Shown here: piece by piece, positions 1 through 64,000 of the stretch
Numbering within the stretch: position 1 is the first letter of the stretch
How the letters are laid out: each line of letters begins with the position of its first letter
From: Phycisphaerae bacterium
GTDB taxonomy: Bacteria > Planctomycetota > Phycisphaerae > UBA1845 > UTPLA1
Assembly: GCA_023150615.1 (NCBI GenBank)
Contig: JAKLKO010000023.1
Coordinates: 1-64,000 of the forward strand
Length of the DNA: 64,000 bases
Reading direction: 5' to 3'
Translations under genes and position numbers: made by a program
The notes under the pieces: generated by a model
What the model was told of the DNA's origin: nothing
Seen by the model: only the letters and a program-made list of their open reading frames with translations
Databases searched by the model: none

Positions 1-1
1 T

Positions 2-42
2 GTTTTCAGTTCTGAAAAACATAGGTTTACGAGCGTTTTCAG
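2..42. repeat. Three TTTTCAG copies in direct and inverted orientation
   Basis: TTTTCAG occurs at 3-9 and 36-42, with an inverted copy CTGAAAA at 12-18. The first two form a 7-bp inverted repeat with a TT spacer. This patch is AT-rich compared with the rest of the window. Such clustered short repeats next to a tRNA-type attachment site could be recombinase arm sites, but they are short and could be chance. Confidence 0.3.
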
Positions 43-117
43 CATCAGATGTTCAACTCCGAAATGGGTCGTGATTCAGTGGGCTTTCGTCGCCAAGCCG
101 GTTGACCGGCGGGGCGT

Positions 118-164
118 GTTGACACAATTCGTTTTTTGCTAGGGATTCTTTGAATTCTGTCAAC
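118..164. repeat. Imperfect 13-bp inverted repeat with 21-nt spacer
   Basis: GTTGACACAATTC at 118-130 is matched by GAATTCTGTCAAC at 152-164, 12 of 13 positions complementary, around a T-rich 21-nt spacer. It lies just downstream of the minus-strand reading frame that stops at 202. It could be a recombinase or repressor binding site, or a transcription-end hairpin, although no T-run follows it on the minus strand. Confidence 0.45.
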
Positions 165-201
165 GTCAACGCCGCGTCGTGCGTCTGCGAGATCAGGCGT
201 T

Positions 202-399
202 TTACGCCTCGGCCAGTAGTCGGCGGACGGCTTCAGCCCGTTCGGCGTCGCTCAACGGGAGCCGACCGATTAGCGTGAGGGCGTCGGCGAGCTTGCGAGC
301 GTCGGACGGCCCGCGGCGATCGGTCCCCAGCCCATCGGTACAAGATTCGATACAAGATTCGGACGTGGCGTCTGTAACATGCTGTGAATGCGATACTTC
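202..399 (-). pseudogene. C-terminal reading-frame tail, possibly of an element-encoded integrase
   Basis: On the minus strand an open frame runs through the tRNA fragment and stops with TAA at 202-204. Its last residues look like real protein: a stretch containing SHSQHVTDAT, then ESCIESC, then a helical Ala/Leu/Arg-rich end finishing RRLLAEA. No start exists in the window, because the frame's upstream part is the tRNA fragment and then the antisense of unrelated sequence. Integrase genes whose 3' end overlaps a tRNA attachment site show this arrangement, so this is inferred to be an integrase tail cut from its N-terminal part at the att junction. The assignment rests on context, not on a recognised catalytic motif. 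Confidence 0.3.
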
Positions 400-410
400 C
401 GTGGACGGCT

Positions 411-458
411 TGCGGTTTCCTAAACCGCAGGTCGGAGGTTCGAATCCCCCCGGGCGCG
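411..458 (+). other. 3' half of tRNA-Arg(CCT), probable attachment site
   Basis: The segment has a 5-bp anticodon stem (GCGGT 412-416 with ACCGC 424-428), loop TTCCTAA with anticodon CCT at 419-421, a T arm (434-450, loop TTCGAAT) with one mismatch, and the 3' acceptor strand CGGGCGC with discriminator G. The matching 5' acceptor strand GCGCCCG and a D arm are absent upstream. A lone tRNA 3' half beginning at the anticodon arm is the typical footprint of a tyrosine-recombinase integration site. The geometry implies an element to the left, with the intact tRNA at that element's far end. Confidence 0.6.
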
Positions 459-516
459 ATTCACTGCCTCCCCGTCGGCGCGATCGTCGCCACGATTCAG
501 ACCGATGTGCCCGTCG

Positions 517-2643
517 TTACGGCAACAGGCAATCCACAAATTCCTGGATGTCGGCCCCATTGGCGGCGCCGTTGCCGTCGCGGTCGGCCCAGGCGCATTC
601 CGGATCGCTCGAGGCAGCGCCCAGCAGGCAATCGAAGAAGAACACCAGGTCGGCTGGACCCGTGAAGCCGTCGCGGTTCAGATCGACCAGGCAGTTCGTC
701 GAGGCGATCAATCGCGAACGATCCGGATCGCGACGGACGGTCACGCCGGGGATCGTCACCAGCCCATCCACTCCGGCGACGACGATGCCGGATTGCAGAA
801 TCTCGTCGGTCGCCTCGTCAAGCAGCCACCAGGTCACGCACGTGCCATCCGCAGGATTGAACTGCTGCGTCCGCCGCAGCGAGGCATCCGCCGTCAGCGA
901 CGCGACGAGGGCGTTGTCAATCGTGACGGCCGACAGTCCGCGCAGATAGATCGTGCACTCCCAGAGTTCCGGCTGGTCGACGATCGTGAGCGCGTCCCAG
1001 TCGCAGAACCCGCCCCACGTGCCCCAGACATCGAAGCCCGCGGCGCACGGATCGCCCGCGCCGGGATCGGGCTGTCGACCAGGCATGAGCGGGTCCTCGT
1101 CGACGTTGAAGAAGCCGGGGTACGACACGTCGGAGCGATGCGCATCGACGAGGTACTGCGCGCTGTGGCGTTCGGTGCGGGCCGGCGCGATCCATTGCCC
1201 GGCGTCCGGCCAGGGGTCGCAGTGCGCCGGGTCGTCGGTGGCATCGTTGGAATCGAGGTGCCACTGCTCGATCGCGTGCTCTCGCTCGTCCCACAGAACC
1301 ATGTGGCCCATTCCCGAGTCGTTGATCGCGTCGAGCACCGCGCGTTGCGCCGCGTTCCAGCGGGCCGAGCCCTGTTCATCCCGCACGCCGACGTAGAATC
1401 GCGTCAGCGGCACGTCGCGGGTCGACGACAGCACGGTCGTCGGCGTAACCACGTCGGCGATGCCGAGGACGCCGCCGCCGGGCGACTCGATGTTCGTGGC
1501 GAGGTTTTGCGTCCACTGCCCACGGAGCGGGTTGGTCTGTCCGGGCTGTGGCGGTTGCGTCAGATCGTTCGGAGGGCAATGGCAGACGGCGGCGCAGAAC
1601 AGGTCGGGGCGGCTGCGCGTCAGGTGCGACGTGCCGCGCGCTCCCCGGCTGTGGCCGATCATCGCGACGCGCGCGGGGTCGATGGAGTGCGGCGAACTCG
1701 GTCCGAGCAGCCACTCGATGAGCCAGTGAATCCGCCGCTGCGTGTAATTGACGATCACCGCGTCGGCCGGGGGATCGGTGCGAACGCCGCCAAAGAACGG
1801 ATCAAGCGCTTCGTGGTAGCCGAACCAGTCCGTCCCGAAGTCCATGAGCGTGCCCCCGTAGTTCACGAAGCACGCGTCGTCAGGCGACACGACAATGCCG
1901 TCGTCGAGGTGTAGCGACATGTTGGCCCGCTCGGGCTGTCCGGGGCGGAAGCGCGTGTACAGATCGTCGCCGCCGTGCATCACGAAGACGCACGAGAGGT
2001 CGATGGGCGGCAGGGGAATGGTGGGGCGCGTGATCGCGAAGACGTGCGGCACCCCGTTCTTCGCGCGGTTGGCCAGCACCGGAATGTCCGGACGATCGTT
2101 GTTGTAGTCGTCCTGGCCATCCACCCACAGGACGTATCCATCCGACGGATTGCCGCCGGGCGTAAAGTCCGTCAACTGCCAGTGCGGTCGGACCGGGTCG
2201 TTCACCGGGTCGTAGAGGAACGCCGTCGCGGCGCTGTTCTGCGGCACGACGACCGTGCTGCCCGAATCCACGACGGCAAAAAATAGATTGCCCGCCTGGT
2301 GCGGCGTATAGACGAAGACGCCCTCGTCCACGGCGAGCCGGTACGTCCCGCCCCCGGGCGTCGGAATGAGGAGCCGCGCGCCGGGCAGCATCAGTGAGAG
2401 CCGGCCGCCCGTGTATTCCGGAAAGAACATCCGGCCCTCGAGCGTCATGTTCAGCGTGCTCGCCTGCGGACCCGCGGATGAGTAGATCTCAACCGTGTCG
2501 GTGGGCACCGCGGGCGGCGCCGGAAACTGCCACACCACGAACACCTGGCCGGCCGCGTACCAAGCGCGGACGTTGAACGGCTGGGCCAGGGCGGCCGACG
2601 GAATCGAGAGCATCGCGACTATTCCGGAAACCCACCGGGACAT
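517..2643 (-). CDS. Secreted alpha/beta-hydrolase with dockerin-like C-terminus
   Basis: This 708-aa protein has a signal peptide (MSRWVSGIVAMLSIP..ALAQ) and an N-terminal beta-rich region. It then has an alpha/beta-hydrolase domain with the nucleophile motif GHSRG (Ser about residue 332), in the style of prolyl-oligopeptidase or PHB-depolymerase-type esterases. The last 60 residues hold two calcium-loop segments, DLNRDGFTGPADL and DRDGNGAANGADI, each followed by an FFDCLLG or FVDCLLP helix, like a dockerin. The start at 2643 is chosen over ATGs further upstream because AAGGAG lies 7 nt before it and the signal peptide follows directly. The substrate is not evident. The gene is the first after the attachment-site scar. 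Confidence 0.75.
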   Translation of the reverse strand: MSRWVSGIVAMLSIPSAALAQPFNVRAWYAAGQVFVVWQFPAPPAVPTDTVEIYSSAGPQASTLNMTLEGRMFFPEYTGGRLSLMLPGARLLIPTPGGGTYRLAVDEGVFVYTPHQAGNLFFAVVDSGSTVVVPQNSAATAFLYDPVNDPVRPHWQLTDFTPGGNPSDGYVLWVDGQDDYNNDRPDIPVLANRAKNGVPHVFAITRPTIPLPPIDLSCVFVMHGGDDLYTRFRPGQPERANMSLHLDDGIVVSPDDACFVNYGGTLMDFGTDWFGYHEALDPFFGGVRTDPPADAVIVNYTQRRIHWLIEWLLGPSSPHSIDPARVAMIGHSRGARGTSHLTRSRPDLFCAAVCHCPPNDLTQPPQPGQTNPLRGQWTQNLATNIESPGGGVLGIADVVTPTTVLSSTRDVPLTRFYVGVRDEQGSARWNAAQRAVLDAINDSGMGHMVLWDEREHAIEQWHLDSNDATDDPAHCDPWPDAGQWIAPARTERHSAQYLVDAHRSDVSYPGFFNVDEDPLMPGRQPDPGAGDPCAAGFDVWGTWGGFCDWDALTIVDQPELWECTIYLRGLSAVTIDNALVASLTADASLRRTQQFNPADGTCVTWWLLDEATDEILQSGIVVAGVDGLVTIPGVTVRRDPDRSRLIASTNCLVDLNRDGFTGPADLVFFFDCLLGAASSDPECAWADRDGNGAANGADIQEFVDCLLP

Positions 2644-3110
2644 GTTCCACTCCTTCATTGAGGGATTCGGGCGAAGCGCCTCCTTTCCACGAGATTGCGC
2701 TGTGTTGGGTCGTCTTGCGAACGAGACACGCGCTTGGCGAGAAATCCAGCCTCGACTTTCATTCTGCCGTGATGGGGCCGCGACTCGTCGGCCCGGCGAC
2801 TTGCGCGCGGTACCTCGTTGGACGCAAGATCGACCATCGACCAATGGAGCGAACCACGTGTCGGGCGCGACATCGTACGGATCGTCACGGTCAGCGGTGA
2901 CGCTCTTCCGAGATTTTCGATATGGGCGGCGGCGGCATTCCGGCCCATCGCCAGCCGCTTACCACGATCAATCAACATTATCGCCTGCGGGCGCGGCGGG
3001 TCAAGAATTCCGCGCGCCATCGCGCGCCGGGGTCGGCCTCGATGCGGCGCGAGGGCGAGCGCCGTGTGCACGTCGTTGACGCAGCCGTAACGCCGAGCGA
3101 CGAGCCGCGT
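2644..3110. other. Intergenic, no gene recognised
   Basis: About 470 bases lie between the hydrolase start and the terminator of the PEP-CTERM gene. Open frames on both strands lack ribosome-binding sites and protein-like composition. The region presumably carries the hydrolase promoter, but no clear -35/-10 pair was seen. Confidence 0.5.
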
Positions 3111-3151
3111 GTAAAAAGCGGAAGGGGGCCGCCCCTTTCGGGACGACCCCC
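3111..3151 (-). terminator. Rho-independent terminator of the PEP-CTERM gene
   Basis: A hairpin with a GGGGG/CCCCC base at 3124-3128 and 3147-3151, and inner pairs broken by two mismatches, is followed on the minus strand by a TTTTT run (3113-3117). It lies 24 nt beyond the stop of the minus-strand gene. Confidence 0.6.
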
Positions 3152-3174
3152 GCGGAACGGTGCGATGCGAGGTT

Positions 3175-4017
3175 TCAATACCTGATGCGCCGACGTCGAA
3201 GGGTCGTCAGGCCGCCGATGGCCAGCAGGGCCAGCGTCGCCGGTTCGGGGATCGGCCGAACGCTCAGTTCGGCGAAGTCGAATGCGGTGTAGGGCTCGCC
3301 CGGCGCATCGAAGTCCACTTCGAGGTAGCCGCGATACCCCAGACCCTTTGGCGCGAACACGTCGGCGAACGTAAGCTGCGCGAACGCTGCCTGCACCAGC
3401 CCGTCCTCGCCCGGCGGCTGGACGATCAGCGCCACGCTGAATTCCGTCAGGTCCGCACGCCGCAGCACGAGCATCGCCGGCTGCACGTCGTAATCGCCGA
3501 ACACGACGTTGATGAACACCGGCGTCATCGGGTCGACCGCGTTGGCCAGCACGAAGAAGTCGAAGATGAAGCCTGGCTGGTTCGGCAGCGTGAACGAAGG
3601 CGGACTCGGAAAGTCGTTCGGCGGCGGAAACGTGGTGTCGAAGCTCGTCGACAGCGAGATGTCCGTGAATTGCGATCCGGTCGTGTTGGCAAAGTCGCTG
3701 AAGCCGTTGCCCTCGACGTACAGGCCCGTCTTCTCAATCATGGATCGATTGTCGAAGTCGTCGCCCTGGCCCGTCTGCGTGAAACCGTTCATGTTCAGGT
3801 CGGGCAGCAGGTCGCCGTCATTCAGCACGCCGACGCCATCGCGGTTGGCGGGTTGGCCGTTGGCGCCGACGAGTCCCGGCGCAGCGCCATATCCGAAGCC
3901 GTCGACGTCTCCGAGCCGGATGTAATCGAAGATCTGTGCGTTGGCGGTCGCCGCCATGGCCGATACGACGAGCGCGATGACCATGCCGGCGCGCACCGTG
4001 GAGTCATGTCGTGTCAT
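3175..4017 (-). CDS. PEP-CTERM sorting domain protein
   Basis: This 280-aa exported protein has a signal peptide ending ATANAQ. The C-terminus is a textbook PEP-CTERM tag: IPEPATLALL, a hydrophobic helix, then the basic end RRRRIRY. Such tags direct proteins to the exosortase/EPS pathway, where the tail is cleaved at the membrane. The middle is Gly/Asp/Phe-rich with no catalytic motif and probably forms beta-structure on the cell surface. AAGGGCGA lies upstream of the ATG, and a terminator follows the gene. No exosortase gene is in the window. Confidence 0.85.
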   Translation of the reverse strand: MTRHDSTVRAGMVIALVVSAMAATANAQIFDYIRLGDVDGFGYGAAPGLVGANGQPANRDGVGVLNDGDLLPDLNMNGFTQTGQGDDFDNRSMIEKTGLYVEGNGFSDFANTTGSQFTDISLSTSFDTTFPPPNDFPSPPSFTLPNQPGFIFDFFVLANAVDPMTPVFINVVFGDYDVQPAMLVLRRADLTEFSVALIVQPPGEDGLVQAAFAQLTFADVFAPKGLGYRGYLEVDFDAPGEPYTAFDFAELSVRPIPEPATLALLAIGGLTTLRRRRIRY

Positions 4018-4506
4018 GATTCGCCCTTTCCGAAACCAGTCGCCCTGCGTGTCCCGAGGGAATCCCCGTCCTCCGTCCCCCGATGGTGGCCGAGCGACCG
4101 GCGGCGCCGGAATCGTCCGGGCCGCCGGTGCTCGTTTCTCTCCCCTCCTACGACCGCTCTTGCGGCTTCGCCCCGAATTTGTGATGCCGCCGATGGAGCA
4201 ACGTGCGTGCCGCGGTCACGAACGGCGGCCGCTCGCGGGCCCGGATCGATAAGGTCACCGTTCGCAGGCCGCGTTCGAGGGGACGAGGTCGCGGAGGTCG
4301 GCGCGTGCGTGTCGTCGCGATTGCGCGGGCCGATGCATCGATGCAACACGGCGCTCTACGCGCGGCAACGTCGACGGTTCATGATTCGCGCCGTGCCCGG
4401 CCGCGATCGCGGAAACGCGAGATTATGGGCAGTCGCCGCGGACGCACCGCCCGTGCGTGTGATGCAAGAGAGCGACGTACCAACGATCGTCCGTCGCAGC
4501 GGGACA
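4018..4506. other. Intergenic, no gene recognised
   Basis: About 490 bases lie between the PEP-CTERM gene start and the M48 protease stop. The longest open frame (111 codons, minus strand, to 4349) is Arg/Pro/Gly-rich with no motif and is judged non-coding. The region should hold the PEP-CTERM promoter, which could not be pinpointed. Confidence 0.45.
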
Positions 4507-6495
4507 TCAACTCCGCGCGGGGAGAGAGGAGTCGACCGGCGGCGTCTCGTCATGCGCGGGCCCGACTCGCGGAAGGAACGGCGGAAGCGGACAGCCGATC
4601 GCGATGGCGACGGCGCGGAGCAGTTCGGCCTCGCGGACCGTCGCGACGCGGTCGGCCAGGACGCAGTGGGCGCAGGCGTCCAGGATCGCCTCGCGCACCT
4701 GCGGCACCGCCGCGGCGATCTTGTCCAGCGCCGCCCGTACGTCGAGATACGCGCAGCGCTTCGGATCGTGCTGCTCAAGCTGCCGACCGCGCGGCAGGCG
4801 GACCCGCGCAGCGCCGATGCGGAATGCCGCCTCGCGGTTCGAGCCGCTGGCGCCGGCCAGCAGCGAAAGAACGAGCGAGACCTCGTCCTCGAGCGCGGTG
4901 ATCGAGTAGTACTGCACGGCGCGGTGCCGCGCACCGGTCAGGACATGGGCCAGCCGCCGCCGGACAATGACGCGCAGGCAGAATTCGAACACGGATTGCT
5001 GCTCGTCGGCGTCGGCGAGCCGATCGATGATCTCCAGCAAACGCTCGCACTGCGCAGGCGACGTGCCGCGCAGCGCGGAGACGGCCAGCTCCACGACCGG
5101 CAATCGCATGCGCGGATCGAGCCGGCGCGCCGCGGCGAACAGCCGCACCATTTCCTGCCGCACCGGGCGGTCGACCTGCTCGCGCACGAGCTGCTTCTGC
5201 CGCGCGCGGGCGTCCGGCTCGGCGTTCATGAGCATGCAGTAGACGATCGCCGTCGCCGAGAGCGGTTGCGCCGCCGCATCGCGGATCTCGAGCGGGATGG
5301 CGGCGAGCAGCTCCTCGCCGTACAGCAGGTCCGAGGGTTGCGTGTCGCCCACGCGGGCGACGATCGCCTCCGGCGGCAAGCCCTCCGGCGGTCGCGGACG
5401 GGGCGCGGTCGTCGGAGCGAACGGCGCCGTGCGCGCAGCCATCGCGGCAAGCTCCGCCGTCGTCGGACGGCTCGGAAACTTGCCGTCAAAGCTCGGGTCC
5501 AGCCGGCGGATGCGGAGTTCGAGCGGCGGGTGCGTGGACAGCAGGCTGGTGAGCGAGAACCGTCGTCGCAGTCCATCGCTGAAGAGCAGGTGGCTGATCT
5601 CGTCCGTACCGGGGGCGAGCAGCACCGAGCCGTACCGCGTCGCGCCGATCTTCTTCAGCGCGCCGGCCAATCCGTCCGGATGGCGCGTGAACTGCACCGC
5701 CGACGCATCGGCGAGGTACTCGCGCTGCCGCGACACGGCGCACTGAAGCAGCCGGCCGAAGAATACGCCGAGCGATCCGAGTACCGACAGCACCGCGCCG
5801 ACGACCAGCCCGATGAGGATCGGGGCCGTGTTCTTGGCCCGGCGAGCATGGCGAGCCGTTTCCAGCGATCCGCGAACGATGGCATTCCCGACCAGCGCGA
5901 TGGCCATCATCCCGTGCAGGACGCTGATGAGGCGGATGTTGAGCCGCATGTCGCCGTTGAGGATGTGGCTGAACTCGTGCGCGACGACGCCCTGCAACTC
6001 GTCGCGCTCGAGCCGCTCGATGCAACCGCGCGTCACGCCGATGATCGCGTCATTTGCGTCGTAGCCCGCCGCGAAAGCATTGATGCCGCGTTCCTCGTCG
6101 AGGACGTAGACCGGCGGGACGGGCGTGCCTGATGCGATCGCCATTTCTTCGACGACGTTCAGCAGTCGCCGTTCGGTAGAGGTCGCGCCCCCCGGCAGCA
6201 GCGGCCGCCCACCGAGCGCCAGCGCGACCGTCGCGCCCCCTTCGCGCAGCGCGAGGAACTTGTTCAGGCCGCCCATCAGAACCGCGCCGCCGACGATCAC
6301 CGCGACCATGGCCACGAGCCGCGGGTTCCACGGATCGAATCCCTCGCCAAGACGCGGCCCAAGCTCGAAGAACTTGAGAAGGGTCGCCAGCGCCACCTGG
6401 ACGGAAAGGATCAGCGCGACAACGCACAGCGCGAAGATGACGATGAGCAGACCGGTCCGCCGTCGCGCCGCGTCCTGTTGTCGGAAAAAGTTCAT
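4507..6495 (-). CDS. M48-family membrane zinc metalloprotease, HtpX-like
   Basis: This 662-aa membrane protease has the zinc-binding HEFSH motif at residues 173-177 and a probable third ligand, Glu259, in SRQREYLADASA, a combination diagnostic for the M48 family. Hydrophobic segments lie near 15-37, 60-80, 190-210 and 225-248. The last 300 residues form a cytosolic extension, longer than HtpX (about 290 aa total) and rich in charged helices. The family degrades misfolded membrane proteins. LemA lies immediately upstream on the same strand (72-nt gap), a conserved pairing, so the two are probably co-transcribed. Confidence 0.88.
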   Translation of the reverse strand: MNFFRQQDAARRRTGLLIVIFALCVVALILSVQVALATLLKFFELGPRLGEGFDPWNPRLVAMVAVIVGGAVLMGGLNKFLALREGGATVALALGGRPLLPGGATSTERRLLNVVEEMAIASGTPVPPVYVLDEERGINAFAAGYDANDAIIGVTRGCIERLERDELQGVVAHEFSHILNGDMRLNIRLISVLHGMMAIALVGNAIVRGSLETARHARRAKNTAPILIGLVVGAVLSVLGSLGVFFGRLLQCAVSRQREYLADASAVQFTRHPDGLAGALKKIGATRYGSVLLAPGTDEISHLLFSDGLRRRFSLTSLLSTHPPLELRIRRLDPSFDGKFPSRPTTAELAAMAARTAPFAPTTAPRPRPPEGLPPEAIVARVGDTQPSDLLYGEELLAAIPLEIRDAAAQPLSATAIVYCMLMNAEPDARARQKQLVREQVDRPVRQEMVRLFAAARRLDPRMRLPVVELAVSALRGTSPAQCERLLEIIDRLADADEQQSVFEFCLRVIVRRRLAHVLTGARHRAVQYYSITALEDEVSLVLSLLAGASGSNREAAFRIGAARVRLPRGRQLEQHDPKRCAYLDVRAALDKIAAAVPQVREAILDACAHCVLADRVATVREAELLRAVAIAIGCPLPPFLPRVGPAHDETPPVDSSLPARS

Positions 6496-6567
6496 CTATC
6501 GCGTGCGGTCGCCCGATCCGTCGATCGCCGGCCGCCGCAGGATGGCCCTGCCGCCGGCCGTCCCGCG

Positions 6568-7158
6568 CTACAACGCCACGCGCGGCACGCTGCGCTCCTG
6601 CGCCGCCTCGATCTCGAACAATTCGGCCGGCTGGAATCCGGTCAGCCCCGCCACGATCACCGTCGGGAACGATTCGCGCGTCGCATTGTATTCCATCACC
6701 GCGTCGTTGTAGGCCTGACGCGCGAACGCCACGCGGTTCTCCGTTGAGGCGAGCTCTTCCATCAGATTGCCGATGGTCTGGTCGGCCTTCAGGTTCGGGT
6801 AGCTCTCCGCCACGGCCAGCAGACGACCGAGCGGACCGGCCAGCGCCTGCTCAGCACCGATCAGCGACCGGATCGCGCCGGCATCGCTCGGTGCGGCCGC
6901 GGCCGCCTGCGCAGCCTTGAGCGCCTCGTTCCGCGCGGCGATGACGGCTTCGAGCGTTTCGCGCTCGTGCTTGAGATACGCGCGGACGGACTCGACGAGG
7001 TTGGGGATCAGGTCGTAGCGTCGCTTGAGCTGCACGTCGATCTGCGCGAAGGCGTTGCGTACGCGGTGGCGCAGCCGGACGAGACCGTTGTAGATGCCGA
7101 TCGCGCCGAAAACGAGCAGCAGCGCGACGCCGATCAGTGCGTAGAATGCAATTCTCAT
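6568..7158 (-). CDS. lemA: LemA family protein
   Basis: This 196-aa protein has one N-terminal membrane helix (about residues 3-25). A helical domain with the LemA signatures follows: RNAFAQIDVQLKRRYDLIPNLVE near 36-58, then TENRVAFARQAYNDAV and YNATRESFPT near the end. LemA proteins are membrane-anchored helical bundles of unclear biochemical role, often next to M48 proteases as here. The start overlaps the stop of the preceding ORF by ATGA (7155-7158). Confidence 0.9.
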   Translation of the reverse strand: MRIAFYALIGVALLLVFGAIGIYNGLVRLRHRVRNAFAQIDVQLKRRYDLIPNLVESVRAYLKHERETLEAVIAARNEALKAAQAAAAAPSDAGAIRSLIGAEQALAGPLGRLLAVAESYPNLKADQTIGNLMEELASTENRVAFARQAYNDAVMEYNATRESFPTVIVAGLTGFQPAELFEIEAAQERSVPRVAL

Positions 7159-7664
7159 GGTACCCGCGAATGATACCGCGCCGGTGGTGGGCGTTCGCCA
7201 TTCGAAAACGGCGGAATCTTTGTAACCGCCGGACGGGGTCTCCTTCGAGCGACTCGACGACTACACGCTCCCATCGCCCCTTTCGCGCGCGAAGCTCCTC
7301 GTCGACAAAGAAGAACCGGGTCCAGCTCTCTCAAGGCCGGAACGGCGATTTCCTGCGGAAGGAACGGCTTGAGATAGCCTGCGATCGCCGCCCGTGTTGT
7401 TTGATTCAAGCGCGCCTCGTACGTGTCAACGTTGCGAATATCGAGGTCGCGCTCTATCGCCCGACCAGCGAGGTTGCAGCATGCCAGGAGGGGTCTCAGG
7501 ATCAGCGGATGCGTGAATAGCGCCGCAGCCGGGCCGATGGCGGTCATCGACGAGAAGTTGATCGTCTCAACTTCGCATCGCTCGATGAACCGCTCGAAGG
7601 CTTGGAGAAGGTCGTTCCGAACCGAAGCCGTGCGCGTTGCGGCGTCCGCCTGCACCCACGCCAT
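7155..7664 (-). pseudogene. Conserved-looking protein of unknown function, apparently frameshifted
   Basis: The frame reads as good protein from MAWVQADAATRTASVRNDLL through GPAAALFTHPLILRPLLACC to LPQEIAVPALREL, then turns into Arg-rich low-quality sequence. In the neighbouring frame, from about 7325 downward, convincing protein sequence continues: RFFFVDEELRARKGRWERVV and VESLEGDP. This points to a single-base frameshift near 7315-7325. No family was recognised. The annotated frame ends in an ATGA overlap with lemA, which argues that translation of this frame may still occur. An in-frame extension up to 7751 exists but lacks a ribosome-binding site. Confidence 0.5.
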
Positions 7665-7896
7665 GTAGCCCGCGCGCGAGTCGTGTCCCTCGGGCAATCG
7701 CGCCTCCTGTCTGGATCGTCCCGGTGTAATTGCCGGGCCGCGGGTTAACATCGTCCCGAATCTGCACGCGCGTTTCGCGTTCGGCGGCCGGGGTGCGGTG
7801 AATTCGGCACAAGGCGTTGTTGTGCGCGGCGACGCGGCCTATCATCCGCTCCGCATCGACGTCGGCGCGCCGGGCGCGGAAGAGCAGGAACATCCA

Positions 7897-8862
7897 ATGC
7901 GTGAAAAAGTTATCATCATCGGTTCCGGACCCGCCGGGCTGACCGCGGCCATCTACGCCGGCCGCGCGGCGCTGCGGCCGCTGGTCTTCGAGGGCTTCTC
8001 GGCCGGAGGCCTGATTCCCGGCGGGCAACTCATGTTCACGACGGACGTGGAAAACTACCCCGGGTTCCCGACAGGCGTGCTCGGCCCGGACCTCATGAAG
8101 AACTTCCGCGATCAGGCCGAGCGCTGCGGAGCACGGCTCATCACGCAGGACGTCAGCGAGGTGGACTTCCGCCGGCGGCCGTTTGTCGTCCGGAGCGACG
8201 ACCACACGGTCGAAGCCCACGCCGTAATCATCGCCACCGGCGCGCGTGCCAACTGGCTCAACCTCCCGAACGAGCAGCGCCTCGCGAAGTCCGGCGGCGG
8301 CGTGTCGGCGTGCGCAGTCTGCGATGGCGCGCTGCCGACGTTCCGCCAGCAGGAGCTGGTCGTCGTCGGCGGCGGAGACTCGGCGATCGAGGAGGGCAGC
8401 TACCTGACGAAGTTCGCGAAGAAGGTCCATCTCGTGCACCGCCGCGACCGGCTCCGCGCAAGCAAGGCGATGCAGGAGCGCTTCTTCAAGCTCGTCGAGG
8501 CGGGGAAGATGTCGCCCGTCTGGGACACGCAGGTGATCGACGTGCTCGGCGACTCCATGATCACCGGCGTGCGGCTGAAGAACGTGAAGACCGGCGCGGA
8601 GAGCGAGCTGCCGTGCAAGGGCCTGTTCCTCGCCATCGGGCATACGCCCAACACGGAGGTTTTCCGCGGCCAGATCGAGTGCGACGAGAAGGGGTACATC
8701 CGCCTGCCGCGGCCAGGGAGCACCTGCACGAACGTCGAGGGCGTCTTCGCGGCGGGCGACGTGGCGGACCACGTCTATCGACAGGCCGTGACGGCGGCCG
8801 GGACGGGATGCATGGCAGCGCTGGACGCCGAGCGCTGGCTGGCGGCACAGGGAATCGAGTGA
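7897..8862 (+). CDS. trxB: Thioredoxin-disulfide reductase
   Basis: This 321-aa flavoprotein reduces thioredoxin with NADPH in the cytoplasm. The FAD-binding GSGPAG is at residues 9-14, the redox-active CAVC disulfide at 139-142, the NADPH-binding GGGDSA near 158-163, and the C-terminal FAD motif VFAAGDVAD precedes a final YRQAVTAAGTGCMAALDAE. Length and motif order match low-molecular-weight TrxB. The ATG at 7897 is preferred because AGGAA lies just upstream and the FAD fold begins immediately. An upstream in-frame ATG at 7798 would add 33 poorly conserved residues. The gene is convergent with the broken VOC gene. Confidence 0.95.
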   Translation: MREKVIIIGSGPAGLTAAIYAGRAALRPLVFEGFSAGGLIPGGQLMFTTDVENYPGFPTGVLGPDLMKNFRDQAERCGARLITQDVSEVDFRRRPFVVRSDDHTVEAHAVIIATGARANWLNLPNEQRLAKSGGGVSACAVCDGALPTFRQQELVVVGGGDSAIEEGSYLTKFAKKVHLVHRRDRLRASKAMQERFFKLVEAGKMSPVWDTQVIDVLGDSMITGVRLKNVKTGAESELPCKGLFLAIGHTPNTEVFRGQIECDEKGYIRLPRPGSTCTNVEGVFAAGDVADHVYRQAVTAAGTGCMAALDAERWLAAQGIE

Positions 8863-8889
8863 AGCGTGCGGCAGTCGCGGGCGGGCTTG

Positions 8890-9273
8890 TCACGCCCCGA
8901 CGATCGCGCACACCGCCCGGGCCGGATTGCGGATGACGCAGAACTTCTGTGTCCCGGCGATGCGCGGCCCGTCGAGGACCTTGCCGCCGAGTTCGACGCA
9001 GCGGCGCACGCCGCGATCAAGGTCGTCGGCCTGTACATGAACTAGTCACTGCGGCGAAATCTTCGCGTTCACGCCGCGGGCATGACACACGCCCGCCACC
9101 GTCTCGCCAGAGCTGGGCAAGTTCATGCGGAAATCGGCGTCGTCAACCATCTTGACGGGCGACGACGTCCAGCCGATCACCTCGCAGCGGAAGCGACGCG
9201 GGTCGTCCGCGTTGGGCACGGTCAGGCGATGCCAGCCCATCGAGCCGACGGCGGGCGACTTGCTCTCCGGCAT
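8890..9273 (-). pseudogene. VOC (glyoxalase-like) family gene with internal TGA
   Basis: The frame encodes a 127-residue VOC-family protein interrupted at codon 76 (TGA at 9046-9048). Before the stop it reads MGWHRLTVPNADD, MNLPSSGETVAGVCHARGVN and KISPQ. After it, in the same frame, it reads LVHVQADDLDRGVRRCVELGG and KVLDGPRIAGTQKF, ending AIVGA. VOC homologues usually have Trp at this point (PPxWxVYV), so one change from TGG to TGA explains the break. The start overlaps the SRPBCC stop (ATGA). Either the gene is dead, or a truncated 75-aa form is made. Confidence 0.75.
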
Positions 9274-9734
9274 CAGTGAGCGCCCGTGCGCTGCGATTCG
9301 ATCGCCTTGCGCAGGTCTTCCATGTCCTGCTCGATGCACTTCTTCACCGACTTGGCGAAGAGGCCGGCCAGCGGCGACATCAACTTCGCGAAGAAGGAGA
9401 TCGCCTCGCAACGCAGGTCCAGCGAGACGCGCGTGCCGGCGGAGTCCGGGTGAAACTCGAACCGGCTCGTCCAGCGCGCGCCGCACGAATCGCAGACGAC
9501 GGTATAGGATCGGCCGGGCTGAAAATCCGCAATCTCCATCTCCTCGGTCGCCTCGCGGTTGAACATCACGCGCGTTTCGCGGAAGCGCGTGCCCTTGCGG
9601 ATCGGGCCGTCGGTCAGGACTTCCAGCTTCTTGATCCCGCTGACCCGCTGATCTGCTGTTCGAAGATCAGTGAATAGCGAGAATGTCGTCGCCGGGTCGG
9701 CACGATACTGCTTTTCGTACTGGTACGAAATCAC
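9273..9734 (-). CDS. SRPBCC (START-like) family protein
   Basis: This 153-aa protein has the pattern of polyketide-cyclase/AHSA1-like SRPBCC folds: an N-terminal strand with EKQYRADPATTFSLFTDL, a central antiparallel sheet (GTRFRETRVMFNREATEEME; RYTVVCD-type strands) and a long C-terminal helix (SVKKCIEQDMEDLRKAIES). The fold binds hydrophobic ligands in a deep cavity, and the ligand here is unknown. A CDSCG dithiol (about residues 80-84) is unusual for the fold. Its ATG overlaps the kinase stop and its stop overlaps the VOC start, so it lies inside a tightly coupled operon. Confidence 0.8.
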   Translation of the reverse strand: MISYQYEKQYRADPATTFSLFTDLRTADQRVSGIKKLEVLTDGPIRKGTRFRETRVMFNREATEEMEIADFQPGRSYTVVCDSCGARWTSRFEFHPDSAGTRVSLDLRCEAISFFAKLMSPLAGLFAKSVKKCIEQDMEDLRKAIESQRTGAH

Positions 9735-12304
9735 GGTCTGGTCTCTCCGCGCCTGGTCGCGCCCTCGCGCGATGAACCCGTCGGCTGCGTCGTGGGGCGG
9801 TTGGCGCCCTGCTCAATCGCCCGCTCGCACTCGCGAATCCACTCCTGCGATGGATGCGTCCAGCTCGGGTCATCCTTCGCCAGGTCGTGGCAGCGCCGAA
9901 ACGCCTCCAGCGCCTCATTGAGCTGTCCGGCGGATTGAAGCGCAAGGCCGAGTCGACCATACCCGATCGCCAGCACCGGGTCGATCCGGACTGCGGCACG
10001 ATACGCGTCGACGGCGTCGCGCGTCGAGTTCCGTTTTTCCAGCGCCAGGCCGAGGTCGACGTACGTCGGCGCGTGAGCGGGCTGAAGCTCGATCGAGTGC
10101 CGCAGCGCGTCGATGGCCGCGTCGACCTCGCCCTTCTCACGCAGCGCGATCCCCAGCGCCCGCCACACGCCGCCGGTCTGCGGCCGCAGCGCAATCGCAC
10201 GATGGTAGCAGCGAATCGCCTCCTCCCATCGCTTCTGCGGAACTTGCGTGTAGGCCGCGTCGAACGCCAGCATGAAATCATCGGGATGAAGCCGCAGGGC
10301 GCGTTGGTACACCGCCGTGGATCGTTCGCCGTCGCCGGCCATGGCGTAGGCCGTTCCGAGCCACGACAGCGTCCGCGGAAGGAGCTTGTCGAAGTCTCCC
10401 TCTGCTTCGAGCTTTCGCAGCGCGTCGAGGTCGAGCTTGCCGGAGTAGATCAGCTTGCGGAGTTTCGTCCGGAAGGGATCGGGATCGGCCGCGTACAGAA
10501 TCTCGATCTTCTGTTGGAGCTGGGGCATCGTGAATCGTCGGACGCCGAATTGCATCAGGTGCCCCTCGGTCGCAATCCACAGCTCCACACCGTCCGCGAG
10601 CTGCGTCGCGAGCGGACTGGATCGGATCTTCGCCACGATCTGGTTGGCCGGAAGGGATTCGAGATCGAGGCCGTACTCGCGATACGCGGCACGAAGCTGC
10701 TCGCTCATCCACTCCCAGCTCGCGCGGTCGTCGTGCGTTGCCCCGACAATCACCACCTCCTCGATCCGCTCCGTCAGACGCCGGTCCGCGTCGGTCCGCC
10801 GGATCTCGGCCAACAGCGTCTCCGCCCGACGTCGGACGGTCGCATCCAGCTCCGGTGCGCCGACCATCTGCTCGATCTGACGCGCCAGCGCGAGCACGTC
10901 GTTCCACTCCGCCGGCCGTCCGGGCCGTACGGTCTTCGCCTCGCCGAAGCGCATGAGCGCCTGCTGCATGACGTCTTCGAGCAGCTCGACGTTGTGCTGA
11001 GTGCGAAGCGATCGCTGGTGCTCCATCCAGCCCGCGCCGCCGACCGCGACAAGGACCGCCGCACAGATCGCCGTCGCCAGCGCGACGGTCAGCCGCCGCG
11101 CGCGACGCTCGCCCCGCGCGGTGGCAGCCGCCTCCGCGGCCTCGACCTCCAGCCGATGCGCCCGTCGCTCGAGCGCATCGAGATAGCGCTCCACCACGCC
11201 CGCGACGACGCCGGCATCGTGCGGCCGGTCGCACGGTTCCGGCGACAGGCATGCGCGGACCAGCGCGATCAGCTCCTCGTCCGCGCCGCAGCGGTCGAGT
11301 CGCTCATGCGCCGCAACGAGATCGCCGCCGGCCGCGCGGCGCAGCACGTCCGATGGCTCGCCGACGTACGGAGGCCGGCCCGTCAGGACCTCGCACAGCA
11401 TCGCGCCGAGCGCGAACACGTCGGTTCGCTCGTCGATCCGCGCGACCTCGCCGCGCGCCTGCTCGGGCGCCATGTAGGCCGGTGTGCCCATGACCGATCC
11501 GGCGAGCGATTCGAAACCCTCGGACTCCGTGCGGACCGTCGCCACGACGCTCTCATCCGTGCGCGTGTGATCTTCCGTCCGATCCGGCCGCGCGACCTTC
11601 GCCAGTCCCCAGTCGACGACCTGAACTTCGCCGAACGCGCCGACCATCACGTTCGACGGTTTCAGATCGCGATGGATGACGCCCTTGGCGTGCGCAAACG
11701 CGATCGTCTGGCACACCTGGTGAAAGATCGTCAAATAGCGCTGCCGCTCGGTGGAAACATCGGGGCGGTGGTGCAGCAACTCGGCCAGCGTCTGGCCGCG
11801 GACCAGCCGCATGGTGAAATACGGTGTGCGGTCGTCGTGCAGCCCGAGCTCATAGACCGGCAGGATGCCCGGGTGCTGTAACTGGCCGGCGATCTGCGCC
11901 TCTTCGACGAAGCGCTGGATCATCGTCGGATTCTTGCGGTGATGATCGCGGAGGACCTTCATGGCGACGTCGCGGCCGAGATCGACGTCGCGGATCTTGT
12001 AAATCGCGCCGATGCCGCCGCGCGCGATCTCGCCCACGACCTGATAGCGTGCCGCGCGGCCCATGACGCCGGCCGGAAGGCGCTCGTCCGGGCGGACAAT
12101 CGGCGCAGGCGACTCGGGAACATCGCGCAGGCAGATGTGCGGCGCGACGCCGATCGACTGCACCAGCGTCGCGAGCACGCCGTCGGACCGCGATCCAACG
12201 CCGGAGTCATCCGCCCCGAACGCGGCCCGCAGGCCCGCATCGAGCCACGAGTCTCTCGCCGCACCCATCGAATCAGCGTTCTGTTCATCCATCAGGCTCA
12301 TCAT
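9731..12304 (-). CDS. Ser/Thr protein kinase with TPR repeats
   Basis: This is an 857-aa PknB-type receptor-like kinase. The kinase domain covers about 87-335: glycine loop GEIARGGIGAIY, Lys116 in AMKVL, catalytic HRDLKPSN at 211-218, metal-binding DWG at 231-233 (in place of DFG) and APEQARGE. A membrane helix near 400-425 (VALATAICAAVLVAVGG) is followed by a roughly 420-aa sensor half that ends in several TPRs (for example YQRALRLHPDDFML, YRAAVRIDPVLAIGYGRLG). Membrane signalling by substrate phosphorylation is expected. It lies between the ECF sigma factor upstream (120-nt gap) and the SRPBCC gene downstream (ATGA overlap). Confidence 0.93.
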   Translation of the reverse strand: MMSLMDEQNADSMGAARDSWLDAGLRAAFGADDSGVGSRSDGVLATLVQSIGVAPHICLRDVPESPAPIVRPDERLPAGVMGRAARYQVVGEIARGGIGAIYKIRDVDLGRDVAMKVLRDHHRKNPTMIQRFVEEAQIAGQLQHPGILPVYELGLHDDRTPYFTMRLVRGQTLAELLHHRPDVSTERQRYLTIFHQVCQTIAFAHAKGVIHRDLKPSNVMVGAFGEVQVVDWGLAKVARPDRTEDHTRTDESVVATVRTESEGFESLAGSVMGTPAYMAPEQARGEVARIDERTDVFALGAMLCEVLTGRPPYVGEPSDVLRRAAGGDLVAAHERLDRCGADEELIALVRACLSPEPCDRPHDAGVVAGVVERYLDALERRAHRLEVEAAEAAATARGERRARRLTVALATAICAAVLVAVGGAGWMEHQRSLRTQHNVELLEDVMQQALMRFGEAKTVRPGRPAEWNDVLALARQIEQMVGAPELDATVRRRAETLLAEIRRTDADRRLTERIEEVVIVGATHDDRASWEWMSEQLRAAYREYGLDLESLPANQIVAKIRSSPLATQLADGVELWIATEGHLMQFGVRRFTMPQLQQKIEILYAADPDPFRTKLRKLIYSGKLDLDALRKLEAEGDFDKLLPRTLSWLGTAYAMAGDGERSTAVYQRALRLHPDDFMLAFDAAYTQVPQKRWEEAIRCYHRAIALRPQTGGVWRALGIALREKGEVDAAIDALRHSIELQPAHAPTYVDLGLALEKRNSTRDAVDAYRAAVRIDPVLAIGYGRLGLALQSAGQLNEALEAFRRCHDLAKDDPSWTHPSQEWIRECERAIEQGANRPTTQPTGSSREGATRRGETRP

Positions 12305-12424
12305 TCATCGCTCCCCGACCCGGCCCGATCGCCGGTCGTATCATCTATTCGCGTGTTGTTGCACTTTCGCGCGGAGAATCTGCCCGACTTCCGAAATTGC
12401 GTCGGGCGCGTTCGACCGGAACCG

Positions 12425-13102
12425 CTAGTCAAGCATTGCCAGCAGGTTGCGGCACTCCTGCTCCAGCCGGGCGCCCGGCGCCGGGTCGTAGGAGGCCAGC
12501 ACGTCCAGCAGCGCCCGGCGGAATTCCGCCCGCGCCTTGGCGTGCTCGCGGTGCACCTGCGCCGCGTCCGACCGCCAGCGGGCCGCAATCTCGCGGATCG
12601 GCAGGTTCTCGCCGAAGCGCAGCCTCAGCAGCTCCACTCGCCGGCGCGCATCGTCCGTGTCGGCCAGCTCGGCCTGCCGGGCGGCCGCCTGGCGCATGAT
12701 CGACTGCGCCCATGCGCGATCGAACACCGCCGACAGGGCGGTCTCGTCGTGCGGCACCTGATTCAGCGCATCGGCGTCCGCCGGCGGCGACTCGCGGGCC
12801 CGTGCGCGGCGGGCCTCGATTCGCAGGGCCACGTTTCGCACCACGCCATGCAGGAATGCGCGGAATCCGCCCGGCCGGTCGGGCTGGACGTTGGACAGTG
12901 CGCCCGACTCGCGGAAGAACTCGACGAAGACCTCCTGAACCGCATCGTCAAGTTCGTGTTGAAGCGGTCCGTTTCCCCAGCGCGCCCGCAGATAGCGGCG
13001 GATCACCGGCTCATAGCGCCGCGCCACCGTCTCGCGCGCCGACGCGTCGCCACCGGCCGCGCCGCGGATCAGCGTCCAGCACGTGGATTCGTTCGAGTTC
13101 AT
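12425..13102 (-). CDS. ECF-type RNA polymerase sigma factor
   Basis: This 225-aa sigma factor has region 2 with ELDDAVQEVFVEFFRE and FRAFLHGVVRNVALR, and region 4 with LLRLRFGENLPIREIAARW followed by a helix-turn-helix-like AAQVHREHAKARAEFRRAL. The start at 13102 gives the usual length, and a longer frame up to 13222 has no support. The gene precedes the kinase-TPR gene on the same strand, an arrangement in which the kinase or its partners probably control the sigma factor. No anti-sigma gene is adjacent. Confidence 0.88.
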   Translation of the reverse strand: MNSNESTCWTLIRGAAGGDASARETVARRYEPVIRRYLRARWGNGPLQHELDDAVQEVFVEFFRESGALSNVQPDRPGGFRAFLHGVVRNVALRIEARRARARESPPADADALNQVPHDETALSAVFDRAWAQSIMRQAAARQAELADTDDARRRVELLRLRFGENLPIREIAARWRSDAAQVHREHAKARAEFRRALLDVLASYDPAPGARLEQECRNLLAMLD

Positions 13103-13419
13103 CGGCTCAACATCGCGTTCCCCGCCCACGTGCCGGAGGCAATTCGGGATGCGGTTCTCATAACGCGCGCAACCTCCACGGTTTTCCCGGTGCAACGGCC
13201 CGACGTGTCGCCCGAGAACCAACCGCGATACCGTATCCAGTTTACGCGCTCATTGCAGAAGTGCCGCGCCCGTTCGACCGAAGAGCATTGATAATCCGGG
13301 GCGTCGAATGGCTCGACGCGGGCATCGGCCCGCCCCGACACGACGCGGCCGATTCTCGGCCGCAGGGAGCGCGTTCTCCGTCCACGGGCCCGCGATCCGG
13401 GCTTGCACGAGCCGCCGAA
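13103..13419. other. Intergenic, divergent control region
   Basis: About 317 bases lie between the ECF sigma start (minus) and the PilZ-like ORF (plus). Open frames here look non-coding. Promoters for both directions should lie here, but no convincing consensus pair was found. Confidence 0.4.
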
Positions 13420-13911
13420 ATGAACCCGCAGCACACTGGCTCAAACCGCCTTTCACCGCGTGGCCGGATCGCGATCGACCGCGACGCCGCGCGATTGATG
13501 CATCGATCGACCGCCTCATTGCAGTCCGATCGATCCTCGACCCTCAGCGCGGTCGCCATGTGCTCCTGCGTCGACTCCGGCGTGGAGTCCGCTTTCATCG
13601 CGACGCTCACGCAACTGTGCGCCGATGGAATGTCGTTCCAACATTCCTCGCTGCTGCCGGCCGGGACGCCATGTCAACTGAAGATCGTCCTCTGGGACGG
13701 GCGGCGCTTCGAAGTCGCCGGCCGGGTTACGCACTCCGCGTATGGTCGCGGCACGGACATTGAGATCCGCGTGCGTTTCGACCGGCTGATTCCGCTGCAA
13801 CCGAACGGAATCGCGTCGTTTCGATCCGGCAGCGTCGCTCAGTGCACGCCCGGGTTTCCATCGTCCGCGTCGCAAACCTCGCCGAACCCGTCGCCGTCGC
13901 CGTCGAGCTGA
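13420..13911 (+). CDS. PilZ-like domain protein
   Basis: This 163-aa protein has a stretch at about residues 62-123 with PilZ features: LTQLCADGMSFQHSSLLPAG resembles the DxSxxGMSF strand-turn of PilZ, followed by QLKIVLWDGRRFEVAGRV and a final strand DIEIRVRF. The RxxxR part of the c-di-GMP site is not clear (RGRIAIDR at 14-21 is a weak candidate), so ligand binding is uncertain. The last 70 bases overlap the convergent TSP3-lipoprotein gene, which makes the Ser/Pro-rich C-terminal tail doubtful. No strong ribosome-binding site is seen. Confidence 0.5.
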   Translation: MNPQHTGSNRLSPRGRIAIDRDAARLMHRSTASLQSDRSSTLSAVAMCSCVDSGVESAFIATLTQLCADGMSFQHSSLLPAGTPCQLKIVLWDGRRFEVAGRVTHSAYGRGTDIEIRVRFDRLIPLQPNGIASFRSGSVAQCTPGFPSSASQTSPNPSPSPSS

Positions 13912-14213
13912 TTCGGATTGGAATCCGTCGGACAATTGTCGCACAGGTTTCCGACGCCGTCGTTGTCGGTGTCCGCCTGATTCGCGTTTGCGGTCGTCGG
14001 ACAGTTGTCGCACGCATCGCCGACGCCGTCGGCATCCGTGTCGGCCTGCGTCGGGTTGGAGTCGTTCGGACAGTTGTCCGTGCTGTTCCCGACGCCGTCG
14101 CCGTCGCGGTCGATGAAGAACGGCACGAAGAACGGGCACCCGGCCAGTGCGATCGGCGTGACCGCCAGCGAGATCGCGAATGCCGCACGGAGCGAAAGTC
14201 GCCTGCGAGACAT
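13839..14213 (-). CDS. Lipoprotein with thrombospondin type 3 calcium-binding repeats
   Basis: This 124-aa lipoprotein has a signal sequence ending in the lipobox ALAGC (Cys about residue 25). Repeats of the pattern DxDxDGVGDxCDNCP follow almost immediately: IDRDGDGVGNSTDNCPND, ADTDADGVGDACDNCPTT, ADTDNDGVGNLCDNCPTD and a final DGDGDGFGEVC. Such repeats bind calcium and stiffen extracellular proteins. The start at 14213 has GGAGGA 7 nt upstream. Nothing beyond the repeats is present, so it is probably a short surface spacer or fragment-like lipoprotein. Confidence 0.85.
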   Translation of the reverse strand: MSRRRLSLRAAFAISLAVTPIALAGCPFFVPFFIDRDGDGVGNSTDNCPNDSNPTQADTDADGVGDACDNCPTTANANQADTDNDGVGNLCDNCPTDSNPNQLDGDGDGFGEVCDADDGNPGVH

Positions 14214-14270
14214 GGTTGCTTCCTCCAGCATGAGGACGAGGATCTGAACCCGCACAGTGTAACCCCCGTC

Positions 14271-14306
14271 CGGCCCGCCGTATGCAGCACCTCGATCGGC
14301 GGGCCG
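14271..14306 (-). terminator. Perfect 10-bp GC hairpin after the cyclase gene
   Basis: CGGCCCGCCG at 14271-14280 and CGGCGGGCCG at 14297-14306 are perfectly complementary around a 16-nt loop, 7 nt beyond the cyclase stop. No T-run follows, so it is terminator-like but not a classic intrinsic terminator. Confidence 0.45.
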
Positions 14307-14313
14307 CGAGGGC

Positions 14314-17300
14314 CTATTTCTCCTTCAATTCCAGCGCTCCGGTCCATTCATCGTCGGGCGCGAAGAGCTTCTTCTCCTGACAGGCGTCGATGTACGCGCT
14401 CGCGCCGGCGTCATCGACGCGCCGCGCGAGGATCCGCGTGAACGCCACGATGCACTCGTCCCACCGCCGCTGCTTGTACAGCTCTACGCCCGCCTCGAAG
14501 CGGCGGATGTACTCGGCCTGCTCCTCGTTCAGCTCACCCGTGCGGCAGACCAGCTCATAAACCGGCACGGTCAAGCGCTTTCCCTTGACCTGAAGCTCGG
14601 CCAGATAGCGCCAGACGTACTGATGCTCGACCACCGCCCGCGTCGGCCCGCTGACGAGCAGACGCGTGCCGAACACCTTGTTCGCCGGCTCGAGCCGCGC
14701 CGCGAGGTTCGCCACGTCGCCGATGACGGTGTAGTCCGCCTTGCGCTTCGAGCCGAATCGGCCCACGCCCGCGACGCCGGTCGCGATGCCGATCCGCATC
14801 TGAAGCCTGAGGAACAGCTCGTCCGAGGGTCCCAGCTCGCGCTTCAACCGTTCCAGCGCCGCGAAGGAATCGAGCGCCGCCTCGGTGGCGCGCTGCACGT
14901 GGTCCGGCTGCGGGTTCACGTTGGGATTGAAGAACGCCATGATGCCGTCGCCGAGGAACTTGTTCAGGAACGCCTCGTGGCGGAACAGCGCCTCGGACAT
15001 GTAGTCGAGGTAGGTGTTGAGGACGCGCTGCACGCGATGCGAGTCGGCCTGCTCGGCGATGGTCGTGAAACCTTGCAGGTCGGAGAAAAAACACGTGACC
15101 TCGCGGTTCTCGACGCGCTGCAACGCCTCGGCCGTGGCCGGGTCCTCGGCGATCCGCCGAGCGAGCTTCGGATCCGTGAATTCCGCGAGCTGCGCCTGGA
15201 CGTAGCGCTTCTGCCGCTCGGCCGTCAGTTGCCGGTACAGCGTCACCAGCACCCACGGCAGCGCGATGCTCGCCAGCGGACCGACGATCAGCACCCACAT
15301 CCCCAGTCCGGCGAACAGCACGTAGAAGTTCAGCAGCGCGTAGCCGGCCATCGTCGCCAGCGTTACGCCGAGCGTCACGATCGGCCCGCGCGTCGCGGTC
15401 AGCAGCGTCGTCACCGTGCCCAGCAGCAGCATCAGCACGACGACGGTCGAGCGGTGTGGGCGCGACACAAAGCGGTCCACGAGGAATGCATTGAGCACGT
15501 TGCTGTGCGCGAGCACGCCCGGCAGGTTCGCATCGATCGGCGCGGCAACGATGTCGCCCAGCGCCGTCGCGGTGTAGCCGACGAAGACAATCTTGTCGCG
15601 GATCAGCGGTTCGAGCCGCGCGTGGGTCTCGGTGATGCGCTGTTCGATGGCGCGGTTGGCGGCCCGGAGCCGCGCGATCGGGCCGGTCAGCGTCGCGTGG
15701 GCGGTGCGGACCGCCTCGAATTCCGCGCGCTCATCGTCGCTCTCCGGCGTCAGGCCGCGGAGTTGCTCGTACGCCAGCTCCACCATCGACTCGCTGTTCC
15801 GCTGGTCGCGCTCGATCTCCTGCGTCAACGACTCGATCCGCCGCGCCCGCGCCGTCGCCTCGGCCGAGCCGGACTCGCCGCGCAGCGCCGCCTGGTGCTG
15901 CACTCGCGACAGCCGCACCAGCTCCTCGCAGCGCTCCACGTACGTCGCGGCGAATTCGCGCTTCGTCGCGCGAATCAGGTCCGCCATGCGAATGTTGATC
16001 CGCGTGCGATTCTCCGCCATCAGCCGCCGATCCGACGACAGCGCCAGCACGCCCGCCGCCGCCAGATGCGGAAAATCCGCGCCGCGACGCCACTGCGCGC
16101 CCGTGCGCGTCCACGGAACGATCATCCGCGCCTCGGCGTCGGCCGGCGCGCGACGCACGGCCGAACCTGCCGATGAGCGAAGCTCGACGTAGCGGTCCGG
16201 CGTAAAGGCGATGTCCTCGTCGCGGACCTCCAGCACGTCGCACGCCAGCGCCAGCCCGAGCTGCCGCAGGACCCGCCCCTCGTGCTCCGCCAGGAGCGGC
16301 ATCTCGCGAAACTTCCCATCCTCGTCCTTGCGAAACACGACGAATCCGACGTCCCTCGCCGCCGCGCACAGCGACTCCAGCGGCGCGATGATCTCCTCCG
16401 CCGATCCAACCTGCCCGCGCCACGCGGCCGGCAGCGCCGTCGCCCGCGATCGCAGCACGCGAAGCGCCCGCTGGGTCCGAAGCGCCCGCGTCAGGTCCCT
16501 CGAATCGGCCGTCACCACGTCGCGCGCCTGGCCCGGCAGCGCGAGCGACATCAGGTCATCGATACCCGTGTCGGGATTCGCATCGAGCAGCCGCGCGGCC
16601 AGTCGCGCCGCCGCCTCGCGCTTCGACGCCGCGAATACGGCCGCCAAATCGCGCCGGGACAGCCCCAGTCGCTCGGTGAGCGCATCCTCGTTCAGACTGA
16701 ATTCGCGCATCAGCGCGTGAACAACCCGCGCCCGACGCCACTCAGCCAGATTGACGTCCGACGGTATCAGCGTCGTCGCCTTGCCGGCCAGCGCGAGCGT
16801 CGTCGCGGGTCCCGACACGACCGGCGCGGCCTCCAGCCGGCGGATCAGTTCCGACCGGCGCTCGATCGAGCTGCCGCCCGTCTGAAGCTCGAAGTGCATG
16901 CTCAGGTAGACGTTGCCCGCGCGACGCACGGCGTCAGCCAGCTCGAGGTCCGGCCAGACGATGTTCTGCTCGTTCATCGCACCGAGAATCCGCTCCGCGC
17001 CGGGCGCATCGGCCGACGGCGTCGCGAGATTGACGCGGTACGGCTCCGGCTCATCGAACAGCAGATCGAGCGCGATCGCCGATGCGCCCAGCTCGTGCAG
17101 CGTCCGCACCAGGTCCGCGACGACGTCGCGCGGCCACGGCCAGCGCCCGATCCGTTCCAGCGAGCCGTCGTCGATGTCGACGTGGACGATCCGTGGATCG
17201 GCCGGCACGCGGTTCGCATAGCGGAATCGCAGATCGAGTGCGAGGCGTTCGAGCGGATCGAGCCGCGGCGTCAGCAGTCCGGCCGTGCCCAGCGTGATCG

Positions 17301-17346
17301 CCAGGCCCAACGCGATCCCCCAGTACTGGTGCCGCCGCGCAGTCAT
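14314..17346 (-). CDS. CHASE2 sensor adenylate/guanylate cyclase
   Basis: This 1010-aa membrane protein has an N-terminal helix (WGIALGLAITLGTAGLL), then a CHASE2 extracellular domain starting with DLRFRYANR, IVHVDIDDGSLERIGRWPWPRD and ALDLLFDEPE. The domain carries a long charged insert and ends at DKIVFVGYTATALGD. Two or three membrane helices lie near 630-710. The class III cyclase domain has metal-binding Asp756 (FFSDLQGFT) and Asp800 (FLGDGIMAFF) and the GVAGVGRFGSKRKADYTVIGD segment. It makes cAMP or cGMP in response to an unknown external signal. A short helical tail follows the catalytic domain. The start at 17346 (MTARRHQYW) puts the first membrane helix directly at the N-terminus. 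Confidence 0.92.
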   Translation of the reverse strand: MTARRHQYWGIALGLAITLGTAGLLTPRLDPLERLALDLRFRYANRVPADPRIVHVDIDDGSLERIGRWPWPRDVVADLVRTLHELGASAIALDLLFDEPEPYRVNLATPSADAPGAERILGAMNEQNIVWPDLELADAVRRAGNVYLSMHFELQTGGSSIERRSELIRRLEAAPVVSGPATTLALAGKATTLIPSDVNLAEWRRARVVHALMREFSLNEDALTERLGLSRRDLAAVFAASKREAAARLAARLLDANPDTGIDDLMSLALPGQARDVVTADSRDLTRALRTQRALRVLRSRATALPAAWRGQVGSAEEIIAPLESLCAAARDVGFVVFRKDEDGKFREMPLLAEHEGRVLRQLGLALACDVLEVRDEDIAFTPDRYVELRSSAGSAVRRAPADAEARMIVPWTRTGAQWRRGADFPHLAAAGVLALSSDRRLMAENRTRINIRMADLIRATKREFAATYVERCEELVRLSRVQHQAALRGESGSAEATARARRIESLTQEIERDQRNSESMVELAYEQLRGLTPESDDERAEFEAVRTAHATLTGPIARLRAANRAIEQRITETHARLEPLIRDKIVFVGYTATALGDIVAAPIDANLPGVLAHSNVLNAFLVDRFVSRPHRSTVVVLMLLLGTVTTLLTATRGPIVTLGVTLATMAGYALLNFYVLFAGLGMWVLIVGPLASIALPWVLVTLYRQLTAERQKRYVQAQLAEFTDPKLARRIAEDPATAEALQRVENREVTCFFSDLQGFTTIAEQADSHRVQRVLNTYLDYMSEALFRHEAFLNKFLGDGIMAFFNPNVNPQPDHVQRATEAALDSFAALERLKRELGPSDELFLRLQMRIGIATGVAGVGRFGSKRKADYTVIGDVANLAARLEPANKVFGTRLLVSGPTRAVVEHQYVWRYLAELQVKGKRLTVPVYELVCRTGELNEEQAEYIRRFEAGVELYKQRRWDECIVAFTRILARRVDDAGASAYIDACQEKKLFAPDDEWTGALELKEK

Positions 17347-17546
17347 TCGCAGCCTATTAGACCCAAGACCGCGCAGCGCGGCGAGCGCGTCGCGCCGTGT
17401 GCCGGGATGCCGCACGGCGCGATCGACTCGGCGCGCGTTGCGAGCGGCGTCTGACGCGGCTAAATTCCAGCAGGTTCCGTCGGTCGCGCCGGATCGAGCG
17501 GTCGGTCCCTCGCGGCGGACGCGCGCTTCATCGAGAACTCCCGCTC

Positions 17547-18800
17547 ATGGCGGTCCTGCCCGTGCCGCAACCCGTGCAACTCGAACCCGGCGAAGTGCTC
17601 GGCGATCGCTGGGTGCTGAACTTCGGCCCGCAGCATCCCGCGACGCACACGACGCTGCGCCTCGTGCTCGAGCTCGACGGCGAAACCGTCGTCTCCTGCG
17701 TCCCCCATATCGGCTACCTGCACAGCGGCTTCGAGAAGCTCGGCGAGCACCTCGACTACAACCAGTACGTGGTCGTCACCGACCGCATGAACTACGTCTC
17801 GCCGATGGCCAACAACATCGCCTGGCATCACGCCTGCGAAAAGCTCTTCGGCATCGAACTGACCCCGCGCTGCAAAGTCCTCCGCACCATCATCGCCGAG
17901 CTGGCCCGCATCCAGGACCACCTGCTCTGCATCGGCACCGCCGGGCTGGACCTCGGCGCGTTCACGGCGTTCCTCTACGGCTTCAACGAGCGCGAGTATA
18001 TCTACGACCTCTTCGAGGAGATCTGCGGCGCGCGCTTCACGACCAGCTACACCCGCGTCGGCGGGCTGAGCCAGGACATGCCCGACGCCTGGCCCGGCCA
18101 CGTCAAGGACTTCCTGCGGAGACTTCCGCAGGCGATGGGCGACCTGGAATCGCTCCTCACGCGAAACCGCATCTTCGTCGAGCGCACGCTCGGCATCGGC
18201 GTGCTCTCGCATGACGACGCGATCGCCTGGTCCTGGACCGGACCGCTTGCGCGCGCTTCGGGCGTACAGCGCGACCTGCGAAAGGATGAACCGTACCTCT
18301 GTTACGCCGACAACTGGGACGGCCGCGGCTCGTCCGGCGTCACGTTCAAGGTGCCGATCGCCCATGGCGGAGACGTGTACGCGCGCTACCTCGTGCGGCT
18401 CGAGGAGATGCGCCAGTCGATGGCGATCATCGAGCAGCTCATCGACAACATCCCGCCCGGTCCGATCAACGTGCTGCCCGACGACAAGAAGACCCTGCCC
18501 GACAAGCGCGAGGTCTATTTCTCGATCGAAGGACTCATCCACCACTTCGAGCAGATCATGTGGAATCGCGGCTTCACCCCGCCCGTCGGCGAATGCTACG
18601 CCGCGACCGAAACGGCCAACGGCGAACTGGGTTTCTACCTGGTCTCGGACGGCGGCAACCGGCCGTACCGCGCCCGCTGCCGCCCGCCGAGCTTCATCAA
18701 CTACCAGGTCTTCCCGAAGCTCGTCATCGGTCACTCGGTCAGCGACGTCGTTGCCGTGCTGGGCAGCCTGAACATCATCGCGGCGGAACTGGATCGCTGA
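17547..18800 (+). CDS. nuoD: NADH-quinone oxidoreductase subunit D (49-kDa subunit)
   Basis: This 417-aa protein is the quinone-site subunit of respiratory complex I. Hallmarks are the N-terminal LNFGPQHPATHTTLRLVLELDGE, HIGYLHSGFEKLGE, the DRMNYVSPMANN segment, ARIQDHLLCIG and the C-terminal FINYQVFPKL and GHSVSDVVAVLGS. Length is normal and all motifs are intact, so it should be functional. It stands alone: no other nuo gene lies within the window. The NO reductase gene starts 31 nt downstream on the same strand. The chosen ATG precedes the conserved core by about 25 residues. Confidence 0.93.
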   Translation: MAVLPVPQPVQLEPGEVLGDRWVLNFGPQHPATHTTLRLVLELDGETVVSCVPHIGYLHSGFEKLGEHLDYNQYVVVTDRMNYVSPMANNIAWHHACEKLFGIELTPRCKVLRTIIAELARIQDHLLCIGTAGLDLGAFTAFLYGFNEREYIYDLFEEICGARFTTSYTRVGGLSQDMPDAWPGHVKDFLRRLPQAMGDLESLLTRNRIFVERTLGIGVLSHDDAIAWSWTGPLARASGVQRDLRKDEPYLCYADNWDGRGSSGVTFKVPIAHGGDVYARYLVRLEEMRQSMAIIEQLIDNIPPGPINVLPDDKKTLPDKREVYFSIEGLIHHFEQIMWNRGFTPPVGECYAATETANGELGFYLVSDGGNRPYRARCRPPSFINYQVFPKLVIGHSVSDVVAVLGSLNIIAAELDR

Positions 18801-18831
18801 CCGACGCGCCGCGACAACGGGAGGTCTCATT

Positions 18832-21171
18832 ATGCCGGGTCGTTCCTACACACGACATTGGTTCGCACTGGCCATCGTGATCGCCGCGTCCTTCGCGGTC
18901 CTGGGCTTCTACGGTCGCGAGCTTTACCGACAGGCGCCGCCCATCCCGAAGCGCGTCGTCACGACCGACGGTCGCGTGCTCTTCACCGCCCAACAGATCC
19001 GCGACGGGCAGAACGTCTGGCAATCCATGGGCGGCCAGGAGGTCGGCACGGTCTGGGGGCATGGCGCCTACGTTGCGCCCGACTGGTCGGCGGATTGGCT
19101 GCACCACGAGGCGATGGGCCTGCTTGATCGCTGGGCGATGGCGGACCGCCAGCGCCCGTACGACGAACTGCCCTCCGATGCGCAGGCCGTGCTCAAGGCG
19201 CGGCTGCGCGACGAGTTGCGGACCAACACCTACGAGTCCGCCTCGGGCGACGTGACCATCTCGCCCGACCGGGCGGAGGTGATCCGCGCCGTCGGCGCAC
19301 ACTACGCCGCGCTATTCGGGAACGATCCCGCGCTCGCCGAACTCCGCGACGCCTACGCCATCCCGGCGAACGCGATCAAGGACCCGCAGCGGCAGGAATC
19401 GCTCAATGCCTTTTTCTTCTGGACGTCGTGGGCGTGCGTCACCAATCGACCCGGTTCGACCATCAGCTACACGAGCAACTGGCCGCCCGAGGAACTGGTC
19501 GGCAATCGTCCGACCGGCTCCGTCATCGTCTGGTCGGTGATCAGCTTCGTGCTGCTGCTCGCCGGCATCGGCGCGCTGGCGTGGTACTTCGCCGTGCAGC
19601 GCCACACCGAGGAGGAGCCCGAGGCAATTCCGGAGGACGATCCGCTGCTGGCCCTGCGGCCGACGCCGTCGATGCGCGCCACGCTGAAGTACTTCTGGAT
19701 CGTCGCCGTGCTCATCGTCGCGCAGGTCGGGCTGGGCGCGGTCTCGGCGCACTACGGCGTCGAAGGTTCCGGCTTCTACGGCTTCCCGCTCGCCGACTAC
19801 GCGCCTTACGCCGTCACGCGGACGTGGCACACCCAGCTCGGCATCTTCTGGATCGCCACCGCCTGGCTCGCCACCGGCCTGTTCATGGCGCCGGCTGTCT
19901 CCGGGTACGAGCCGCGCTTCCAGCGCCTCGCCGTCAACGTACTGTTCGTGTGCCTGCTCGTGATCGTGGGCGGCTCAATGGCCGGGCAGTGGCTCGGCGT
20001 GCAGCAGCGGCTCGGGCTGGAGACCAACTTCTGGTTCGGCCATCAAGGTTACGAGTACGTCGATCTGGGCCGCTTCTGGCAGATCTTCCTGTTCGTGGGG
20101 CTGTTCCTCTGGCTGTTCCTGATGGGCCGCGCCATGTGGCCGGCGCTGCGCCAAGCGTCCGAGCACCGGCACCTGCTGGGTCTGTTCATGATCGCATCGA
20201 CCGCGATCGCGCTGTTCTACGGCGCGGGGCTGATGTGGGGTCGTCAGACCAATCTCGCCATCGCCGAGTACTGGCGCTGGTGGGTCGTGCACCTGTGGGT
20301 CGAGGGCTTCTTCGAGGTCTTCGCCACGGTCGTGATCGCATTTCTTTTCACGCGCATGGGACTGCTCCGCGTCGCCACCGCCACCGCCGCCGTGCTCTTC
20401 TCCACCACGATCTTCCTCAGCGGCGGAATTATCGGCACGTTCCATCACCTTTATTTCACCGGCACGCCGACCGCCATCCTCGCGCTGGGCGCGGTCTTCA
20501 GCGCGCTCGAGGTCGTCCCGCTCGTGCTCATCGGCTTCGAGGCCTACGAAAACCTCACGCTCAGCCGCGCCCGCGCCTGGGTCGCGGCCTACAAATGGCC
20601 GATCTACTTCTTCGTCGCCGTTGCCTTCTGGAACCTCGTCGGCGCGGGGCTTTTCGGCTTCCTCATCAATCCGCCGATCGCGCTCTACTACATGCAGGGT
20701 CTGAACACGACGCCCGTGCACGGCCATGCCGCGCTCTTCGGCGTCTATGGCATGCTCGGCATCGGGCTGATGCTGTTCTGCCTCAAGGGGCTGGCGACCC
20801 GCGCGGAATGGCGCACCGGCGCGCTGGCGTACGCCTTCTGGTCGATCAACATCGGCCTGGCGCTGATGGTGCTGATGAGCCTGCTGCCCGTCGGACTGCT
20901 CCAAACCTGGGCCAGCGTCGAACGCGGCATGTGGTACGCGCGGTCGGCCGAGTTCATGCAGACGCCGCTCATGGACACGCTGCGGTGGCTGCGCGTCATC
21001 GGAGACACGATCTTCGCCACCGGCGCGCTGGCCCTCGGCTGGTTCGTGCTCGGACTCAAGACCGGATGGTCGGTGCGGACCGGGCCGCGCGCGGAGCCCG
21101 CCGCGTCCCGGTCGGATGTCGGCGGCCGGCGCCGGACGCCCGAAGGCGTGGCCCCGGCGCATCGGGCCTGA
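18832..21171 (+). CDS. norZ: Quinol-dependent nitric oxide reductase (qNOR)
   Basis: This 779-aa single-subunit enzyme is of the heme-copper oxidase superfamily and reduces NO to N2O with quinol electrons. After a first helix it has the qNOR periplasmic domain (QNVWQSMGGQEVGTVWGHGAYVAPDW, then SWACVTNRPG and YTSNWPPE), followed by about 12 membrane helices. Metal ligands are in place: TWHTQLGIFW (heme b), VVHLWVEG (His and Glu near FeB), FHHLYFTG (two His) and TPVHGHAALFG (heme ligands). GGAGG lies 8 nt before the ATG. The role is probably NO detoxification or partial denitrification. It is probably transcribed with nuoD. Confidence 0.94.
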   Translation: MPGRSYTRHWFALAIVIAASFAVLGFYGRELYRQAPPIPKRVVTTDGRVLFTAQQIRDGQNVWQSMGGQEVGTVWGHGAYVAPDWSADWLHHEAMGLLDRWAMADRQRPYDELPSDAQAVLKARLRDELRTNTYESASGDVTISPDRAEVIRAVGAHYAALFGNDPALAELRDAYAIPANAIKDPQRQESLNAFFFWTSWACVTNRPGSTISYTSNWPPEELVGNRPTGSVIVWSVISFVLLLAGIGALAWYFAVQRHTEEEPEAIPEDDPLLALRPTPSMRATLKYFWIVAVLIVAQVGLGAVSAHYGVEGSGFYGFPLADYAPYAVTRTWHTQLGIFWIATAWLATGLFMAPAVSGYEPRFQRLAVNVLFVCLLVIVGGSMAGQWLGVQQRLGLETNFWFGHQGYEYVDLGRFWQIFLFVGLFLWLFLMGRAMWPALRQASEHRHLLGLFMIASTAIALFYGAGLMWGRQTNLAIAEYWRWWVVHLWVEGFFEVFATVVIAFLFTRMGLLRVATATAAVLFSTTIFLSGGIIGTFHHLYFTGTPTAILALGAVFSALEVVPLVLIGFEAYENLTLSRARAWVAAYKWPIYFFVAVAFWNLVGAGLFGFLINPPIALYYMQGLNTTPVHGHAALFGVYGMLGIGLMLFCLKGLATRAEWRTGALAYAFWSINIGLALMVLMSLLPVGLLQTWASVERGMWYARSAEFMQTPLMDTLRWLRVIGDTIFATGALALGWFVLGLKTGWSVRTGPRAEPAASRSDVGGRRRTPEGVAPAHRA

Positions 21172-21374
21172 CGTGCCGTTGGCGATGCACCCGTCGCACG
21201 AGTGACGCACCGCACCGCTCGTGTGCCACGGCTCTTCGAGCCGCGTCATTCGATTCAACGGAACGTCCGCCACACTCATTGGCGCGTTTGCGCCCGGCGT
21301 CTCGTCGCCGCACGCACGGATCGGGAAATGTGCCCCTCCCGGCAGTGCGCCGCGCGCGATGCGACAGCGACCGG

Positions 21375-22154
21375 TCACCGCTCCGACTGCCGGATCACCC
21401 GCGCGCCGGTCACGCCGTAGCGCGTCCCCTCGCCCGTGATCCGCTGCGACTGCGGCAGCCGCGCTTCTTCCTCCAGGCTCGGATGCCGCAGCTTGTCCAG
21501 CTCGCGATCGACGAACTCGCGGAGAAAATCGGCCGCCTCCTCCACGTCGTCGGTGATCAGAAAGCGGGTGAGGTCCTCCGGCGAAATCGTCTCGTATCGT
21601 TCGAGCATCGTCTCGCGCATGAATTCCTTCAGCGGCGTCCAGTAGGCGCGGTCCATCAGCACGACCGGATACTCCGCGATCTTGCCCGTCTGGATCAGCG
21701 TCATCGATTCGAAGAACTCATCCATCGTGCCGAACCCGCCCGGAAAGCACACCAGCCCCAGCGCGTACTTCACGAACATCACCTTGCGGCAGAAAAAGTA
21801 ACGGAACTCGAGCCGATGCGTCTGGAATCGATTGGCCTCCTGCTCCAGCGGCAGCGTGATGTTCAGCCCCACGCTCGTCCCGCCCGCCTCGAACGCTCCC
21901 TTGTTCGCCGCCTCCATGATGCCCGGTCCCCCGCCCGTGATGACGCCGAAGTTCCGCTCGACCAGCTTGCGGCCGAGGGCCTCGGCCTTCTGGTACAGCG
22001 GTGCGCCCGGAAGCGTCCGTGCCGAGCCGAAGACGCTCACCGCCTGGCCGATCGTGCTCAGCAGCTCGAAGCCTTCGACGAACTCCGCCATGATGCGGAA
22101 GATCCGCCACGTCTCGTCCGCGGGGTTGCGATACAACGATCCGGAATCCGACAT
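21375..22154 (-). CDS. LOG family / TIGR00730 Rossmann-fold protein
   Basis: This 259-aa protein carries both signatures of the LOG family: GGGPGIMEAANKGA at about 74-87 and PGGFGTMDEFFE at about 138-149, which form the nucleotide-binding and catalytic site. Characterised members hydrolyse nucleoside 5'-monophosphates to the base and ribose 5-phosphate (cytokinin-activating enzymes, PpnN-like). The C-terminal 40 residues (LEEEARLPQSQR and beyond) are an extra tail. It is divergent from the rluA-type gene. The physiological substrate cannot be read from sequence. Confidence 0.9.
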   Translation of the reverse strand: MSDSGSLYRNPADETWRIFRIMAEFVEGFELLSTIGQAVSVFGSARTLPGAPLYQKAEALGRKLVERNFGVITGGGPGIMEAANKGAFEAGGTSVGLNITLPLEQEANRFQTHRLEFRYFFCRKVMFVKYALGLVCFPGGFGTMDEFFESMTLIQTGKIAEYPVVLMDRAYWTPLKEFMRETMLERYETISPEDLTRFLITDDVEEAADFLREFVDRELDKLRHPSLEEEARLPQSQRITGEGTRYGVTGARVIRQSER

Positions 22155-22255
22155 TCAAATCCTCTCTAGCGTGCAATCGTGCATTGTAGTTCCAAGCTCC
22201 GATCGGCGCAAGCGGCCCGTGCAAACGCAACGGCGTCCGCGTAGGCTGTCGGCCG

Positions 22256-23047
22256 ATGGAGCAGTGGTCCGTCCGTCCCAACCCGGCCGTGCCGTTCGAG
22301 GTCCGCTACGAGGACGGGGGCTTGCTGGTGGTTGAAAAGCCCGCCGGCGTCGTCACCCAGCCGGGCAAAGGCCATCAACGCGATAGCCTGCTGAACGGCC
22401 TGTTCGCGCGCTGGCCCGCACGGCTGCAGAACCTCGGCCTGAAGCGCGACTGGGGCCTGCTGCACCGTCTGGACCGCGATTGCAGCGGTCTGGTCATCGT
22501 CGCGCTGCGCAACCGCGTGTACGCGGCGCTGCGCGAGGCGTTCGAGTCGCAACGCGTCAAGAAGACGTATTGGGCCATCGTCCTCGGCACGCCGACGCCG
22601 CGGCAGGGCGTGATTCAGTCGCCGATCGCCGAAGTCGTCGGGGCGCGGAAGCTGGCGGCCATCCGCCGCGATGGACGCAAGGCGGTCACCGCGTATCGCG
22701 TGCTGGCGTCGGGCGAGGGCGTATCGCTCATCGAGGCCCGCCCGGCGACGGGCCGGCTGCATCAGATCCGCGTGCACCTCGCGTCGATCGGCTCGCCGAT
22801 CCTCGGGGATTCAATCTACGGCGCGGCGGCGCAGTCGATCCGCGTGCCGCGGCTCTGCCTGCATGCGGCGCGGCTGGCGTTTGTGCATCCCGAATCCTCG
22901 AAGCGCCTGGCGGTCTCGACCGACTGGCCGCGCGATCTGGAGACGACGCGAAAGCGCTTCAGGCTGCCGGATCCTGCGCAAGAAAACGGGCCTCGCGGGA
23001 GCAACCCGCAAGGCCCGATCGTGGATGGAATCGACCCGGCCGATTAG
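22256..23047 (+). CDS. RluA-family RNA pseudouridine synthase
   Basis: This 263-aa enzyme converts uridine to pseudouridine in rRNA or tRNA. The catalytic motif LLHRLDRDCSGLVIVA carries the essential Asp73. KKTYWAIVLG and ATGRLHQIRVHLASIGSPILGD are the other conserved blocks. There is no S4 domain. The C-terminal 25 residues are poorly conserved, and the last 4 bases overlap the convergent sigma-factor gene. The exact target uridine cannot be told from the sequence. Confidence 0.92.
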   Translation: MEQWSVRPNPAVPFEVRYEDGGLLVVEKPAGVVTQPGKGHQRDSLLNGLFARWPARLQNLGLKRDWGLLHRLDRDCSGLVIVALRNRVYAALREAFESQRVKKTYWAIVLGTPTPRQGVIQSPIAEVVGARKLAAIRRDGRKAVTAYRVLASGEGVSLIEARPATGRLHQIRVHLASIGSPILGDSIYGAAAQSIRVPRLCLHAARLAFVHPESSKRLAVSTDWPRDLETTRKRFRLPDPAQENGPRGSNPQGPIVDGIDPAD

Positions 23048-24087
23048 GCGGCCAGGATGCTCTCTTCCAGACGCGCCTTGAGCTTGGCCAAAGCGCGGTT
23101 CTGGATCTGCCGCACGCGCTCCTTCGTGACGCCGATCAATTGACCGACTTCCTCGAGTGTCTTGGGCGCCGGCGGCGTCGGGCCGTCGGTCGGTACATCG
23201 AGGGCGAAGCGGGCGCGGATAACGGTCTGCTCCACTTCATTCAGCTCGGCCAGGTTGCGCGACATGATGGTCCGCAGCTCATCGACGCAGTCCGACTCCT
23301 CGCGCGCCCGGCACAGATCGAGGAAGTCGCTCTTCTCGAGCGATGGATCAAACTCGGTCGGGAACCGGCCGCGATAACGGCTGGCCCGCATCGCAACGCG
23401 CGAGAAGCTCTTGATGATCGCCCGGCAGGCGTACGTGCTGAACTTGTATCCGCGAGCGCAGTCGAACTTGTCGATGCTCCGCAGCAGGGCCATGTTGCCC
23501 TCGCTGATCAGCTCGGCGAAGTCGATGTTCCCCAGCCGCGTCCGCTTGGCCATCGCCAGCACGAGCGGCATGTTCGCGCGGACGAGGGCGGCGCGGAGCG
23601 CGTCGGCGCGCCGCGCCCACGTCAGCAGCTCCTCGGCGACGCGGCGCTTCAGCCGGTTGCCCTGCATCTCGGTGACGATCTGGCGCATGCGCCACCGCGC
23701 GTAGTTGAGGCGCAGAAAGCTGGCCTGCTCCTGTTGCGCCGTCAACGTCGTCGGCGCGGTGTCGTGAATCTGCTCGCTGTCCGGTGTGGCCGCGTTACAC
23801 CACGGGTCCGTCCGCGCGGTCGCGGCGGCGCTCGACGTACCCCAGTAGCACGCCTCGGCCTCGGCCTGGACGAATGACGGGTGATGGATCAGGGGGATCG
23901 GCTCGCTGATCAGGCGTTCGACCTCGCGACGCTGATCCTCGCCCAATCCCCGGCACTGGACGCGGCGGACCTGCGCGAAACCGGCAGGGTCTCGCCGCCC
24001 TGGCTGCAACGCTCCACTCGACATGCCCTCGCTCCCGTGGCCTCCGTGAGGGCCACTCATGCAGGCTCGCCTGCGGCTCTCGTTCAC
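23044..24087 (-). CDS. Sigma-70 family RNA polymerase sigma factor
   Basis: This 347-aa factor has region 1.2/2-like sequence after about residue 113 (LTAQQEQASFLRLNYARWRM), core region 2 (NMPLVLAMAKR, FAELISEGNMALLRSIDKFD, GYKFSTYACRAIIKSF) and a region 4 helix-turn-helix (TLEEVGQLIGVTKERVRQIQNRALAKL). This is larger than an ECF factor and resembles group 2/3 alternative sigma factors. About 110 N-terminal residues match no domain, and an internal ATG (residue 22) is a possible start. An AT-rich region with an inverted repeat lies upstream. Its stop overlaps the convergent RluA gene by 4 bases. Confidence 0.88.
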   Translation of the reverse strand: MNESRRRACMSGPHGGHGSEGMSSGALQPGRRDPAGFAQVRRVQCRGLGEDQRREVERLISEPIPLIHHPSFVQAEAEACYWGTSSAAATARTDPWCNAATPDSEQIHDTAPTTLTAQQEQASFLRLNYARWRMRQIVTEMQGNRLKRRVAEELLTWARRADALRAALVRANMPLVLAMAKRTRLGNIDFAELISEGNMALLRSIDKFDCARGYKFSTYACRAIIKSFSRVAMRASRYRGRFPTEFDPSLEKSDFLDLCRAREESDCVDELRTIMSRNLAELNEVEQTVIRARFALDVPTDGPTPPAPKTLEEVGQLIGVTKERVRQIQNRALAKLKARLEESILAA

Positions 24088-24264
24088 GCGGTTTCCCGGT
24101 CGGTCCGCCGGACGCTTCGTCGTCCGCCGCGGACCACCGCGTGCTCGCTGTTCTCGCGACGCCGGCCCGGAGTAGACGGATAACCGCCGCTGCCGGGACT
24201 AACGTCCGAAAGACCGGTCGGGAGAGCCGAATCCTGCTGGAGGGAGACACCTACTGCCATCCTC

Positions 24265-24292
24265 AATATAACACCGAAATGCGAGTGGGCAA
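24265..24292 (-). promoter_or_regulatory. Candidate promoter of the sigma-70 gene
   Basis: On the minus strand TTGCCC (24287-24292) and TATATT (24265-24270) are separated by 16 nt, within an AT-rich stretch unusual for this GC-rich window. Transcription from here would leave a leader of about 170 nt before the sigma-factor ATG. This is a consensus-match inference only. Confidence 0.4.
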
Positions 24293-24321
24293 ATTCCGGT
24301 ATCGATAAAAGTTTTGTATGG

Positions 24322-24346
24322 ATCGCCCTGTTACTATAACAGCGAT
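24322..24346. promoter_or_regulatory. Inverted repeat, candidate operator upstream of the sigma-70 gene
   Basis: CTGTTA and TAACAG flank a 3-nt spacer at 24328-24342. An outer ATCG/CGAT pair extends it to 24322-24346 with a 2-nt bulge on one side. It lies about 30 nt upstream of the candidate -35 element, where an activator or repressor could act. Confidence 0.45.
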
Positions 24347-24553
24347 ATAAAACACTATGGGAAAGCAACTTGAGAATCGCAGCTCGCCATGAGAATTGTT
24401 TCACAAGAAAAAAAACGGACGATTCGTAAGCGGACTGATGCCGAAAAACCTGGCGTGGGGTAATTTCACCCACCGGTTTTCCACCGCCCCGAGGCCCCAA
24501 TCTCGGCCGGAAACGCGGGTCCGCAATGCCTGCAAGCGCCAAAGGGACCATCC

Positions 24554-26917
24554 TTAGTTCGCACGCCGAGTGGATGCGGACCGGCGGACGCGCTCGAGGT
24601 GTTCCGCCACCTGCCGCGTCCGTGGATGATCGGCGCCGTAGAGGCGTTCGTAGCTCTCGCGCGTTGCCGTGAGCAGCGACCGCGCTTCGTCATGCTGCCC
24701 GAGGCGCTCCAGCACCAGCGCCCACTGCGTCGTGACCGTCGCGACGTGCGCGTGGTCCTCGCCGAAGACGCGGCGCAGCGGTTCCAGCGCCGTCCGGTAC
24801 AGGCCGTCCGCCTCCGCGTACTTCCCTCGCTGCCGCTGGATCTGCGCGAGATTCACCATCGCGATCAGTGTATCCGGATGCTCCGGACCCAGAACGGAAC
24901 GCATGCCCTCGACCGTCTCACGCTGCAGCGGCTCGGCATCGGCGTAGCGACGCTGGTCCTTCAACAGCCGCGCGAGGTTCGCCTCGGCGAACAGCGTCGA
25001 CGGGTGCCGCTCGCCGACGGCCTTTCGCAGCCCGGCGATCGCGTGGACGAACGCCCGCTCGGCCGAGTCGAGCCGGCCGCGGGCCTGGTCGGCCGAGGCG
25101 AGGTTCACCATCGTGCTCAGCGTGTCGGCGTGCGCCTCGCCGATCGCGCGGCGCTGCCCCTCGAGCGCCGCCTCGCACAGCGCGGCGGCCTCGTCGTAGC
25201 GTCCCTGCGGGTGCAGCGCCATGGCGAGGTTGTTCATCGTCAGCAGCGTGTCCGGGTGCGCATCGCCGAGCTCGCGCTTCCGCGCGGCGAGCGTCTGGTT
25301 CAGCATCGACTCGGCGTCGGCGTAGCGCGTCTGCTTGATCCGCAGCAGTCCGAGGTTGTTCGCCGCGTCGAGCGTCTCGGGATCGTCATCACCCAGCCGC
25401 TCGCGACGGATGCGGTGCGCGGCCATCCATTGCCCTTCGGCGTCGTTCAGCAGCCCGAGGCTGTAGTAGATCGAGCCGAGTTCGTTCCGCCAGCGGGCCT
25501 CCAGCAGCGGCTCGCCGCGCGTCGACGCCTCGATCGTCGCGGCCGCGCGGCGGACCACGTCGGCTACGGGCACCTCGGGCCCGACGCGGTACGGATCGAT
25601 CGCGGCGAAGATGCCGCGCAGGAAATCGCTCGTCGCCTCGGCACGCCGCGCCTCGCGCGCAGCGCGGACGGCCTGCCATGTCGACAGGATCGTGCCGGCC
25701 GTCATCGCCGCGAACGCAAGGCACAGTCCCGTCACGATCGCGCGGTTCCGTCGCACGAACTTGCGAAACTGATAGAGGTGGCTGGCAGGCCGCGCGTGGA
25801 TCGGCCGGTCGGCAAGGTACCGGCGCAGGTCGGCCGCCATCTCGCCGACCGACTGGTACCGCCGCGTGCGGTCCTTCTCGATGGCCTTCGCAACGATCGT
25901 CTCGACGTCGCCGCGGCAGCGCGGGTCGATCGATCCGAGCGGCGGCGGATCGACCTCACGGACGATCCTTGCCGCGTCCGACAGCGAGCGGCTGGCGAGA
26001 TTGTGCGCCGGGCGATCCGCCAGCAGCTCGTAGAGGATCAGCCCGAGCGCATACACGTCGCTGCGCGTATCCAGCCCGTCCGACTTGCCCTCGATCTGCT
26101 CGGGGCTCATGTACGGCAGCGTGCCGACCAGCTCGCCGGTCTGTGTCAGCAGCGTCCGCTGCGACTCGCCCTCGTCCGCCAGCCGCGCAATGCCGAAGTC
26201 GAGGACCTTCGGCTCACCAGCGGGCGTAACGAGAATGTTGCCCGGCTTGAGGTCGCGATGAATCACGCCGCGCTGGTGCGCGTGCTCCACGGCGTCGCAG
26301 ACGCGCGACATCAGCTCGAGCCGCTCGCGGATCGGCCGCCGATGCTCCCGGACATCGACCGGCAGCGGCAGGCCGGCGACGTATTCCATGGCGATGAACG
26401 GCGGCGCGCGGTCGCCGCCCGGCAGGCGGGCGTCGTAGAGTTGCGCGATGCAAGGATGCGACAGGCGCGCCAGCGCCTCCGCCTCGTGTTCGAAGCGTCG
26501 GACGGCCCGCGAAGAGATCCCCGTCGAGCGGATGACCTTGAGCGCGACGCGGCGGCGCGGGTTCGACTGCTCGGCGAGATAAACGCGGCCCATGCCGCCT
26601 TCGCCGAGCCGTTCGAGGATGCGGTAGTCGCCGATGAACTCGGGCGGCTCGGCGCCCTCGTCGTCGTGCGCGGCGCGCCCGACGCGCGAGTCCGACGCGG
26701 CGCTTTCCGCCGCGCGGCGGTTCGACGAGCCGTCAATCCGCCCGGCGTTCAGGAACGGCGGCGTGGGCTGGTCGAATCGCAGCAGCGACTCGACCTCGGC
26801 CCGAAGCGCCGCGTCGGCGCCGCAGGCGCGATCGAGGTACTCGCCCCGCGCCTCGGCCGGCAGCCGCCGCGCCGCGAGGAACAGCTCCGACGCGCGGGCG
26901 TGATCGGCCGTGTTCAT
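24554..26917 (-). CDS. Ser/Thr protein kinase with kinesin-light-chain-type TPRs
   Basis: This is a 787-aa receptor-like kinase. A short N-terminal helical segment is followed by a kinase domain at about 98-370: LGEGGMGRVYLAEQ, Lys127, HRDLKPGN at 220-227, DFG at 240-242 and SPEQIEG. A membrane helix (ITGLCLAFAAMTAGTIL-like) lies near 430-450. At least five 42-residue TPRs of the HPDTL..NNLA type follow (GDAHPDTLLTMNNLA, GEAHADTLSTMVNLA, GPEHPDTLIAMVNLA). The start at 26917 overlaps the ECF sigma stop (ATGA), so the two are translationally coupled. The sensor signal is unknown. Confidence 0.93.
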   Translation of the reverse strand: MNTADHARASELFLAARRLPAEARGEYLDRACGADAALRAEVESLLRFDQPTPPFLNAGRIDGSSNRRAAESAASDSRVGRAAHDDEGAEPPEFIGDYRILERLGEGGMGRVYLAEQSNPRRRVALKVIRSTGISSRAVRRFEHEAEALARLSHPCIAQLYDARLPGGDRAPPFIAMEYVAGLPLPVDVREHRRPIRERLELMSRVCDAVEHAHQRGVIHRDLKPGNILVTPAGEPKVLDFGIARLADEGESQRTLLTQTGELVGTLPYMSPEQIEGKSDGLDTRSDVYALGLILYELLADRPAHNLASRSLSDAARIVREVDPPPLGSIDPRCRGDVETIVAKAIEKDRTRRYQSVGEMAADLRRYLADRPIHARPASHLYQFRKFVRRNRAIVTGLCLAFAAMTAGTILSTWQAVRAAREARRAEATSDFLRGIFAAIDPYRVGPEVPVADVVRRAAATIEASTRGEPLLEARWRNELGSIYYSLGLLNDAEGQWMAAHRIRRERLGDDDPETLDAANNLGLLRIKQTRYADAESMLNQTLAARKRELGDAHPDTLLTMNNLAMALHPQGRYDEAAALCEAALEGQRRAIGEAHADTLSTMVNLASADQARGRLDSAERAFVHAIAGLRKAVGERHPSTLFAEANLARLLKDQRRYADAEPLQRETVEGMRSVLGPEHPDTLIAMVNLAQIQRQRGKYAEADGLYRTALEPLRRVFGEDHAHVATVTTQWALVLERLGQHDEARSLLTATRESYERLYGADHPRTRQVAEHLERVRRSASTRRAN

Positions 26918-27486
26918 GTCGCGTTGCCGCCGGCCAGCGCGCGGTGGAGCCACGCGCGGGCCACGGCCCAGTCGTCCTTGACGGTCGTCTCGGAGACGCC
27001 GAGCACTGCCGCGGTCTCGGCGACGTGGAGCCCGCCGAAGAAGCGCAGCTCGACGATCTGCGCCTGCCGCGGCGAGCGGGCGGCGAGGCGGTCGAGGGCC
27101 TCGTGCAGCGCGAGGACGTCGATTTCGCTTTGCGCCTGCGGGATCATTGCCTCGTCGAGCGTCATCTTGTAGACGCCGCCGCCGCGCTTCTCGGCCAGTT
27201 TTTTCCGCGCGTGATCGACGAGGATACGGCGGATCTGCCCCGAGGCCAGCGCGAGAAACTGCGCCCGCCCGCGCCAGTCGACCGCGTCGGCGTCGGCCAT
27301 GCGGAGCCAGACTTCGTGCACGAGGGCCGTGGGCTGGAGGGTGTGGTCCGGTCGTTCGCGGGCGAGGTGTTGGCGGGCCAGTTCGCGGAGTTCGTCGTAG
27401 ATGAGGGGGATCAGCCCGGCGGCGTTTGCGGGCCCGTCGCGCGCGAGGTCGGCGATGAGGCGGTTTGTGCGATCGTGCGGGGGCAT
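26914..27486 (-). CDS. ECF sigma factor, TIGR02999/Sigma70_ECF type
   Basis: This 190-aa sigma factor of the group widespread in Planctomycetes and Acidobacteria has the diagnostic N-terminal block LIPLIYDELRELARQHLARERPDHTLQPTALVHEVWLRM. Region 2 follows (RAQFLALASGQIRRILVDHARKK), and region 4 contains VELRFFGGLHVAETAAVLGVSETTVKDDWAVARAWL. The start at 27486 is chosen because the family begins there, and upstream in-frame codons give Arg/His-rich non-protein sequence. Its stop overlaps the kinase start, so kinase and sigma factor form one signalling module. No zinc-binding anti-sigma gene is nearby. Confidence 0.9.
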   Translation of the reverse strand: MPPHDRTNRLIADLARDGPANAAGLIPLIYDELRELARQHLARERPDHTLQPTALVHEVWLRMADADAVDWRGRAQFLALASGQIRRILVDHARKKLAEKRGGGVYKMTLDEAMIPQAQSEIDVLALHEALDRLAARSPRQAQIVELRFFGGLHVAETAAVLGVSETTVKDDWAVARAWLHRALAGGNAT

Positions 27487-27608
27487 GCGGCCTCTTGTCG
27501 GCGCGCGGGCGTGCGATCCGGAATCGGTTGCCGTGGCCCGGTCCCGATGACGATGATATCGTCCCCGCCCAGGAGGAGTAAAGCGGAAAGCGGGAGCGGA
27601 GTGCAGCC

Positions 27609-28118
27609 ATGCCGAACCGGTCTCTGAATCTCCAGAGCATCCTTGTTGTCGCGCTGGCAACGGGTTGTGCCGACGGGGGAACGCCGTCATCGACGGTGCA
27701 AGAGCCGACGCGAGCACACGACCGCGAGCTTCATGAAGAGGTGCGCAGTCAAGATCCTGGAATCGTCCAGGAGGCCCTGGACGCGATTGTCGCCGAACTC
27801 AGGCTGAGCGCGCGGTGCAACGGCGGCGAGTCGATCCAGGTCGCGATGCGACGTTCGCCAGACGAGCCCTCGACGATTGAGTTAGTCTATCGTGTTGGGG
27901 GAGAACTCCGGGTCTACCGGCTGGGGCATGTTCAACCGGATGGTGTGGTACTGCTCGCCGATGATCTCTCTTTTTCAGATTGGGAAACGCGTTATTCGAT
28001 GAAGCCGATCGACGCCGATCGGGCGACTCGTGGATTGGGACCTGTACGCGCTCGACGTGCCGAGAGGGCATTCGAGCGGATCATCCCGCCGCCTTGCAAT
28101 GCACCGTGGCGCGGATGA
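27609..28118 (+). CDS. Hypothetical lipoprotein
   Basis: This 169-aa protein has a lipoprotein signal: basic start MPNRSLN, hydrophobic SILVVALA and lipobox LATGC (Cys20). The mature part has a charged helix (HDRELHEEVRSQDPGIVQEALDAIV) and then a beta-rich segment (STIELVYRVGGELRVYRLGHV). No family was recognised. GGAG lies 7 nt before the ATG. It is divergent from the ECF sigma gene, and its neighbours downstream are also exported. Confidence 0.6.
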   Translation: MPNRSLNLQSILVVALATGCADGGTPSSTVQEPTRAHDRELHEEVRSQDPGIVQEALDAIVAELRLSARCNGGESIQVAMRRSPDEPSTIELVYRVGGELRVYRLGHVQPDGVVLLADDLSFSDWETRYSMKPIDADRATRGLGPVRARRAERAFERIIPPPCNAPWRG

Positions 28119-28179
28119 TACTGTCGCGCGTCCGCCGGCCGTCGCGACGGGGTTGCATGGCGGCGCAGCGAGTCCACGG

Positions 28180-29097
28180 ATGACGCCCCGACGCCCATTC
28201 CTGCTGATCGCGAGCGGCCTGCTGGCCGTCCTCGTCGCGCCGGGCCCGGCATACTCCGATCCGCGCGAGTCAAACGACACGAACCGCGAGGCCGATCGCA
28301 AGGCGATCATGGAGGCGGGCCGCGCAATTGCGGAGGCATTTGCGCGCGGCGACGCGCCGGCCGTTGCGGCCGGGTGGTGCGAGCAGTGCGAGTACTACGA
28401 TGATGCCGGGGAGGTCCTCCACGGGCGTGCGAGCATCGAGCGCGCGTATGCTGAGTTGTTCAGGGAGCATCCCGGCTGCACGATCGAGGCCCACGTCAAG
28501 TCCATCCGCTTCCCATCGCGTGACAGCGCGATCGTGGAGGGTACGCTCATCATTCGCACGCCCGGAAACGCGGCCCCGCAGGCGAGTCGCTACAGCGTCC
28601 TGCGTGTCCGCGAGGACGGCGTGTGGCGAATCGCCGTCGCGCGGGAGTGGGGCGCTCACGAAGACCGGCTGGAGGACCTGGCGTGGCTCGTCGGCGAATG
28701 GGCATGCAGCTCGAAGGACCGCGACACGCGGATGAGCTTCGAGTGGAACGAAAAGAAGATGTTTCTCATGAGCCGCTTCTCGGTCCGCGAGGCCGGTAAG
28801 GTCACGCAGTCGGGCACGCACCAGATCGGACGCGACCCGCGGACCGGGCAGATCCGCTCGTGGGTGTACAACGATGACGGCGGAAACGGCGAGATGATCT
28901 GGACGCGCGACCGCAACCGCTGGGTCATCGATTCGAGCGGACTGACGCCCGACGGTGTTCCGACCTCGTCGGTCAACATCATCACGCGGCTCGGGGAAGA
29001 TCGATTCACCTGGCAATCGATGCGGCGCGTGGTCGGCGCCGATGCCGTCCCGGACGCGCCGCCGGTCACGTTCGAGAAGTCGAAACCCGGCGGCTGA
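28180..29097 (+). CDS. Exported NTF2/SnoaL-like (DUF4440-type) protein
   Basis: This 305-aa protein has a signal peptide (MTPRRPFLLIASGLLAVL..AYS). Residues about 38-150 look like an NTF2-like domain: IMEAGRAIAEAFARGDAPAVAAGW, YYDDAGEVLHGRASIERAYAELF, then strands ending YSVLRVREDGVWRIAVAREW. The second half (LAWLVGEWACSSKD, KMFLMSRFSV, GQIRSWVYNDDGG) resembles the DUF1579-like lipocalin-type beta-barrels often fused to such domains in Planctomycetes. No catalytic residues can be assigned. The start at 28180 gives the signal peptide; upstream codons do not. Confidence 0.75.
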   Translation: MTPRRPFLLIASGLLAVLVAPGPAYSDPRESNDTNREADRKAIMEAGRAIAEAFARGDAPAVAAGWCEQCEYYDDAGEVLHGRASIERAYAELFREHPGCTIEAHVKSIRFPSRDSAIVEGTLIIRTPGNAAPQASRYSVLRVREDGVWRIAVAREWGAHEDRLEDLAWLVGEWACSSKDRDTRMSFEWNEKKMFLMSRFSVREAGKVTQSGTHQIGRDPRTGQIRSWVYNDDGGNGEMIWTRDRNRWVIDSSGLTPDGVPTSSVNIITRLGEDRFTWQSMRRVVGADAVPDAPPVTFEKSKPGG

Positions 29098-29153
29098 ACC
29101 GCGCATCCGCCGCGCATCCCGCCGGCCGTGCGTCGATTCGGAGTGAACAGCAC

Positions 29154-30257
29154 ATGGTAGCCCGAACATCGCTTGCGGCATTCGCGGTCGCCGTGCTGCT
29201 GGTCTGCGACGCGACGGCCCTCGCGCAGGGGTTCGGGGGATTGCGGGTCGAACGCGGCGGCGGTCTGTCGGGTCCGTTCGCCTCCCGCGGGGCGTTCACG
29301 GTCGACGCGGGCCAGCGGTGGTTTCAAGGCCAGGCCGCCGGCAACTGGGGGACCGATTCGCGCGCGGCCGGCATGGTCGGCCCGTCCGGCCAGCGGTACC
29401 AGGCCATCGGCCGCATGGGATACGTCAGCACGCCGTGGGGGAGTGGATACGTCGGCGATGCGCGGGTCGGCATAGGCCCGACCGGCTTCGGCATGCCGGC
29501 TGGCGGCACGTCGACGGCGCGGCTGCCTACCGATTTGGGCCCGGTGACACAAGGCCTCGGCCAGACGTACCCCACGGCCGGATCGTCGTCCCTGTGGCTG
29601 GAACGCGACGTTCGCCACCGCGCGAATCGTGTCCGCACGGAGGCGGCGGAGCAGCCGCTCTTCTCACGCGAGTGGTTCGAAACGCACCCCGATGCGTGGC
29701 AACCGGACGTCTGGGCCGGCGGCGCCAAGGCCGACCCGGCCACGCCAGCAACCTGGGCGAATCTGTCCGCCTGGTGCGGGATCGCCGGCGCACCGGTGGT
29801 CCTCGACTATGGCAACACGGTCGTCTTCAGCGACAACGACGTGTTCATCCACGGAAAAAACGTCGGCCCGGCCGATCAGTATGCGACTCAGGCCGTCGCC
29901 GTTTCCGACGCGGGTCGCAATGCGCCGCTCTCCGCGGCCGATGAGTGGCTGCCGCTCGGGGTTTTCTGCGTGATTCAGAACCACGAATCGGCGTCCCGCG
30001 AGTTCCTTCAGTTGGCCGTGAACAAACGTGGCATACTGCGCGGCAACTACTACCAGAAGGGTGTGGAGACGGTCGCACCGGTGTTCGGGAAGCTGGACGC
30101 GGCGTCGCAGCGGGCCGTCTGGAGCATGGGCAAGAGCCGAGCAGTCGTGTTCGAGGCCGGGGCGTACAACCTGACGAAGGCGCACACGACCGTCCTGTTC
30201 CTCTTCGGCACGGAGCGGCGCGAGCCGTGGTTGCTCGTCGCGCTGACGCGACCGTAG
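29154..30257 (+). CDS. Planctomycete-type secreted protein of unknown function
   Basis: This 367-aa exported protein has a signal peptide ending ATALAQ and a Gly-rich N-terminal half. The C-terminal domain, about 200 residues, has the pattern seen in many Planctomycetes exported proteins: WFETHPDAWQPDVW, VVLDYGNTVVFSDNDVFIHGK, EWLPLGVFCVIQN, LQLAVNKRGILRGNYYQ and VFEAGAYNLTK, ending FGTERREPWLLVAL. These proteins are annotated under misleading names such as mu-protocadherin. The function is unknown and probably lies in the envelope. It is convergent with the DUF962 gene. Confidence 0.75.
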   Translation: MVARTSLAAFAVAVLLVCDATALAQGFGGLRVERGGGLSGPFASRGAFTVDAGQRWFQGQAAGNWGTDSRAAGMVGPSGQRYQAIGRMGYVSTPWGSGYVGDARVGIGPTGFGMPAGGTSTARLPTDLGPVTQGLGQTYPTAGSSSLWLERDVRHRANRVRTEAAEQPLFSREWFETHPDAWQPDVWAGGAKADPATPATWANLSAWCGIAGAPVVLDYGNTVVFSDNDVFIHGKNVGPADQYATQAVAVSDAGRNAPLSAADEWLPLGVFCVIQNHESASREFLQLAVNKRGILRGNYYQKGVETVAPVFGKLDAASQRAVWSMGKSRAVVFEAGAYNLTKAHTTVLFLFGTERREPWLLVALTRP

Positions 30258-30271
30258 CCTGCACGCAGCCG

Positions 30272-30577
30272 CTACTTCGCACTTTGTTCCCGCCGCTCGT
30301 AACGCGGCGACACGGCCACGTAGGGCCGGCCGAGCAGCCGCTTGACGAGGATCACCTCGCCCATGTCGTTGCCCTCGATGACGTGCCCCATCCATTGCAG
30401 GCCGTATCCCACGACAAGCAGCACGGTCGGCCGCCACCACAGGTCCCAGCGCCACTCGACGAGCTGCCACGCGGCCAGCGGGATGAAGGCGATCGTCAGC
30501 GGAATGCCGACGTAGTGCAGTCCGCGCGAAAGCGGGTGCTGATGCCGCTCGAACCAGTTGTCCAGCCACGCGGGCAC
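30272..30577 (-). CDS. DUF962 / Mpo1-like membrane protein
   Basis: This roughly 101-aa protein matches the DUF962 pattern: WLDNWFERHQHPLSRGLHYVGIPL, two hydrophobic segments and a QWMGHVIEGN motif corresponding to the conserved H-x-x-E/H metal site. The yeast member Mpo1 is an Fe(II)-dependent dioxygenase of 2-hydroxy fatty acids. Whether this short bacterial form has that activity is unproven. Start is taken as GTG at 30577, preceded by AAGGAG. It follows the RNase HII-like gene closely on the same strand. Confidence 0.75.
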   Translation of the reverse strand: MPAWLDNWFERHQHPLSRGLHYVGIPLTIAFIPLAAWQLVEWRWDLWWRPTVLLVVGYGLQWMGHVIEGNDMGEVILVKRLLGRPYVAVSPRYERREQSAK

Positions 30578-30606
30578 GTCGTGGACGTCTCCTTCCGTCG
30601 CGCGGT

Positions 30607-31578
30607 TCAGCGCTGCCGGACCAGTTGTTCCAGCCGCACGCCGAGCCGCGGCAGCAGCGGTCGCACGTCGTTCACGAAACGCATGCCGTCCTGATAGTAG
30701 CCGGCCGTTGCGGCGACGCCGGGGGCGTGCGCGGCCCACCAGTCGTTGAACATCGACATGAACAGCTCGCGGACGTACTTGCTGAGGATGCTCGCGGCGG
30801 CGACGGGCAGGTGCTTCGCCTCGCCCTGCACGCAGAAGCGAAGCGTCCACGAGGCGCCGCTGCCGTGCAGCTCGTACACGCTCGATTCCTCCGACTCCTC
30901 GACGATGACGAGGCGGCGATCTTCGAACGAACGCAGGAGCATGCGCCCGTAGTGCCCGCGAGCGCCCTGCTTGTCGGCGACAAACCGGATCGGCCGGCCG
31001 GGCAGCGCCTCGGCGACCCGTTGCACGAGCCGGGTCGTGAGCCCGAAGAGCACGACGGCCTTGTTCCGCGTGTTGCCGACGAGCCGGTTGTAGTGCGCCT
31101 CGGGCAGCGGCTCGCAGAAGACGCCGGCGACGTGGACGTCGCAGGCCTCGGCGTCGCGGGCCAGCGTTGCGCCGGCAACACGCGTGCCGCCCGAGTCGGA
31201 TTCGAGCGGCAGCCGCGGATCGGCGGAGCGGTACCACGGGTAGGCGTCGAGCGTCGGCAAGACGGCCGGCGCGATTCGGCGGAGCAGCTCGCGTGCGGTC
31301 GCGGGTACGTCCAATCGCGCGCCAACGAGCGCAAGCGCGGAGCGCTCGAGCTGCGCCAGGCCGTCCTTGCGCTGGTAGAGCTTCTTGCTGTCGATGATGG
31401 GCAATCGCCGGTCGCGCGGGCGGGGCGAGGTCGTGACGCAATTTCGCAGCACGGTCCAGAGCGACGCATCGACGAGCGATGCAGGCACGTCGAAGGCGAC
31501 GGCGCTGACGACCAGCGGGCCGAGGACCGGGCCGTAACCCGCCTCGTCGATGCCGACCAGGACCGCGCGCTCGCTCAT
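30607..31578 (-). CDS. RNase HII-like protein, enlarged
   Basis: This 323-aa protein begins with the RNase HII/HIII signature LVGIDEAGYGPVLGPLVVSAVAF (Asp11 and Glu12 as metal ligands). It keeps DSKKLYQRKDGL, a later FVADKQGARGHY Asp and AAASILSKYVRE, close to the family's A(A)SIxAKVxRD block. RNase HII is usually about 200 aa. Here roughly 110 extra residues, including the LDAYPWYR region, sit between the conserved blocks. Cleavage of RNA in RNA/DNA hybrids is plausible, but the enlarged form may have another role. The start at 31578 is one of two nearby ATGs (the other at 31587). Confidence 0.7.
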   Translation of the reverse strand: MSERAVLVGIDEAGYGPVLGPLVVSAVAFDVPASLVDASLWTVLRNCVTTSPRPRDRRLPIIDSKKLYQRKDGLAQLERSALALVGARLDVPATARELLRRIAPAVLPTLDAYPWYRSADPRLPLESDSGGTRVAGATLARDAEACDVHVAGVFCEPLPEAHYNRLVGNTRNKAVVLFGLTTRLVQRVAEALPGRPIRFVADKQGARGHYGRMLLRSFEDRRLVIVEESEESSVYELHGSGASWTLRFCVQGEAKHLPVAAASILSKYVRELFMSMFNDWWAAHAPGVAATAGYYQDGMRFVNDVRPLLPRLGVRLEQLVRQR

Positions 31579-31668
31579 CGGCGGCATCTTGCGCGCGGCC
31601 GAGCGGCATTGCAATTCCGCCGCGCTCCGCACCACGCGCGCGGGGGATGATGCTCGTCGCGGCGCGGC

Positions 31669-32274
31669 TCAGCGCAGCCCGTCGTAGTCGTCGGGCGTGT
31701 TCACGTCGATCGGCGCCGCCGTCGGGATCGCCCGCTCGCGCACCGCGGCCGGATGTGCCGCCGCGATTTCGCTCAGCCGCCGGTCGGCGGGCCAGTCGGT
31801 AATGGCGCGGATGAACGGCCATGCGAAGACGGCCGGATGTCCGCGACGCCCTCCGTACGAGGCGATGACGATCGCGCCGGGCCGCGCGGCGTAGTCGGCA
31901 ACGCAAGCGGCGATCGTCCCGGCGGTGACCTGCGGCTGATCACCGAGCAGGATGACGACGGCGTCCTCATCGCGCGGTCGATGCGCAGACTCGATTGCCC
32001 GGATCGCGAGCTGCGCGGAGGCGAACATCGGCGAGTTCGCATCGTCGTTGAGCACGACGCGAACCCGCGGCGGAAGTTGCGTCCCGAGCGCGGCCCGCAC
32101 GGCCGAATTTGTCACGAGGATCACGTCTTCAAGCGGCGGCGCCGTCACGAGCGCCGATTCGATCACGGTCCCGAGCATCGTCGTCTGGCCGAACGGCAGG
32201 AGTTGCTTCGGCCGGCCCATCCGCCGGCTTTGGCCGGCCGCGAGGATGACGGCGAAGAGGCGCGGTCGGCTCAT
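31669..32274 (-). CDS. mocA: MocA-type molybdenum cofactor nucleotidyltransferase
   Basis: This 201-aa enzyme of the MobA-like NTP-transferase family has the nucleotide-binding start ILAAGQSRRMGRPKQLLPF, VVLNDDANSPMFASAQLAIRA and the metal motif LLGDQPQVT, ending with IDVNTPDDYDGL. MocA adds CMP to molybdopterin for xanthine-dehydrogenase-type enzymes. Its start overlaps the xdhC stop by ATGA, and the hydroxylase gene is two genes upstream, which strongly supports this role over MobA. Confidence 0.87.
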   Translation of the reverse strand: MSRPRLFAVILAAGQSRRMGRPKQLLPFGQTTMLGTVIESALVTAPPLEDVILVTNSAVRAALGTQLPPRVRVVLNDDANSPMFASAQLAIRAIESAHRPRDEDAVVILLGDQPQVTAGTIAACVADYAARPGAIVIASYGGRRGHPAVFAWPFIRAITDWPADRRLSEIAAAHPAAVRERAIPTAAPIDVNTPDDYDGLR

Positions 32275-33233
32275 GGGGCGGCGGGAGCGGAATCGACGGC
32301 GAACGGTCCTTCGACGCGGGTCGGCGGGTTGACGCTGCGTCTGACCTGGATGAGTTCGGCCGCGATGCTGATTGCGATCTCAGGCACGGTGACGCTGCCG
32401 ATCTGGAGTCCGATCGGAGAGTGCACGCGCTCCAGCCGCGCGGGATCGACGCCGAGGGCGACGAGGTCGTCGAAGATGAGCTTCACCTTGCGTTTGCTGC
32501 CGATCATGCCGAGGTAGAGCGCGGGCGAGTCAATCACGGCGTGCAGCGCCTGCTCGTCGTGATTGTGGCCGCGCGTGACGATGACGACGTAGGTGCCGGC
32601 GTCGATGGGCCATTCGCGCAGCGTGCGTTCGATGTCGCCCACGACGGGGCGAATGGGCGGCGGCAGTCGCTCGGCGTTGGCGAAGTCGCCGCGGTCATCG
32701 ACCACGGCCACGTCAAAGTCCAGCCCGATGGCGAGCTTCGCCAGCGCCTGCCCGACGTGGCCCGCGCCGGCGATGAGCAGCCTGGCCGGCGGCTCGATGT
32801 GCAGGCGATACTCCTGCGTCTTGCCTTCGTGCCGAATGCGGATCGGGACGTGGGCCGGTTCGTTTCGCGCGAGGGAGTCGCGAACGGCGGCGAACGGCTC
32901 AACCGCCGCAAGCTCGACGATCGGCACGACGGCGATGAGCATGTTTCCGCCGCAAATCAGCCCGTCGTCCCAGCCGTAGTCGTTGTTGAGGCTGAACTTG
33001 AGCAGGCCGGAGTCGCCGCTCCGCAGCATTTCGAAGGCCCGCTGTCGGACCTCGGCCTCGACGCAGCCGCCGCCGAGCGTGCCTTCGGTGGACATGTTCT
33101 CGTGCAGCAGCAGCGTCGCGCCGGGGGACTGCGGCGTGGAGCCGCTGGCGCCGACGACGGTGCAGAGGGCGACGCGCCGGCGCTGCTCGACCTGCCGGAT
33201 GAGGGAATCAAAGAGTGCGGCGAAGGAGTGCAT
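32271..33233 (-). CDS. xdhC: XdhC/CoxI family molybdenum hydroxylase maturation protein
   Basis: This 320-aa protein has the N-terminal XdhC block (VALCTVVGASGSTPQSPGATLLL, TLGGGCVEAEV) and a C-terminal Rossmann-like domain (LLIAGAGHVGQALAKLAIGLDFDVAVVDDR, TRGHNHDEQAL, YLGMIGSKRK, HSPIGLQIGS). XdhC binds sulfurated molybdenum cofactor and inserts it into xanthine-dehydrogenase-type enzymes. It lies between the hydroxylase gene (54-nt gap) and mocA (ATGA overlap), so all three form one operon. Confidence 0.92.
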   Translation of the reverse strand: MHSFAALFDSLIRQVEQRRRVALCTVVGASGSTPQSPGATLLLHENMSTEGTLGGGCVEAEVRQRAFEMLRSGDSGLLKFSLNNDYGWDDGLICGGNMLIAVVPIVELAAVEPFAAVRDSLARNEPAHVPIRIRHEGKTQEYRLHIEPPARLLIAGAGHVGQALAKLAIGLDFDVAVVDDRGDFANAERLPPPIRPVVGDIERTLREWPIDAGTYVVIVTRGHNHDEQALHAVIDSPALYLGMIGSKRKVKLIFDDLVALGVDPARLERVHSPIGLQIGSVTVPEIAISIAAELIQVRRSVNPPTRVEGPFAVDSAPAAP

Positions 33234-33287
33234 GATGATCGATTATACGCTCGCCATCGGATCGCCGCGGCGGAACGGAAACGCAGG

Positions 33288-35969
33288 TTAGTGCTGACCG
33301 ATGCCCGGAGCCGTCGGCACGGACTTGGTACCAAGGATCGCCTTCGCCGCCGGGCTGTCCTTCATCGGCAGCGCAAAACGGCGGATGCCGTCGTACCGAT
33401 ACAACGCGCTGGCCACGGCCGGGGCCGTCGGCACGAGTCCGATCTCGGCGATTCCCCGCGCGCCGTACGGGCATTCCGGGTCCGGCTCCTCGACGAGGAT
33501 CAGTTCGAGCTCGGGCATGTGGTGCGCCCGGAGTATCCCGCACGACTTGATGTCGTCCGTCACGATCCGCCCGCCCTCGCGGACGAACTCCTCGGTGAGG
33601 GCGTAGCCGAGCCCCATGTGCAGCGACCCTTCGAGCTGACCCTCAAGCAGCGTCGGGTTGATCACGCGGCCGACGTCGTGCGCGGCGATCAGCTTCTTCA
33701 CCGTGCCGTCGTCGTTCAGGATGCAGACCTGCGTCGCGAAGCCGTACGTCAGATGCGTCTTCGGGTCGGGCACGTCCGCGCCGAACTTGTCCGTCGGGTA
33801 GCAGCGCCACTCGCCGAGGTACTTTCGCCCGGCCAGCGAGCGCAGCGCCGCCGAAACCTCCGCCGCGTCCCGGCGATTGCGAACGCCGGCCATCAGCGGC
33901 TTCAACTCTTCATTGAACTTCCGGCACGCGTCGATGACCGCATGGCAGGTCAGCACCGTGCCGCGACTGCCGGTCGTCTGCCCCGCATCCAGCGGATCGC
34001 TCGTATCGCACGCCGCCGCGAACAGCTCCGGCGGCACGCCGGTCTCCTGCACCGCCGACTGGATCGCGACGGTAAACAGGCCCTGGCCCATCTCGGTATG
34101 GCCGGTGCGAAGCGTCACGCGTCCGTCGGATTCGATCGTCAGACTGGCGCGGCCGATCTCCGGCAGGCCGTTGCCGATGCCGACGTTCTTGATGCCGCAC
34201 GCGATGCCGGCGTACTTCGCGCCGCGGTACGCATCGCGGACGGCCAGCAGCGTCTTTTCCAGCCCGAACGGCTTGGTCAGCCGCTGGCCGGTGCAGAAGC
34301 GGTCGCCCTGTCGCAGGATGTTCCGCCAGCGGATCTCCCAGCCATCGACGCCGACCTTCGCGGCAATCATGTCGAGCGCGCCCTCGATGGCGAAGGCCGC
34401 CTGGTTCGCGCCGAAGCCGCGCATCGCGCCGTTCGGCGGGTTGTTCGTATAGACCGCGAGCGACTCGATGTCGATGTTCTCGCACTTGTACGGGCCGATG
34501 ACGTGGCCCGCGGCGCGCTCGAGCACCTTCGCGCCGACCGACGCGTACGCGCCCTTGTCGCCGACGATGCGTGCACGGACCGCCGTCAGGCATCCGTCGG
34601 CGTCCGCCCCGACCTCCAGCGTGATCCGCACGGGGTGCCGCTTCGGGTGCAGGCGCATGGATTGCTCGCGGGTCAGCATGCACTTGACCGGCCGTTGCAG
34701 CAACCACGCGCACAGGGCGGTCTGCGCTTGCACCGACATGTCTTCCTTGCCGCCGAACGCGCCGCCGTTCGAGACCAGTTCCGCGCGGATCCGCTCGGTG
34801 GGCCAGCCGAGCACGCCTGCAATCTGCCGTCGGTCGTCGAAGATGCCCTGGCCCTGCGTGAACACGCGCAGGCCGTCCCCCTCGGGTTGGGCGATGCACG
34901 CCTCGGGCTCGAGGAACATGTGCTCGATGCACTGCGTCTGCCACGTGCCCTTGACCACGTGCGCGGCGGCGGCGAAGGCCCGCTCCGGTTCGCCGCGGAC
35001 CAGTGCGCTGCGCGAAAGCAGGTTCCCGCCAGGGTGGATCTTCGGTGCATCGGGCCGCAGGGCTTCGTCGGGCGACGTGATCGGCACGCGGACTTCGTAG
35101 TCGATCTCGATGGCGTCGGCCGCGCGACGCGCCGTCCGCATGTCCTCCGCCACGACGAACGCGAGCACGTCGCCCACGTAGCGCGTCTCCTCGCCCTCGG
35201 CGATGAACACGGGCCAGTCGGGCGTGATCAGGCCGACGTTGCGGTGGCCGGGCACGTCGGCCGCCGTGACGACGCGGAGCACGCCGTTCAGCTTCAGCGC
35301 TGGCCGCGGGTCGATCCTGCGGACCAGCGCGCGCGGGTGGTCGCTCAGCCGAGGCGCGGCGAAGACGACGCCGGGCGGATACATGTCGGCGATGAAGCAG
35401 CGTTGTCCGAGGACGGCGTCCGCGCCGGAGTATCGCGCCAGCCGGTCGCCGATCTTGCCCTCACACGCATCGAACGCGATGGACTCGCCGCGCCGCGCGC
35501 GGGCCAGCAGTTCGACCGCGTCGATGATCTTCGTGTACCCCGTGCAGCGGCAAAGATGCGCCCGCAGGTCGTTGGCGATCTCGCCGCGCGTCGGGTTGGG
35601 GTTTCGCTCGCAGAGGGCATGGGCGCGGACGGCGATGCCGGGGATGCAGAAGCCGCACTGCACGCCGCCCGATTGCACGAACGCCTGCGCGATCGTCCGC
35701 CGCTCGTCGTCGGAGAATCCCTCGAGCGTCGTGACCGTCTTCCCGGCGACGCTCCGCAGCGGCAGCGTGCAGCTCAACCGCGGCTTGCCATCGATCAGCA
35801 CCGTGCAGCATCCGCACTGGCCCATCGGCTGGCAGCCGTCCTTCGGTGAAACGATGCCGAGATGATCGCGAAGCGCGTCGAGCAGCGAGGTGTCGGCCCC
35901 GGCGGCAACGGTGACTCGCCGACCGTTGAGCGTGAACGACGTCGCGCTGGACTGGGTCATCTCGAACAC
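33288..35969 (-). CDS. Xanthine-dehydrogenase-family molybdenum hydroxylase, fused Fe-S and molybdopterin subunits
   Basis: This 893-aa protein joins a [2Fe-2S] subunit (about 1-165) to the large molybdopterin subunit. The Fe-S part has DGCQPMGQCGCCTVLIDG for the plant-type cluster, then CGFC at 105-108 and CRCTGY at 140-145 for the second cluster. The molybdopterin part has ETRYVGDVLAFVVAED, the FGGKEDM segment, RGFGANQAAFAIEG, GHTEMGQGL and DVGRVINPTLLEGQLEG. No FAD domain is present. This architecture matches the predicted selenium-dependent xanthine dehydrogenase-like family. The exact substrate (purine, N-heterocycle or aldehyde) cannot be read. The gene is first of the operon with xdhC and mocA. 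Confidence 0.85.
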   Translation of the reverse strand: MFEMTQSSATSFTLNGRRVTVAAGADTSLLDALRDHLGIVSPKDGCQPMGQCGCCTVLIDGKPRLSCTLPLRSVAGKTVTTLEGFSDDERRTIAQAFVQSGGVQCGFCIPGIAVRAHALCERNPNPTRGEIANDLRAHLCRCTGYTKIIDAVELLARARRGESIAFDACEGKIGDRLARYSGADAVLGQRCFIADMYPPGVVFAAPRLSDHPRALVRRIDPRPALKLNGVLRVVTAADVPGHRNVGLITPDWPVFIAEGEETRYVGDVLAFVVAEDMRTARRAADAIEIDYEVRVPITSPDEALRPDAPKIHPGGNLLSRSALVRGEPERAFAAAAHVVKGTWQTQCIEHMFLEPEACIAQPEGDGLRVFTQGQGIFDDRRQIAGVLGWPTERIRAELVSNGGAFGGKEDMSVQAQTALCAWLLQRPVKCMLTREQSMRLHPKRHPVRITLEVGADADGCLTAVRARIVGDKGAYASVGAKVLERAAGHVIGPYKCENIDIESLAVYTNNPPNGAMRGFGANQAAFAIEGALDMIAAKVGVDGWEIRWRNILRQGDRFCTGQRLTKPFGLEKTLLAVRDAYRGAKYAGIACGIKNVGIGNGLPEIGRASLTIESDGRVTLRTGHTEMGQGLFTVAIQSAVQETGVPPELFAAACDTSDPLDAGQTTGSRGTVLTCHAVIDACRKFNEELKPLMAGVRNRRDAAEVSAALRSLAGRKYLGEWRCYPTDKFGADVPDPKTHLTYGFATQVCILNDDGTVKKLIAAHDVGRVINPTLLEGQLEGSLHMGLGYALTEEFVREGGRIVTDDIKSCGILRAHHMPELELILVEEPDPECPYGARGIAEIGLVPTAPAVASALYRYDGIRRFALPMKDSPAAKAILGTKSVPTAPGIGQH

Positions 35970-36044
35970 GCCGATACCTCGCAGGGCCGCTGAGGCCTCA
36001 TTCGGAATTGTATCGAATCACCGCGCGGCGACCAACGGCAGGCG

Positions 36045-37454
36045 TCAGAAGTTGGCGTAGCGAACGGCGTCGGTGATCCGCCGATAACGCCAGAACCACC
36101 ACGCGATCAGCGCTCCGTTGCCGAAAAGAACGAGCACTGGTTCGGGCGGCGCGCCGCCGAGGTTTCCGAAGAATTGCCGGACGAGCGCGGCTCGCGGCCA
36201 ATTCGTGAAGAAAACGCTCGTCGCCAGCAGCCCGTCGTAGAGGCAGAAGACCCAGAGGTACGCTGCCTCGACGGCAACGATCTTGCGCGCCGCGCGGAAC
36301 GCCGGCAGCGGCCGCGTCCAGGACCAGACCGTGACGACGATCGCGGCCGCGGCGAGATACGTCAGGTACGCCGCGGCGAGGACGGCCAGTGTCAAGATGC
36401 AGATGACCGCCAACTCGTCGTATGGACTGGATCTGAGTTCACCAATCATTACCATGCACGTGAAGATCCAGAGGAACGCGCCGACGGTGATGGCGAATAG
36501 GTGCGCGGCCGCGAAGCGCGTCATCCGCAGCGGCTCATCGAGCACCGTGAGTGATCGATAGAACTCTCCCGGTCGTACAAGGGCGCGCCAGCTCGTTGCG
36601 ACAAGCGATGGCACGTCGCGCCGAGTTTCCCACCGACTGGGCCGGCGCGTACGTCCGGCCGTGAGCGACTCGTCCGCGTCGCGTGAACATTCCGGACAGC
36701 GCCGATCCTCCGGCACATGCGTGAGGTCGTAGCCGCAGCTCTCGCAGCGCGGTGTCAGCGAACTGAGCGCGGTCGCGGGCCGGAGCCGCGCCGCGGCGCA
36801 TCGGGCGAGGCTCAGCCACAGGACGCTCCCGCCGAGCGTGAAGGTCAGTTCCACGTACGGCGGTCCCAGGAAGACTCGTCCGCCGGATTGCCCCGCGCGC
36901 CAGATTTCCATCTGTCGCGTCATGTAGGCCGCGTGAACGGCCACGATCGTCGTAAGCACAAGGACGACCGCCGAGCTGGTGACGACGGCCCGGAGGCTCC
37001 GCCGAAACGCCCGGCCGAACCCCTCGTCGGCGTGCGAATCGACCAGGCAGAGCCATGCTCCCGCGAATGCGAACCCGATGGCCGTTCCCCAGAGCGACAG
37101 GAACATCAACTCGGTCGCCCCGAACCAGGCGCCGGCGTTCCATTCCGCGCGGACCTCGAGGAGCGTCCGGTACGCGATCGGCTTCAGGCCTTCGGCCCGA
37201 CTCGAATCGACGCGGATTGCATCGCCCCACAACGCGGAAGCGGCGATGATCCCGGCCCACAGCGCTGCCTGAAGCGCGATGCACACGGCCACGGCGCGCA
37301 TCGACGCGAGGCCCATGATCCGCAGACCGACGCCCGGCCGGATCATCGCAAGCCACGGCGCGACGAGCGCCTTCCACCACGCCGGGCGCGGTTCGAGGCC
37401 GATGTCCCCGGACGAAGCGGTGATCGTGTGCGGTTCGGGACCGAGGCCGTTCAC
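36045..37454 (-). CDS. Multi-pass membrane protein with central zinc ribbon
   Basis: This 469-aa protein has several hydrophobic segments at both ends and a zinc ribbon in the middle: CESCGYDLTHVPEDRRCPEC. This ribbon (CxxCGYDLxG..CPEC) is common in Planctomycetes membrane proteins. The hydrophobic halves resemble Yip1-like permease domains (IMGLASMRAVAVCIALQAALWAG; ILTLAVLAAAYLTYLAAAAIV). The function is unknown. It lies 28 nt after the PAP2 gene on the same strand and 75 nt before the molybdenum hydroxylase. Confidence 0.7.
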   Translation of the reverse strand: MNGLGPEPHTITASSGDIGLEPRPAWWKALVAPWLAMIRPGVGLRIMGLASMRAVAVCIALQAALWAGIIAASALWGDAIRVDSSRAEGLKPIAYRTLLEVRAEWNAGAWFGATELMFLSLWGTAIGFAFAGAWLCLVDSHADEGFGRAFRRSLRAVVTSSAVVLVLTTIVAVHAAYMTRQMEIWRAGQSGGRVFLGPPYVELTFTLGGSVLWLSLARCAAARLRPATALSSLTPRCESCGYDLTHVPEDRRCPECSRDADESLTAGRTRRPSRWETRRDVPSLVATSWRALVRPGEFYRSLTVLDEPLRMTRFAAAHLFAITVGAFLWIFTCMVMIGELRSSPYDELAVICILTLAVLAAAYLTYLAAAAIVVTVWSWTRPLPAFRAARKIVAVEAAYLWVFCLYDGLLATSVFFTNWPRAALVRQFFGNLGGAPPEPVLVLFGNGALIAWWFWRYRRITDAVRYANF

Positions 37455-37482
37455 GCGATGACGATCGAGGCGCAGCGACGCA

Positions 37483-38532
37483 TCAGAAGCTCTTCATCAG
37501 CGCCATGCCGCTCGATCCCGTGGCCGGATCGGCGTAGGGCAGGACCTTCCAGCCGAAGAGCTCCGGATCGCGCCCGCTGGCGACGCTGTGGCCGATCACC
37601 GTGCCCATGACCGCGCCGAAGAGCACGTCGCTCAGGTAGTGCTCGCCGCTGTTGAGTCGCTCGACGCCTACGAGGACGCCCAGCCCGTACATGGGGACGC
37701 CGACGAGCGGCCCGTAGGCCTCGTTCAGCACGGTCGCCACGCAGAACGTGCTGGACGTGTGCCCGCTGGGGAAGGTGCCCCATTCGCCGTTGGGCGCCTT
37801 GTCCGACGACGCGGCCTGGCCCACCATCGTCGAGAGTCCGTTGATGATCAGCGCGCTGAAGAGCGTCTTGCCGACCTCGTAGGTCTTGTCATCCTGCGAC
37901 TGCTGACCGACCAGGTACATCAGTCCCGCCAGCGCGAAGTGCGTCCCCGGATTGCCCATTGCCCCGAACGCGTCGGCCCAGTCGTTGCTGTACGCGCGAT
38001 GTCGGTCGTAGTGGCGCTCGACGGTGCCGTCCGGCCCGGTCTCCTGCACGGCCAGCGCGCCGCCGTACGCCGCGCCGAGCACGATCAGGTTGATCGGGTT
38101 GCCGTACACGCGCTTCGTGTCGCGCCACAGATCGCGGCCCATGTTCTGAACGTCGCGCTTGACCGTCTGGCCGAAGGAATCGAGCGGCGGTCGACGGGCG
38201 TAGATATCTTCCTTCCGTGCGGCGTCCGCGGCCGGATCGGGGGCGCCCTCGGTCGCGCCGGCCATGTCCATCAGCGCGTACGAATCGTCCGCGGGCTTCG
38301 CAGGTCCCGGCAAGCCGGATTCGGCCCGGCCGGCGATCGACATCGAGCGCGCCGCAGTCCGCGCCGCGATCGGGCGCTGCGGTCCGCGCGCGGCGAGCCG
38401 CTCGTGCTCGAGTTGCATCAACCGATCGGAGAATCCCGGCGGTGGGGGCGATGGTTCGTAAGTGAGCCGGCTGCATCCTCCGCCGACGATGGCCAGTGCG
38501 GCCGCCCAGCCCGCGCAATCGCGAAGACGCAT
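37483..38532 (-). CDS. PAP2-superfamily phosphatase, possibly lipid-anchored
   Basis: This 349-aa protein has a hydrophobic N-terminus ending GGGCS (imperfect lipobox), a linker, and then a PAP2 domain. The motifs are FPSGHTSST (PSGH block, catalytic His) and RLNSGEHYLSDVLFGAVMG (third motif, catalytic His with Asp). The first KxxxxxxRP motif is not obvious. PAP2 enzymes dephosphorylate phosphatidic acid or undecaprenyl-type phosphates on the outer face of the membrane. GGAGG lies 8 nt before the ATG at 38532. Confidence 0.85.
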   Translation of the reverse strand: MRLRDCAGWAAALAIVGGGCSRLTYEPSPPPPGFSDRLMQLEHERLAARGPQRPIAARTAARSMSIAGRAESGLPGPAKPADDSYALMDMAGATEGAPDPAADAARKEDIYARRPPLDSFGQTVKRDVQNMGRDLWRDTKRVYGNPINLIVLGAAYGGALAVQETGPDGTVERHYDRHRAYSNDWADAFGAMGNPGTHFALAGLMYLVGQQSQDDKTYEVGKTLFSALIINGLSTMVGQAASSDKAPNGEWGTFPSGHTSSTFCVATVLNEAYGPLVGVPMYGLGVLVGVERLNSGEHYLSDVLFGAVMGTVIGHSVASGRDPELFGWKVLPYADPATGSSGMALMKSF

Positions 38533-38624
38533 GACGTGTCCTCCGTGCCGAAGATCGACCGGCGTCCGTGCGGTCCGGTCACGCGGATCATCGCGCCGGA
38601 CGGCATTCGACGCAACACGTCGCG

Positions 38625-39737
38625 TTACGACACGTTCGGAGTGATGACCGCCTTGCCGGTCTGCCACGCCGCGACGGCCGCCAGGGCCTCGTTGACCTGC
38701 TCCAGCCGATACCGGTGCGTGATAAGCTCATGGAAGGGATATCGGTCGCGGCGGGTCCGCAGGAATTCGAGGGCGTAGACCCAGTGATGCGGCTCGCTGC
38801 CGTAGCTTCCGGTGATGGTCAACTCTCGCCGGGTGATCAAATGCGGGTTGAGCGGCGTCGGACCCGCGTTGCAGTACTGCCCGAGCACGAGGCACCGCCC
38901 ACCGTCGCGGCAAAGCTCCCAGCTCTCGGCGACCGCCTCCGGAGCGCCGACGCACTCGACCACGACGTCTGCGCCCAGCCCGTGCGTCATGGCCCGCACC
39001 GCGTCGAGCCGCGACGCGGGGGTGGCGTACTTCGCGAGGTCAATCGTCTCGTCCGCGCCGAACCGCCGGCAGCGCTCCAGGCGTTCGGCCGGACCTCCGA
39101 TCACGATCAGCGGCCGCGCGCCGGCCTCCTTTGCGAGCGCCACGGTGGCCAGCCCCACAGGCCCGGCCCCCTGCACCACGACCGCATCGCCGGCGAAGCA
39201 CGGCATACGCTCCTGGCCGTGCACGGCGGTCACAAGCCCGCAGCCCGCACCGACGACGGCTTCGGCGGGCAGGTCGTCCGGCAGGCGGAACACCGCCGTC
39301 CCGGCGTGGAGCAGGTGAAACTCCGCGTAGCCGCCGAGCAGATGCGGCGGCGAATCGCACGGCGTATTCACCCCGTAGGCCTTGCGGTTCTGGCAGCGGC
39401 TCGGCAGCCGGTGCAGGCGGCAGTATCGACACGTCCCGCATGCGCGCCCGGCCGTCCATGCGACCCGGTCGCCGACGACCAGTGGCCGCCCGAGCCAGTC
39501 GCGGACCGCCCCGCCCATCGCCGCGACCCGTCCCACGGATTCGTGGCCCATGATGAGCGGCAAGGGCACCTCGAGCTGCCCCGCATGAAGATGCACGTCC
39601 GTCCCGCAGATGCCGGCCAACTCGATGCGGACGAGCACGTCACCGGGCTCGAGCGCCGTGGGGAGCGGGTATTCGCGCAGTTCGATCGGACGCCGGAATG
39701 CGGTCATGACGGCCGCGCGGGAGGTGGTTGCGTTCAT
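38625..39737 (-). CDS. Zinc-dependent medium-chain alcohol dehydrogenase
   Basis: This 370-aa enzyme has catalytic zinc residues Cys44 (GICGTDVHL) and GHE at 64-66, the structural zinc cluster Cys100, Cys103, Cys106 and Cys115, and the nucleotide-binding GAGPVGLATVALAKEAGA. It oxidises alcohols or polyols with NAD(P). The closest look is to threonine/sorbitol dehydrogenase-like members, but the substrate is not determinable. It lies within the long minus-strand gene run between the small zinc-ribbon gene and the PAP2 gene. Confidence 0.9.
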   Translation of the reverse strand: MNATTSRAAVMTAFRRPIELREYPLPTALEPGDVLVRIELAGICGTDVHLHAGQLEVPLPLIMGHESVGRVAAMGGAVRDWLGRPLVVGDRVAWTAGRACGTCRYCRLHRLPSRCQNRKAYGVNTPCDSPPHLLGGYAEFHLLHAGTAVFRLPDDLPAEAVVGAGCGLVTAVHGQERMPCFAGDAVVVQGAGPVGLATVALAKEAGARPLIVIGGPAERLERCRRFGADETIDLAKYATPASRLDAVRAMTHGLGADVVVECVGAPEAVAESWELCRDGGRCLVLGQYCNAGPTPLNPHLITRRELTITGSYGSEPHHWVYALEFLRTRRDRYPFHELITHRYRLEQVNEALAAVAAWQTGKAVITPNVS

Positions 39738-39846
39738 GCGGGTCTTCTCGATCGCACTGCGGCGGCGATCGTCGAAATCGACGCGGGCGGTGCGACGCGA
39801 TTATACAAGGATTGGCACGCAGCGCATCGCAGCGGGGCGGGCACGC

Positions 39847-40218
39847 TCAGTGCGTCTCGATGCGGTGCGGCGACGAGCGGCGATCGTCATGTCGGTCATA
39901 GCTGTCCGGCGCGCGCCGGTAGCGGAGGATCGGCCGCTCGATGCGTTCGCGGTGCAGGGCCGGGCGGGGTTCGCGCGCGGCATTCGTGAAAAGGAAAAAC
40001 GCGGCCATGAAGAGCATGAAGAAGAGCCACAGGGCGACGGCGCAGCCGATCGGTCGGGCGCATCCGCCGGTGGTACAGCGCATCGGCGCGGCCGGAGCGG
40101 GCGCGGCGATCGGTGGCGGCTCCGGCACGGCGTGAACGAGGCCCGCGCCGCAGAGCCCGCAGTAACTCGCGGTGGGGCGGACAACTCGGCCGCAGCGCTG
40201 GCACGTCATGGATGACAT
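39847..40218 (-). CDS. Small zinc-ribbon membrane protein
   Basis: This 123-aa protein starts with a zinc ribbon (MTCQRCGRVVRPTASYCGLCGAGL; four Cys in two CxxC pairs). A Pro/Ala linker, a second CTTGGC pair and one membrane helix (IGCAVALWLFFMLFMAAFFLF, about 56-76) follow, with a basic tail. Such zinc-ribbon membrane proteins are common in Planctomycetes, and their function is unknown. It is divergent from the thiamine gene. Confidence 0.7.
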   Translation of the reverse strand: MSSMTCQRCGRVVRPTASYCGLCGAGLVHAVPEPPPIAAPAPAAPMRCTTGGCARPIGCAVALWLFFMLFMAAFFLFTNAAREPRPALHRERIERPILRYRRAPDSYDRHDDRRSSPHRIETH

Positions 40219-40305
40219 CGTTCCCGGCTCGCGGAGGTTCGCCAGTTATTCTACGCACACCGGTTCGCGCAGACCATCGCATCGTTCGCGCGTACGATAC
40301 GCGGC

Positions 40306-41349
40306 ATGGATCCCGGCGTGGCCCGCATCCTGGACGCCAACTTCAACCGCGCTCGAGAAGCGCTCCGCACGCTCGAGGATTACGCGCGATTTTCGCTCGA
40401 CGACGCAACGGCCGCCGAGACCGCCAAGTCGCTGCGGCACGACCTCGCGGCGGCGATGGCCGAGCTCCCGTCCGCCGCGCTGCTGGATGCGCGTGATGTC
40501 GCGGGCGACGTTGGTACGGCGATCCGCACCGCGCAGGAGGGATCGCGCGATCGGCCGGAGGTCGTCGCCCTGGCCGCCGCGCGTCGTGCCGGCGAGGCGC
40601 TGCGGGTCCTGGAAGAATACGGAAAGCTCGCCGGCGGCGGCGCATCGCCGTTTGAGCGGATTCGCTACGGACTGTATGAGCTGGAGCAGCGGGTCTCGCT
40701 CCTCAGCCCGCGACTGGCGCGGTTGAGTCGCGCGCGCCTGCACGTCCTTCTGACCGAAGCGCGGTGCGCGCGACCGTGGCTCGAGACGGCCGCAGCGGCG
40801 CTCGACGGCGGGGCGGACGTGCTGCAGTTCCGCGAGAAAGCGCTGCCGGATCGGGAGGTGCTGGCGCGGGCCGAGCGGCTGGTTGAACTGGCACGTCCGC
40901 GCGGGGCGCTCGTGATCGTGAACGACCGCGCCGACCTCGCACGGCTCTCGGACGCGGACGGGGTCCATCTCGGGCAGGATGACCTGCCAATCGCTGCGGC
41001 GCGTCGGATCATCGGCCGGACGCGCCTCGTCGGGTGCAGCACGCACTCGCTCGAGCAGGTTCGCGCCGCCGACGCCGATGCCCCGGATTATGTCGCGGTC
41101 GGACCGATGTTCGCATCGGCGACGAAGCCCGCCGAACAGATCCCCGGGCCATCGTTCGCCGCTCAGGCCGCGGCGCTGACACGGCGGCCGATGGTCGCCA
41201 TCGGCGGAATCACGCCGGAGCGCATCGACGTGTTGGTCAGGGCGGGTGTGCGCTGCGTGGCCGTCTGCCAGGCGGTGATCGCCGCCGCCGATCCGGCCCG
41301 CGCATCCCGAGAGATTCTCGCATCGCTCCCGCCACCTCAGTCGAAGTGA
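40306..41349 (+). CDS. thiE: ThiD2-ThiE fusion, thiamine phosphate synthase
   Basis: This 347-aa protein has an N-terminal ThiD2-type domain (RILDANFNRAREALRTLEDYARF, AARRAGEALRVLEEYGK; about 1-135). Thiamine phosphate synthase follows (about 145-347): LQFREKALPDRE, VIVNDRADLA, ADGVHLGQDDLP, VGCSTHSLEQV, YVAVGPMFASATKP and AIGGITPERI. ThiE joins HMP-PP with the thiazole phosphate, and the ThiD2 domain is thought to supply an HMP-phosphate kinase-like or salvage function. No THI-box riboswitch is visible in the 87 nt upstream. Confidence 0.9.
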   Translation: MDPGVARILDANFNRAREALRTLEDYARFSLDDATAAETAKSLRHDLAAAMAELPSAALLDARDVAGDVGTAIRTAQEGSRDRPEVVALAAARRAGEALRVLEEYGKLAGGGASPFERIRYGLYELEQRVSLLSPRLARLSRARLHVLLTEARCARPWLETAAAALDGGADVLQFREKALPDREVLARAERLVELARPRGALVIVNDRADLARLSDADGVHLGQDDLPIAAARRIIGRTRLVGCSTHSLEQVRAADADAPDYVAVGPMFASATKPAEQIPGPSFAAQAAALTRRPMVAIGGITPERIDVLVRAGVRCVAVCQAVIAAADPARASREILASLPPPQSK

Positions 41350-41368
41350 CGCGAGAGTCCCCCTCGGA

Positions 41369-42865
41369 TCAGGCGTTCATGTCGGACCAGCGCTTGGCCA
41401 TCTGGCCGTAGATGCCGAGCGCGACCGTGGCGATCAGTCCGATCGCGGCGAACGGAATCCAGACGTAGTAGCCGGGCGCGTAGGTATCCCACAGGAGTTG
41501 CGTGACCTCGGGCCCGCTCCGGTCGAGCACCTCCTGGAGCGTCGCAAACGCCCGCGTCCTCGGTATGCCCGTCACCTGCTCGAGCGATTGCACGCGGCCG
41601 TCCCAGACCTTTCCGCTGAGGAAATCGGTCTTCTCGGCCAGGTAACGGAGCGAGAGCGTGGCCTTCTCACCGAAGTACCCGTACACGACGCCGCCGAGCA
41701 ACGATCCGAGGCCCTGGCCGATGCCGGTCGGGATGTTCACGTAGCCGAGGTAGAGTCCCTTCTTGCCGTGCGGTGCGATCAACCCGAGGTACTCGCTCTT
41801 CTTCGGACCGACGAGCATCTCGCCGATCGAAAAGCCGATGATGCCCGCGAGCAGCATCCACGCGCTTTGCGTCAGTCCGGCGACGAGCACGCCGGCCGTC
41901 GCACCGAGCATGCCGAAGAGCATCGCCGAAACGGTCCGCATCTTCCGCACGAGCCACGCCATCGGCACGACGCCGATGATGATCATCCACGAGTTGAGCG
42001 AGAGCAGCACCTGCTGCTCGATCCGCGGCCGACCGTCGGGGCCTGTCACGACCCACGCGGCCACGGGCGAGTGGCGCGTCAGCGGTTCGCTGCTGATCCA
42101 GTCCTCGATGAAATTGGGCTGAAGGTCCCAGAGCTGGTACATCATCATCCAGAAGCACGACATGATCAGCAGCCACGTCGCCAGTCGCGGCTCCGCGACG
42201 TTGACGATCGTGCGCTTCAAGACGCTCCAGACGCCCTCGGTCTGCGATGCGCCGCTGGGAATGTCGGGAAACTTGATCAGCGTGATCAGGTTCACGACCG
42301 TGCACGCGGCGCAGACCAGGAAGAGGTTCCGCCAGTCCCCGGCGGAATGGCCGGCGAGGATGAACGGCGAGATGTGATGCCCGATGAACGAGCCGACGTT
42401 CACCACCATGTAGAACCAGCCCCAGCCGACGGACGAGTTCTCTTTCGTCAGGATGTGCGCGAGCGTGCCCTGGAGGCCCGGCTTGAAGAACGCCGTGCCG
42501 AACGCCAGCACGACCACGCCGCTGAAAAAGCCGACGTGGCTGTGAAACGCGGCCATCAGCAGGTAGCCGATGGTGTTGACGGTCAGCGAGAAGGCGAGCG
42601 AGCGCCGATAACCGTATCGGTCAGCCAACCCGCCGGTGACCGTGGGAAGGATCGACTGCACGATCGCCCAGACCATGTAGATCACGCCCTTGTCGAACGG
42701 CGTGAGGTGCAGCCCGCCGGGATCGGTCGCCTGCATGATGTAGATCGGCGCAACGGCGCGGAGCGCGTAGTACGCCAGGCGCTCCCACATCTCGACGACG
42801 TTGCAGATCCAGTAGCGAAACCCGAGACCGACGGAATGCGGGGATTCTGGTGCGATCGATGTCAC
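41369..42865 (-). CDS. POT/PTR2-type proton-coupled peptide transporter
   Basis: This 498-aa transporter has about 12 membrane helices. The ExxER proton-coupling motif is EMWER at 25-29, GLADRYGYRRSLAFSL is the MFS loop 2-3 motif, and WGWFYMVVNVGSFIGHH matches the PTR2 FYxxINxGS signature. POT proteins import di- and tripeptides with protons. A hydrophilic segment between helices near 320-350 is larger than usual. Start is taken as GTG at 42865 with GGAG 6 nt upstream; the open frame above this lacks protein character. Confidence 0.85.
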   Translation of the reverse strand: MTSIAPESPHSVGLGFRYWICNVVEMWERLAYYALRAVAPIYIMQATDPGGLHLTPFDKGVIYMVWAIVQSILPTVTGGLADRYGYRRSLAFSLTVNTIGYLLMAAFHSHVGFFSGVVVLAFGTAFFKPGLQGTLAHILTKENSSVGWGWFYMVVNVGSFIGHHISPFILAGHSAGDWRNLFLVCAACTVVNLITLIKFPDIPSGASQTEGVWSVLKRTIVNVAEPRLATWLLIMSCFWMMMYQLWDLQPNFIEDWISSEPLTRHSPVAAWVVTGPDGRPRIEQQVLLSLNSWMIIIGVVPMAWLVRKMRTVSAMLFGMLGATAGVLVAGLTQSAWMLLAGIIGFSIGEMLVGPKKSEYLGLIAPHGKKGLYLGYVNIPTGIGQGLGSLLGGVVYGYFGEKATLSLRYLAEKTDFLSGKVWDGRVQSLEQVTGIPRTRAFATLQEVLDRSGPEVTQLLWDTYAPGYYVWIPFAAIGLIATVALGIYGQMAKRWSDMNA

Positions 42866-43106
42866 GCGCTGCTCCGGAAGCCTTTGGCCCGACGATCCGA
42901 CGCATCCTACACGACGCGCGACGCGAGTCCACGCGCAACGGCCATCGACGCCCGATAATGGCGTGCCGACGATCGCTGCGCCCGCCGCGCTAAACCCGCC
43001 GTTCGCTTCGGCCGCTATACAATCATGGCCGCTCAGCACGCTCCCGCGCCAGGTTCGCCCGGCCGGGCTCGGTCGCGTTGAAGCGTCCCTCGCCGGAGGT
43101 GCTCGA

Positions 43107-43292
43107 ATGAAGTCGTTGAAGCGCGTCCTGACATACGCCGGCCTCGTCGTGCTCGGCCTGACCCCGTGGGCCTCCGCACAACTCCCGCAGCCCACGCTCC
43201 CGGCCGTGTGCTACCCGTGGACGGCCTTCGCGAAGCCGACGCTGTTCAACGTGTTCTGGGGGATTCCACCGATCCGGTTCCCGTTCCAGTAA
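43107..43292 (+). CDS. Small secreted protein, 61 aa
   Basis: GGAGG precedes the ATG at 43107. The product has a clean signal peptide (MKSLKRVLTYAGLVVLGL..ASAQ) and a mature peptide of about 36 residues rich in Pro, Phe and Trp, ending GIPPIRFPFQ. No family was recognised. Its 3' end overlaps the convergent acyltransferase-like gene by 47 bases. The signal peptide and ribosome-binding site support it as a real gene despite its size. Confidence 0.6.
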   Translation: MKSLKRVLTYAGLVVLGLTPWASAQLPQPTLPAVCYPWTAFAKPTLFNVFWGIPPIRFPFQ

Positions 43293-44166
43293 TCTCGGGT
43301 TCGACCGTACCCATCGGCGAGACGTTCCAGAGATACTGCTGCGGCCGCATCATTACCTGCGCCTCCAGTTGCTGCATCGCGGCGGCCGTCGCGCGGATCG
43401 CGTCCGCATCGCGGACGGGCGTGCCCAGCCACAGCTCGAACTCGAAGTCGCCACCGCGGCGATGGCAGAGCGCCGGCACGATCGGCACATCGAACCACTG
43501 CTGGAGCCGCCCGGCCGTCGCGTGGTAGGGGCCGGGCTCCCCGAGGAACGTCCGTTCGACCCCGACGCCGCGCGGGCGTCGGTGCTCGACCATGAGCATG
43601 ACCGACGCGCCGGACGAGAGGGCGTCCGGCAGCCGCTGCGACGCCTCCTGCACGCGGATGAGCCGCACGTACGGTACGCGGTACAGCTCCCGTTGCCACG
43701 CGCCGCCGGGCGATGAATCGATCAGATCGACGAGCACGTGAACCGGGCGGAGCAACTGCCCCAGCGCGGCGGCCGCGACTGCCGGATTGCCGTAGTAGCA
43801 CGTCGCGAGGACCGCTCCGCGCGATCGGTCCGGCCGGCAAAGCCAGTCCGCCGCATCCGTGACCCGCACCCATCGTCGCCAGTTGGACGCGCAAAACCGT
43901 CGGCGGAGAAAAAGCGTCTCGACCCAGAATCGTCCGATGTGCTCGTAAGTCGAACGGATGATCGCGTCGCGCTGTGCATCGGAAAGGCCCGGTCCTGCGG
44001 CGCGCTGCAATCGCTCGTGCGCGTAGCGTCGTCCGGGCGTCGCCAGGTCGTGAACCCCGCGGCCGAGCGCTTCGGCGAGCCGACGGCTGCGGCGCAGTCC
44101 GATCGCGCCGAGCATCGTCGCGACGACGCGTCGCAGGTACCAGAATCGCAGCGATTCGAGGTTCAT
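43246..44166 (-). CDS. LpxL/HtrB-like acyltransferase-fold protein with altered catalytic motif
   Basis: This roughly 306-aa protein resembles Kdo2-lipid A acyltransferases in order: ATCYYGNPAVAAAALG corresponds to the family's HxGNWE block, then VMLMVEHRRPRGVGV and FLGEPGPYHATAGRLQQWFDVPIVPAL. The last are typical of the FLGxxxxxxxGxAxLAxxxGAPVVP region. The catalytic His is Tyr and the acidic partner is absent, and the end QYLWNVSPM replaces QYLWxHRR. The protein may have lost activity or use different chemistry. Start at 44166 is tentative; 44193 is possible. Confidence 0.65.
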   Translation of the reverse strand: MNLESLRFWYLRRVVATMLGAIGLRRSRRLAEALGRGVHDLATPGRRYAHERLQRAAGPGLSDAQRDAIIRSTYEHIGRFWVETLFLRRRFCASNWRRWVRVTDAADWLCRPDRSRGAVLATCYYGNPAVAAAALGQLLRPVHVLVDLIDSSPGGAWQRELYRVPYVRLIRVQEASQRLPDALSSGASVMLMVEHRRPRGVGVERTFLGEPGPYHATAGRLQQWFDVPIVPALCHRRGGDFEFELWLGTPVRDADAIRATAAAMQQLEAQVMMRPQQYLWNVSPMGTVEPEITGTGTGSVESPRTR

Positions 44167-44354
44167 TCGCGGGATCGCCGAGTTCGAGCGCATCGCATCA
44201 TCCGGCGTCGCGAGACACGCGCGGCGCGGGTCGGCGTGATTTGAATCGGCCGCCACGGCGGTGTCGACCATCCCATCGCGCGGGTCGCACTTTCGGTCCG
44301 CGCGGCGCGACGGTAATCTTGCGCGTGCCCCGAGTCCCGCGCGGAACACTCGCG

Positions 44355-45488
44355 ATGCGTCGATTCACCCTCGTGGTTCTGGTCCTGGTCGTCGCGGTCG
44401 TCGCCGGCCTGTATGCATGGCAGAACCGTCCGACGCCCCTGGTCGTCTCGGGTTTCATCGAGGCCGATCTGATTCGCGTCGGATCGCGCATCGGCGGCCG
44501 CGTGGCCGAACTGCTCGTGCAGGAAGGGCAGCGCGTCCGGGCCGGCGATCCGCTCGTCCGCATCGATCCGTTCGATCTCCGCGAGCAACTCGCGCGGGCG
44601 AAGGCCGAACTGGCCGCGGCCCGCGCTGCGCAGGATCGCACCAAGTCGGGGTTCCGCCGGGAGGAAATCGAACAAGCGCAGGCGCAGCGCGACCGCGCCG
44701 CCGTCGTCCTCGAGAAGCTCGTCGCCGGCCCGCGTCCGCGCGAGATCGAGATCGGGCGGCAGAAGGTCAAGGCTGCGCAGGCCCGGCTTGAACTGGCAGA
44801 GTCCGAGCATGCGCGGTTGACTCGATTGCGCAAGGAAGCGCAGGCTGCGCAGACGGAGCTGGACAAGGCGGTGCGCGAGCTGAAATCCGCGCAGGCCGAG
44901 GCGTCGTCGGCCGACGAGGAGCTGGCGCTGCTGCTCGAAGGGACGCGCGCCGAGGAGATTGCCGAGGCCAGGGCCGCGCTCGCCGATGCCGACGCGCGGT
45001 TGAAGCTCCTGCAGCAGGGCTACCGCGCGGAGGACGTCGCCGAGGCCGCGGCCCGCGTGCAGGCGGCCGAGGCGGCCGTGGGCGTCATCGAAGCGCAGTT
45101 GCGGGAGCTGGTGGTCGCCGCGCCGTGCGAGGCGCTGGTCGAGACGGTCGATCTGCGGCCGGGCGACCTGCTCGCGCCGAACGCGCCGTCGATCGCGCTG
45201 CTCGACCCGTCGCGCCTCTGGGTCCGCGCGTACGTGCCCGAGGCGCGCCTGGCCGAGGTCCGCCTCGATCAGCGCGTTCCCGTCCGCGTCGACAGCGCCT
45301 CCGTCGGAACGCTCGTCGGTCGCGTGACCTACATTGCGTCCGAGGCCGAGTTCACGCCGCGAAACGTCCAGACGCCCGACGAGCGCAGCAAGCAGGTCTT
45401 CCGCATCAAGGTGACGCTCGAAACCGGCCGCGAGCGCGTCCGCGTCGGCATGTCGGCCGACGTCTATCTCGACGAGTCGCCACCGTGA
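44355..45488 (+). CDS. HlyD-type membrane fusion protein of an ABC exporter
   Basis: This 377-aa periplasmic adaptor has an N-terminal anchor (MRRFTLVVLVLVVAVVAG), the biotinyl-lipoyl-like half VVSGFIEADLIRVGSRIGGRVAEL, and a long coiled-coil hairpin (about 85-235) rich in Ala/Glu/Arg heptads. The second lipoyl half and beta-barrel follow (APCEALVETVDLRPGDL, LWVRAYVPEARLAEV). It links an inner-membrane exporter to the envelope, as in YbhG. Its stop overlaps the GTG start of the ATPase gene, and it heads a three-gene operon. Confidence 0.9.
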   Translation: MRRFTLVVLVLVVAVVAGLYAWQNRPTPLVVSGFIEADLIRVGSRIGGRVAELLVQEGQRVRAGDPLVRIDPFDLREQLARAKAELAAARAAQDRTKSGFRREEIEQAQAQRDRAAVVLEKLVAGPRPREIEIGRQKVKAAQARLELAESEHARLTRLRKEAQAAQTELDKAVRELKSAQAEASSADEELALLLEGTRAEEIAEARAALADADARLKLLQQGYRAEDVAEAAARVQAAEAAVGVIEAQLRELVVAAPCEALVETVDLRPGDLLAPNAPSIALLDPSRLWVRAYVPEARLAEVRLDQRVPVRVDSASVGTLVGRVTYIASEAEFTPRNVQTPDERSKQVFRIKVTLETGRERVRVGMSADVYLDESPP

Positions 45489-46438
45489 ACGCGCCCGTCA
45501 TCACGACGCAGCGCCTCACCCGCCGTTTCGGCGACGTCGTCGCGGTCCGTGACGTGTCGATCGACGTGCCGCGCGCCGCCATCTTCGGACTGCTCGGCCC
45601 GAACGGCTCGGGAAAGTCCACTCTGATCCGGATGCTGTGCGGAGTGCTCCGGCCGTCCGAGGGCGACGGCCGCGTGCTCGGCGTAGACATCCGCCGCGAT
45701 CCGGAGGCGATCAAGCGGCGCATCGGCTACATGTCGCAGCGGTTCAGCCTCTACGGCGACCTGACCGTGCGGGAAAACCTGCAATTCTACGGCCGCGTCT
45801 ACGGACTCGACGATCGGCGGCAGCACGAGCGGCAGGACGCCGTCATCGAGCTGGCCGGTCTGTCGCCATACATCGATCGCCTGGCGAGCCGGCTCTCGGG
45901 TGGGTGGAAGCAGCGGCTGGCGCTGGCCTGCGCGCTGATCCACGAACCGGAGGTGATGTTCCTCGACGAGCCGACGGCGGGGATCGATCCGGTCGCGCGG
46001 CGCGAGTTGTGGGACCTGCTCTTTGCGCTCTCGCACCGCGGTGTGACGATGCTGGTCACGACGCACTACATGGATGAGGCGGAGCGCTGCACGCACGTCG
46101 GCTACTTGTACCTGTCGCGCCTGATCGCGGTGGGGCGGCCGGTCGATCTCAAGTCGGACCCCAGCGTCACGCCGCGCGGCACGCGACACGTCGAGGTCGA
46201 GTGCGCCGATCCGACCGCGGCACTGGCGCGGGCGCGCGCGCTGGACGGCGTGCGCGATGCGACGCTTGTCGGCAACGCGCTGCACATACTCCTTGAGGAA
46301 ACGCGGGATGAGCCGTGGCTGCTCGCCGCCGTCGCCGCGGGGGATCGGTCGGCGGGCGTTCGGCCGATCGCGCCGACGCTCGAGGACGTCTTCGTGCTGC
46401 TGAGCCGCGCGCAACAGGCGCGGGAGGCGTCGTCATGA
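45485..46438 (+). CDS. ABC transporter ATP-binding protein
   Basis: This 317-aa ATPase has Walker A GPNGSGKST, Q-loop region MSQRFSLYGDLTVREN, signature LSGGWKQRLALA, Walker B VMFLDEPTAGID and switch TTHYMDEAERC. The sequence is typical of the YbhF/CcmA-type drug or polymer exporter ATPases. A roughly 100-residue C-terminal regulatory extension follows. The GTG start overlaps the fusion-protein stop by 4 bases, and its own stop overlaps the permease start (ATGA). Confidence 0.93.
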   Translation: MNAPVITTQRLTRRFGDVVAVRDVSIDVPRAAIFGLLGPNGSGKSTLIRMLCGVLRPSEGDGRVLGVDIRRDPEAIKRRIGYMSQRFSLYGDLTVRENLQFYGRVYGLDDRRQHERQDAVIELAGLSPYIDRLASRLSGGWKQRLALACALIHEPEVMFLDEPTAGIDPVARRELWDLLFALSHRGVTMLVTTHYMDEAERCTHVGYLYLSRLIAVGRPVDLKSDPSVTPRGTRHVEVECADPTAALARARALDGVRDATLVGNALHILLEETRDEPWLLAAVAAGDRSAGVRPIAPTLEDVFVLLSRAQQAREASS

Positions 46439-47580
46439 ACGGCTTCCTCGCCATCCTGCTGAAGGAATTCGCCCACATCCGCCGCGATCGCGGCACGATC
46501 TTCTTCGCCTTCGTCGTGCCCGTGATGCAGCTGACCATCTTCGGCTATGCCATCAACGTCACGATCGACGACATCCCGATGGTCATACTCGATCTCGACG
46601 GTCGGCAGGACAGCCGCGCCCTCGTCGAAGCCCTGTGCAACACGCAAACCTTCCGTGTCGCTGAACGCGTCCATGATCACGACCGCTTCCGACGCGCGAT
46701 CACCGCCGGCCGCGCCAAGGTCGGACTGCTTATCCCGCCGGACTACGCCGAACACCTGCTGCGGCGCGAGCAGGCCACGGTGCAGGTGCTGATCGACGGG
46801 AGCGACTCGCAGGTCGCGACCACGGCGATGAACACGGTCGCCCTGCTCGTGAATCGGCTGGCGGCCGGACGCGCCCGCGCGGTGGTCGAGGCCCTTCAGA
46901 CCGGCCCGGCGCGCGACGAGGGCGGCGAGGTCGCGCCGCCGATCGAGGCCCGCGCGCGGCTGCTGTTCAATCCAGACCTCGAAAGCTCGCACTTCTTTGT
47001 CCCGGGCCTGATCGCAATCATCCTGCAGATCGTGCTGATCTTCCTGACGAGCTTCTCGATCGTCCGTGAGCGCGAGAACGGAACGCTCGAACAGCTCTTC
47101 GTCACGCCCGTCGGGCGCACCGGCCTGCTGCTCGGTAAGCTTGCCCCGTACGTCATCATGGCCTTCGGCGAGCTTCTGATCGTCCTCGTCGTCATGGTCG
47201 CCGTGTTCGGCGTGCCGATCCACGGCAGCCTCCTTTCGCTGATCGGCCTCTCATCGCTTTTTATCCTGACGGCGCTGGGCTTGGGTTTGCTCATCTCCAC
47301 GCTCGCCGCAACGCAACTCCAGGCCACGCAGCTCGCCTACGTCATCATGCTCCCCTCGGTCCTCCTGTCCGGCTTCATGTTCCCGCGCTCCGAGATGCCG
47401 CTGGCGATCTACGCCCTGAGCTTCTTCCTCCCAGTGACCTACTACGTCGAGATTCTCCGCGGCGTGATCCTCCGCGGTGCGGACCTGATCGATCTCGCGC
47501 CCAACATCGCCGGATTGCTCGCGTGCTGCGCGGCAATCCTCGGCATCTCGCTCCTGCGATTCCGCAAGCAGTTGGATTAG
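46435..47580 (+). CDS. ABC-2 type exporter permease
   Basis: This 381-aa membrane protein has one N-terminal helix (FFAFVVPVMQLTIFGYAINV) and a periplasmic domain of about 150 residues. Five to six C-terminal helices include SSHFFVPGLIAIILQIVLIFLT, the RERENGTLEQLFVTPVG motif typical of ABC-2 permeases, and MFPRSEMPLAIYALSFFLPVTYYVEILRG. It resembles YbhS/YbhR. Only one permease gene is present, where E. coli-type systems have two, so a homodimer is inferred. Confidence 0.92.
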   Translation: MNGFLAILLKEFAHIRRDRGTIFFAFVVPVMQLTIFGYAINVTIDDIPMVILDLDGRQDSRALVEALCNTQTFRVAERVHDHDRFRRAITAGRAKVGLLIPPDYAEHLLRREQATVQVLIDGSDSQVATTAMNTVALLVNRLAAGRARAVVEALQTGPARDEGGEVAPPIEARARLLFNPDLESSHFFVPGLIAIILQIVLIFLTSFSIVRERENGTLEQLFVTPVGRTGLLLGKLAPYVIMAFGELLIVLVVMVAVFGVPIHGSLLSLIGLSSLFILTALGLGLLISTLAATQLQATQLAYVIMLPSVLLSGFMFPRSEMPLAIYALSFFLPVTYYVEILRGVILRGADLIDLAPNIAGLLACCAAILGISLLRFRKQLD

Positions 47581-47611
47581 GTGGAGTGCCGCGACGGTCG
47601 CGCGCCGTACG

Positions 47612-48730
47612 CTACGCGACCATCGCCGTGTCGCGCACGCCGTCATCGACCCGCCGCCCGGCCGCCACGTTCTCGTACAGCCGCGCGTAATTGTCGACAA
47701 AGCTGCGAGCGCCGAAGACCTCGAAGGCCTGGCTCCGGGCCGTGTCGACGAGCCGTTGGCGCAGCGCCTCGTCCTGCAACCCCCGCAACAGCAGCGACGC
47801 CAGCACCCGCGGTGCGGCCGACTTGGTGAGCAGCCCGTTGTGATGGTCGGCGATCAGTTCCGCAATGCTCCGCCGCGCCGGTCCGACGACGAGCACACGG
47901 GCGGCCATGGCCCACGCCAGCGGCTCGGTCGCCATCTCGTCGGACGGCGCAACGACCATCACGTCAGCGGCGGCGGCAAGCTCGGCCCACGTGAAGCGGT
48001 CGCGCGGCGCGACGAGCATCTGCGGCAGGCCGATGCCGCGCAACATGCGGCCGAGCCGGTCCGTCTCACGAGACTCGAACGGGAGGATGGCGCGGATGGA
48101 AGGGTACAACTGCTGGAGAATCGCGGCGGCCCAGATGACCGCTTGCTGTCCATCCTCGCGTCGCGCCGGACCGCTGGTGAGCAGAACCGGCCCCGCGTCA
48201 CCGACGAGTTCGCGGCGGATGTCCCGACGCCGGGCGTCGTTGATCGCGCCGAAGTCGATCGGCCCGCGAATGACGACGATGCGCTCGGGCGCGACGCCGC
48301 GCGAGGCGAGCCCGTGCCGGACGATCTGGCTCGTCGCCGCCACCGCCGGTGGCCGCTCAACCTGCCGCCACCAGCGCGCCGTCTCAGCGACTGTCGCGGG
48401 ATCGGTCTGCGTGACGATCAGACGCGCCGCGGGCGCGATGGCCGCGGCCGACGCCAGCGCCCGAGGCCCCCAGGCGTGCACGATGTTCACCGCGTCGCGG
48501 CGGCACAGCGCGTGAAGCCGGATCGACGCCACGACGCTCTGTCCGAATCGCGACTCGAGGCCGACGACGCGGCGCCCAAGTCGCGCGGCGAGTCGGCGGC
48601 GCGCCGACGGCTCGACGCACGCCACGCCGGCGCACGCGCCCGCCGCCGTCGAGCGATGGATCAACTCGGACAACGCGGCCAGCTCGTTTTCGACGCCGCG
48701 GCCGTCGACCACGTGCAGGATTCGCGTCAA
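47612..48730 (-). CDS. Glycosyltransferase-like protein, GT4 type
   Basis: This 372-aa protein has the two-Rossmann layout of GT-B enzymes. The N-terminal half reads TRILHVVDGRGVENELAALSEL and AVNIVHAWGPRALASAAA. The C-terminal half has ERIVVIRGPIDFGAIND, AADVMVVAPSDEMATEPLAWAMA and a HHNGLLTKSAAPRVLASLLLRGL end, similar to the donor-binding E-x7-E region. The donor and acceptor sugars are unknown. The start is TTG at 48730, overlapping the preceding lipoprotein stop and preceded by AAGGA. It is last in an operon with two lipoproteins. Confidence 0.75.
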   Translation of the reverse strand: MTRILHVVDGRGVENELAALSELIHRSTAAGACAGVACVEPSARRRLAARLGRRVVGLESRFGQSVVASIRLHALCRRDAVNIVHAWGPRALASAAAIAPAARLIVTQTDPATVAETARWWRQVERPPAVAATSQIVRHGLASRGVAPERIVVIRGPIDFGAINDARRRDIRRELVGDAGPVLLTSGPARREDGQQAVIWAAAILQQLYPSIRAILPFESRETDRLGRMLRGIGLPQMLVAPRDRFTWAELAAAADVMVVAPSDEMATEPLAWAMAARVLVVGPARRSIAELIADHHNGLLTKSAAPRVLASLLLRGLQDEALRQRLVDTARSQAFEVFGARSFVDNYARLYENVAAGRRVDDGVRDTAMVA

Positions 48731-49347
48731 CTCTTTTCCTTGTGAGCGTAGAAGAGCTTGGCGACCTTGTCGGCCAGGTCGGCGGCCAGTTGCCGCGCGA
48801 CGTCCTGCGGCGTCGTGTCGCCGTCGGCCGGTTCCGGGTGCGTCTCGCCGACGATCTCCTCGCCGCCTTCCTGCGTGGGCCAGAGCCGCACCTCGCGCTT
48901 GCGCTCGGTCGAGATGACCGAGACGCGCACGGCGAAGCGGCCGTTGAAGATCGGCGCGGCCGGCTCGCGCCGCAGCCGGAAGTCCGTCACGCGCAGATGG
49001 AGCACCTGGTCGGCGCCGAGCTTCTCGCCGATCTCGCGCACCGACAGCCCGTCGTACGTCGCGTCGCCCTGTTGGAGCTTTCGCCACTCCTCGAACGGGA
49101 TGAGTTGCGTCTTGACGTCGTTGGCGATGAAGTTCTGCCGCAGCCGCTCCTGGAACTCGCGAAACGTCTGCGGAACCGTCACCAGCCCCTCGTAATCGTC
49201 GAACACGACGGCCACGCGCCCGGTCGTGAGCTTGAACTTCGCTTCGATCGTGTCGCCGCCAGTGGCATGGTAGGTCATGATCGCCAACTGCTGGCAGCCG
49301 CAGACCAGCGCCACAAGCCCCAGCGAGGTGATGATCGTCCGTCGCAT
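48727..49347 (-). CDS. Lipoprotein of unknown function, paired copy 1
   Basis: This 206-aa protein has a lipoprotein signal with lipobox VCGC (Cys about 17). The mature domain reads GRVAVVFDDYEGLVTVPQTF, then FIANDVKTQLIPFEEW, GLSVREIGEKLGADQVLHLRV and FAVRVSVIS, followed by a charged C-terminal helix ending LADKVAKLFYAHKEKS. The order (VAVV..D, REIGEKLGADQVL, then a beta strand) parallels the next gene and is reminiscent of CsgG/GNA1162-like lipoprotein folds. Its stop overlaps the glycosyltransferase start. Confidence 0.7.
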   Translation of the reverse strand: MRRTIITSLGLVALVCGCQQLAIMTYHATGGDTIEAKFKLTTGRVAVVFDDYEGLVTVPQTFREFQERLRQNFIANDVKTQLIPFEEWRKLQQGDATYDGLSVREIGEKLGADQVLHLRVTDFRLRREPAAPIFNGRFAVRVSVISTERKREVRLWPTQEGGEEIVGETHPEPADGDTTPQDVARQLAADLADKVAKLFYAHKEKS

Positions 49348-49391
49348 CGAAACCGCCCCGACTCGCCGGACAGCGCAACCCATCGCGCCGC

Positions 49392-50066
49392 TTAGTACGA
49401 GACCTCGTGTTCGTAGAATTTCCGCGCCGTCGCCTCGCCGAAGACCCGCAACGCGCCGTTGAGGATGTCGACGTCGCCGACGCTCAGCACGTCGATCTTG
49501 CGCCCCTCGGGTGGATAGCTGCCCGTCACCTCGGTCGCGAAGACCGCGCGATCGCCGGCCGGCCGCCCGACGTCGTACACCGCAACGCTGGCGCGGACGC
49601 GGCCCTTTCGCACCGATTGCGCGTCCGGCGCCCGCGTCGTGTACTCCAGCAGGTCGATCCGCACCACGCGGTCAGCCTTGAACTTCCGCCCCAGCTCGAC
49701 GTTACTCATGCCCTCCCAGTCGCTGCCGCTCTTCTCCTGAAAATCGGTGATGTCGCGGATGTCGACCAGGTCAACGTCCTTGATCCCCTCCTTCAGGTAG
49801 TAGCGGACGGCGTCGGCGACGCGGTAGCGCGCCGCGTAGTCCTCGTCGAGCGTCGCCTGATCCGCCCAGACGATGATTGCGACTCGCTTGCCGGCGAGCT
49901 TGTCGTACTCCGCCGCGACTTTCCGCTTCGGCTCCTTCGCCATCATGAAGTAGGGCAGTTGACACGCGGTAAGCGCGGTCGCGACGCACGCAAGCGCCGC
50001 GCTTGTCCACCGCCCGCGCAACCGCCCGCGCAACCGACCGCATCGTCTCGATCGTCCGCAGCTCAT
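49392..50066 (-). CDS. Lipoprotein of unknown function, paired copy 2
   Basis: This 224-aa protein has a long basic N-terminus, a hydrophobic stretch and lipobox LTAC. Its mature part follows the same plan as the downstream neighbour: GKRVAIIVWADQATLDEDY, YYLKEGIKDVDLVDIRDITDF, MSNVELGRKFKADRVVRIDLLEY and VRASVAVYDVG, then a C-terminal helix ending ATARKFYEHEVSY. The two appear to be diverged duplicates. Start at 50066 overlaps the stop of the DUF2752 gene (ATGA). The function is unknown. Confidence 0.68.
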   Translation of the reverse strand: MSCGRSRRCGRLRGRLRGRWTSAALACVATALTACQLPYFMMAKEPKRKVAAEYDKLAGKRVAIIVWADQATLDEDYAARYRVADAVRYYLKEGIKDVDLVDIRDITDFQEKSGSDWEGMSNVELGRKFKADRVVRIDLLEYTTRAPDAQSVRKGRVRASVAVYDVGRPAGDRAVFATEVTGSYPPEGRKIDVLSVGDVDILNGALRVFGEATARKFYEHEVSY

Positions 50067-50578
50067 CACGGCGTCGCGCCCCGGTGCATCAGCACATCCA
50101 CGATCTTCCATCCCCACGATCCGAAGAAGACCACCGCCAGCACGGCCAGGCCGGGCGGCGTCCCGAGCCACTCCCAGCGCACATTCGGTACGCGGCCGCA
50201 CGCGAGCGTCATCAGACCGCCGACCACGCCCATCAAGGTCAGGATCGACAGGACCGCGCCGGCCGGTTGAGCACGAATCGCACCGAACACGTCGCCGTGC
50301 GCCATCCGCGCGAATGCCGTCGTCATGCCGCACGTCGGGCACGGCAGGCGCGTGTAGAGCAGAAACCCGCACGGCGGCAGACCGAGCGCTCGGTGCGTCT
50401 CCAATCCGGACGGATTCGGCGGAAGGCCCCTCGCCGTCACGAGGACCGCGCCGCCCGCCAGCGCGACCAGCCCGCCGCACAAGCGCAGCCGAAACGCCGA
50501 CGCCGCGCGCGGGGGCCGACGCGCGCCGCCCTCCGCGTACGTCGGTACGATCACGGGCGGTGGTGTCGGAGAGTCCAT
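50066..50578 (-). CDS. DUF2752 membrane protein
   Basis: This 170-aa protein has the DUF2752 signature GFLLYTRLPCPTCGMTTAFARMAHGD with its CPTCGMT motif, flanked by hydrophobic segments (LCGGLVALAGGAVLVTA before, AVLSILTLMGVVGGLMTLACG and LAVLAVVFFGSWGW after). The family is a small membrane protein of unknown function. The ATGA overlap links it to the lipoprotein-glycosyltransferase operon, of which it is the first gene. It is divergent from the toroid-repeat gene. Confidence 0.8.
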   Translation of the reverse strand: MDSPTPPPVIVPTYAEGGARRPPRAASAFRLRLCGGLVALAGGAVLVTARGLPPNPSGLETHRALGLPPCGFLLYTRLPCPTCGMTTAFARMAHGDVFGAIRAQPAGAVLSILTLMGVVGGLMTLACGRVPNVRWEWLGTPPGLAVLAVVFFGSWGWKIVDVLMHRGATP

Positions 50579-50734
50579 TCGTTCCGGCGGCGGGAGATCG
50601 TCCGCGACGCCGCCGGATTCTAACCGCCCAACCGCTTCCGCGTCACGCCGCAACCGAGATGGGCGTGTGGAGATCGGACCGGCGCCGCGATACGCTGGTA
50701 TCGGGGTGTCGATCTTCCCGCGAGCGGATGTTTC

Positions 50735-52615
50735 ATGACCCGCCGGCCGTGCACGCCACCGGTTCTGCCCGCACGTCTCACGCGGCGTATGACGACTATC
50801 GTCGCTGTCGGCGTCATGCTCGCGCTGACGGCCGGTCGGTCGTCGCCGGCGGTGGACGGTTCGGGCGCATCCACCTCGCAACCCGCCACGCAGCCGTTCG
50901 CGGCCGGCGCGGATCGGCCCGCCGATCCCACCGCCAATCGGCGCGGCCCGGCCCGCAAGCAGGCCCTCGAGCGCTTCGGCGGTAACCCGGCCAGCGAGCG
51001 AGCCGTCGCCGACGGCCTCGCGTGGCTCGCGGCGCATCAGGATCCTGACGGCGTGTGGCGGCGCGCGGGGTATCAGCGGCGCTGTCCGGCCAATGATCTC
51101 TGCTCGTGCCCGGCCCTGACGCGGACCGACGCGAACATGGATGTCGGCGTGACCGCGCTGGCGGTGCTCGCGTTTCTCGGCGCGGGCCACACGCATCAGG
51201 GCGGTCCGTACGCCCAGAACATCGAGCGCGCGTTCGAGTTCATCCTCGCGCGGCAGCGACCGAGCGGGTCATTCGCGCCCGAATCGCCGATGCAGATGTA
51301 CGACGACGCGATCGCGACGCTCGCCGTCGCCGAGGCGTCCGTCCTGACGAACGATCGGGTCTTTCGCTTGCCGCTCGAGCGCGGCGTGCGAAACCTCGAA
51401 CGCGCGCAGCAGCACGACGGCGGGTGGGACTACACCGCCGACGTCCGCACCGCCCGCAACGACACCAGCATCACCGGCTGGGTGCTCATGGCGCTCAAGG
51501 CCGCCGCGGCCGCCAACGTCAGGCCGTCGGTCGAGACCCGCTGGCGAATCCTCGCGCATTTCGATCGCGCCACCGGGCCGGACGGCCGCGTCCGGTACTC
51601 GGACAAGGGCGTGGGCATGGAGGAAGACCCGCAATCGGGCCAGATCGGGCCGCGCTTTGGTCCGGCCATGACGGCCGTGGGACTCTATGCACGGACGGCG
51701 ATCGGACTGCGCGGTGATTCGCCGGACGCTCGCCGGCAGATCGGCCTGCTGCTCGGCGAGTTGCCCAGCCTCGATGCGATGATGCACCGCGACGCAACCG
51801 GCCTGCACAACGAGTACTACTGGTACTACGGAACGCTGGCGCTGTTCCATGTCGGCGGCGAGTCGTGGAAGCAGTGGAACCGCGCGCTGCGGAACTCGGT
51901 CCTCGAGTATCAGGAACATCCGACGCGTCGCGACGGCAGCCGACGCCATTCGTACGGGAGTTGGCCCGCCTACGGGCCGGGATGGGGGAAGTGGGGCCGC
52001 GCGGGCGGGCGGGTCTACTCGACGGCGATCAACACGCTGACGCTGGAAGTCTACTACCGCTATGTCCCGGCGTTTCTCGCGCCGAGTGGATTGCTCGGCC
52101 CGATCGAGCTGCGCAGCCGTGTCGCGAGCCTGCGCACCGCTCCGCGCGAGGCGCTGGCGCTATGCCGCGCGTTTCATGCCGACGCGTCGGAACCGGTCCT
52201 TGTGGAATTCCTCGCCCACCGCGACGCGGCCATCCGGCGCGATGCCGCGCTGGCGCTGGCGGAACTCGGTTCGCCGCTCGGCGCGGACGAGCTTCGCGCC
52301 GCTCGACCGGCCGCCGACGCCGCGATGCGCCGCCGGATCGACGACGCGCTGCGCCGGATTGCCGCGCGCCCGCCGGCCGGTGAATTCGGTCCGGTGACGG
52401 CGGTCGACGCCGTCGCGAAGATGCTGCTCTTCGCGACCGGCGACGCATCGGTATATTACGGCCAGCGCGTCGCAGTCATGCGTGAAGGCAGGCCGATCGC
52501 CATCGCGCGCGTCGATCGGCGATTCACCGCCGAGCGGGCCGCGGCGGCGACGCTCGTTTCGGCGGATGCGGACGTGGCGGTCGGCGATCGCGTGCGGGCG
52601 GAGTCGTCGCCGTAA
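50735..52615 (+). CDS. Exported toroid (prenyltransferase/squalene-oxidase repeat) protein
   Basis: This 626-aa protein has an N-terminal hydrophobic segment and then alpha/alpha-toroid repeats. These include LAWLAAHQDPDGVWR, FEFILARQRPSGSFAPE, LERAQQHDGGWDY and SVLEYQEHPTRRDG, with NTLTLEVYYRY closing the barrel at about residue 445. A HEAT-like helical stretch and a small C-terminal domain follow. The DxDD motif of squalene-hopene cyclases is not seen, so catalysis is doubtful. Such proteins are numerous in Planctomycetes, with unknown role. The uracil-DNA glycosylase gene follows after 20 nt. Confidence 0.8.
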   Translation: MTRRPCTPPVLPARLTRRMTTIVAVGVMLALTAGRSSPAVDGSGASTSQPATQPFAAGADRPADPTANRRGPARKQALERFGGNPASERAVADGLAWLAAHQDPDGVWRRAGYQRRCPANDLCSCPALTRTDANMDVGVTALAVLAFLGAGHTHQGGPYAQNIERAFEFILARQRPSGSFAPESPMQMYDDAIATLAVAEASVLTNDRVFRLPLERGVRNLERAQQHDGGWDYTADVRTARNDTSITGWVLMALKAAAAANVRPSVETRWRILAHFDRATGPDGRVRYSDKGVGMEEDPQSGQIGPRFGPAMTAVGLYARTAIGLRGDSPDARRQIGLLLGELPSLDAMMHRDATGLHNEYYWYYGTLALFHVGGESWKQWNRALRNSVLEYQEHPTRRDGSRRHSYGSWPAYGPGWGKWGRAGGRVYSTAINTLTLEVYYRYVPAFLAPSGLLGPIELRSRVASLRTAPREALALCRAFHADASEPVLVEFLAHRDAAIRRDAALALAELGSPLGADELRAARPAADAAMRRRIDDALRRIAARPPAGEFGPVTAVDAVAKMLLFATGDASVYYGQRVAVMREGRPIAIARVDRRFTAERAAAATLVSADADVAVGDRVRAESSP

Positions 52616-52635
52616 TCGGGTACGGAGATCGGTCG

Positions 52636-53406
52636 ATGTCGATGAACGAGGTCCGCGAGGCCCTGCGGACGCGATTCGAGGCGGACGCAATCCTGGGTGC
52701 AACGGCGTTGCCGATCGTCCCGCCGGACGCGGTGCCGCGATCGACCGGACCGACCGGTCCGGTCCGCGCATCCACGACGACCGACCCCGACGAGCTTCGC
52801 CGCCGCCTCGCGACGCTTCAGACTCTCGATGAAACGCAGGTCCGCGGCTGCCGCAAGTGCGGCCTCGCCGACGGCCGTACGCAGACGGTCTTCGGACAGG
52901 GCTCCGTCGCCGCGCGGATCGTCTTCGTCGGCGAAGCGCCGGGTTTCGAAGAGGACCGCACCGGCCAGCCGTTCGTCGGCCGCGCGGGGGAATTGCTGAC
53001 GGCGATGATCGAACGCGGCATGGGCCTGCGCCGCGACGACGTGTACATCTGCAACGTCATCAAGTGCCGTCCGCCGAACAACCGCACGCCCGCGCCGGAC
53101 GAGATCGCGGCCTGCTGCCCGTACCTGTTCGAGCAACTTCGGACGATCCAGCCGGAGGTGATCGTCGCCCTCGGCGCGCCGGCGGCGCAGACGCTGCTCA
53201 ACACCCGCGAGTCGATCGGCAAGCTCCGCGGCCGGTTCCACGATTTCTACCCGTCCGGCTCGGCGCTGGTCGGAGATCCGGTCCCGCTGATGCCGACGTT
53301 TCACCCGGCGTACTTGCTGCGCTCGCCGTGGGAGAAGGCCAAGGCGTGGGAAGACCTGAAGCTCGTGCTGACTCGGCTCGAACTGCCGATCCCGCGCAAG
53401 ACGTGA
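52636..53406 (+). CDS. Family 4 uracil-DNA glycosylase
   Basis: This 256-aa enzyme removes uracil from DNA. Motif 1 is GEAPGFEEDRTGQPFVGRAGELL (99-121), and the DNA-recognition motif HPAYLLRSPW lies near 231. The [4Fe-4S] ligands are probably Cys72, Cys75 (GCRKCGL), Cys144 (IKCRPP) and one of Cys160/161. An N-terminal 60-residue Pro/Thr-rich extension precedes the core. It follows the toroid-protein gene on the same strand and is convergent with the next gene. Confidence 0.93.
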   Translation: MSMNEVREALRTRFEADAILGATALPIVPPDAVPRSTGPTGPVRASTTTDPDELRRRLATLQTLDETQVRGCRKCGLADGRTQTVFGQGSVAARIVFVGEAPGFEEDRTGQPFVGRAGELLTAMIERGMGLRRDDVYICNVIKCRPPNNRTPAPDEIAACCPYLFEQLRTIQPEVIVALGAPAAQTLLNTRESIGKLRGRFHDFYPSGSALVGDPVPLMPTFHPAYLLRSPWEKAKAWEDLKLVLTRLELPIPRKT

Positions 53407-53439
53407 TGAATCCGGGCCGTTCGATCGGCCGTACGGGGA

Positions 53440-54768
53440 CTATTTGTTGAGTGCCGGCAGCGAGCGAAGCAACGACTCGACCGTGATGTCGCCGCGCTCC
53501 GCCAGCTCGTAGCGGATCCGCACCGTCGGCTTGTTCAGCTCGATCAGTCCCGCGAGGTCGATCGGCGTCCCGATCAGCACCACGTCGCCCGGCGTCGCGT
53601 TGATCGTCGCCGCCAGGTCCGCCATCTGCGATCGGCCGTATCCCATCGCGGGCACGATGTCCGTCAGATGCGCATATTTCTGATAGACGCCGCGCATCGA
53701 GCCGACGGCGTGCGGCCGCGGGTCGGAAATGGCCGCCGCGCCCAGTCGCTGCGCCGCGATCTTCGCCGCGCCGAGCGCCATCTCCCCGTGTGTCAGCGTC
53801 GGCCCGTCCTCCACGAGGATCACGCGCTTGCCGCGGATGGCCTCGGCCGGCTCGGCCGTCACGGTCGAGTCGGCGCGGACGATCTTCGCGCGCGGGTTGA
53901 TCTCGGCGACATTGCGTTCGATCGTGGCGATGTCCTCGGCCCGGGCGGAATCGCACTTGTTGATGATGATCACGTCGGCAAGCCGGAAGTTCGTCTCGCC
54001 GGGGTAGTAGCGGCGCTCGTGCCCGGCGCGGTGCGGATCGGTCACGGTGAAATGCAGGTCGGGCTTGAAGAACGGCGTATCGTTGTTGCCGCCGTCCCAG
54101 AGAACGACGTCCGCCTCGGCCTCGACTGCCGCGAGGATCTTCGCGTAGTCGATGCCGGCGAACAGCACGTTGCCGCGGCGGATGTGCAGCTCGTACTCCT
54201 CGCGCTCCTCGATCGTGCACTCGTGCCGGTCGAGGTCGGCCAGCTCGCCGAATCGCTGGCACACCTGCCGCGTCAGGTCGCCGTAAGGCATCGGATGCCG
54301 CACGACCGCGACGCGCTTGCCCATCTGCTTGAGCACCTCGGCCACGCGGCGGCTCGTCTGGCTCTTGCCGCAGCCCGTGCGGACCGCGCACACCGCGATC
54401 ACCGGCTTTCGCGACCGGAGCATCGTCCGCTCGGCCGCCGGCAGGACGAACGCCGCGCCGGCTGACTGCACCGCCGATCCGCGGTTCATCACGTACTCGT
54501 GGCTCACGTCGGAGTAGGCGAAGACGACCTGGTCGACCCGCAAGTCGCGGATCAGCGCGGCGAGGCGCTCCTCGGGATAGATCGGGATGCCGTCGGGGTA
54601 TCCGCTTCCGCACAGGGCGGCGGGATAGGTCCGCTCCTCGATCCCGGGGATCTGCGTCGCGGTAAAGGCGACGACGCGCACGTCCGGGTTATCGCGATAG
54701 AGGACGTTGAAGTTGTGAAAGTCGCGCCCGGCAGCGCCCATGATGAGGATGCGAGTGGGGGACGGCAT
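53440..54768 (-). CDS. Cyclic 2,3-diphosphoglycerate synthetase-like GTPase
   Basis: This 442-aa protein begins with a Rossmann-like part (RILIMGAAGRDFHNFNVLYRD). A P-loop NTPase follows (AVCAVRTGCGKSQTSRR, about 126-140) with VVLWDGGNNDTPF, VIIINKCDSA and LVEDGPTLTHGEM. This combination is diagnostic for the family named after the archaeal cyclic 2,3-DPG synthetase. Bacterial members are widespread, but their true substrate is not settled. AAGGAG lies 5 nt before the ATG. It is followed by no same-strand partner. Confidence 0.85.
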   Translation of the reverse strand: MPSPTRILIMGAAGRDFHNFNVLYRDNPDVRVVAFTATQIPGIEERTYPAALCGSGYPDGIPIYPEERLAALIRDLRVDQVVFAYSDVSHEYVMNRGSAVQSAGAAFVLPAAERTMLRSRKPVIAVCAVRTGCGKSQTSRRVAEVLKQMGKRVAVVRHPMPYGDLTRQVCQRFGELADLDRHECTIEEREEYELHIRRGNVLFAGIDYAKILAAVEAEADVVLWDGGNNDTPFFKPDLHFTVTDPHRAGHERRYYPGETNFRLADVIIINKCDSARAEDIATIERNVAEINPRAKIVRADSTVTAEPAEAIRGKRVILVEDGPTLTHGEMALGAAKIAAQRLGAAAISDPRPHAVGSMRGVYQKYAHLTDIVPAMGYGRSQMADLAATINATPGDVVLIGTPIDLAGLIELNKPTVRIRYELAERGDITVESLLRSLPALNK

Positions 54769-54869
54769 ATCCGCTCCTTGCGACCGAGGAAAAGTCGTCG
54801 GATTCTAACTCGCCTCCTTCATCGGGTTAAGCCCGGGGGGACTTTTGCGAGGCGCGAGGTCCGATACCC

Positions 54870-55271
54870 TCAGTCGATCGAAAGCCGTCCGGCGAGCTGA
54901 TCCGCAAGTCGGATGATCGCGTTCGTCGCGCGACCGAACTGACTCGTCAGGCCGCGCAGGTTCTCCATGTCGGCCTGCATCCGCGCCAGCACTTCGCTGA
55001 GCCGCTCGAGCTGCCGGCGCGCCAGCATGGTCTCGCGCAGCCACTCATCCTTGGTCGTGTACGCCTGCTGGATGCGATCGACGTTCCGCTCGACGGTGCG
55101 CAGGTCGGATTCGACCTGCTCCAGCCGCGTGCGGATGATCGAGAGCGTCGCCCGCTGCTCCTCGCGCAGCGAGCGGAGATAGAAGACGATCATCGTCAGC
55201 GGCACGCCGACCAGTGCGGCCAGCGCGCCGGAGACCGTCGCCAGCGACGTCCACCACGGACCGCCGGGCAT
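54870..55271 (-). CDS. Membrane-anchored coiled-coil protein, cassette gene 3
   Basis: This 133-aa protein has one N-terminal membrane helix (WTSLATVSGALAALVGVPLTMIVFYL), followed by about 90 residues of heptad-rich coiled coil (LEQVESDLRTVERNVDRIQQAY, RRQLERLSEVLARMQADME). No family was recognised. The topology resembles small phage or tailocin lysis accessory proteins, but there is no sequence proof. It is the last of three closely spaced minus-strand genes (24-nt gap to the previous one). Confidence 0.6.
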   Translation of the reverse strand: MPGGPWWTSLATVSGALAALVGVPLTMIVFYLRSLREEQRATLSIIRTRLEQVESDLRTVERNVDRIQQAYTTKDEWLRETMLARRQLERLSEVLARMQADMENLRGLTSQFGRATNAIIRLADQLAGRLSID

Positions 55272-55295
55272 GCGGTTCGCCCTCCCTGTGGCGCG

Positions 55296-55568
55296 TTACA
55301 GCGCCGGAATACGCTCCAAGATCCCGCCCAGCAGCCGCAGGAACTGGTTCGCCGTATCCACGCGGATCAGGCCGTCGATCAGCTCGCTGCGGAACTTCTG
55401 GATCACGCCGTGATCGCGCAGCGACTCGACGCGCGTGGTCCGCGGCGGATTGGCGCGGACGCGGTCGATGGCATCGCCCGCCTGCGGCGGCACGTCCGAC
55501 GCGGCCGGCATCGCCACGCGATCGAGCAGTTCAACGATCTGGTCAAGGGTTGCGGTCGGGGCGCTCAT
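55296..55568 (-). CDS. Small hypothetical protein, cassette gene 2
   Basis: This 90-aa soluble, mostly helical protein has TATLDQIVELLDRVAM at the start and FRSELIDGLIRVDTANQFLRLLGGIL at the end, with a Pro/Arg-rich middle. No family was recognised. Its start overlaps the upstream lipoprotein stop by ATGA, so it is translationally coupled to it. Confidence 0.6.
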   Translation of the reverse strand: MSAPTATLDQIVELLDRVAMPAASDVPPQAGDAIDRVRANPPRTTRVESLRDHGVIQKFRSELIDGLIRVDTANQFLRLLGGILERIPAL

Positions 55569-56095
55569 GACGGGTCCTCCAGTGGAGTGACCGATTTGGC
55601 GTTTTCGCCAGTCGTCGGCGTCGACGCGGTCGCACTCGCGCGGCGCCGGGCCTCCAGCATCGAACCGAGATACCGGTGTGCTTCATCCTCGAGTCGCAGC
55701 GAATCGAGCGCCAGCCGGCGCAGTCCCGCGGCCGTCTCGCGGAGTACGCCCAGGTTGTCCACCGCGCGCTGGTAGCGAAGCTCGGTGGCGCGGCGATCGG
55801 CGCGAATGCGGGCGAGGGCTTCGGCAAACGCCGCGACGTGGGCGGACATTCGCTCGTCGTCGGAGTGATCGGCCCGCGTCCGGGCGACGAAGGCGAGCGT
55901 CAGGTCGTGTTCGCGCTGGGTGTCGTCGGCGTCGAGGTCGGCGCGGTACTCGTCCAGCGCGAGGGCGGTCTGCGACGCCACGGCCTCGAGCGCATCGGCC
56001 GCGGCCAGTTCGACCGAGGCATGGCCGGCGCACCCGACCGAGATGGCGACGAGCAGGAACAGCAAGACGACTGCTGGTCGGGAGATGGGCTTCAT
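55565..56095 (-). CDS. Helical lipoprotein, cassette gene 1
   Basis: This 176-aa lipoprotein has the hydrophobic signal PAVVLLFLLVAI and lipobox SVGC (Cys about 22). The mature protein is almost entirely charged helix (ASQTALALDEYRADLDADDTQ, HVAAFAEALARIRADRRATEL, LRRLALDSLRLEDEAHRYLGS). No family was recognised. GGAGG precedes the ATG at 56095. Lipoprotein, small helical protein and membrane coiled coil together suggest a physical envelope complex. Confidence 0.62.
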   Translation of the reverse strand: MKPISRPAVVLLFLLVAISVGCAGHASVELAAADALEAVASQTALALDEYRADLDADDTQREHDLTLAFVARTRADHSDDERMSAHVAAFAEALARIRADRRATELRYQRAVDNLGVLRETAAGLRRLALDSLRLEDEAHRYLGSMLEARRRASATASTPTTGENAKSVTPLEDPS

Positions 56096-56279
56096 GGGCG
56101 CCTCCGACAAACCGGGCCGCGGGGGTCCGTTCAATCCGCCTGAAATCCAGTTCGCTGTTCCGCCCGTCGGGGTCCCGGGGGTGGGGAATCGGCCCGCGGC
56201 CTGGCCCCGGAGCGGGGCGCTCTTAGCTGTTTTCGCGGGTCGATCTTGCCGAAAACCGTGAAGTTCGATTGGAGAACGC

Positions 56280-56310
56280 TTGACTTGGGGCCTATAGACT
56301 TGCATTGTAT
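56280..56310 (+). promoter_or_regulatory. Weak candidate promoter of the DksA-like gene
   Basis: TTGACT at 56280-56285 is followed, 19 nt later, by TTGTAT (56305-56310), or 17 nt later by CATTGT. The area is less GC-rich than its surroundings. The match is partial and the spacing not ideal. Confidence 0.25.
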
Positions 56311-56383
56311 GACGCCCGCCGCGGAGCGGCGGGGTGGGTCACACGCTTAATCAACGCAGTTACCTAGGGTTACGAGAGACGTC

Positions 56384-56884
56384 ATGGCCACGCAACGAAA
56401 ACCGGGTCCGCGGACGGCCGCGAAGATCCGACCGACGCCCAAGCCGAAGGTCGAAGAGAAACCGGTCGTAAAGAAACCCAAAGAGACGGCCACGGATCGC
56501 GAGTGGATGAACTCGATCCGCGAAGCCCTGCTTCAACGCCGTGCGGCGATCACCTCCGTCGTCAAGTCGAACCGTAATCAGCTCGCCGACAATCAGGGCG
56601 AATCGGCCGACATCGCCGACCGCGCATCGGATGGTTTCGAAGACGAACTCGCGGCGGGCCTGCTCTCAATTGAGACCGCGCAGCTCGAAGAGATCAACGC
56701 AGCGCTCGAACGGATCGACAAGGGCGCGTACGGCGTGTGCGTCAATTGTCAGAAGCCGATTCCGCGCAAGCGACTGGAAGTGCTTCCGTTCGCGAAGCGC
56801 TGTCTGAAGTGCGAGGGCATGAAGGAGCAGGCCGCGCGGATGGCCCCGCCGTCGACCGACGAGGACGAGTCCGAGCTCGACTGA
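56384..56884 (+). CDS. TraR/DksA-family C4 zinc-finger protein
   Basis: This 166-aa protein starts with a Lys/Pro-rich tail (about 1-38), then a coiled-coil region (MNSIREALLQRRAAITSVVK, FEDELAAGLLSIETAQLEEINAALERID). The zinc finger is Cys119, Cys122, Cys140 and Cys143 (GVCVNCQKPI, RCLKCE), with the RLEVLPFAKRC spacing typical of DksA/YocK relatives. DksA-type proteins bind RNA polymerase in the secondary channel and alter rRNA and stress transcription. The basic N-terminal tail is unusual. A strong intrinsic terminator follows. Confidence 0.88.
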   Translation: MATQRKPGPRTAAKIRPTPKPKVEEKPVVKKPKETATDREWMNSIREALLQRRAAITSVVKSNRNQLADNQGESADIADRASDGFEDELAAGLLSIETAQLEEINAALERIDKGAYGVCVNCQKPIPRKRLEVLPFAKRCLKCEGMKEQAARMAPPSTDEDESELD

Positions 56885-56962
56885 CGATCGAGTTCGCGCC
56901 GTCGAGTCGTCGGAGGACGAGCGTTCGATACGAACCGCGGAATCTCCAGTTTGAAACACGAC

Positions 56963-56995
56963 CGGCCGCGCGATTCCGCGCGGCCGATTTCGTTC
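56963..56995 (+). terminator. Strong hairpin terminator after the DksA-like gene
   Basis: CGGCCGCGCG (56963-56972) and CGCGCGGCCG (56977-56986) form a perfect 10-bp stem with an ATTC loop, followed by a T-rich stretch ATTTCGTT. It lies 79 nt after the stop. Confidence 0.75.
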
Positions 56996-57062
56996 GGATT
57001 TCACACCCATTGCGGGTAGGCGTGCTGAACGTGCGCTCGACGCAGATTCCGCGATTCGGGCG

Positions 57063-57091
57063 TTGACGTCCGCTCGCGATCCGAATAACCT
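57063..57091 (+). promoter_or_regulatory. Candidate promoter of the small membrane protein and heme oxygenase genes
   Basis: TTGACG (57063-57068) and TAACCT (57086-57091) are separated by exactly 17 nt. The expected transcription start falls at about 57098, inside the Fur-type palindrome, so binding there would block initiation. Confidence 0.5.
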
Positions 57092-57097
57092 CCGTGA

Positions 57098-57118
57098 AAT
57101 TGAGACTCAGTCTCAATT
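57098..57118. promoter_or_regulatory. Perfect 21-bp palindrome, Fur-box-like operator
   Basis: Arms AATTGAGACT and AGTCTCAATT are perfectly complementary around a central C. The core TGAGACT-C-AGTCTCA fits the 7-1-7 architecture of Fur boxes (consensus TGATAAT-n-ATTATCA). It lies 54 nt before a small membrane protein gene and upstream of heme oxygenase, a classic iron-regulated enzyme. Confidence 0.75.
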
Positions 57119-57171
57119 AGACGCCGGCGACTCCTGGAGCCGCGCGGCACCGCTGACGCTGAGGTTTCAAC

Positions 57172-57396
57172 GTGCACGAGTCCGTGCCATCCCGACTAGA
57201 CACCAGTTCGCGGCCGCCCGATTCGTACGGCCCCGACGCCGCGCCGGAGTCGAAGGTCGATGCGCCGGGGGGCGCGCGCCCGATTCGCGGCTGGCTGAGA
57301 CGGGTCGGCGCGGTCGGGTTCCTGTTCTTTCTGGTGAAGGGACTGGCATGGCTGGCCGTTCCGCTCATCCTCGCGGAGAGCTGTACCGCCGGCTGA
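57172..57396 (+). CDS. Small single-helix membrane protein, 74 aa
   Basis: This protein has about 40 polar N-terminal residues and then one membrane helix (VGAVGFLFFLVKGLAWLAVPLIL), ending ESCTAG. A Lys inside the helix (FLVKGLAW) is notable. No family was recognised. It is the first gene after the Fur-type operator and 98 nt before heme oxygenase, so an iron- or heme-linked membrane role is inferred from context only. Confidence 0.6.
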   Translation: MHESVPSRLDTSSRPPDSYGPDAAPESKVDAPGGARPIRGWLRRVGAVGFLFFLVKGLAWLAVPLILAESCTAG

Positions 57397-57494
57397 GTGA
57401 ACGACCGGTCGCCGTTCGTGCAGAAACGCGGAATACCGGACGCGGCGCCGTTCGAGGCGGCCCTCGAATGACGCCGCATGACGTGGAGGAAGCA

Positions 57495-58139
57495 ATGTCG
57501 AGCGACACGCGATCGATCATGCAGTGCCTGAAGGAGGAGACGCAGACTCTCCATACCGAGGCGGAGCGACAGCCGTTCCAGCAAGCGCTGCTCGCCGGGA
57601 CGCTGCCGCGCGACACGTACGCCGATTCGCTCGAGCAGTTGTACCTCGTTCACCGCACGCTCGAGGCCGCGCTGCGGCGCCATGCCCCGACCGTGCCGGC
57701 GATTGCGGCCGTCGTTCGCGAATATCAGTTTCAGGAGATCGCGCTGCGGTCCGATCTCGCGTGCTTCGGTCGTGCGGTGGAGCCCGTCGAGGCCCTGCCG
57801 CCGGTCCGCGCGTTCCTCGATGAGATCGAAGCGACATCGGCGTCCAACCCGGTCGCGCTGCTCGGCTATCACTACGTCCTTGAGGGCAGCAAGAACGGAC
57901 TGAAGTTCCTCGCCGATCGTGTGCGAAAGGCCTACCAGTTGGACGGCGCGGGGACGGCGTACCTCGATCCGTACGGATCCGAGATGCGCAGCCGCTGGGC
58001 ACAGTTCCGCCAGGACATGGACGCCGTGGGCTTTGCTCCGGACGAATCGAGGCGGATCATCCGCGCCGCGTGCTCGGCCTTTGAGCACCTGACGGCGATG
58101 TACCGCACCCTCGGCGCGGGCGTGGCGGTCGCGTCGTAA
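57495..58139 (+). CDS. Biliverdin-producing heme oxygenase
   Basis: This 214-aa enzyme opens heme to biliverdin, CO and iron. The proximal heme ligand is His20 in KEETQTLHTEAER. The distal helix region reads YHYVLEGSKNGLKFLADRVRK, corresponding to the GSxxGG kink of heme oxygenases, and the QFRQDMDAVG segment and C-terminal AFEHLTAMY helix fit the family. GGAGG lies 7 nt before the ATG at 57495. The upstream Fur-type operator suggests induction under iron starvation to release iron from heme. Confidence 0.9.
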   Translation: MSSDTRSIMQCLKEETQTLHTEAERQPFQQALLAGTLPRDTYADSLEQLYLVHRTLEAALRRHAPTVPAIAAVVREYQFQEIALRSDLACFGRAVEPVEALPPVRAFLDEIEATSASNPVALLGYHYVLEGSKNGLKFLADRVRKAYQLDGAGTAYLDPYGSEMRSRWAQFRQDMDAVGFAPDESRRIIRAACSAFEHLTAMYRTLGAGVAVAS

Positions 58140-58270
58140 ACCCCCGCCGGTCCATCGCGGCAAGACCGTTGCCCGATCCGATTCGCGGCGAGTATGCTGT
58201 CGACCGCGGTGCACGCGATCGCACGGATCGCGTGTCGCAGGGCTCACCTCGTCGCACCGGAGGCCTCCGC

Positions 58271-60370
58271 ATGTTTCGCACGGATGTTCAGCGACCGCTC
58301 GTCGTCGGGCGGGGTCTTCGCGTCACCGCGTGCCTGCTCCTGCTCGCGCTGCTGCCGGCCGGCGGGATGCTGTGCGGCAGTCCGTTCAACGTTCCGGTCG
58401 CCACCGATCCGACCGTCGCGGCATTGCTGGCGCCCGCGCCGCGCCTTCCGATGGGGTTTTACGACTACTTCGGCACGCTGAAGACGCCCGCCGAAGCGCG
58501 GCAACTGGTGATCGACGCGGGGCTGGATTCGTCGGTGCCGTCGAACTTCGAGCGGATCGGACTCGTGCTCATCGACGAGGCGCTGGTCCGCGAAGGACGC
58601 GATCACTTCTTCCGCGGCTTCCTCGGCGACCCGTTCACGCAGAACCACATCCTCGGACTGGCCCCGTTCGGCCGCACGGTGTTCGAGCTGGCGCTCGATT
58701 CCTTCAATCCCCTCGCCGATCCGAACGGCGTCGTCTCGTTCTTCCGCGACGCGATCATGACCGCGCTCCTGCGGCCGAAGCTCGCGACCACGAACTTCCA
58801 GGTGCTGCTCACACGCCCGCTGCGAATCGGGTCGAAGGAGTTCCCGGCCGGAACGATCATCGACACCGGCGCGGACGTCGCGGCGGGCGAGGCGGTCCCC
58901 GTCGGGTTCGAGAACGGCAACGTCAGTTGCGCGGTCTGTCACGCCGCGGTCGATCCGATGACCGGGCAGGTCGTGCCGGGCGCGCCGAATCTCGATCTGA
59001 ACCTCGGCCTGATCATTGCGCTGTCGACGAACAGCGCCGGCGTGTTCCTCAAGCTCGACCAAACCGCGCTCGATCCGCTCGATCCGAAGTACCCGCCGAC
59101 CGGCCGGCTCATCCTCGACAGCAAAGACAATCTGGTGCGCCTGCCCGATCCCGTCGCGTACGAGCGCTCGGTGGATGACTACCTGCTGACGATTCCGCGC
59201 GGCGGCTTCGACGCCGGTCCCGATGGCGCCACGTCGCTGACGAAGACGCCGGACTCGTTCGTCTTTGGCGAGGGCGGCATGGCGTGGGACGGCGGTTTTC
59301 GAATCGGCCCGTTCGCCGGCGTCGCGGCGTTCTCGAACGCCGTGCACTCCTTCGAGGTCAACCTGCTGAGTCCGTTCCGGTTCAGCGACATCACCGCCGG
59401 CGTCGATCCGGAAGTCTATCTCGGCGTCGTGCTGCAGAATGCGTCCGACCCGTCGATCCGCATCCCGGACGGCGTCAAGCCGTCGCAGTGGCTCGCGCAA
59501 CAGGCCCCCGGTGCGGAGCGAGATCGACTGCTTGAACTGTCGAGCTTTCCGAGCGCCACGCTGTTCTCCCTCAACAGCCTCGTGTTCAGCGAACCGGGCA
59601 AGAAGTTCATGCGCACCGTCAACGCGGCGGCTGCGTTCCAATCGAGCTTGGCCGTGCCGCCGAACCGCACACCGGAGAATCAGGCCGCGCTCGCCAGCGG
59701 CGCCGTCATCCGCGGCGCAGAGGTCTTTCTCGCCGCCGGGTGCAACGGTTGCCATCCGCCGCCGTTCTTCACCAACGGCCAGATCGTGTCGAACGACGTC
59801 ATTAAGGCGAACCCGGTCCGCGGAAAGGCGCGGCTCGCCGTCGGGCCGTTCCTGGTCGAGAGCGTCATCCCGAGCTTCGATCAGATGGTGCCGCTGCCGC
59901 CGATCCCGAATCAACTTACGATCCCGCCCGATCCGCTGACCGGCAGCAACCTCGTGCTGCCGCCCGGCCTCGATACGCCCGCGGGTGGATATAAGGTCAC
60001 CGGCCTGCTCGGCACGTACCTGAAGGCGCCGTACCTGCACGACGGCGGCGTGGCCGTCGGGCCCGACGCGCTCCAGATCAACCCCGACGGTAGCTTCCAG
60101 ATCGTGAATCTCGATGCGGTCGGCGTGGCCGGAACTCTGCGGCGGAATGGTCCGGTCAGCGCGGCAAACTCGCTCCGAGCGCTGCTCGATCGCGACCTGC
60201 GCGAGGCGGTCGTGACGCTGAACGGCTTCGATCCGAACCTCACGTCGCTTGGCATCGAGGGTAAAGGGCACGAGTTCTGGGTCGACCCGGGCGCGGGATT
60301 CACCTATCAGCAGCAGTCCGACCTGATCCGCTTCCTGCTCGCCCTGGATGACAACCCGGGCGCGTTCTGA
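58271..60370 (+). CDS. Exported di-heme cytochrome c-like protein
   Basis: This 699-aa protein has an N-terminal signal (TACLLLLALLPAGG) and two c-type heme sites, CAVCH at 220-224 and CNGCH at 491-495. The region GYKVTGLLGTYLKAPYLHDGGVAVG matches the C-terminal block of di-heme peroxidase/MauG-like cytochromes (GLxxxxPYxHDG). The distance between the hemes (about 270 residues) is greater than in bacterial cytochrome c peroxidases, so it may be a fused or enlarged relative. GGAGG precedes the ATG at 58271. The redox partner is unknown. Confidence 0.82.
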   Translation: MFRTDVQRPLVVGRGLRVTACLLLLALLPAGGMLCGSPFNVPVATDPTVAALLAPAPRLPMGFYDYFGTLKTPAEARQLVIDAGLDSSVPSNFERIGLVLIDEALVREGRDHFFRGFLGDPFTQNHILGLAPFGRTVFELALDSFNPLADPNGVVSFFRDAIMTALLRPKLATTNFQVLLTRPLRIGSKEFPAGTIIDTGADVAAGEAVPVGFENGNVSCAVCHAAVDPMTGQVVPGAPNLDLNLGLIIALSTNSAGVFLKLDQTALDPLDPKYPPTGRLILDSKDNLVRLPDPVAYERSVDDYLLTIPRGGFDAGPDGATSLTKTPDSFVFGEGGMAWDGGFRIGPFAGVAAFSNAVHSFEVNLLSPFRFSDITAGVDPEVYLGVVLQNASDPSIRIPDGVKPSQWLAQQAPGAERDRLLELSSFPSATLFSLNSLVFSEPGKKFMRTVNAAAAFQSSLAVPPNRTPENQAALASGAVIRGAEVFLAAGCNGCHPPPFFTNGQIVSNDVIKANPVRGKARLAVGPFLVESVIPSFDQMVPLPPIPNQLTIPPDPLTGSNLVLPPGLDTPAGGYKVTGLLGTYLKAPYLHDGGVAVGPDALQINPDGSFQIVNLDAVGVAGTLRRNGPVSAANSLRALLDRDLREAVVTLNGFDPNLTSLGIEGKGHEFWVDPGAGFTYQQQSDLIRFLLALDDNPGAF

Positions 60371-60459
60371 CCGCCCGTCGGCGCTGAATGACGCGCCGGC
60401 CCTCGCTTCGCCCCGGCTTGCGAGACGCAAGACGCGGCGTGACGGAACGCAGGAAAGCG

Positions 60460-60807
60460 CTATTTCGGCGTGCCGACCGCGCGCAGGGCCTCCTCGACCG
60501 ATGGGTAAACCTCGAAGAACTTCTCGAGCCGCGTTGTTTCCAGAACGCCCGAGACGAAGGGAGAGACACTTGCGAGCACCGCGCGACCGTGCTGCGAATT
60601 CGCCCGTGCGGCGAGCTGCACCAGCGTTCCCAGCCCGGCCGACGTCAGGAATTGAAGTCGCGACAGCTCGAAGACGATCTGGATCGGCGCCTGCTCCATC
60701 AGCTTCGTCGCCGTCTTTTGGAGCTGTTCGACGTCGCCGGTTGCCAGTTCGCCGGCCAGGCGAACGATCGTCGCCGGTCCCTGCGCTTCCGTATGAATCG
60801 TCAGCAT
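60460..60807 (-). CDS. STAS-domain anti-sigma factor antagonist
   Basis: This 115-aa single-domain STAS protein resembles SpoIIAA/RsbV: VRLAGELATGDVEQLQKTATKL, then IVFELSRLQFLTSAGLGTLVQLA, with Ser56 as the expected phosphorylation site, and SPFVSGVLETTRLEKFFEVYPSVEEAL. Such proteins bind a HPK-type anti-sigma kinase when unphosphorylated. No RsbW-like kinase lies in the window. It sits between two plus-strand genes and is divergent from the sialidase-like gene. Confidence 0.9.
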   Translation of the reverse strand: MLTIHTEAQGPATIVRLAGELATGDVEQLQKTATKLMEQAPIQIVFELSRLQFLTSAGLGTLVQLAARANSQHGRAVLASVSPFVSGVLETTRLEKFFEVYPSVEEALRAVGTPK

Positions 60808-60904
60808 GGCCTCACATCCATCGCGGCCCGATCGGGGCCGACCCGCGTCGCTCGCGGCGCGCATTTTACCCGAAATTCCGTGTCCGTGGAGGAGTCGCTT
60901 CTCG

Positions 60905-61982
60905 ATGGTTTGCCTCGGCCGGATGGATCGTACTGCTGGCGTGCGCGGGTTGCGGCGATGCACTCGGACGATCGCGCGCCGCCGCCGGCCCATTGCGCGA
61001 CGACGATCGACCGTACTTCGCCTCAGAACGACTACCCTCCGCCGGCGCGCCGTACAATCACGCCGCGACGATCGTCGCGCGGCCCGATGGCGGGTGGATC
61101 GTCGCGTGGACGGCCGGCTCGCGCGAGCTGGCGGACGACACGCGGATCGTGGCGTCGTTTCTCGGTCCCGGCACGGCGGACGACTGGACGCCGCCAGCGG
61201 TCATCGTCGATCGCCCGGGCCGGGCCGATGCCAATCCCGTCCTCTTTTGCGATGCGCGCGGGCGGCTGAACCTGCTCCACGTCGCGGTGTTCGGCTCGAC
61301 GTTTTGCCAGTCCTTCGTCGAGCAGCGCGTCAGCGTCGATCACGGCCGCCACTGGTCCGGATCGCGCCGCGCGCTGCCGGCCATCTGCACCCTCGTGCGG
61401 AACAGGCCGATTCGCCTGCGCGACGGACGCTGGCTCCTGCCCGCGTACGTCGAGGCCGTCTACGCCTCGTGTTTCTACGTCAGTGCCGACGACGGCGACA
61501 CGTGGCGCCGCCTGTCGGATTCGCTGCTGACGCTGCCGCACAACAACCTCCAGCCCGGCGTCGTGCAACGCCGCGATGGATCGCTCTACGCGCTGATGCG
61601 GAGCGCCGCCGGCGCGGGGTTCACGTGGGAGGGTACGTCGGCCGACGGTGTCCGATGGTCTCTCGCGCCGTGCGACGAGCTTCCCAATCCCGGCAGCGGG
61701 CTGGACCTGCTCCGACTTTCGACCGGTGAGTTCGTCGCAGCGTTCAATTCGAGCCGTACCGAGCGCACGCCGCTGACCGTCTCCATCTCGCGTGATGAGG
61801 GTCGCCGCTGGTCGCCGCCGCGCGCGATCGCCGCCGGCCCGGGTCCGCTGGCGTATCCGAGTCTCGCCGAGGGGAGGGATGGCCGGATTCACTGCGTTTA
61901 TTCGGATCGGCTCGAAGCGATCGGCCATGCGGTGTTCAACCTCGCGTGGCTGGAGCGGCCGGGCGCGGCGGCCGGGTTTTGA
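60905..61982 (+). CDS. Sialidase-like lipoprotein with disrupted start
   Basis: The body is a six-bladed sialidase-type propeller of about 345 residues with Asp-box motifs SVDHGRHWSG, SADDGDTWRR and SRDEGRRWSPP, and RIVASF/NRPIRLRDGRW-type blocks. It is preceded by a hydrophobic signal and lipobox (IVLLACAGC). No ATG, GTG or TTG occurs in this frame between 60801 and the signal. An ATG at 60905, 11 nt after GGAGGA, is out of frame by one base: without the G at 60908 it would read MFASAGWIVLLACAGC. Sialidase activity is unproven, because many such proteins act on other glycans. Confidence 0.7.
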
Positions 61983-62014
61983 CGGTCCGTGGGCCGGAGG
62001 GTATAAGTTCGCCC

Positions 62015-62416
62015 ATGGCTGCGGAATCGATTCAATGCTCGGTGATCACGCCCGAGGCGCAGGTCTTTGACGCCGCCGCGAGTTCGGTGGTGTTTGCGGC
62101 GCACGATGGGCTGGTGGGCGTGCTGAAGGATCGCGCCCCGCTCGTCTGTGAATTGGGGATCGGCGTGCTCCGCGTGGACACGGTCGACAGCGGCCCGCAC
62201 GAGTTCTTCATCGACGGGGGCTTCGCGCAGGTGCTCGAGAACCGGGTCGACGTCCTCACCGAGCGGGCCATCGCGGCCGAGGACCTCCTCCGGGCGGACG
62301 CCGAAAAGGAACGCGAGGCGGCCAGCCGGATGCCGATCAAGGACGATGCGTCGTTCCAGGCGCGGCAGGATGCCATCGCCCGCGCATCGGTCAAACTGCG
62401 ACTGGCGCGGCAGTAG
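62015..62416 (+). CDS. atpC: ATP synthase F1 subunit epsilon
   Basis: This 133-aa protein has the epsilon-subunit pattern: N-terminal beta-sandwich with CSVITPEAQVFDAAASSVVFAAHDGLVGVLKDRAPLV, FFIDGGFAQVLENRVDVLTERAI, and a C-terminal two-helix region rich in Ala/Glu/Arg (AEDLLRADAEKEREAA; AIARASVKLRLARQ). It couples rotor movement and regulates ATP hydrolysis. No other atp gene is in the window, so it is detached from its usual position after atpD. Confidence 0.9.
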   Translation: MAAESIQCSVITPEAQVFDAAASSVVFAAHDGLVGVLKDRAPLVCELGIGVLRVDTVDSGPHEFFIDGGFAQVLENRVDVLTERAIAAEDLLRADAEKEREAASRMPIKDDASFQARQDAIARASVKLRLARQ

Positions 62417-62512
62417 CTGCGCCGGCGTCTTTCATTCGAATCCGACGCAAACCGATCGGGGGGCAATCGACACGCCGCGTCCGCGCGTGTGTGCCGGCGG
62501 ATTGAATCTCAA

Positions 62513-64000
62513 CTACTTTCCCTGTGCGGCGTAGTCGCTCATCTGCCGTTCCGCGATCTCGCGATTTTTCCCGATGGCCTGGGCCGTCTCTTCCAGGACT
62601 TTCTGGCGCACCGTCACTCGTCCGGACGCGAGAAGTCGCTTCAGCCGACTTTCCGCGCGGTCGAGGTACGCCTCGGCGCGGCGGGCGTGATCAAATGACT
62701 TCTGCGAGAGGTGCCAGACGGCCAGCTTGTTTTCGGCGACGATGAGGCTGGTCACCTTCTCGACCGACTTGGGATCGGCGTCCGCGCGCCGCCGAAGGAG
62801 TGTGTACGCGGTCTCATAGCGTGCGAACGCCCGGTCGAACTGGCCGAGTTCCCTCAGGCACCACGCCTGTGATCCGAGCGCGTTCGTGTAATCCGAGAGC
62901 AATGCGTCGTTGTCGGGGAAGCGGCGGCGGAGTTGAAGGACGATCGCGCCAAAGCGCTCGAAGTGACGGAGTGCCGCCCCGAAATTCTCCTGGGTCTTCT
63001 CATACTCACCCCGTAGTCGCAGGGAAAGACCGAGGTCGCGCATGAATTGCGTATTCTCCGGTTCGGCCGCGTAAAGTGCCTCGCTGATTCGGGCGCACGA
63101 GTCAATGTGCGGTCTTGCGCGCTGGCAGTCCTTGGCATCGATGTAGAGAAAGGCGAGTCGGCGATGGGCGCGGGCAGTCGTCGTGTTGAAGAATCGATCG
63201 TCGGTCGAGATCGCATCGGCCATCTGGCAGGCGAGGTTCAGTTCGTCGATGGCGTGTTCGAGACGGCCCTCGTCGATCGCCATGTTCGCGAGAATCCCCT
63301 TGGCGTCGATGACGAGGGCCGCCTGCGCGACCGCCGCCACGCGAACGCTCTGCCGCCACAGCAGGGTCATGCCGATCAGCGCGCCGACAAGCACGGCGAA
63401 CAGCGCGAGCGAGAATCCGACCGCCACGCGGTGCCGCTGCATCGATTTGCGCAACTGGTACCAGCGGCTGTCGCGCTTGGCTTCGACCGCGTGCCCGGCC
63501 AGGAATCGCTCCAGATCCTCCGCCAGCGCGTCGGCCGACTGGTAGCGGCGCGACTTCTCCTTTGCCAGCGCCTTCAGAACGACGTTTTCCAGATCGTCCG
63601 GAACGCGGCCCAACGCGCCGCCCCTCTCCGGCGCGGCGCGAGACCGCACGCGGGAGATCCGCTCCGGGACGGCCGTGCGGATGTTCGCGCGGGTCTCGTC
63701 GATCGAGCCATCGACGCGGTAGGGCAGCGCCCCCGAGAGCAACTCATACAGGATGACGCCGAGCGAGTAGACGTCGGAGCGCGGATCGATATCGTTCGGT
63801 CGGCCGTCGGCCTGCTCCGGGCTGGCGTAGGGCAGCGTACCGAACATCTGCCCGGTCATCGACAGCTTGACGTCGTCGGACGATGAATCGTCGATGTCCT
63901 TGGCGAGGCCGAAATCCAGGATGTGCGGCGCGCCGTCTAGATCGACGAGGATATTCGCGGGCTTCAGGTCGCGGTGGACGATGGACCGCTGATGCGCCTC
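62513..64000 (-). CDS. Ser/Thr protein kinase with TPR region, 5' end beyond the window
   Basis: At least 495 residues are present, with the N-terminal part running off the right edge. The visible part starts just before the catalytic loop HRDLKPANIL, then DFGLAKD, GTLPYASPEQ and DVYSLGVILYELLSG. After the kinase domain come a membrane helix (VAVGFSLALFAVLVGALIGMTLLW) and a helical TPR-type region of about 300 residues (RRLAFLYIDAKDCQRARPH, YETAYTLLRRRADADPKS). The architecture matches the two other kinases in the window. The glycine loop and VAIK lysine are outside the window. Confidence 0.92.
   Translation of the reverse strand, partial: EAHQRSIVHRDLKPANILVDLDGAPHILDFGLAKDIDDSSSDDVKLSMTGQMFGTLPYASPEQADGRPNDIDPRSDVYSLGVILYELLSGALPYRVDGSIDETRANIRTAVPERISRVRSRAAPERGGALGRVPDDLENVVLKALAKEKSRRYQSADALAEDLERFLAGHAVEAKRDSRWYQLRKSMQRHRVAVGFSLALFAVLVGALIGMTLLWRQSVRVAAVAQAALVIDAKGILANMAIDEGRLEHAIDELNLACQMADAISTDDRFFNTTTARAHRRLAFLYIDAKDCQRARPHIDSCARISEALYAAEPENTQFMRDLGLSLRLRGEYEKTQENFGAALRHFERFGAIVLQLRRRFPDNDALLSDYTNALGSQAWCLRELGQFDRAFARYETAYTLLRRRADADPKSVEKVTSLIVAENKLAVWHLSQKSFDHARRAEAYLDRAESRLKRLLASGRVTVRQKVLEETAQAIGKNREIAERQMSDYAAQGK

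Follow-up and report, generated by a model that had tools for sequence, protein, structure and literature searches.

The locus is best read as a Fur-repressed two-gene iron-scavenging operon in which a small protein would act as a membrane accessory of heme degradation; we give this reading a probability of roughly 0.7. The operon lies in a window of 64 000 nucleotides (the whole stretch of DNA that was analysed), on contig C15 of a 4.1-Mb genome, and its features are collected in Table 1. Those relatives that carry names are Phycisphaerae or Phycisphaerales, and the host probably belongs to this planctomycete class. The parts of the reading differ in strength. That the heme-oxygenase operon is of Fur type and repressed by iron is very likely, as judged from a box that recurs at iron genes of the genome and of its planctomycete class, and a heme-related role of the small protein is favoured more cautiously from its neighbours in several phyla.

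Table 1. Predicted features of the heme-oxygenase operon (window coordinates)
Feature	Position	Strand	Remarks
Terminator-like stem-loop	56963..56986	+	10 GC pairs, T-rich tail; after the upstream gene
-35 element (predicted)	57063-57068	+	TTGACG; TTGA/TTGC element in most of 26 aligned regions
-10 element (predicted)	57086-57091	+	TAACCT; 17 bp from -35, 8 nt before the 17-bp box core
Fur-type operator (predicted)	57098-57118	.	AATTGAGACTCAGTCTCAATT, perfect palindrome; core 57100-57116
Small membrane protein, 74 aa	57172..57396	+	GTG to TGA; GAGG 7 nt upstream of start
Heme oxygenase, 214 aa	57495..58139	+	ATG to TAA, GGAGG upstream; PF01126 E=3e-26

The small membrane protein and its neighbours

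The 74-aa membrane protein called in the original prediction is a real gene, as judged from 30 homologues and from coding constraint. Codon-position entropies of 0.68/0.40/1.24 place the variation in the third position, and the residues FF-x2-K-G-x2-W are invariant in 30/30 aligned homologues. The N-terminus is Pro/Ser-rich and is followed by one hydrophobic helix (about residues 45-68). Searches of Pfam, NCBIfam and the PDB returned no match to the protein, and a literature search of partial coverage returned no description of such a microprotein; it belongs to a family with an FF-K-G-W core and without a Pfam or NCBIfam match. The predicted structure of the core of a homologue is a single helix (pLDDT 94) and gives no information on function.

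Homologues were found in 31 of 298 genomes of the class by protein search and in 36 by profile. Heme oxygenase was found in 68 of the 298, and 35 genomes have both. Co-conservation, proposed earlier as a check, is therefore strong: 35 of the 36 carriers have a heme oxygenase (Fisher p=2e-25, a value that ignores the kinship of genomes), and in 32 of the 36 the small protein lies, by coordinates, directly 5' of it on the same strand. The converse is looser, with 33 of the 68 heme-oxygenase genomes having no detectable small protein. At one locus (L062, reverse strand, around 1480-1580) a remnant comprising only the KGLLWL half of the small protein lies between the box and the heme oxygenase, which appears to be gene loss in progress. 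An in-frame fusion of the two proteins was considered for L062 and rejected, as the remnant is truncated and its first half is missing.

In another planctomycete class, 13/13 small-protein loci adjoin a heme oxygenase of a different, more canonical subfamily (PF01126 E=3e-75 for one of these enzymes). At least 365 relatives of the small protein came up when named genomes were scanned, and the best 80 were kept. Among these are Planctomycetota, Acidobacteriota, Bacteroidota, Ignavibacteria/Chlorobiota, Proteobacteria and Myxococcota-type names; because selection was by similarity to the planctomycete sequences, counts within the sample are not population frequencies. PF01126 is encoded nearby in seven of the best 80 of at least 365, all seven in Planctomycetota. 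An ABM-family protein is encoded just upstream of the small protein in nine of the best 80 (Ignavibacteria, Chlorobiota, Bacteroidota and others), and the best NCBIfam matches of these proteins, which fall short of the equivalog cut-offs, are HmuQ and IsdG/IsdI-type heme-degrading enzymes. The ABM fold is unrelated to that of PF01126 and the gene order is reversed: the enzyme comes first and the small protein second, whereas in the planctomycete class the small protein is 5'. At four Thiobacillus-type loci the small protein is followed downstream by a ferredoxin-reductase-like protein; in one of the four this protein was read as a ferredoxin-reductase-globin fusion, with a weak metal-chelating-domain match before it. 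The remaining loci of the best 80 of at least 365 share no common neighbour. Beyond Planctomycetota, neither enzyme adjoins the small protein at most loci (PF01126 is present in 8/25 and absent from 17/25 of the genomes of such loci), and in Bacteroidota and Acidobacteriota the small protein is usually solitary.

Palindromes were also sought 5' of the small protein in other phyla, and no common box emerged; three loci were the exceptions. The IsdG-type loci L083 and L092 carry similar palindromes, TTATTT..ACTAA.TCTAAATAA, and L110 carries AATGAAAATGATGTTCATTTTCATT. Upstream of the IsdG-like gene in L083, L092 and L110, the palindromes TTATTTATACTAAGTCTAAATAA, TTATTTGGACTAAATCTAAATAA and AATGAAAATGATGTTCATTTTCATT resemble Fur boxes of other phyla, suggesting that IsdG-small protein pairs may also be under iron control.

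The occurrence of the small protein beside heme-degrading enzymes of two unrelated folds points to heme. Since it stands alone in many genomes of other phyla, it is a recurrent rather than an obligate partner; the earlier proposal of a new oxygenase partner gains strong support from co-conservation and adjacency in the class. A rather unlikely but serious alternative sees in the small protein a general protein of the membrane or envelope, induced by iron shortage and unrelated to heme, that shares only the iron regulon with heme oxygenase. Its solitary state in Bacteroidota and Acidobacteriota, where many genomes lack PF01126, would suit such a role, as would two loci of the class (L017 and L023) at which it stands alone behind its own iron box with the heme oxygenase elsewhere in the genome. 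Shared regulation alone, however, hardly explains adjacency to two unrelated heme-degrading families in distant phyla, and the reductase-globin fusion near the small protein in Thiobacillus-type loci is again heme-linked. On the evidence of these neighbourhoods a heme-related accessory role is the reading towards which we lean. A bolder extension, which we offer only tentatively, is that the FF-K-G-W microprotein might be a multi-phylum accessory subunit of heme catabolism, independently recruited beside PF01126 and IsdG-type enzymes, which uses its intramembrane Lys and Trp to pass heme or electrons out of the membrane and on to the enzyme.

The predicted operator, the promoter and the probable regulator

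Besides the predicted operator of Table 1, the window holds no other odd palindrome of 21 bp. Since 0.21 such palindromes are expected by chance, the symmetry by itself is not significant; its significance comes from recurrence in the genome and the class, and the decisive evidence thus lies outside the window. The perfect palindrome of 7-1-7 architecture described in the original prediction was recovered intact. It splits as TGAGACT-C-AGTCTCA, the odd-centred inverted repeat of a Fur box, and its 17-bp core is TTGAGACTnAGTCTCAA, which was not found in print by a literature search of partial coverage. Like the 7-1-7 Fur box model (TGATAATnATTATCA), it has heptamers inverted around one base, stands at a transcription start (predicted here) and occurs before feo genes; the half-site of the model is TGATAAT, compared with TGAGACT here.

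The TTGACG-17-TAACCT promoter is likewise present as had been described, and its layout is conserved across the box loci. It is weak (8/12 against the consensus), and a consensus promoter scan found nothing at the locus because the -10 element is poor. When 26 upstream regions were aligned on the box, a TTGAC or TTGC element was seen in most of them about 29-43 nt before the box and a TAnnnT element ended a few bases 5' of it, giving the spacing pattern TTGAC-16/18-TAnnnT. The mean best promoter score of these regions was 8.5/12 compared with 6.5 in shuffles, and a score of at least 9/12 was reached by 54% of the regions and by 1.7% of the shuffles. With a conserved promoter just upstream, the box coincides with the predicted start of transcription, where a repressor would be expected to bind. 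The upstream gene (56384-56884) is DksA/TraR-like, with a DksA-type zinc finger, and the strong terminator-like hairpin behind it sets the predicted operon apart.

With up to one mismatch the core occurs at only three sites in the genome: here, at C8:29194 and at C7:77107. The C8 box lies directly 5' of feoA-feoA-feoB (FeoA, E=7e-13 and 2e-19; FeoB, E=2e-57). The C7 site (C7:77107-77129; L003 1501-1523) consists of two overlapping boxes, TTGAGACTGAGTCTCAGTATCAA, and precedes a secreted CbiX-domain protein; farther along in the same direction are a CusB-type membrane-fusion gene and a large ORF assigned as RND-type by eye only. Why a Cus-like efflux system should lie behind an iron box is unexplained. 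Relaxing the Fur pattern to two mismatches added sites at background level (nine, compared with seven in the control), and these were discarded.

A survey of the class found the box (up to one mismatch) in 59/198 genomes, compared with one hit for the reversed-pattern control. Neighbouring genes were read at 30 of the class box sites, with Pfam run on a chosen subset, and included FeoB (3), FeoA (3), an FTR1 iron permease, a periplasmic binding protein and SufB. Further neighbours without an obvious link to iron are a Rex-type regulator, a sigma factor and secreted proteins that carry a DUF6662 or a dockerin domain. At some loci the heme oxygenase stands immediately behind the box and the small protein is absent. 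Within 400 bp upstream of the core of the small-protein gene, a box with up to three mismatches was present at 17/30 loci, where 0.01 would be expected. A good box is absent from 12-13 of the 30, mainly in other families of the class, so regulation differs there.

Two kinds of exported protein were observed around these sites. One kind, secreted and marked by the motif DRWxYPFNxTPGxR and an end that resembles a dockerin, is encoded at L203:1710-2789 (+) and L205:1652-2734 (+), and L074 and L086 have similar ORFs upstream of their small protein; in Phycisphaerales these proteins are seen behind an iron box or beside the small-protein/heme-oxygenase pair, and an extracellular iron or heme protein is possible. 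DUF6662-type exported proteins with an EYEQWVTW motif stand directly behind an iron box at L201:1588-2421 and L208:709-1482 and, in similar form, at L219:628-1491; they are candidates for an outer-membrane iron protein.

A single Fur-family gene was found in the genome (C10:24760-25116; PF01475 E=1e-29). Its product carries the segment HDHMVCxxCG, and the best-matching relatives of solved structure are Fur proteins (E=1e-28); its NCBIfam matches all fall far below the cut-offs, with iron Fur models ranking first. The original prediction had been staked on copies of the box near iron genes and on a Fur homologue. Both were sought and found, so that iron-type control of the heme-oxygenase operon is well supported and, as far as sequence can tell, highly probable; the predicted iron repression of heme degradation gains accordingly from the box at feoAAB and the Fur gene. 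We infer that Fur would be the protein that binds the box and iron the signal. Another iron or redox regulator, of the Rrf2/RirA or DtxR type, seems an improbable substitute. In each half, TGAGACT departs from the classical Fur heptamer at two positions out of seven, and the TGA-N9-TCA pattern also fits the RirA iron box. Against such a regulator stand the 7-1-7 symmetry, which suits Fur, and the Fur gene of this genome; the choice of regulator draws on known distribution.

The heme oxygenase and its genomic context

The gene that the original prediction took for a heme oxygenase is one by profile (92.9 bits with PF01126, compared with a curated cut-off of 23) and by its best solved relatives, which are heme oxygenases. 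The proximal histidine is H20 in TLHTEAER, which aligns with VHTQAE of human HO-1, and is kept in the clade. The distal-helix motif, LEGSKNG, is also conserved in the clade. The GDxSGG motif with Asp140 is typical of HO-1 and is not known to be required of all bacterial members; it is not present here, where GDLSGG of human HO-1 corresponds to GSKNG (GSxNG in 26/27 loci examined) and the distal Asp is replaced by Ser. The chemistry may therefore differ from that of textbook HO-1, and the missing motif would lower only the claim of HO-1-like chemistry.

That the enzyme makes biliverdin as a pigment rather than releasing iron is a reading we hold very improbable. Its LEGSxNG motif may resemble that of bacteriophytochrome-linked oxygenases. 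The genome, however, has no phytochrome (PHY) domain that would need biliverdin, and the operon stands behind an iron-type box; iron release fits the heme oxygenase better than pigment supply. Least credible of all, and refuted by the 30 constrained homologues with their invariant residues and third-position variation and by the class-wide box at iron genes, is the notion that the 74-aa ORF is non-coding and the palindrome a chance repeat, even though such a palindrome is expected 0.2 times in a window of this composition.

No match to a TonB-dependent receptor was found in the genome, and its one confident FecCD permease has no box, so classical outer-membrane heme uptake is not evident from the gene content. 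The suggestion that the small protein serves heme uptake found no support for the same reasons.

A large protein with CxxCH heme-c motifs is encoded 131 bp after the heme oxygenase (window 58271-60370, +); its match to a di-heme peroxidase (PF06537, E=0.001) is weak and below the cut-off. In a relative (L065) the heme oxygenase is followed by an unrelated ORF on the opposite strand.

Proposed mechanism and comparison with known systems

With ample iron, metal-bound Fur would sit on the palindrome at the transcription start and block the promoter. As iron falls Fur would leave, and the small membrane protein and heme oxygenase would be made together; the latter would open heme and release iron when iron is short. 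The small protein would be a single-helix inner-membrane accessory, most likely acting with the heme-degrading enzyme at the membrane, where it may dock the enzyme, hand over heme or electrons, or handle the product. The manner of its action we infer throughout.

Fur-regulated heme oxygenase operons of the HemO/PigA, HmuO and IsdG/IsdI types are alike in that an iron-repressor box lies at the promoter of a gene for heme degradation, and the enzyme here is likewise of family PF01126. The present operon differs in having no heme receptor or transporter and in the added microprotein. HemP/HmuP are also small iron-controlled proteins beside heme genes. HemP is not known to have a membrane helix, whereas the small protein here has one and has no Pfam hit of any kind. 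HemP has been named a regulator of hemin acquisition (PMC11002078).

For a class of Planctomycetota that is large and little studied, the analysis provides a sequence-level iron box and a first target list. A concrete candidate partner is also offered for the heme-degrading enzymes of bacteria, many of which have no known electron donor or membrane connection. This microprotein is short enough for gene callers to miss and is without a Pfam or NCBIfam model, yet it has at least 365 relatives.
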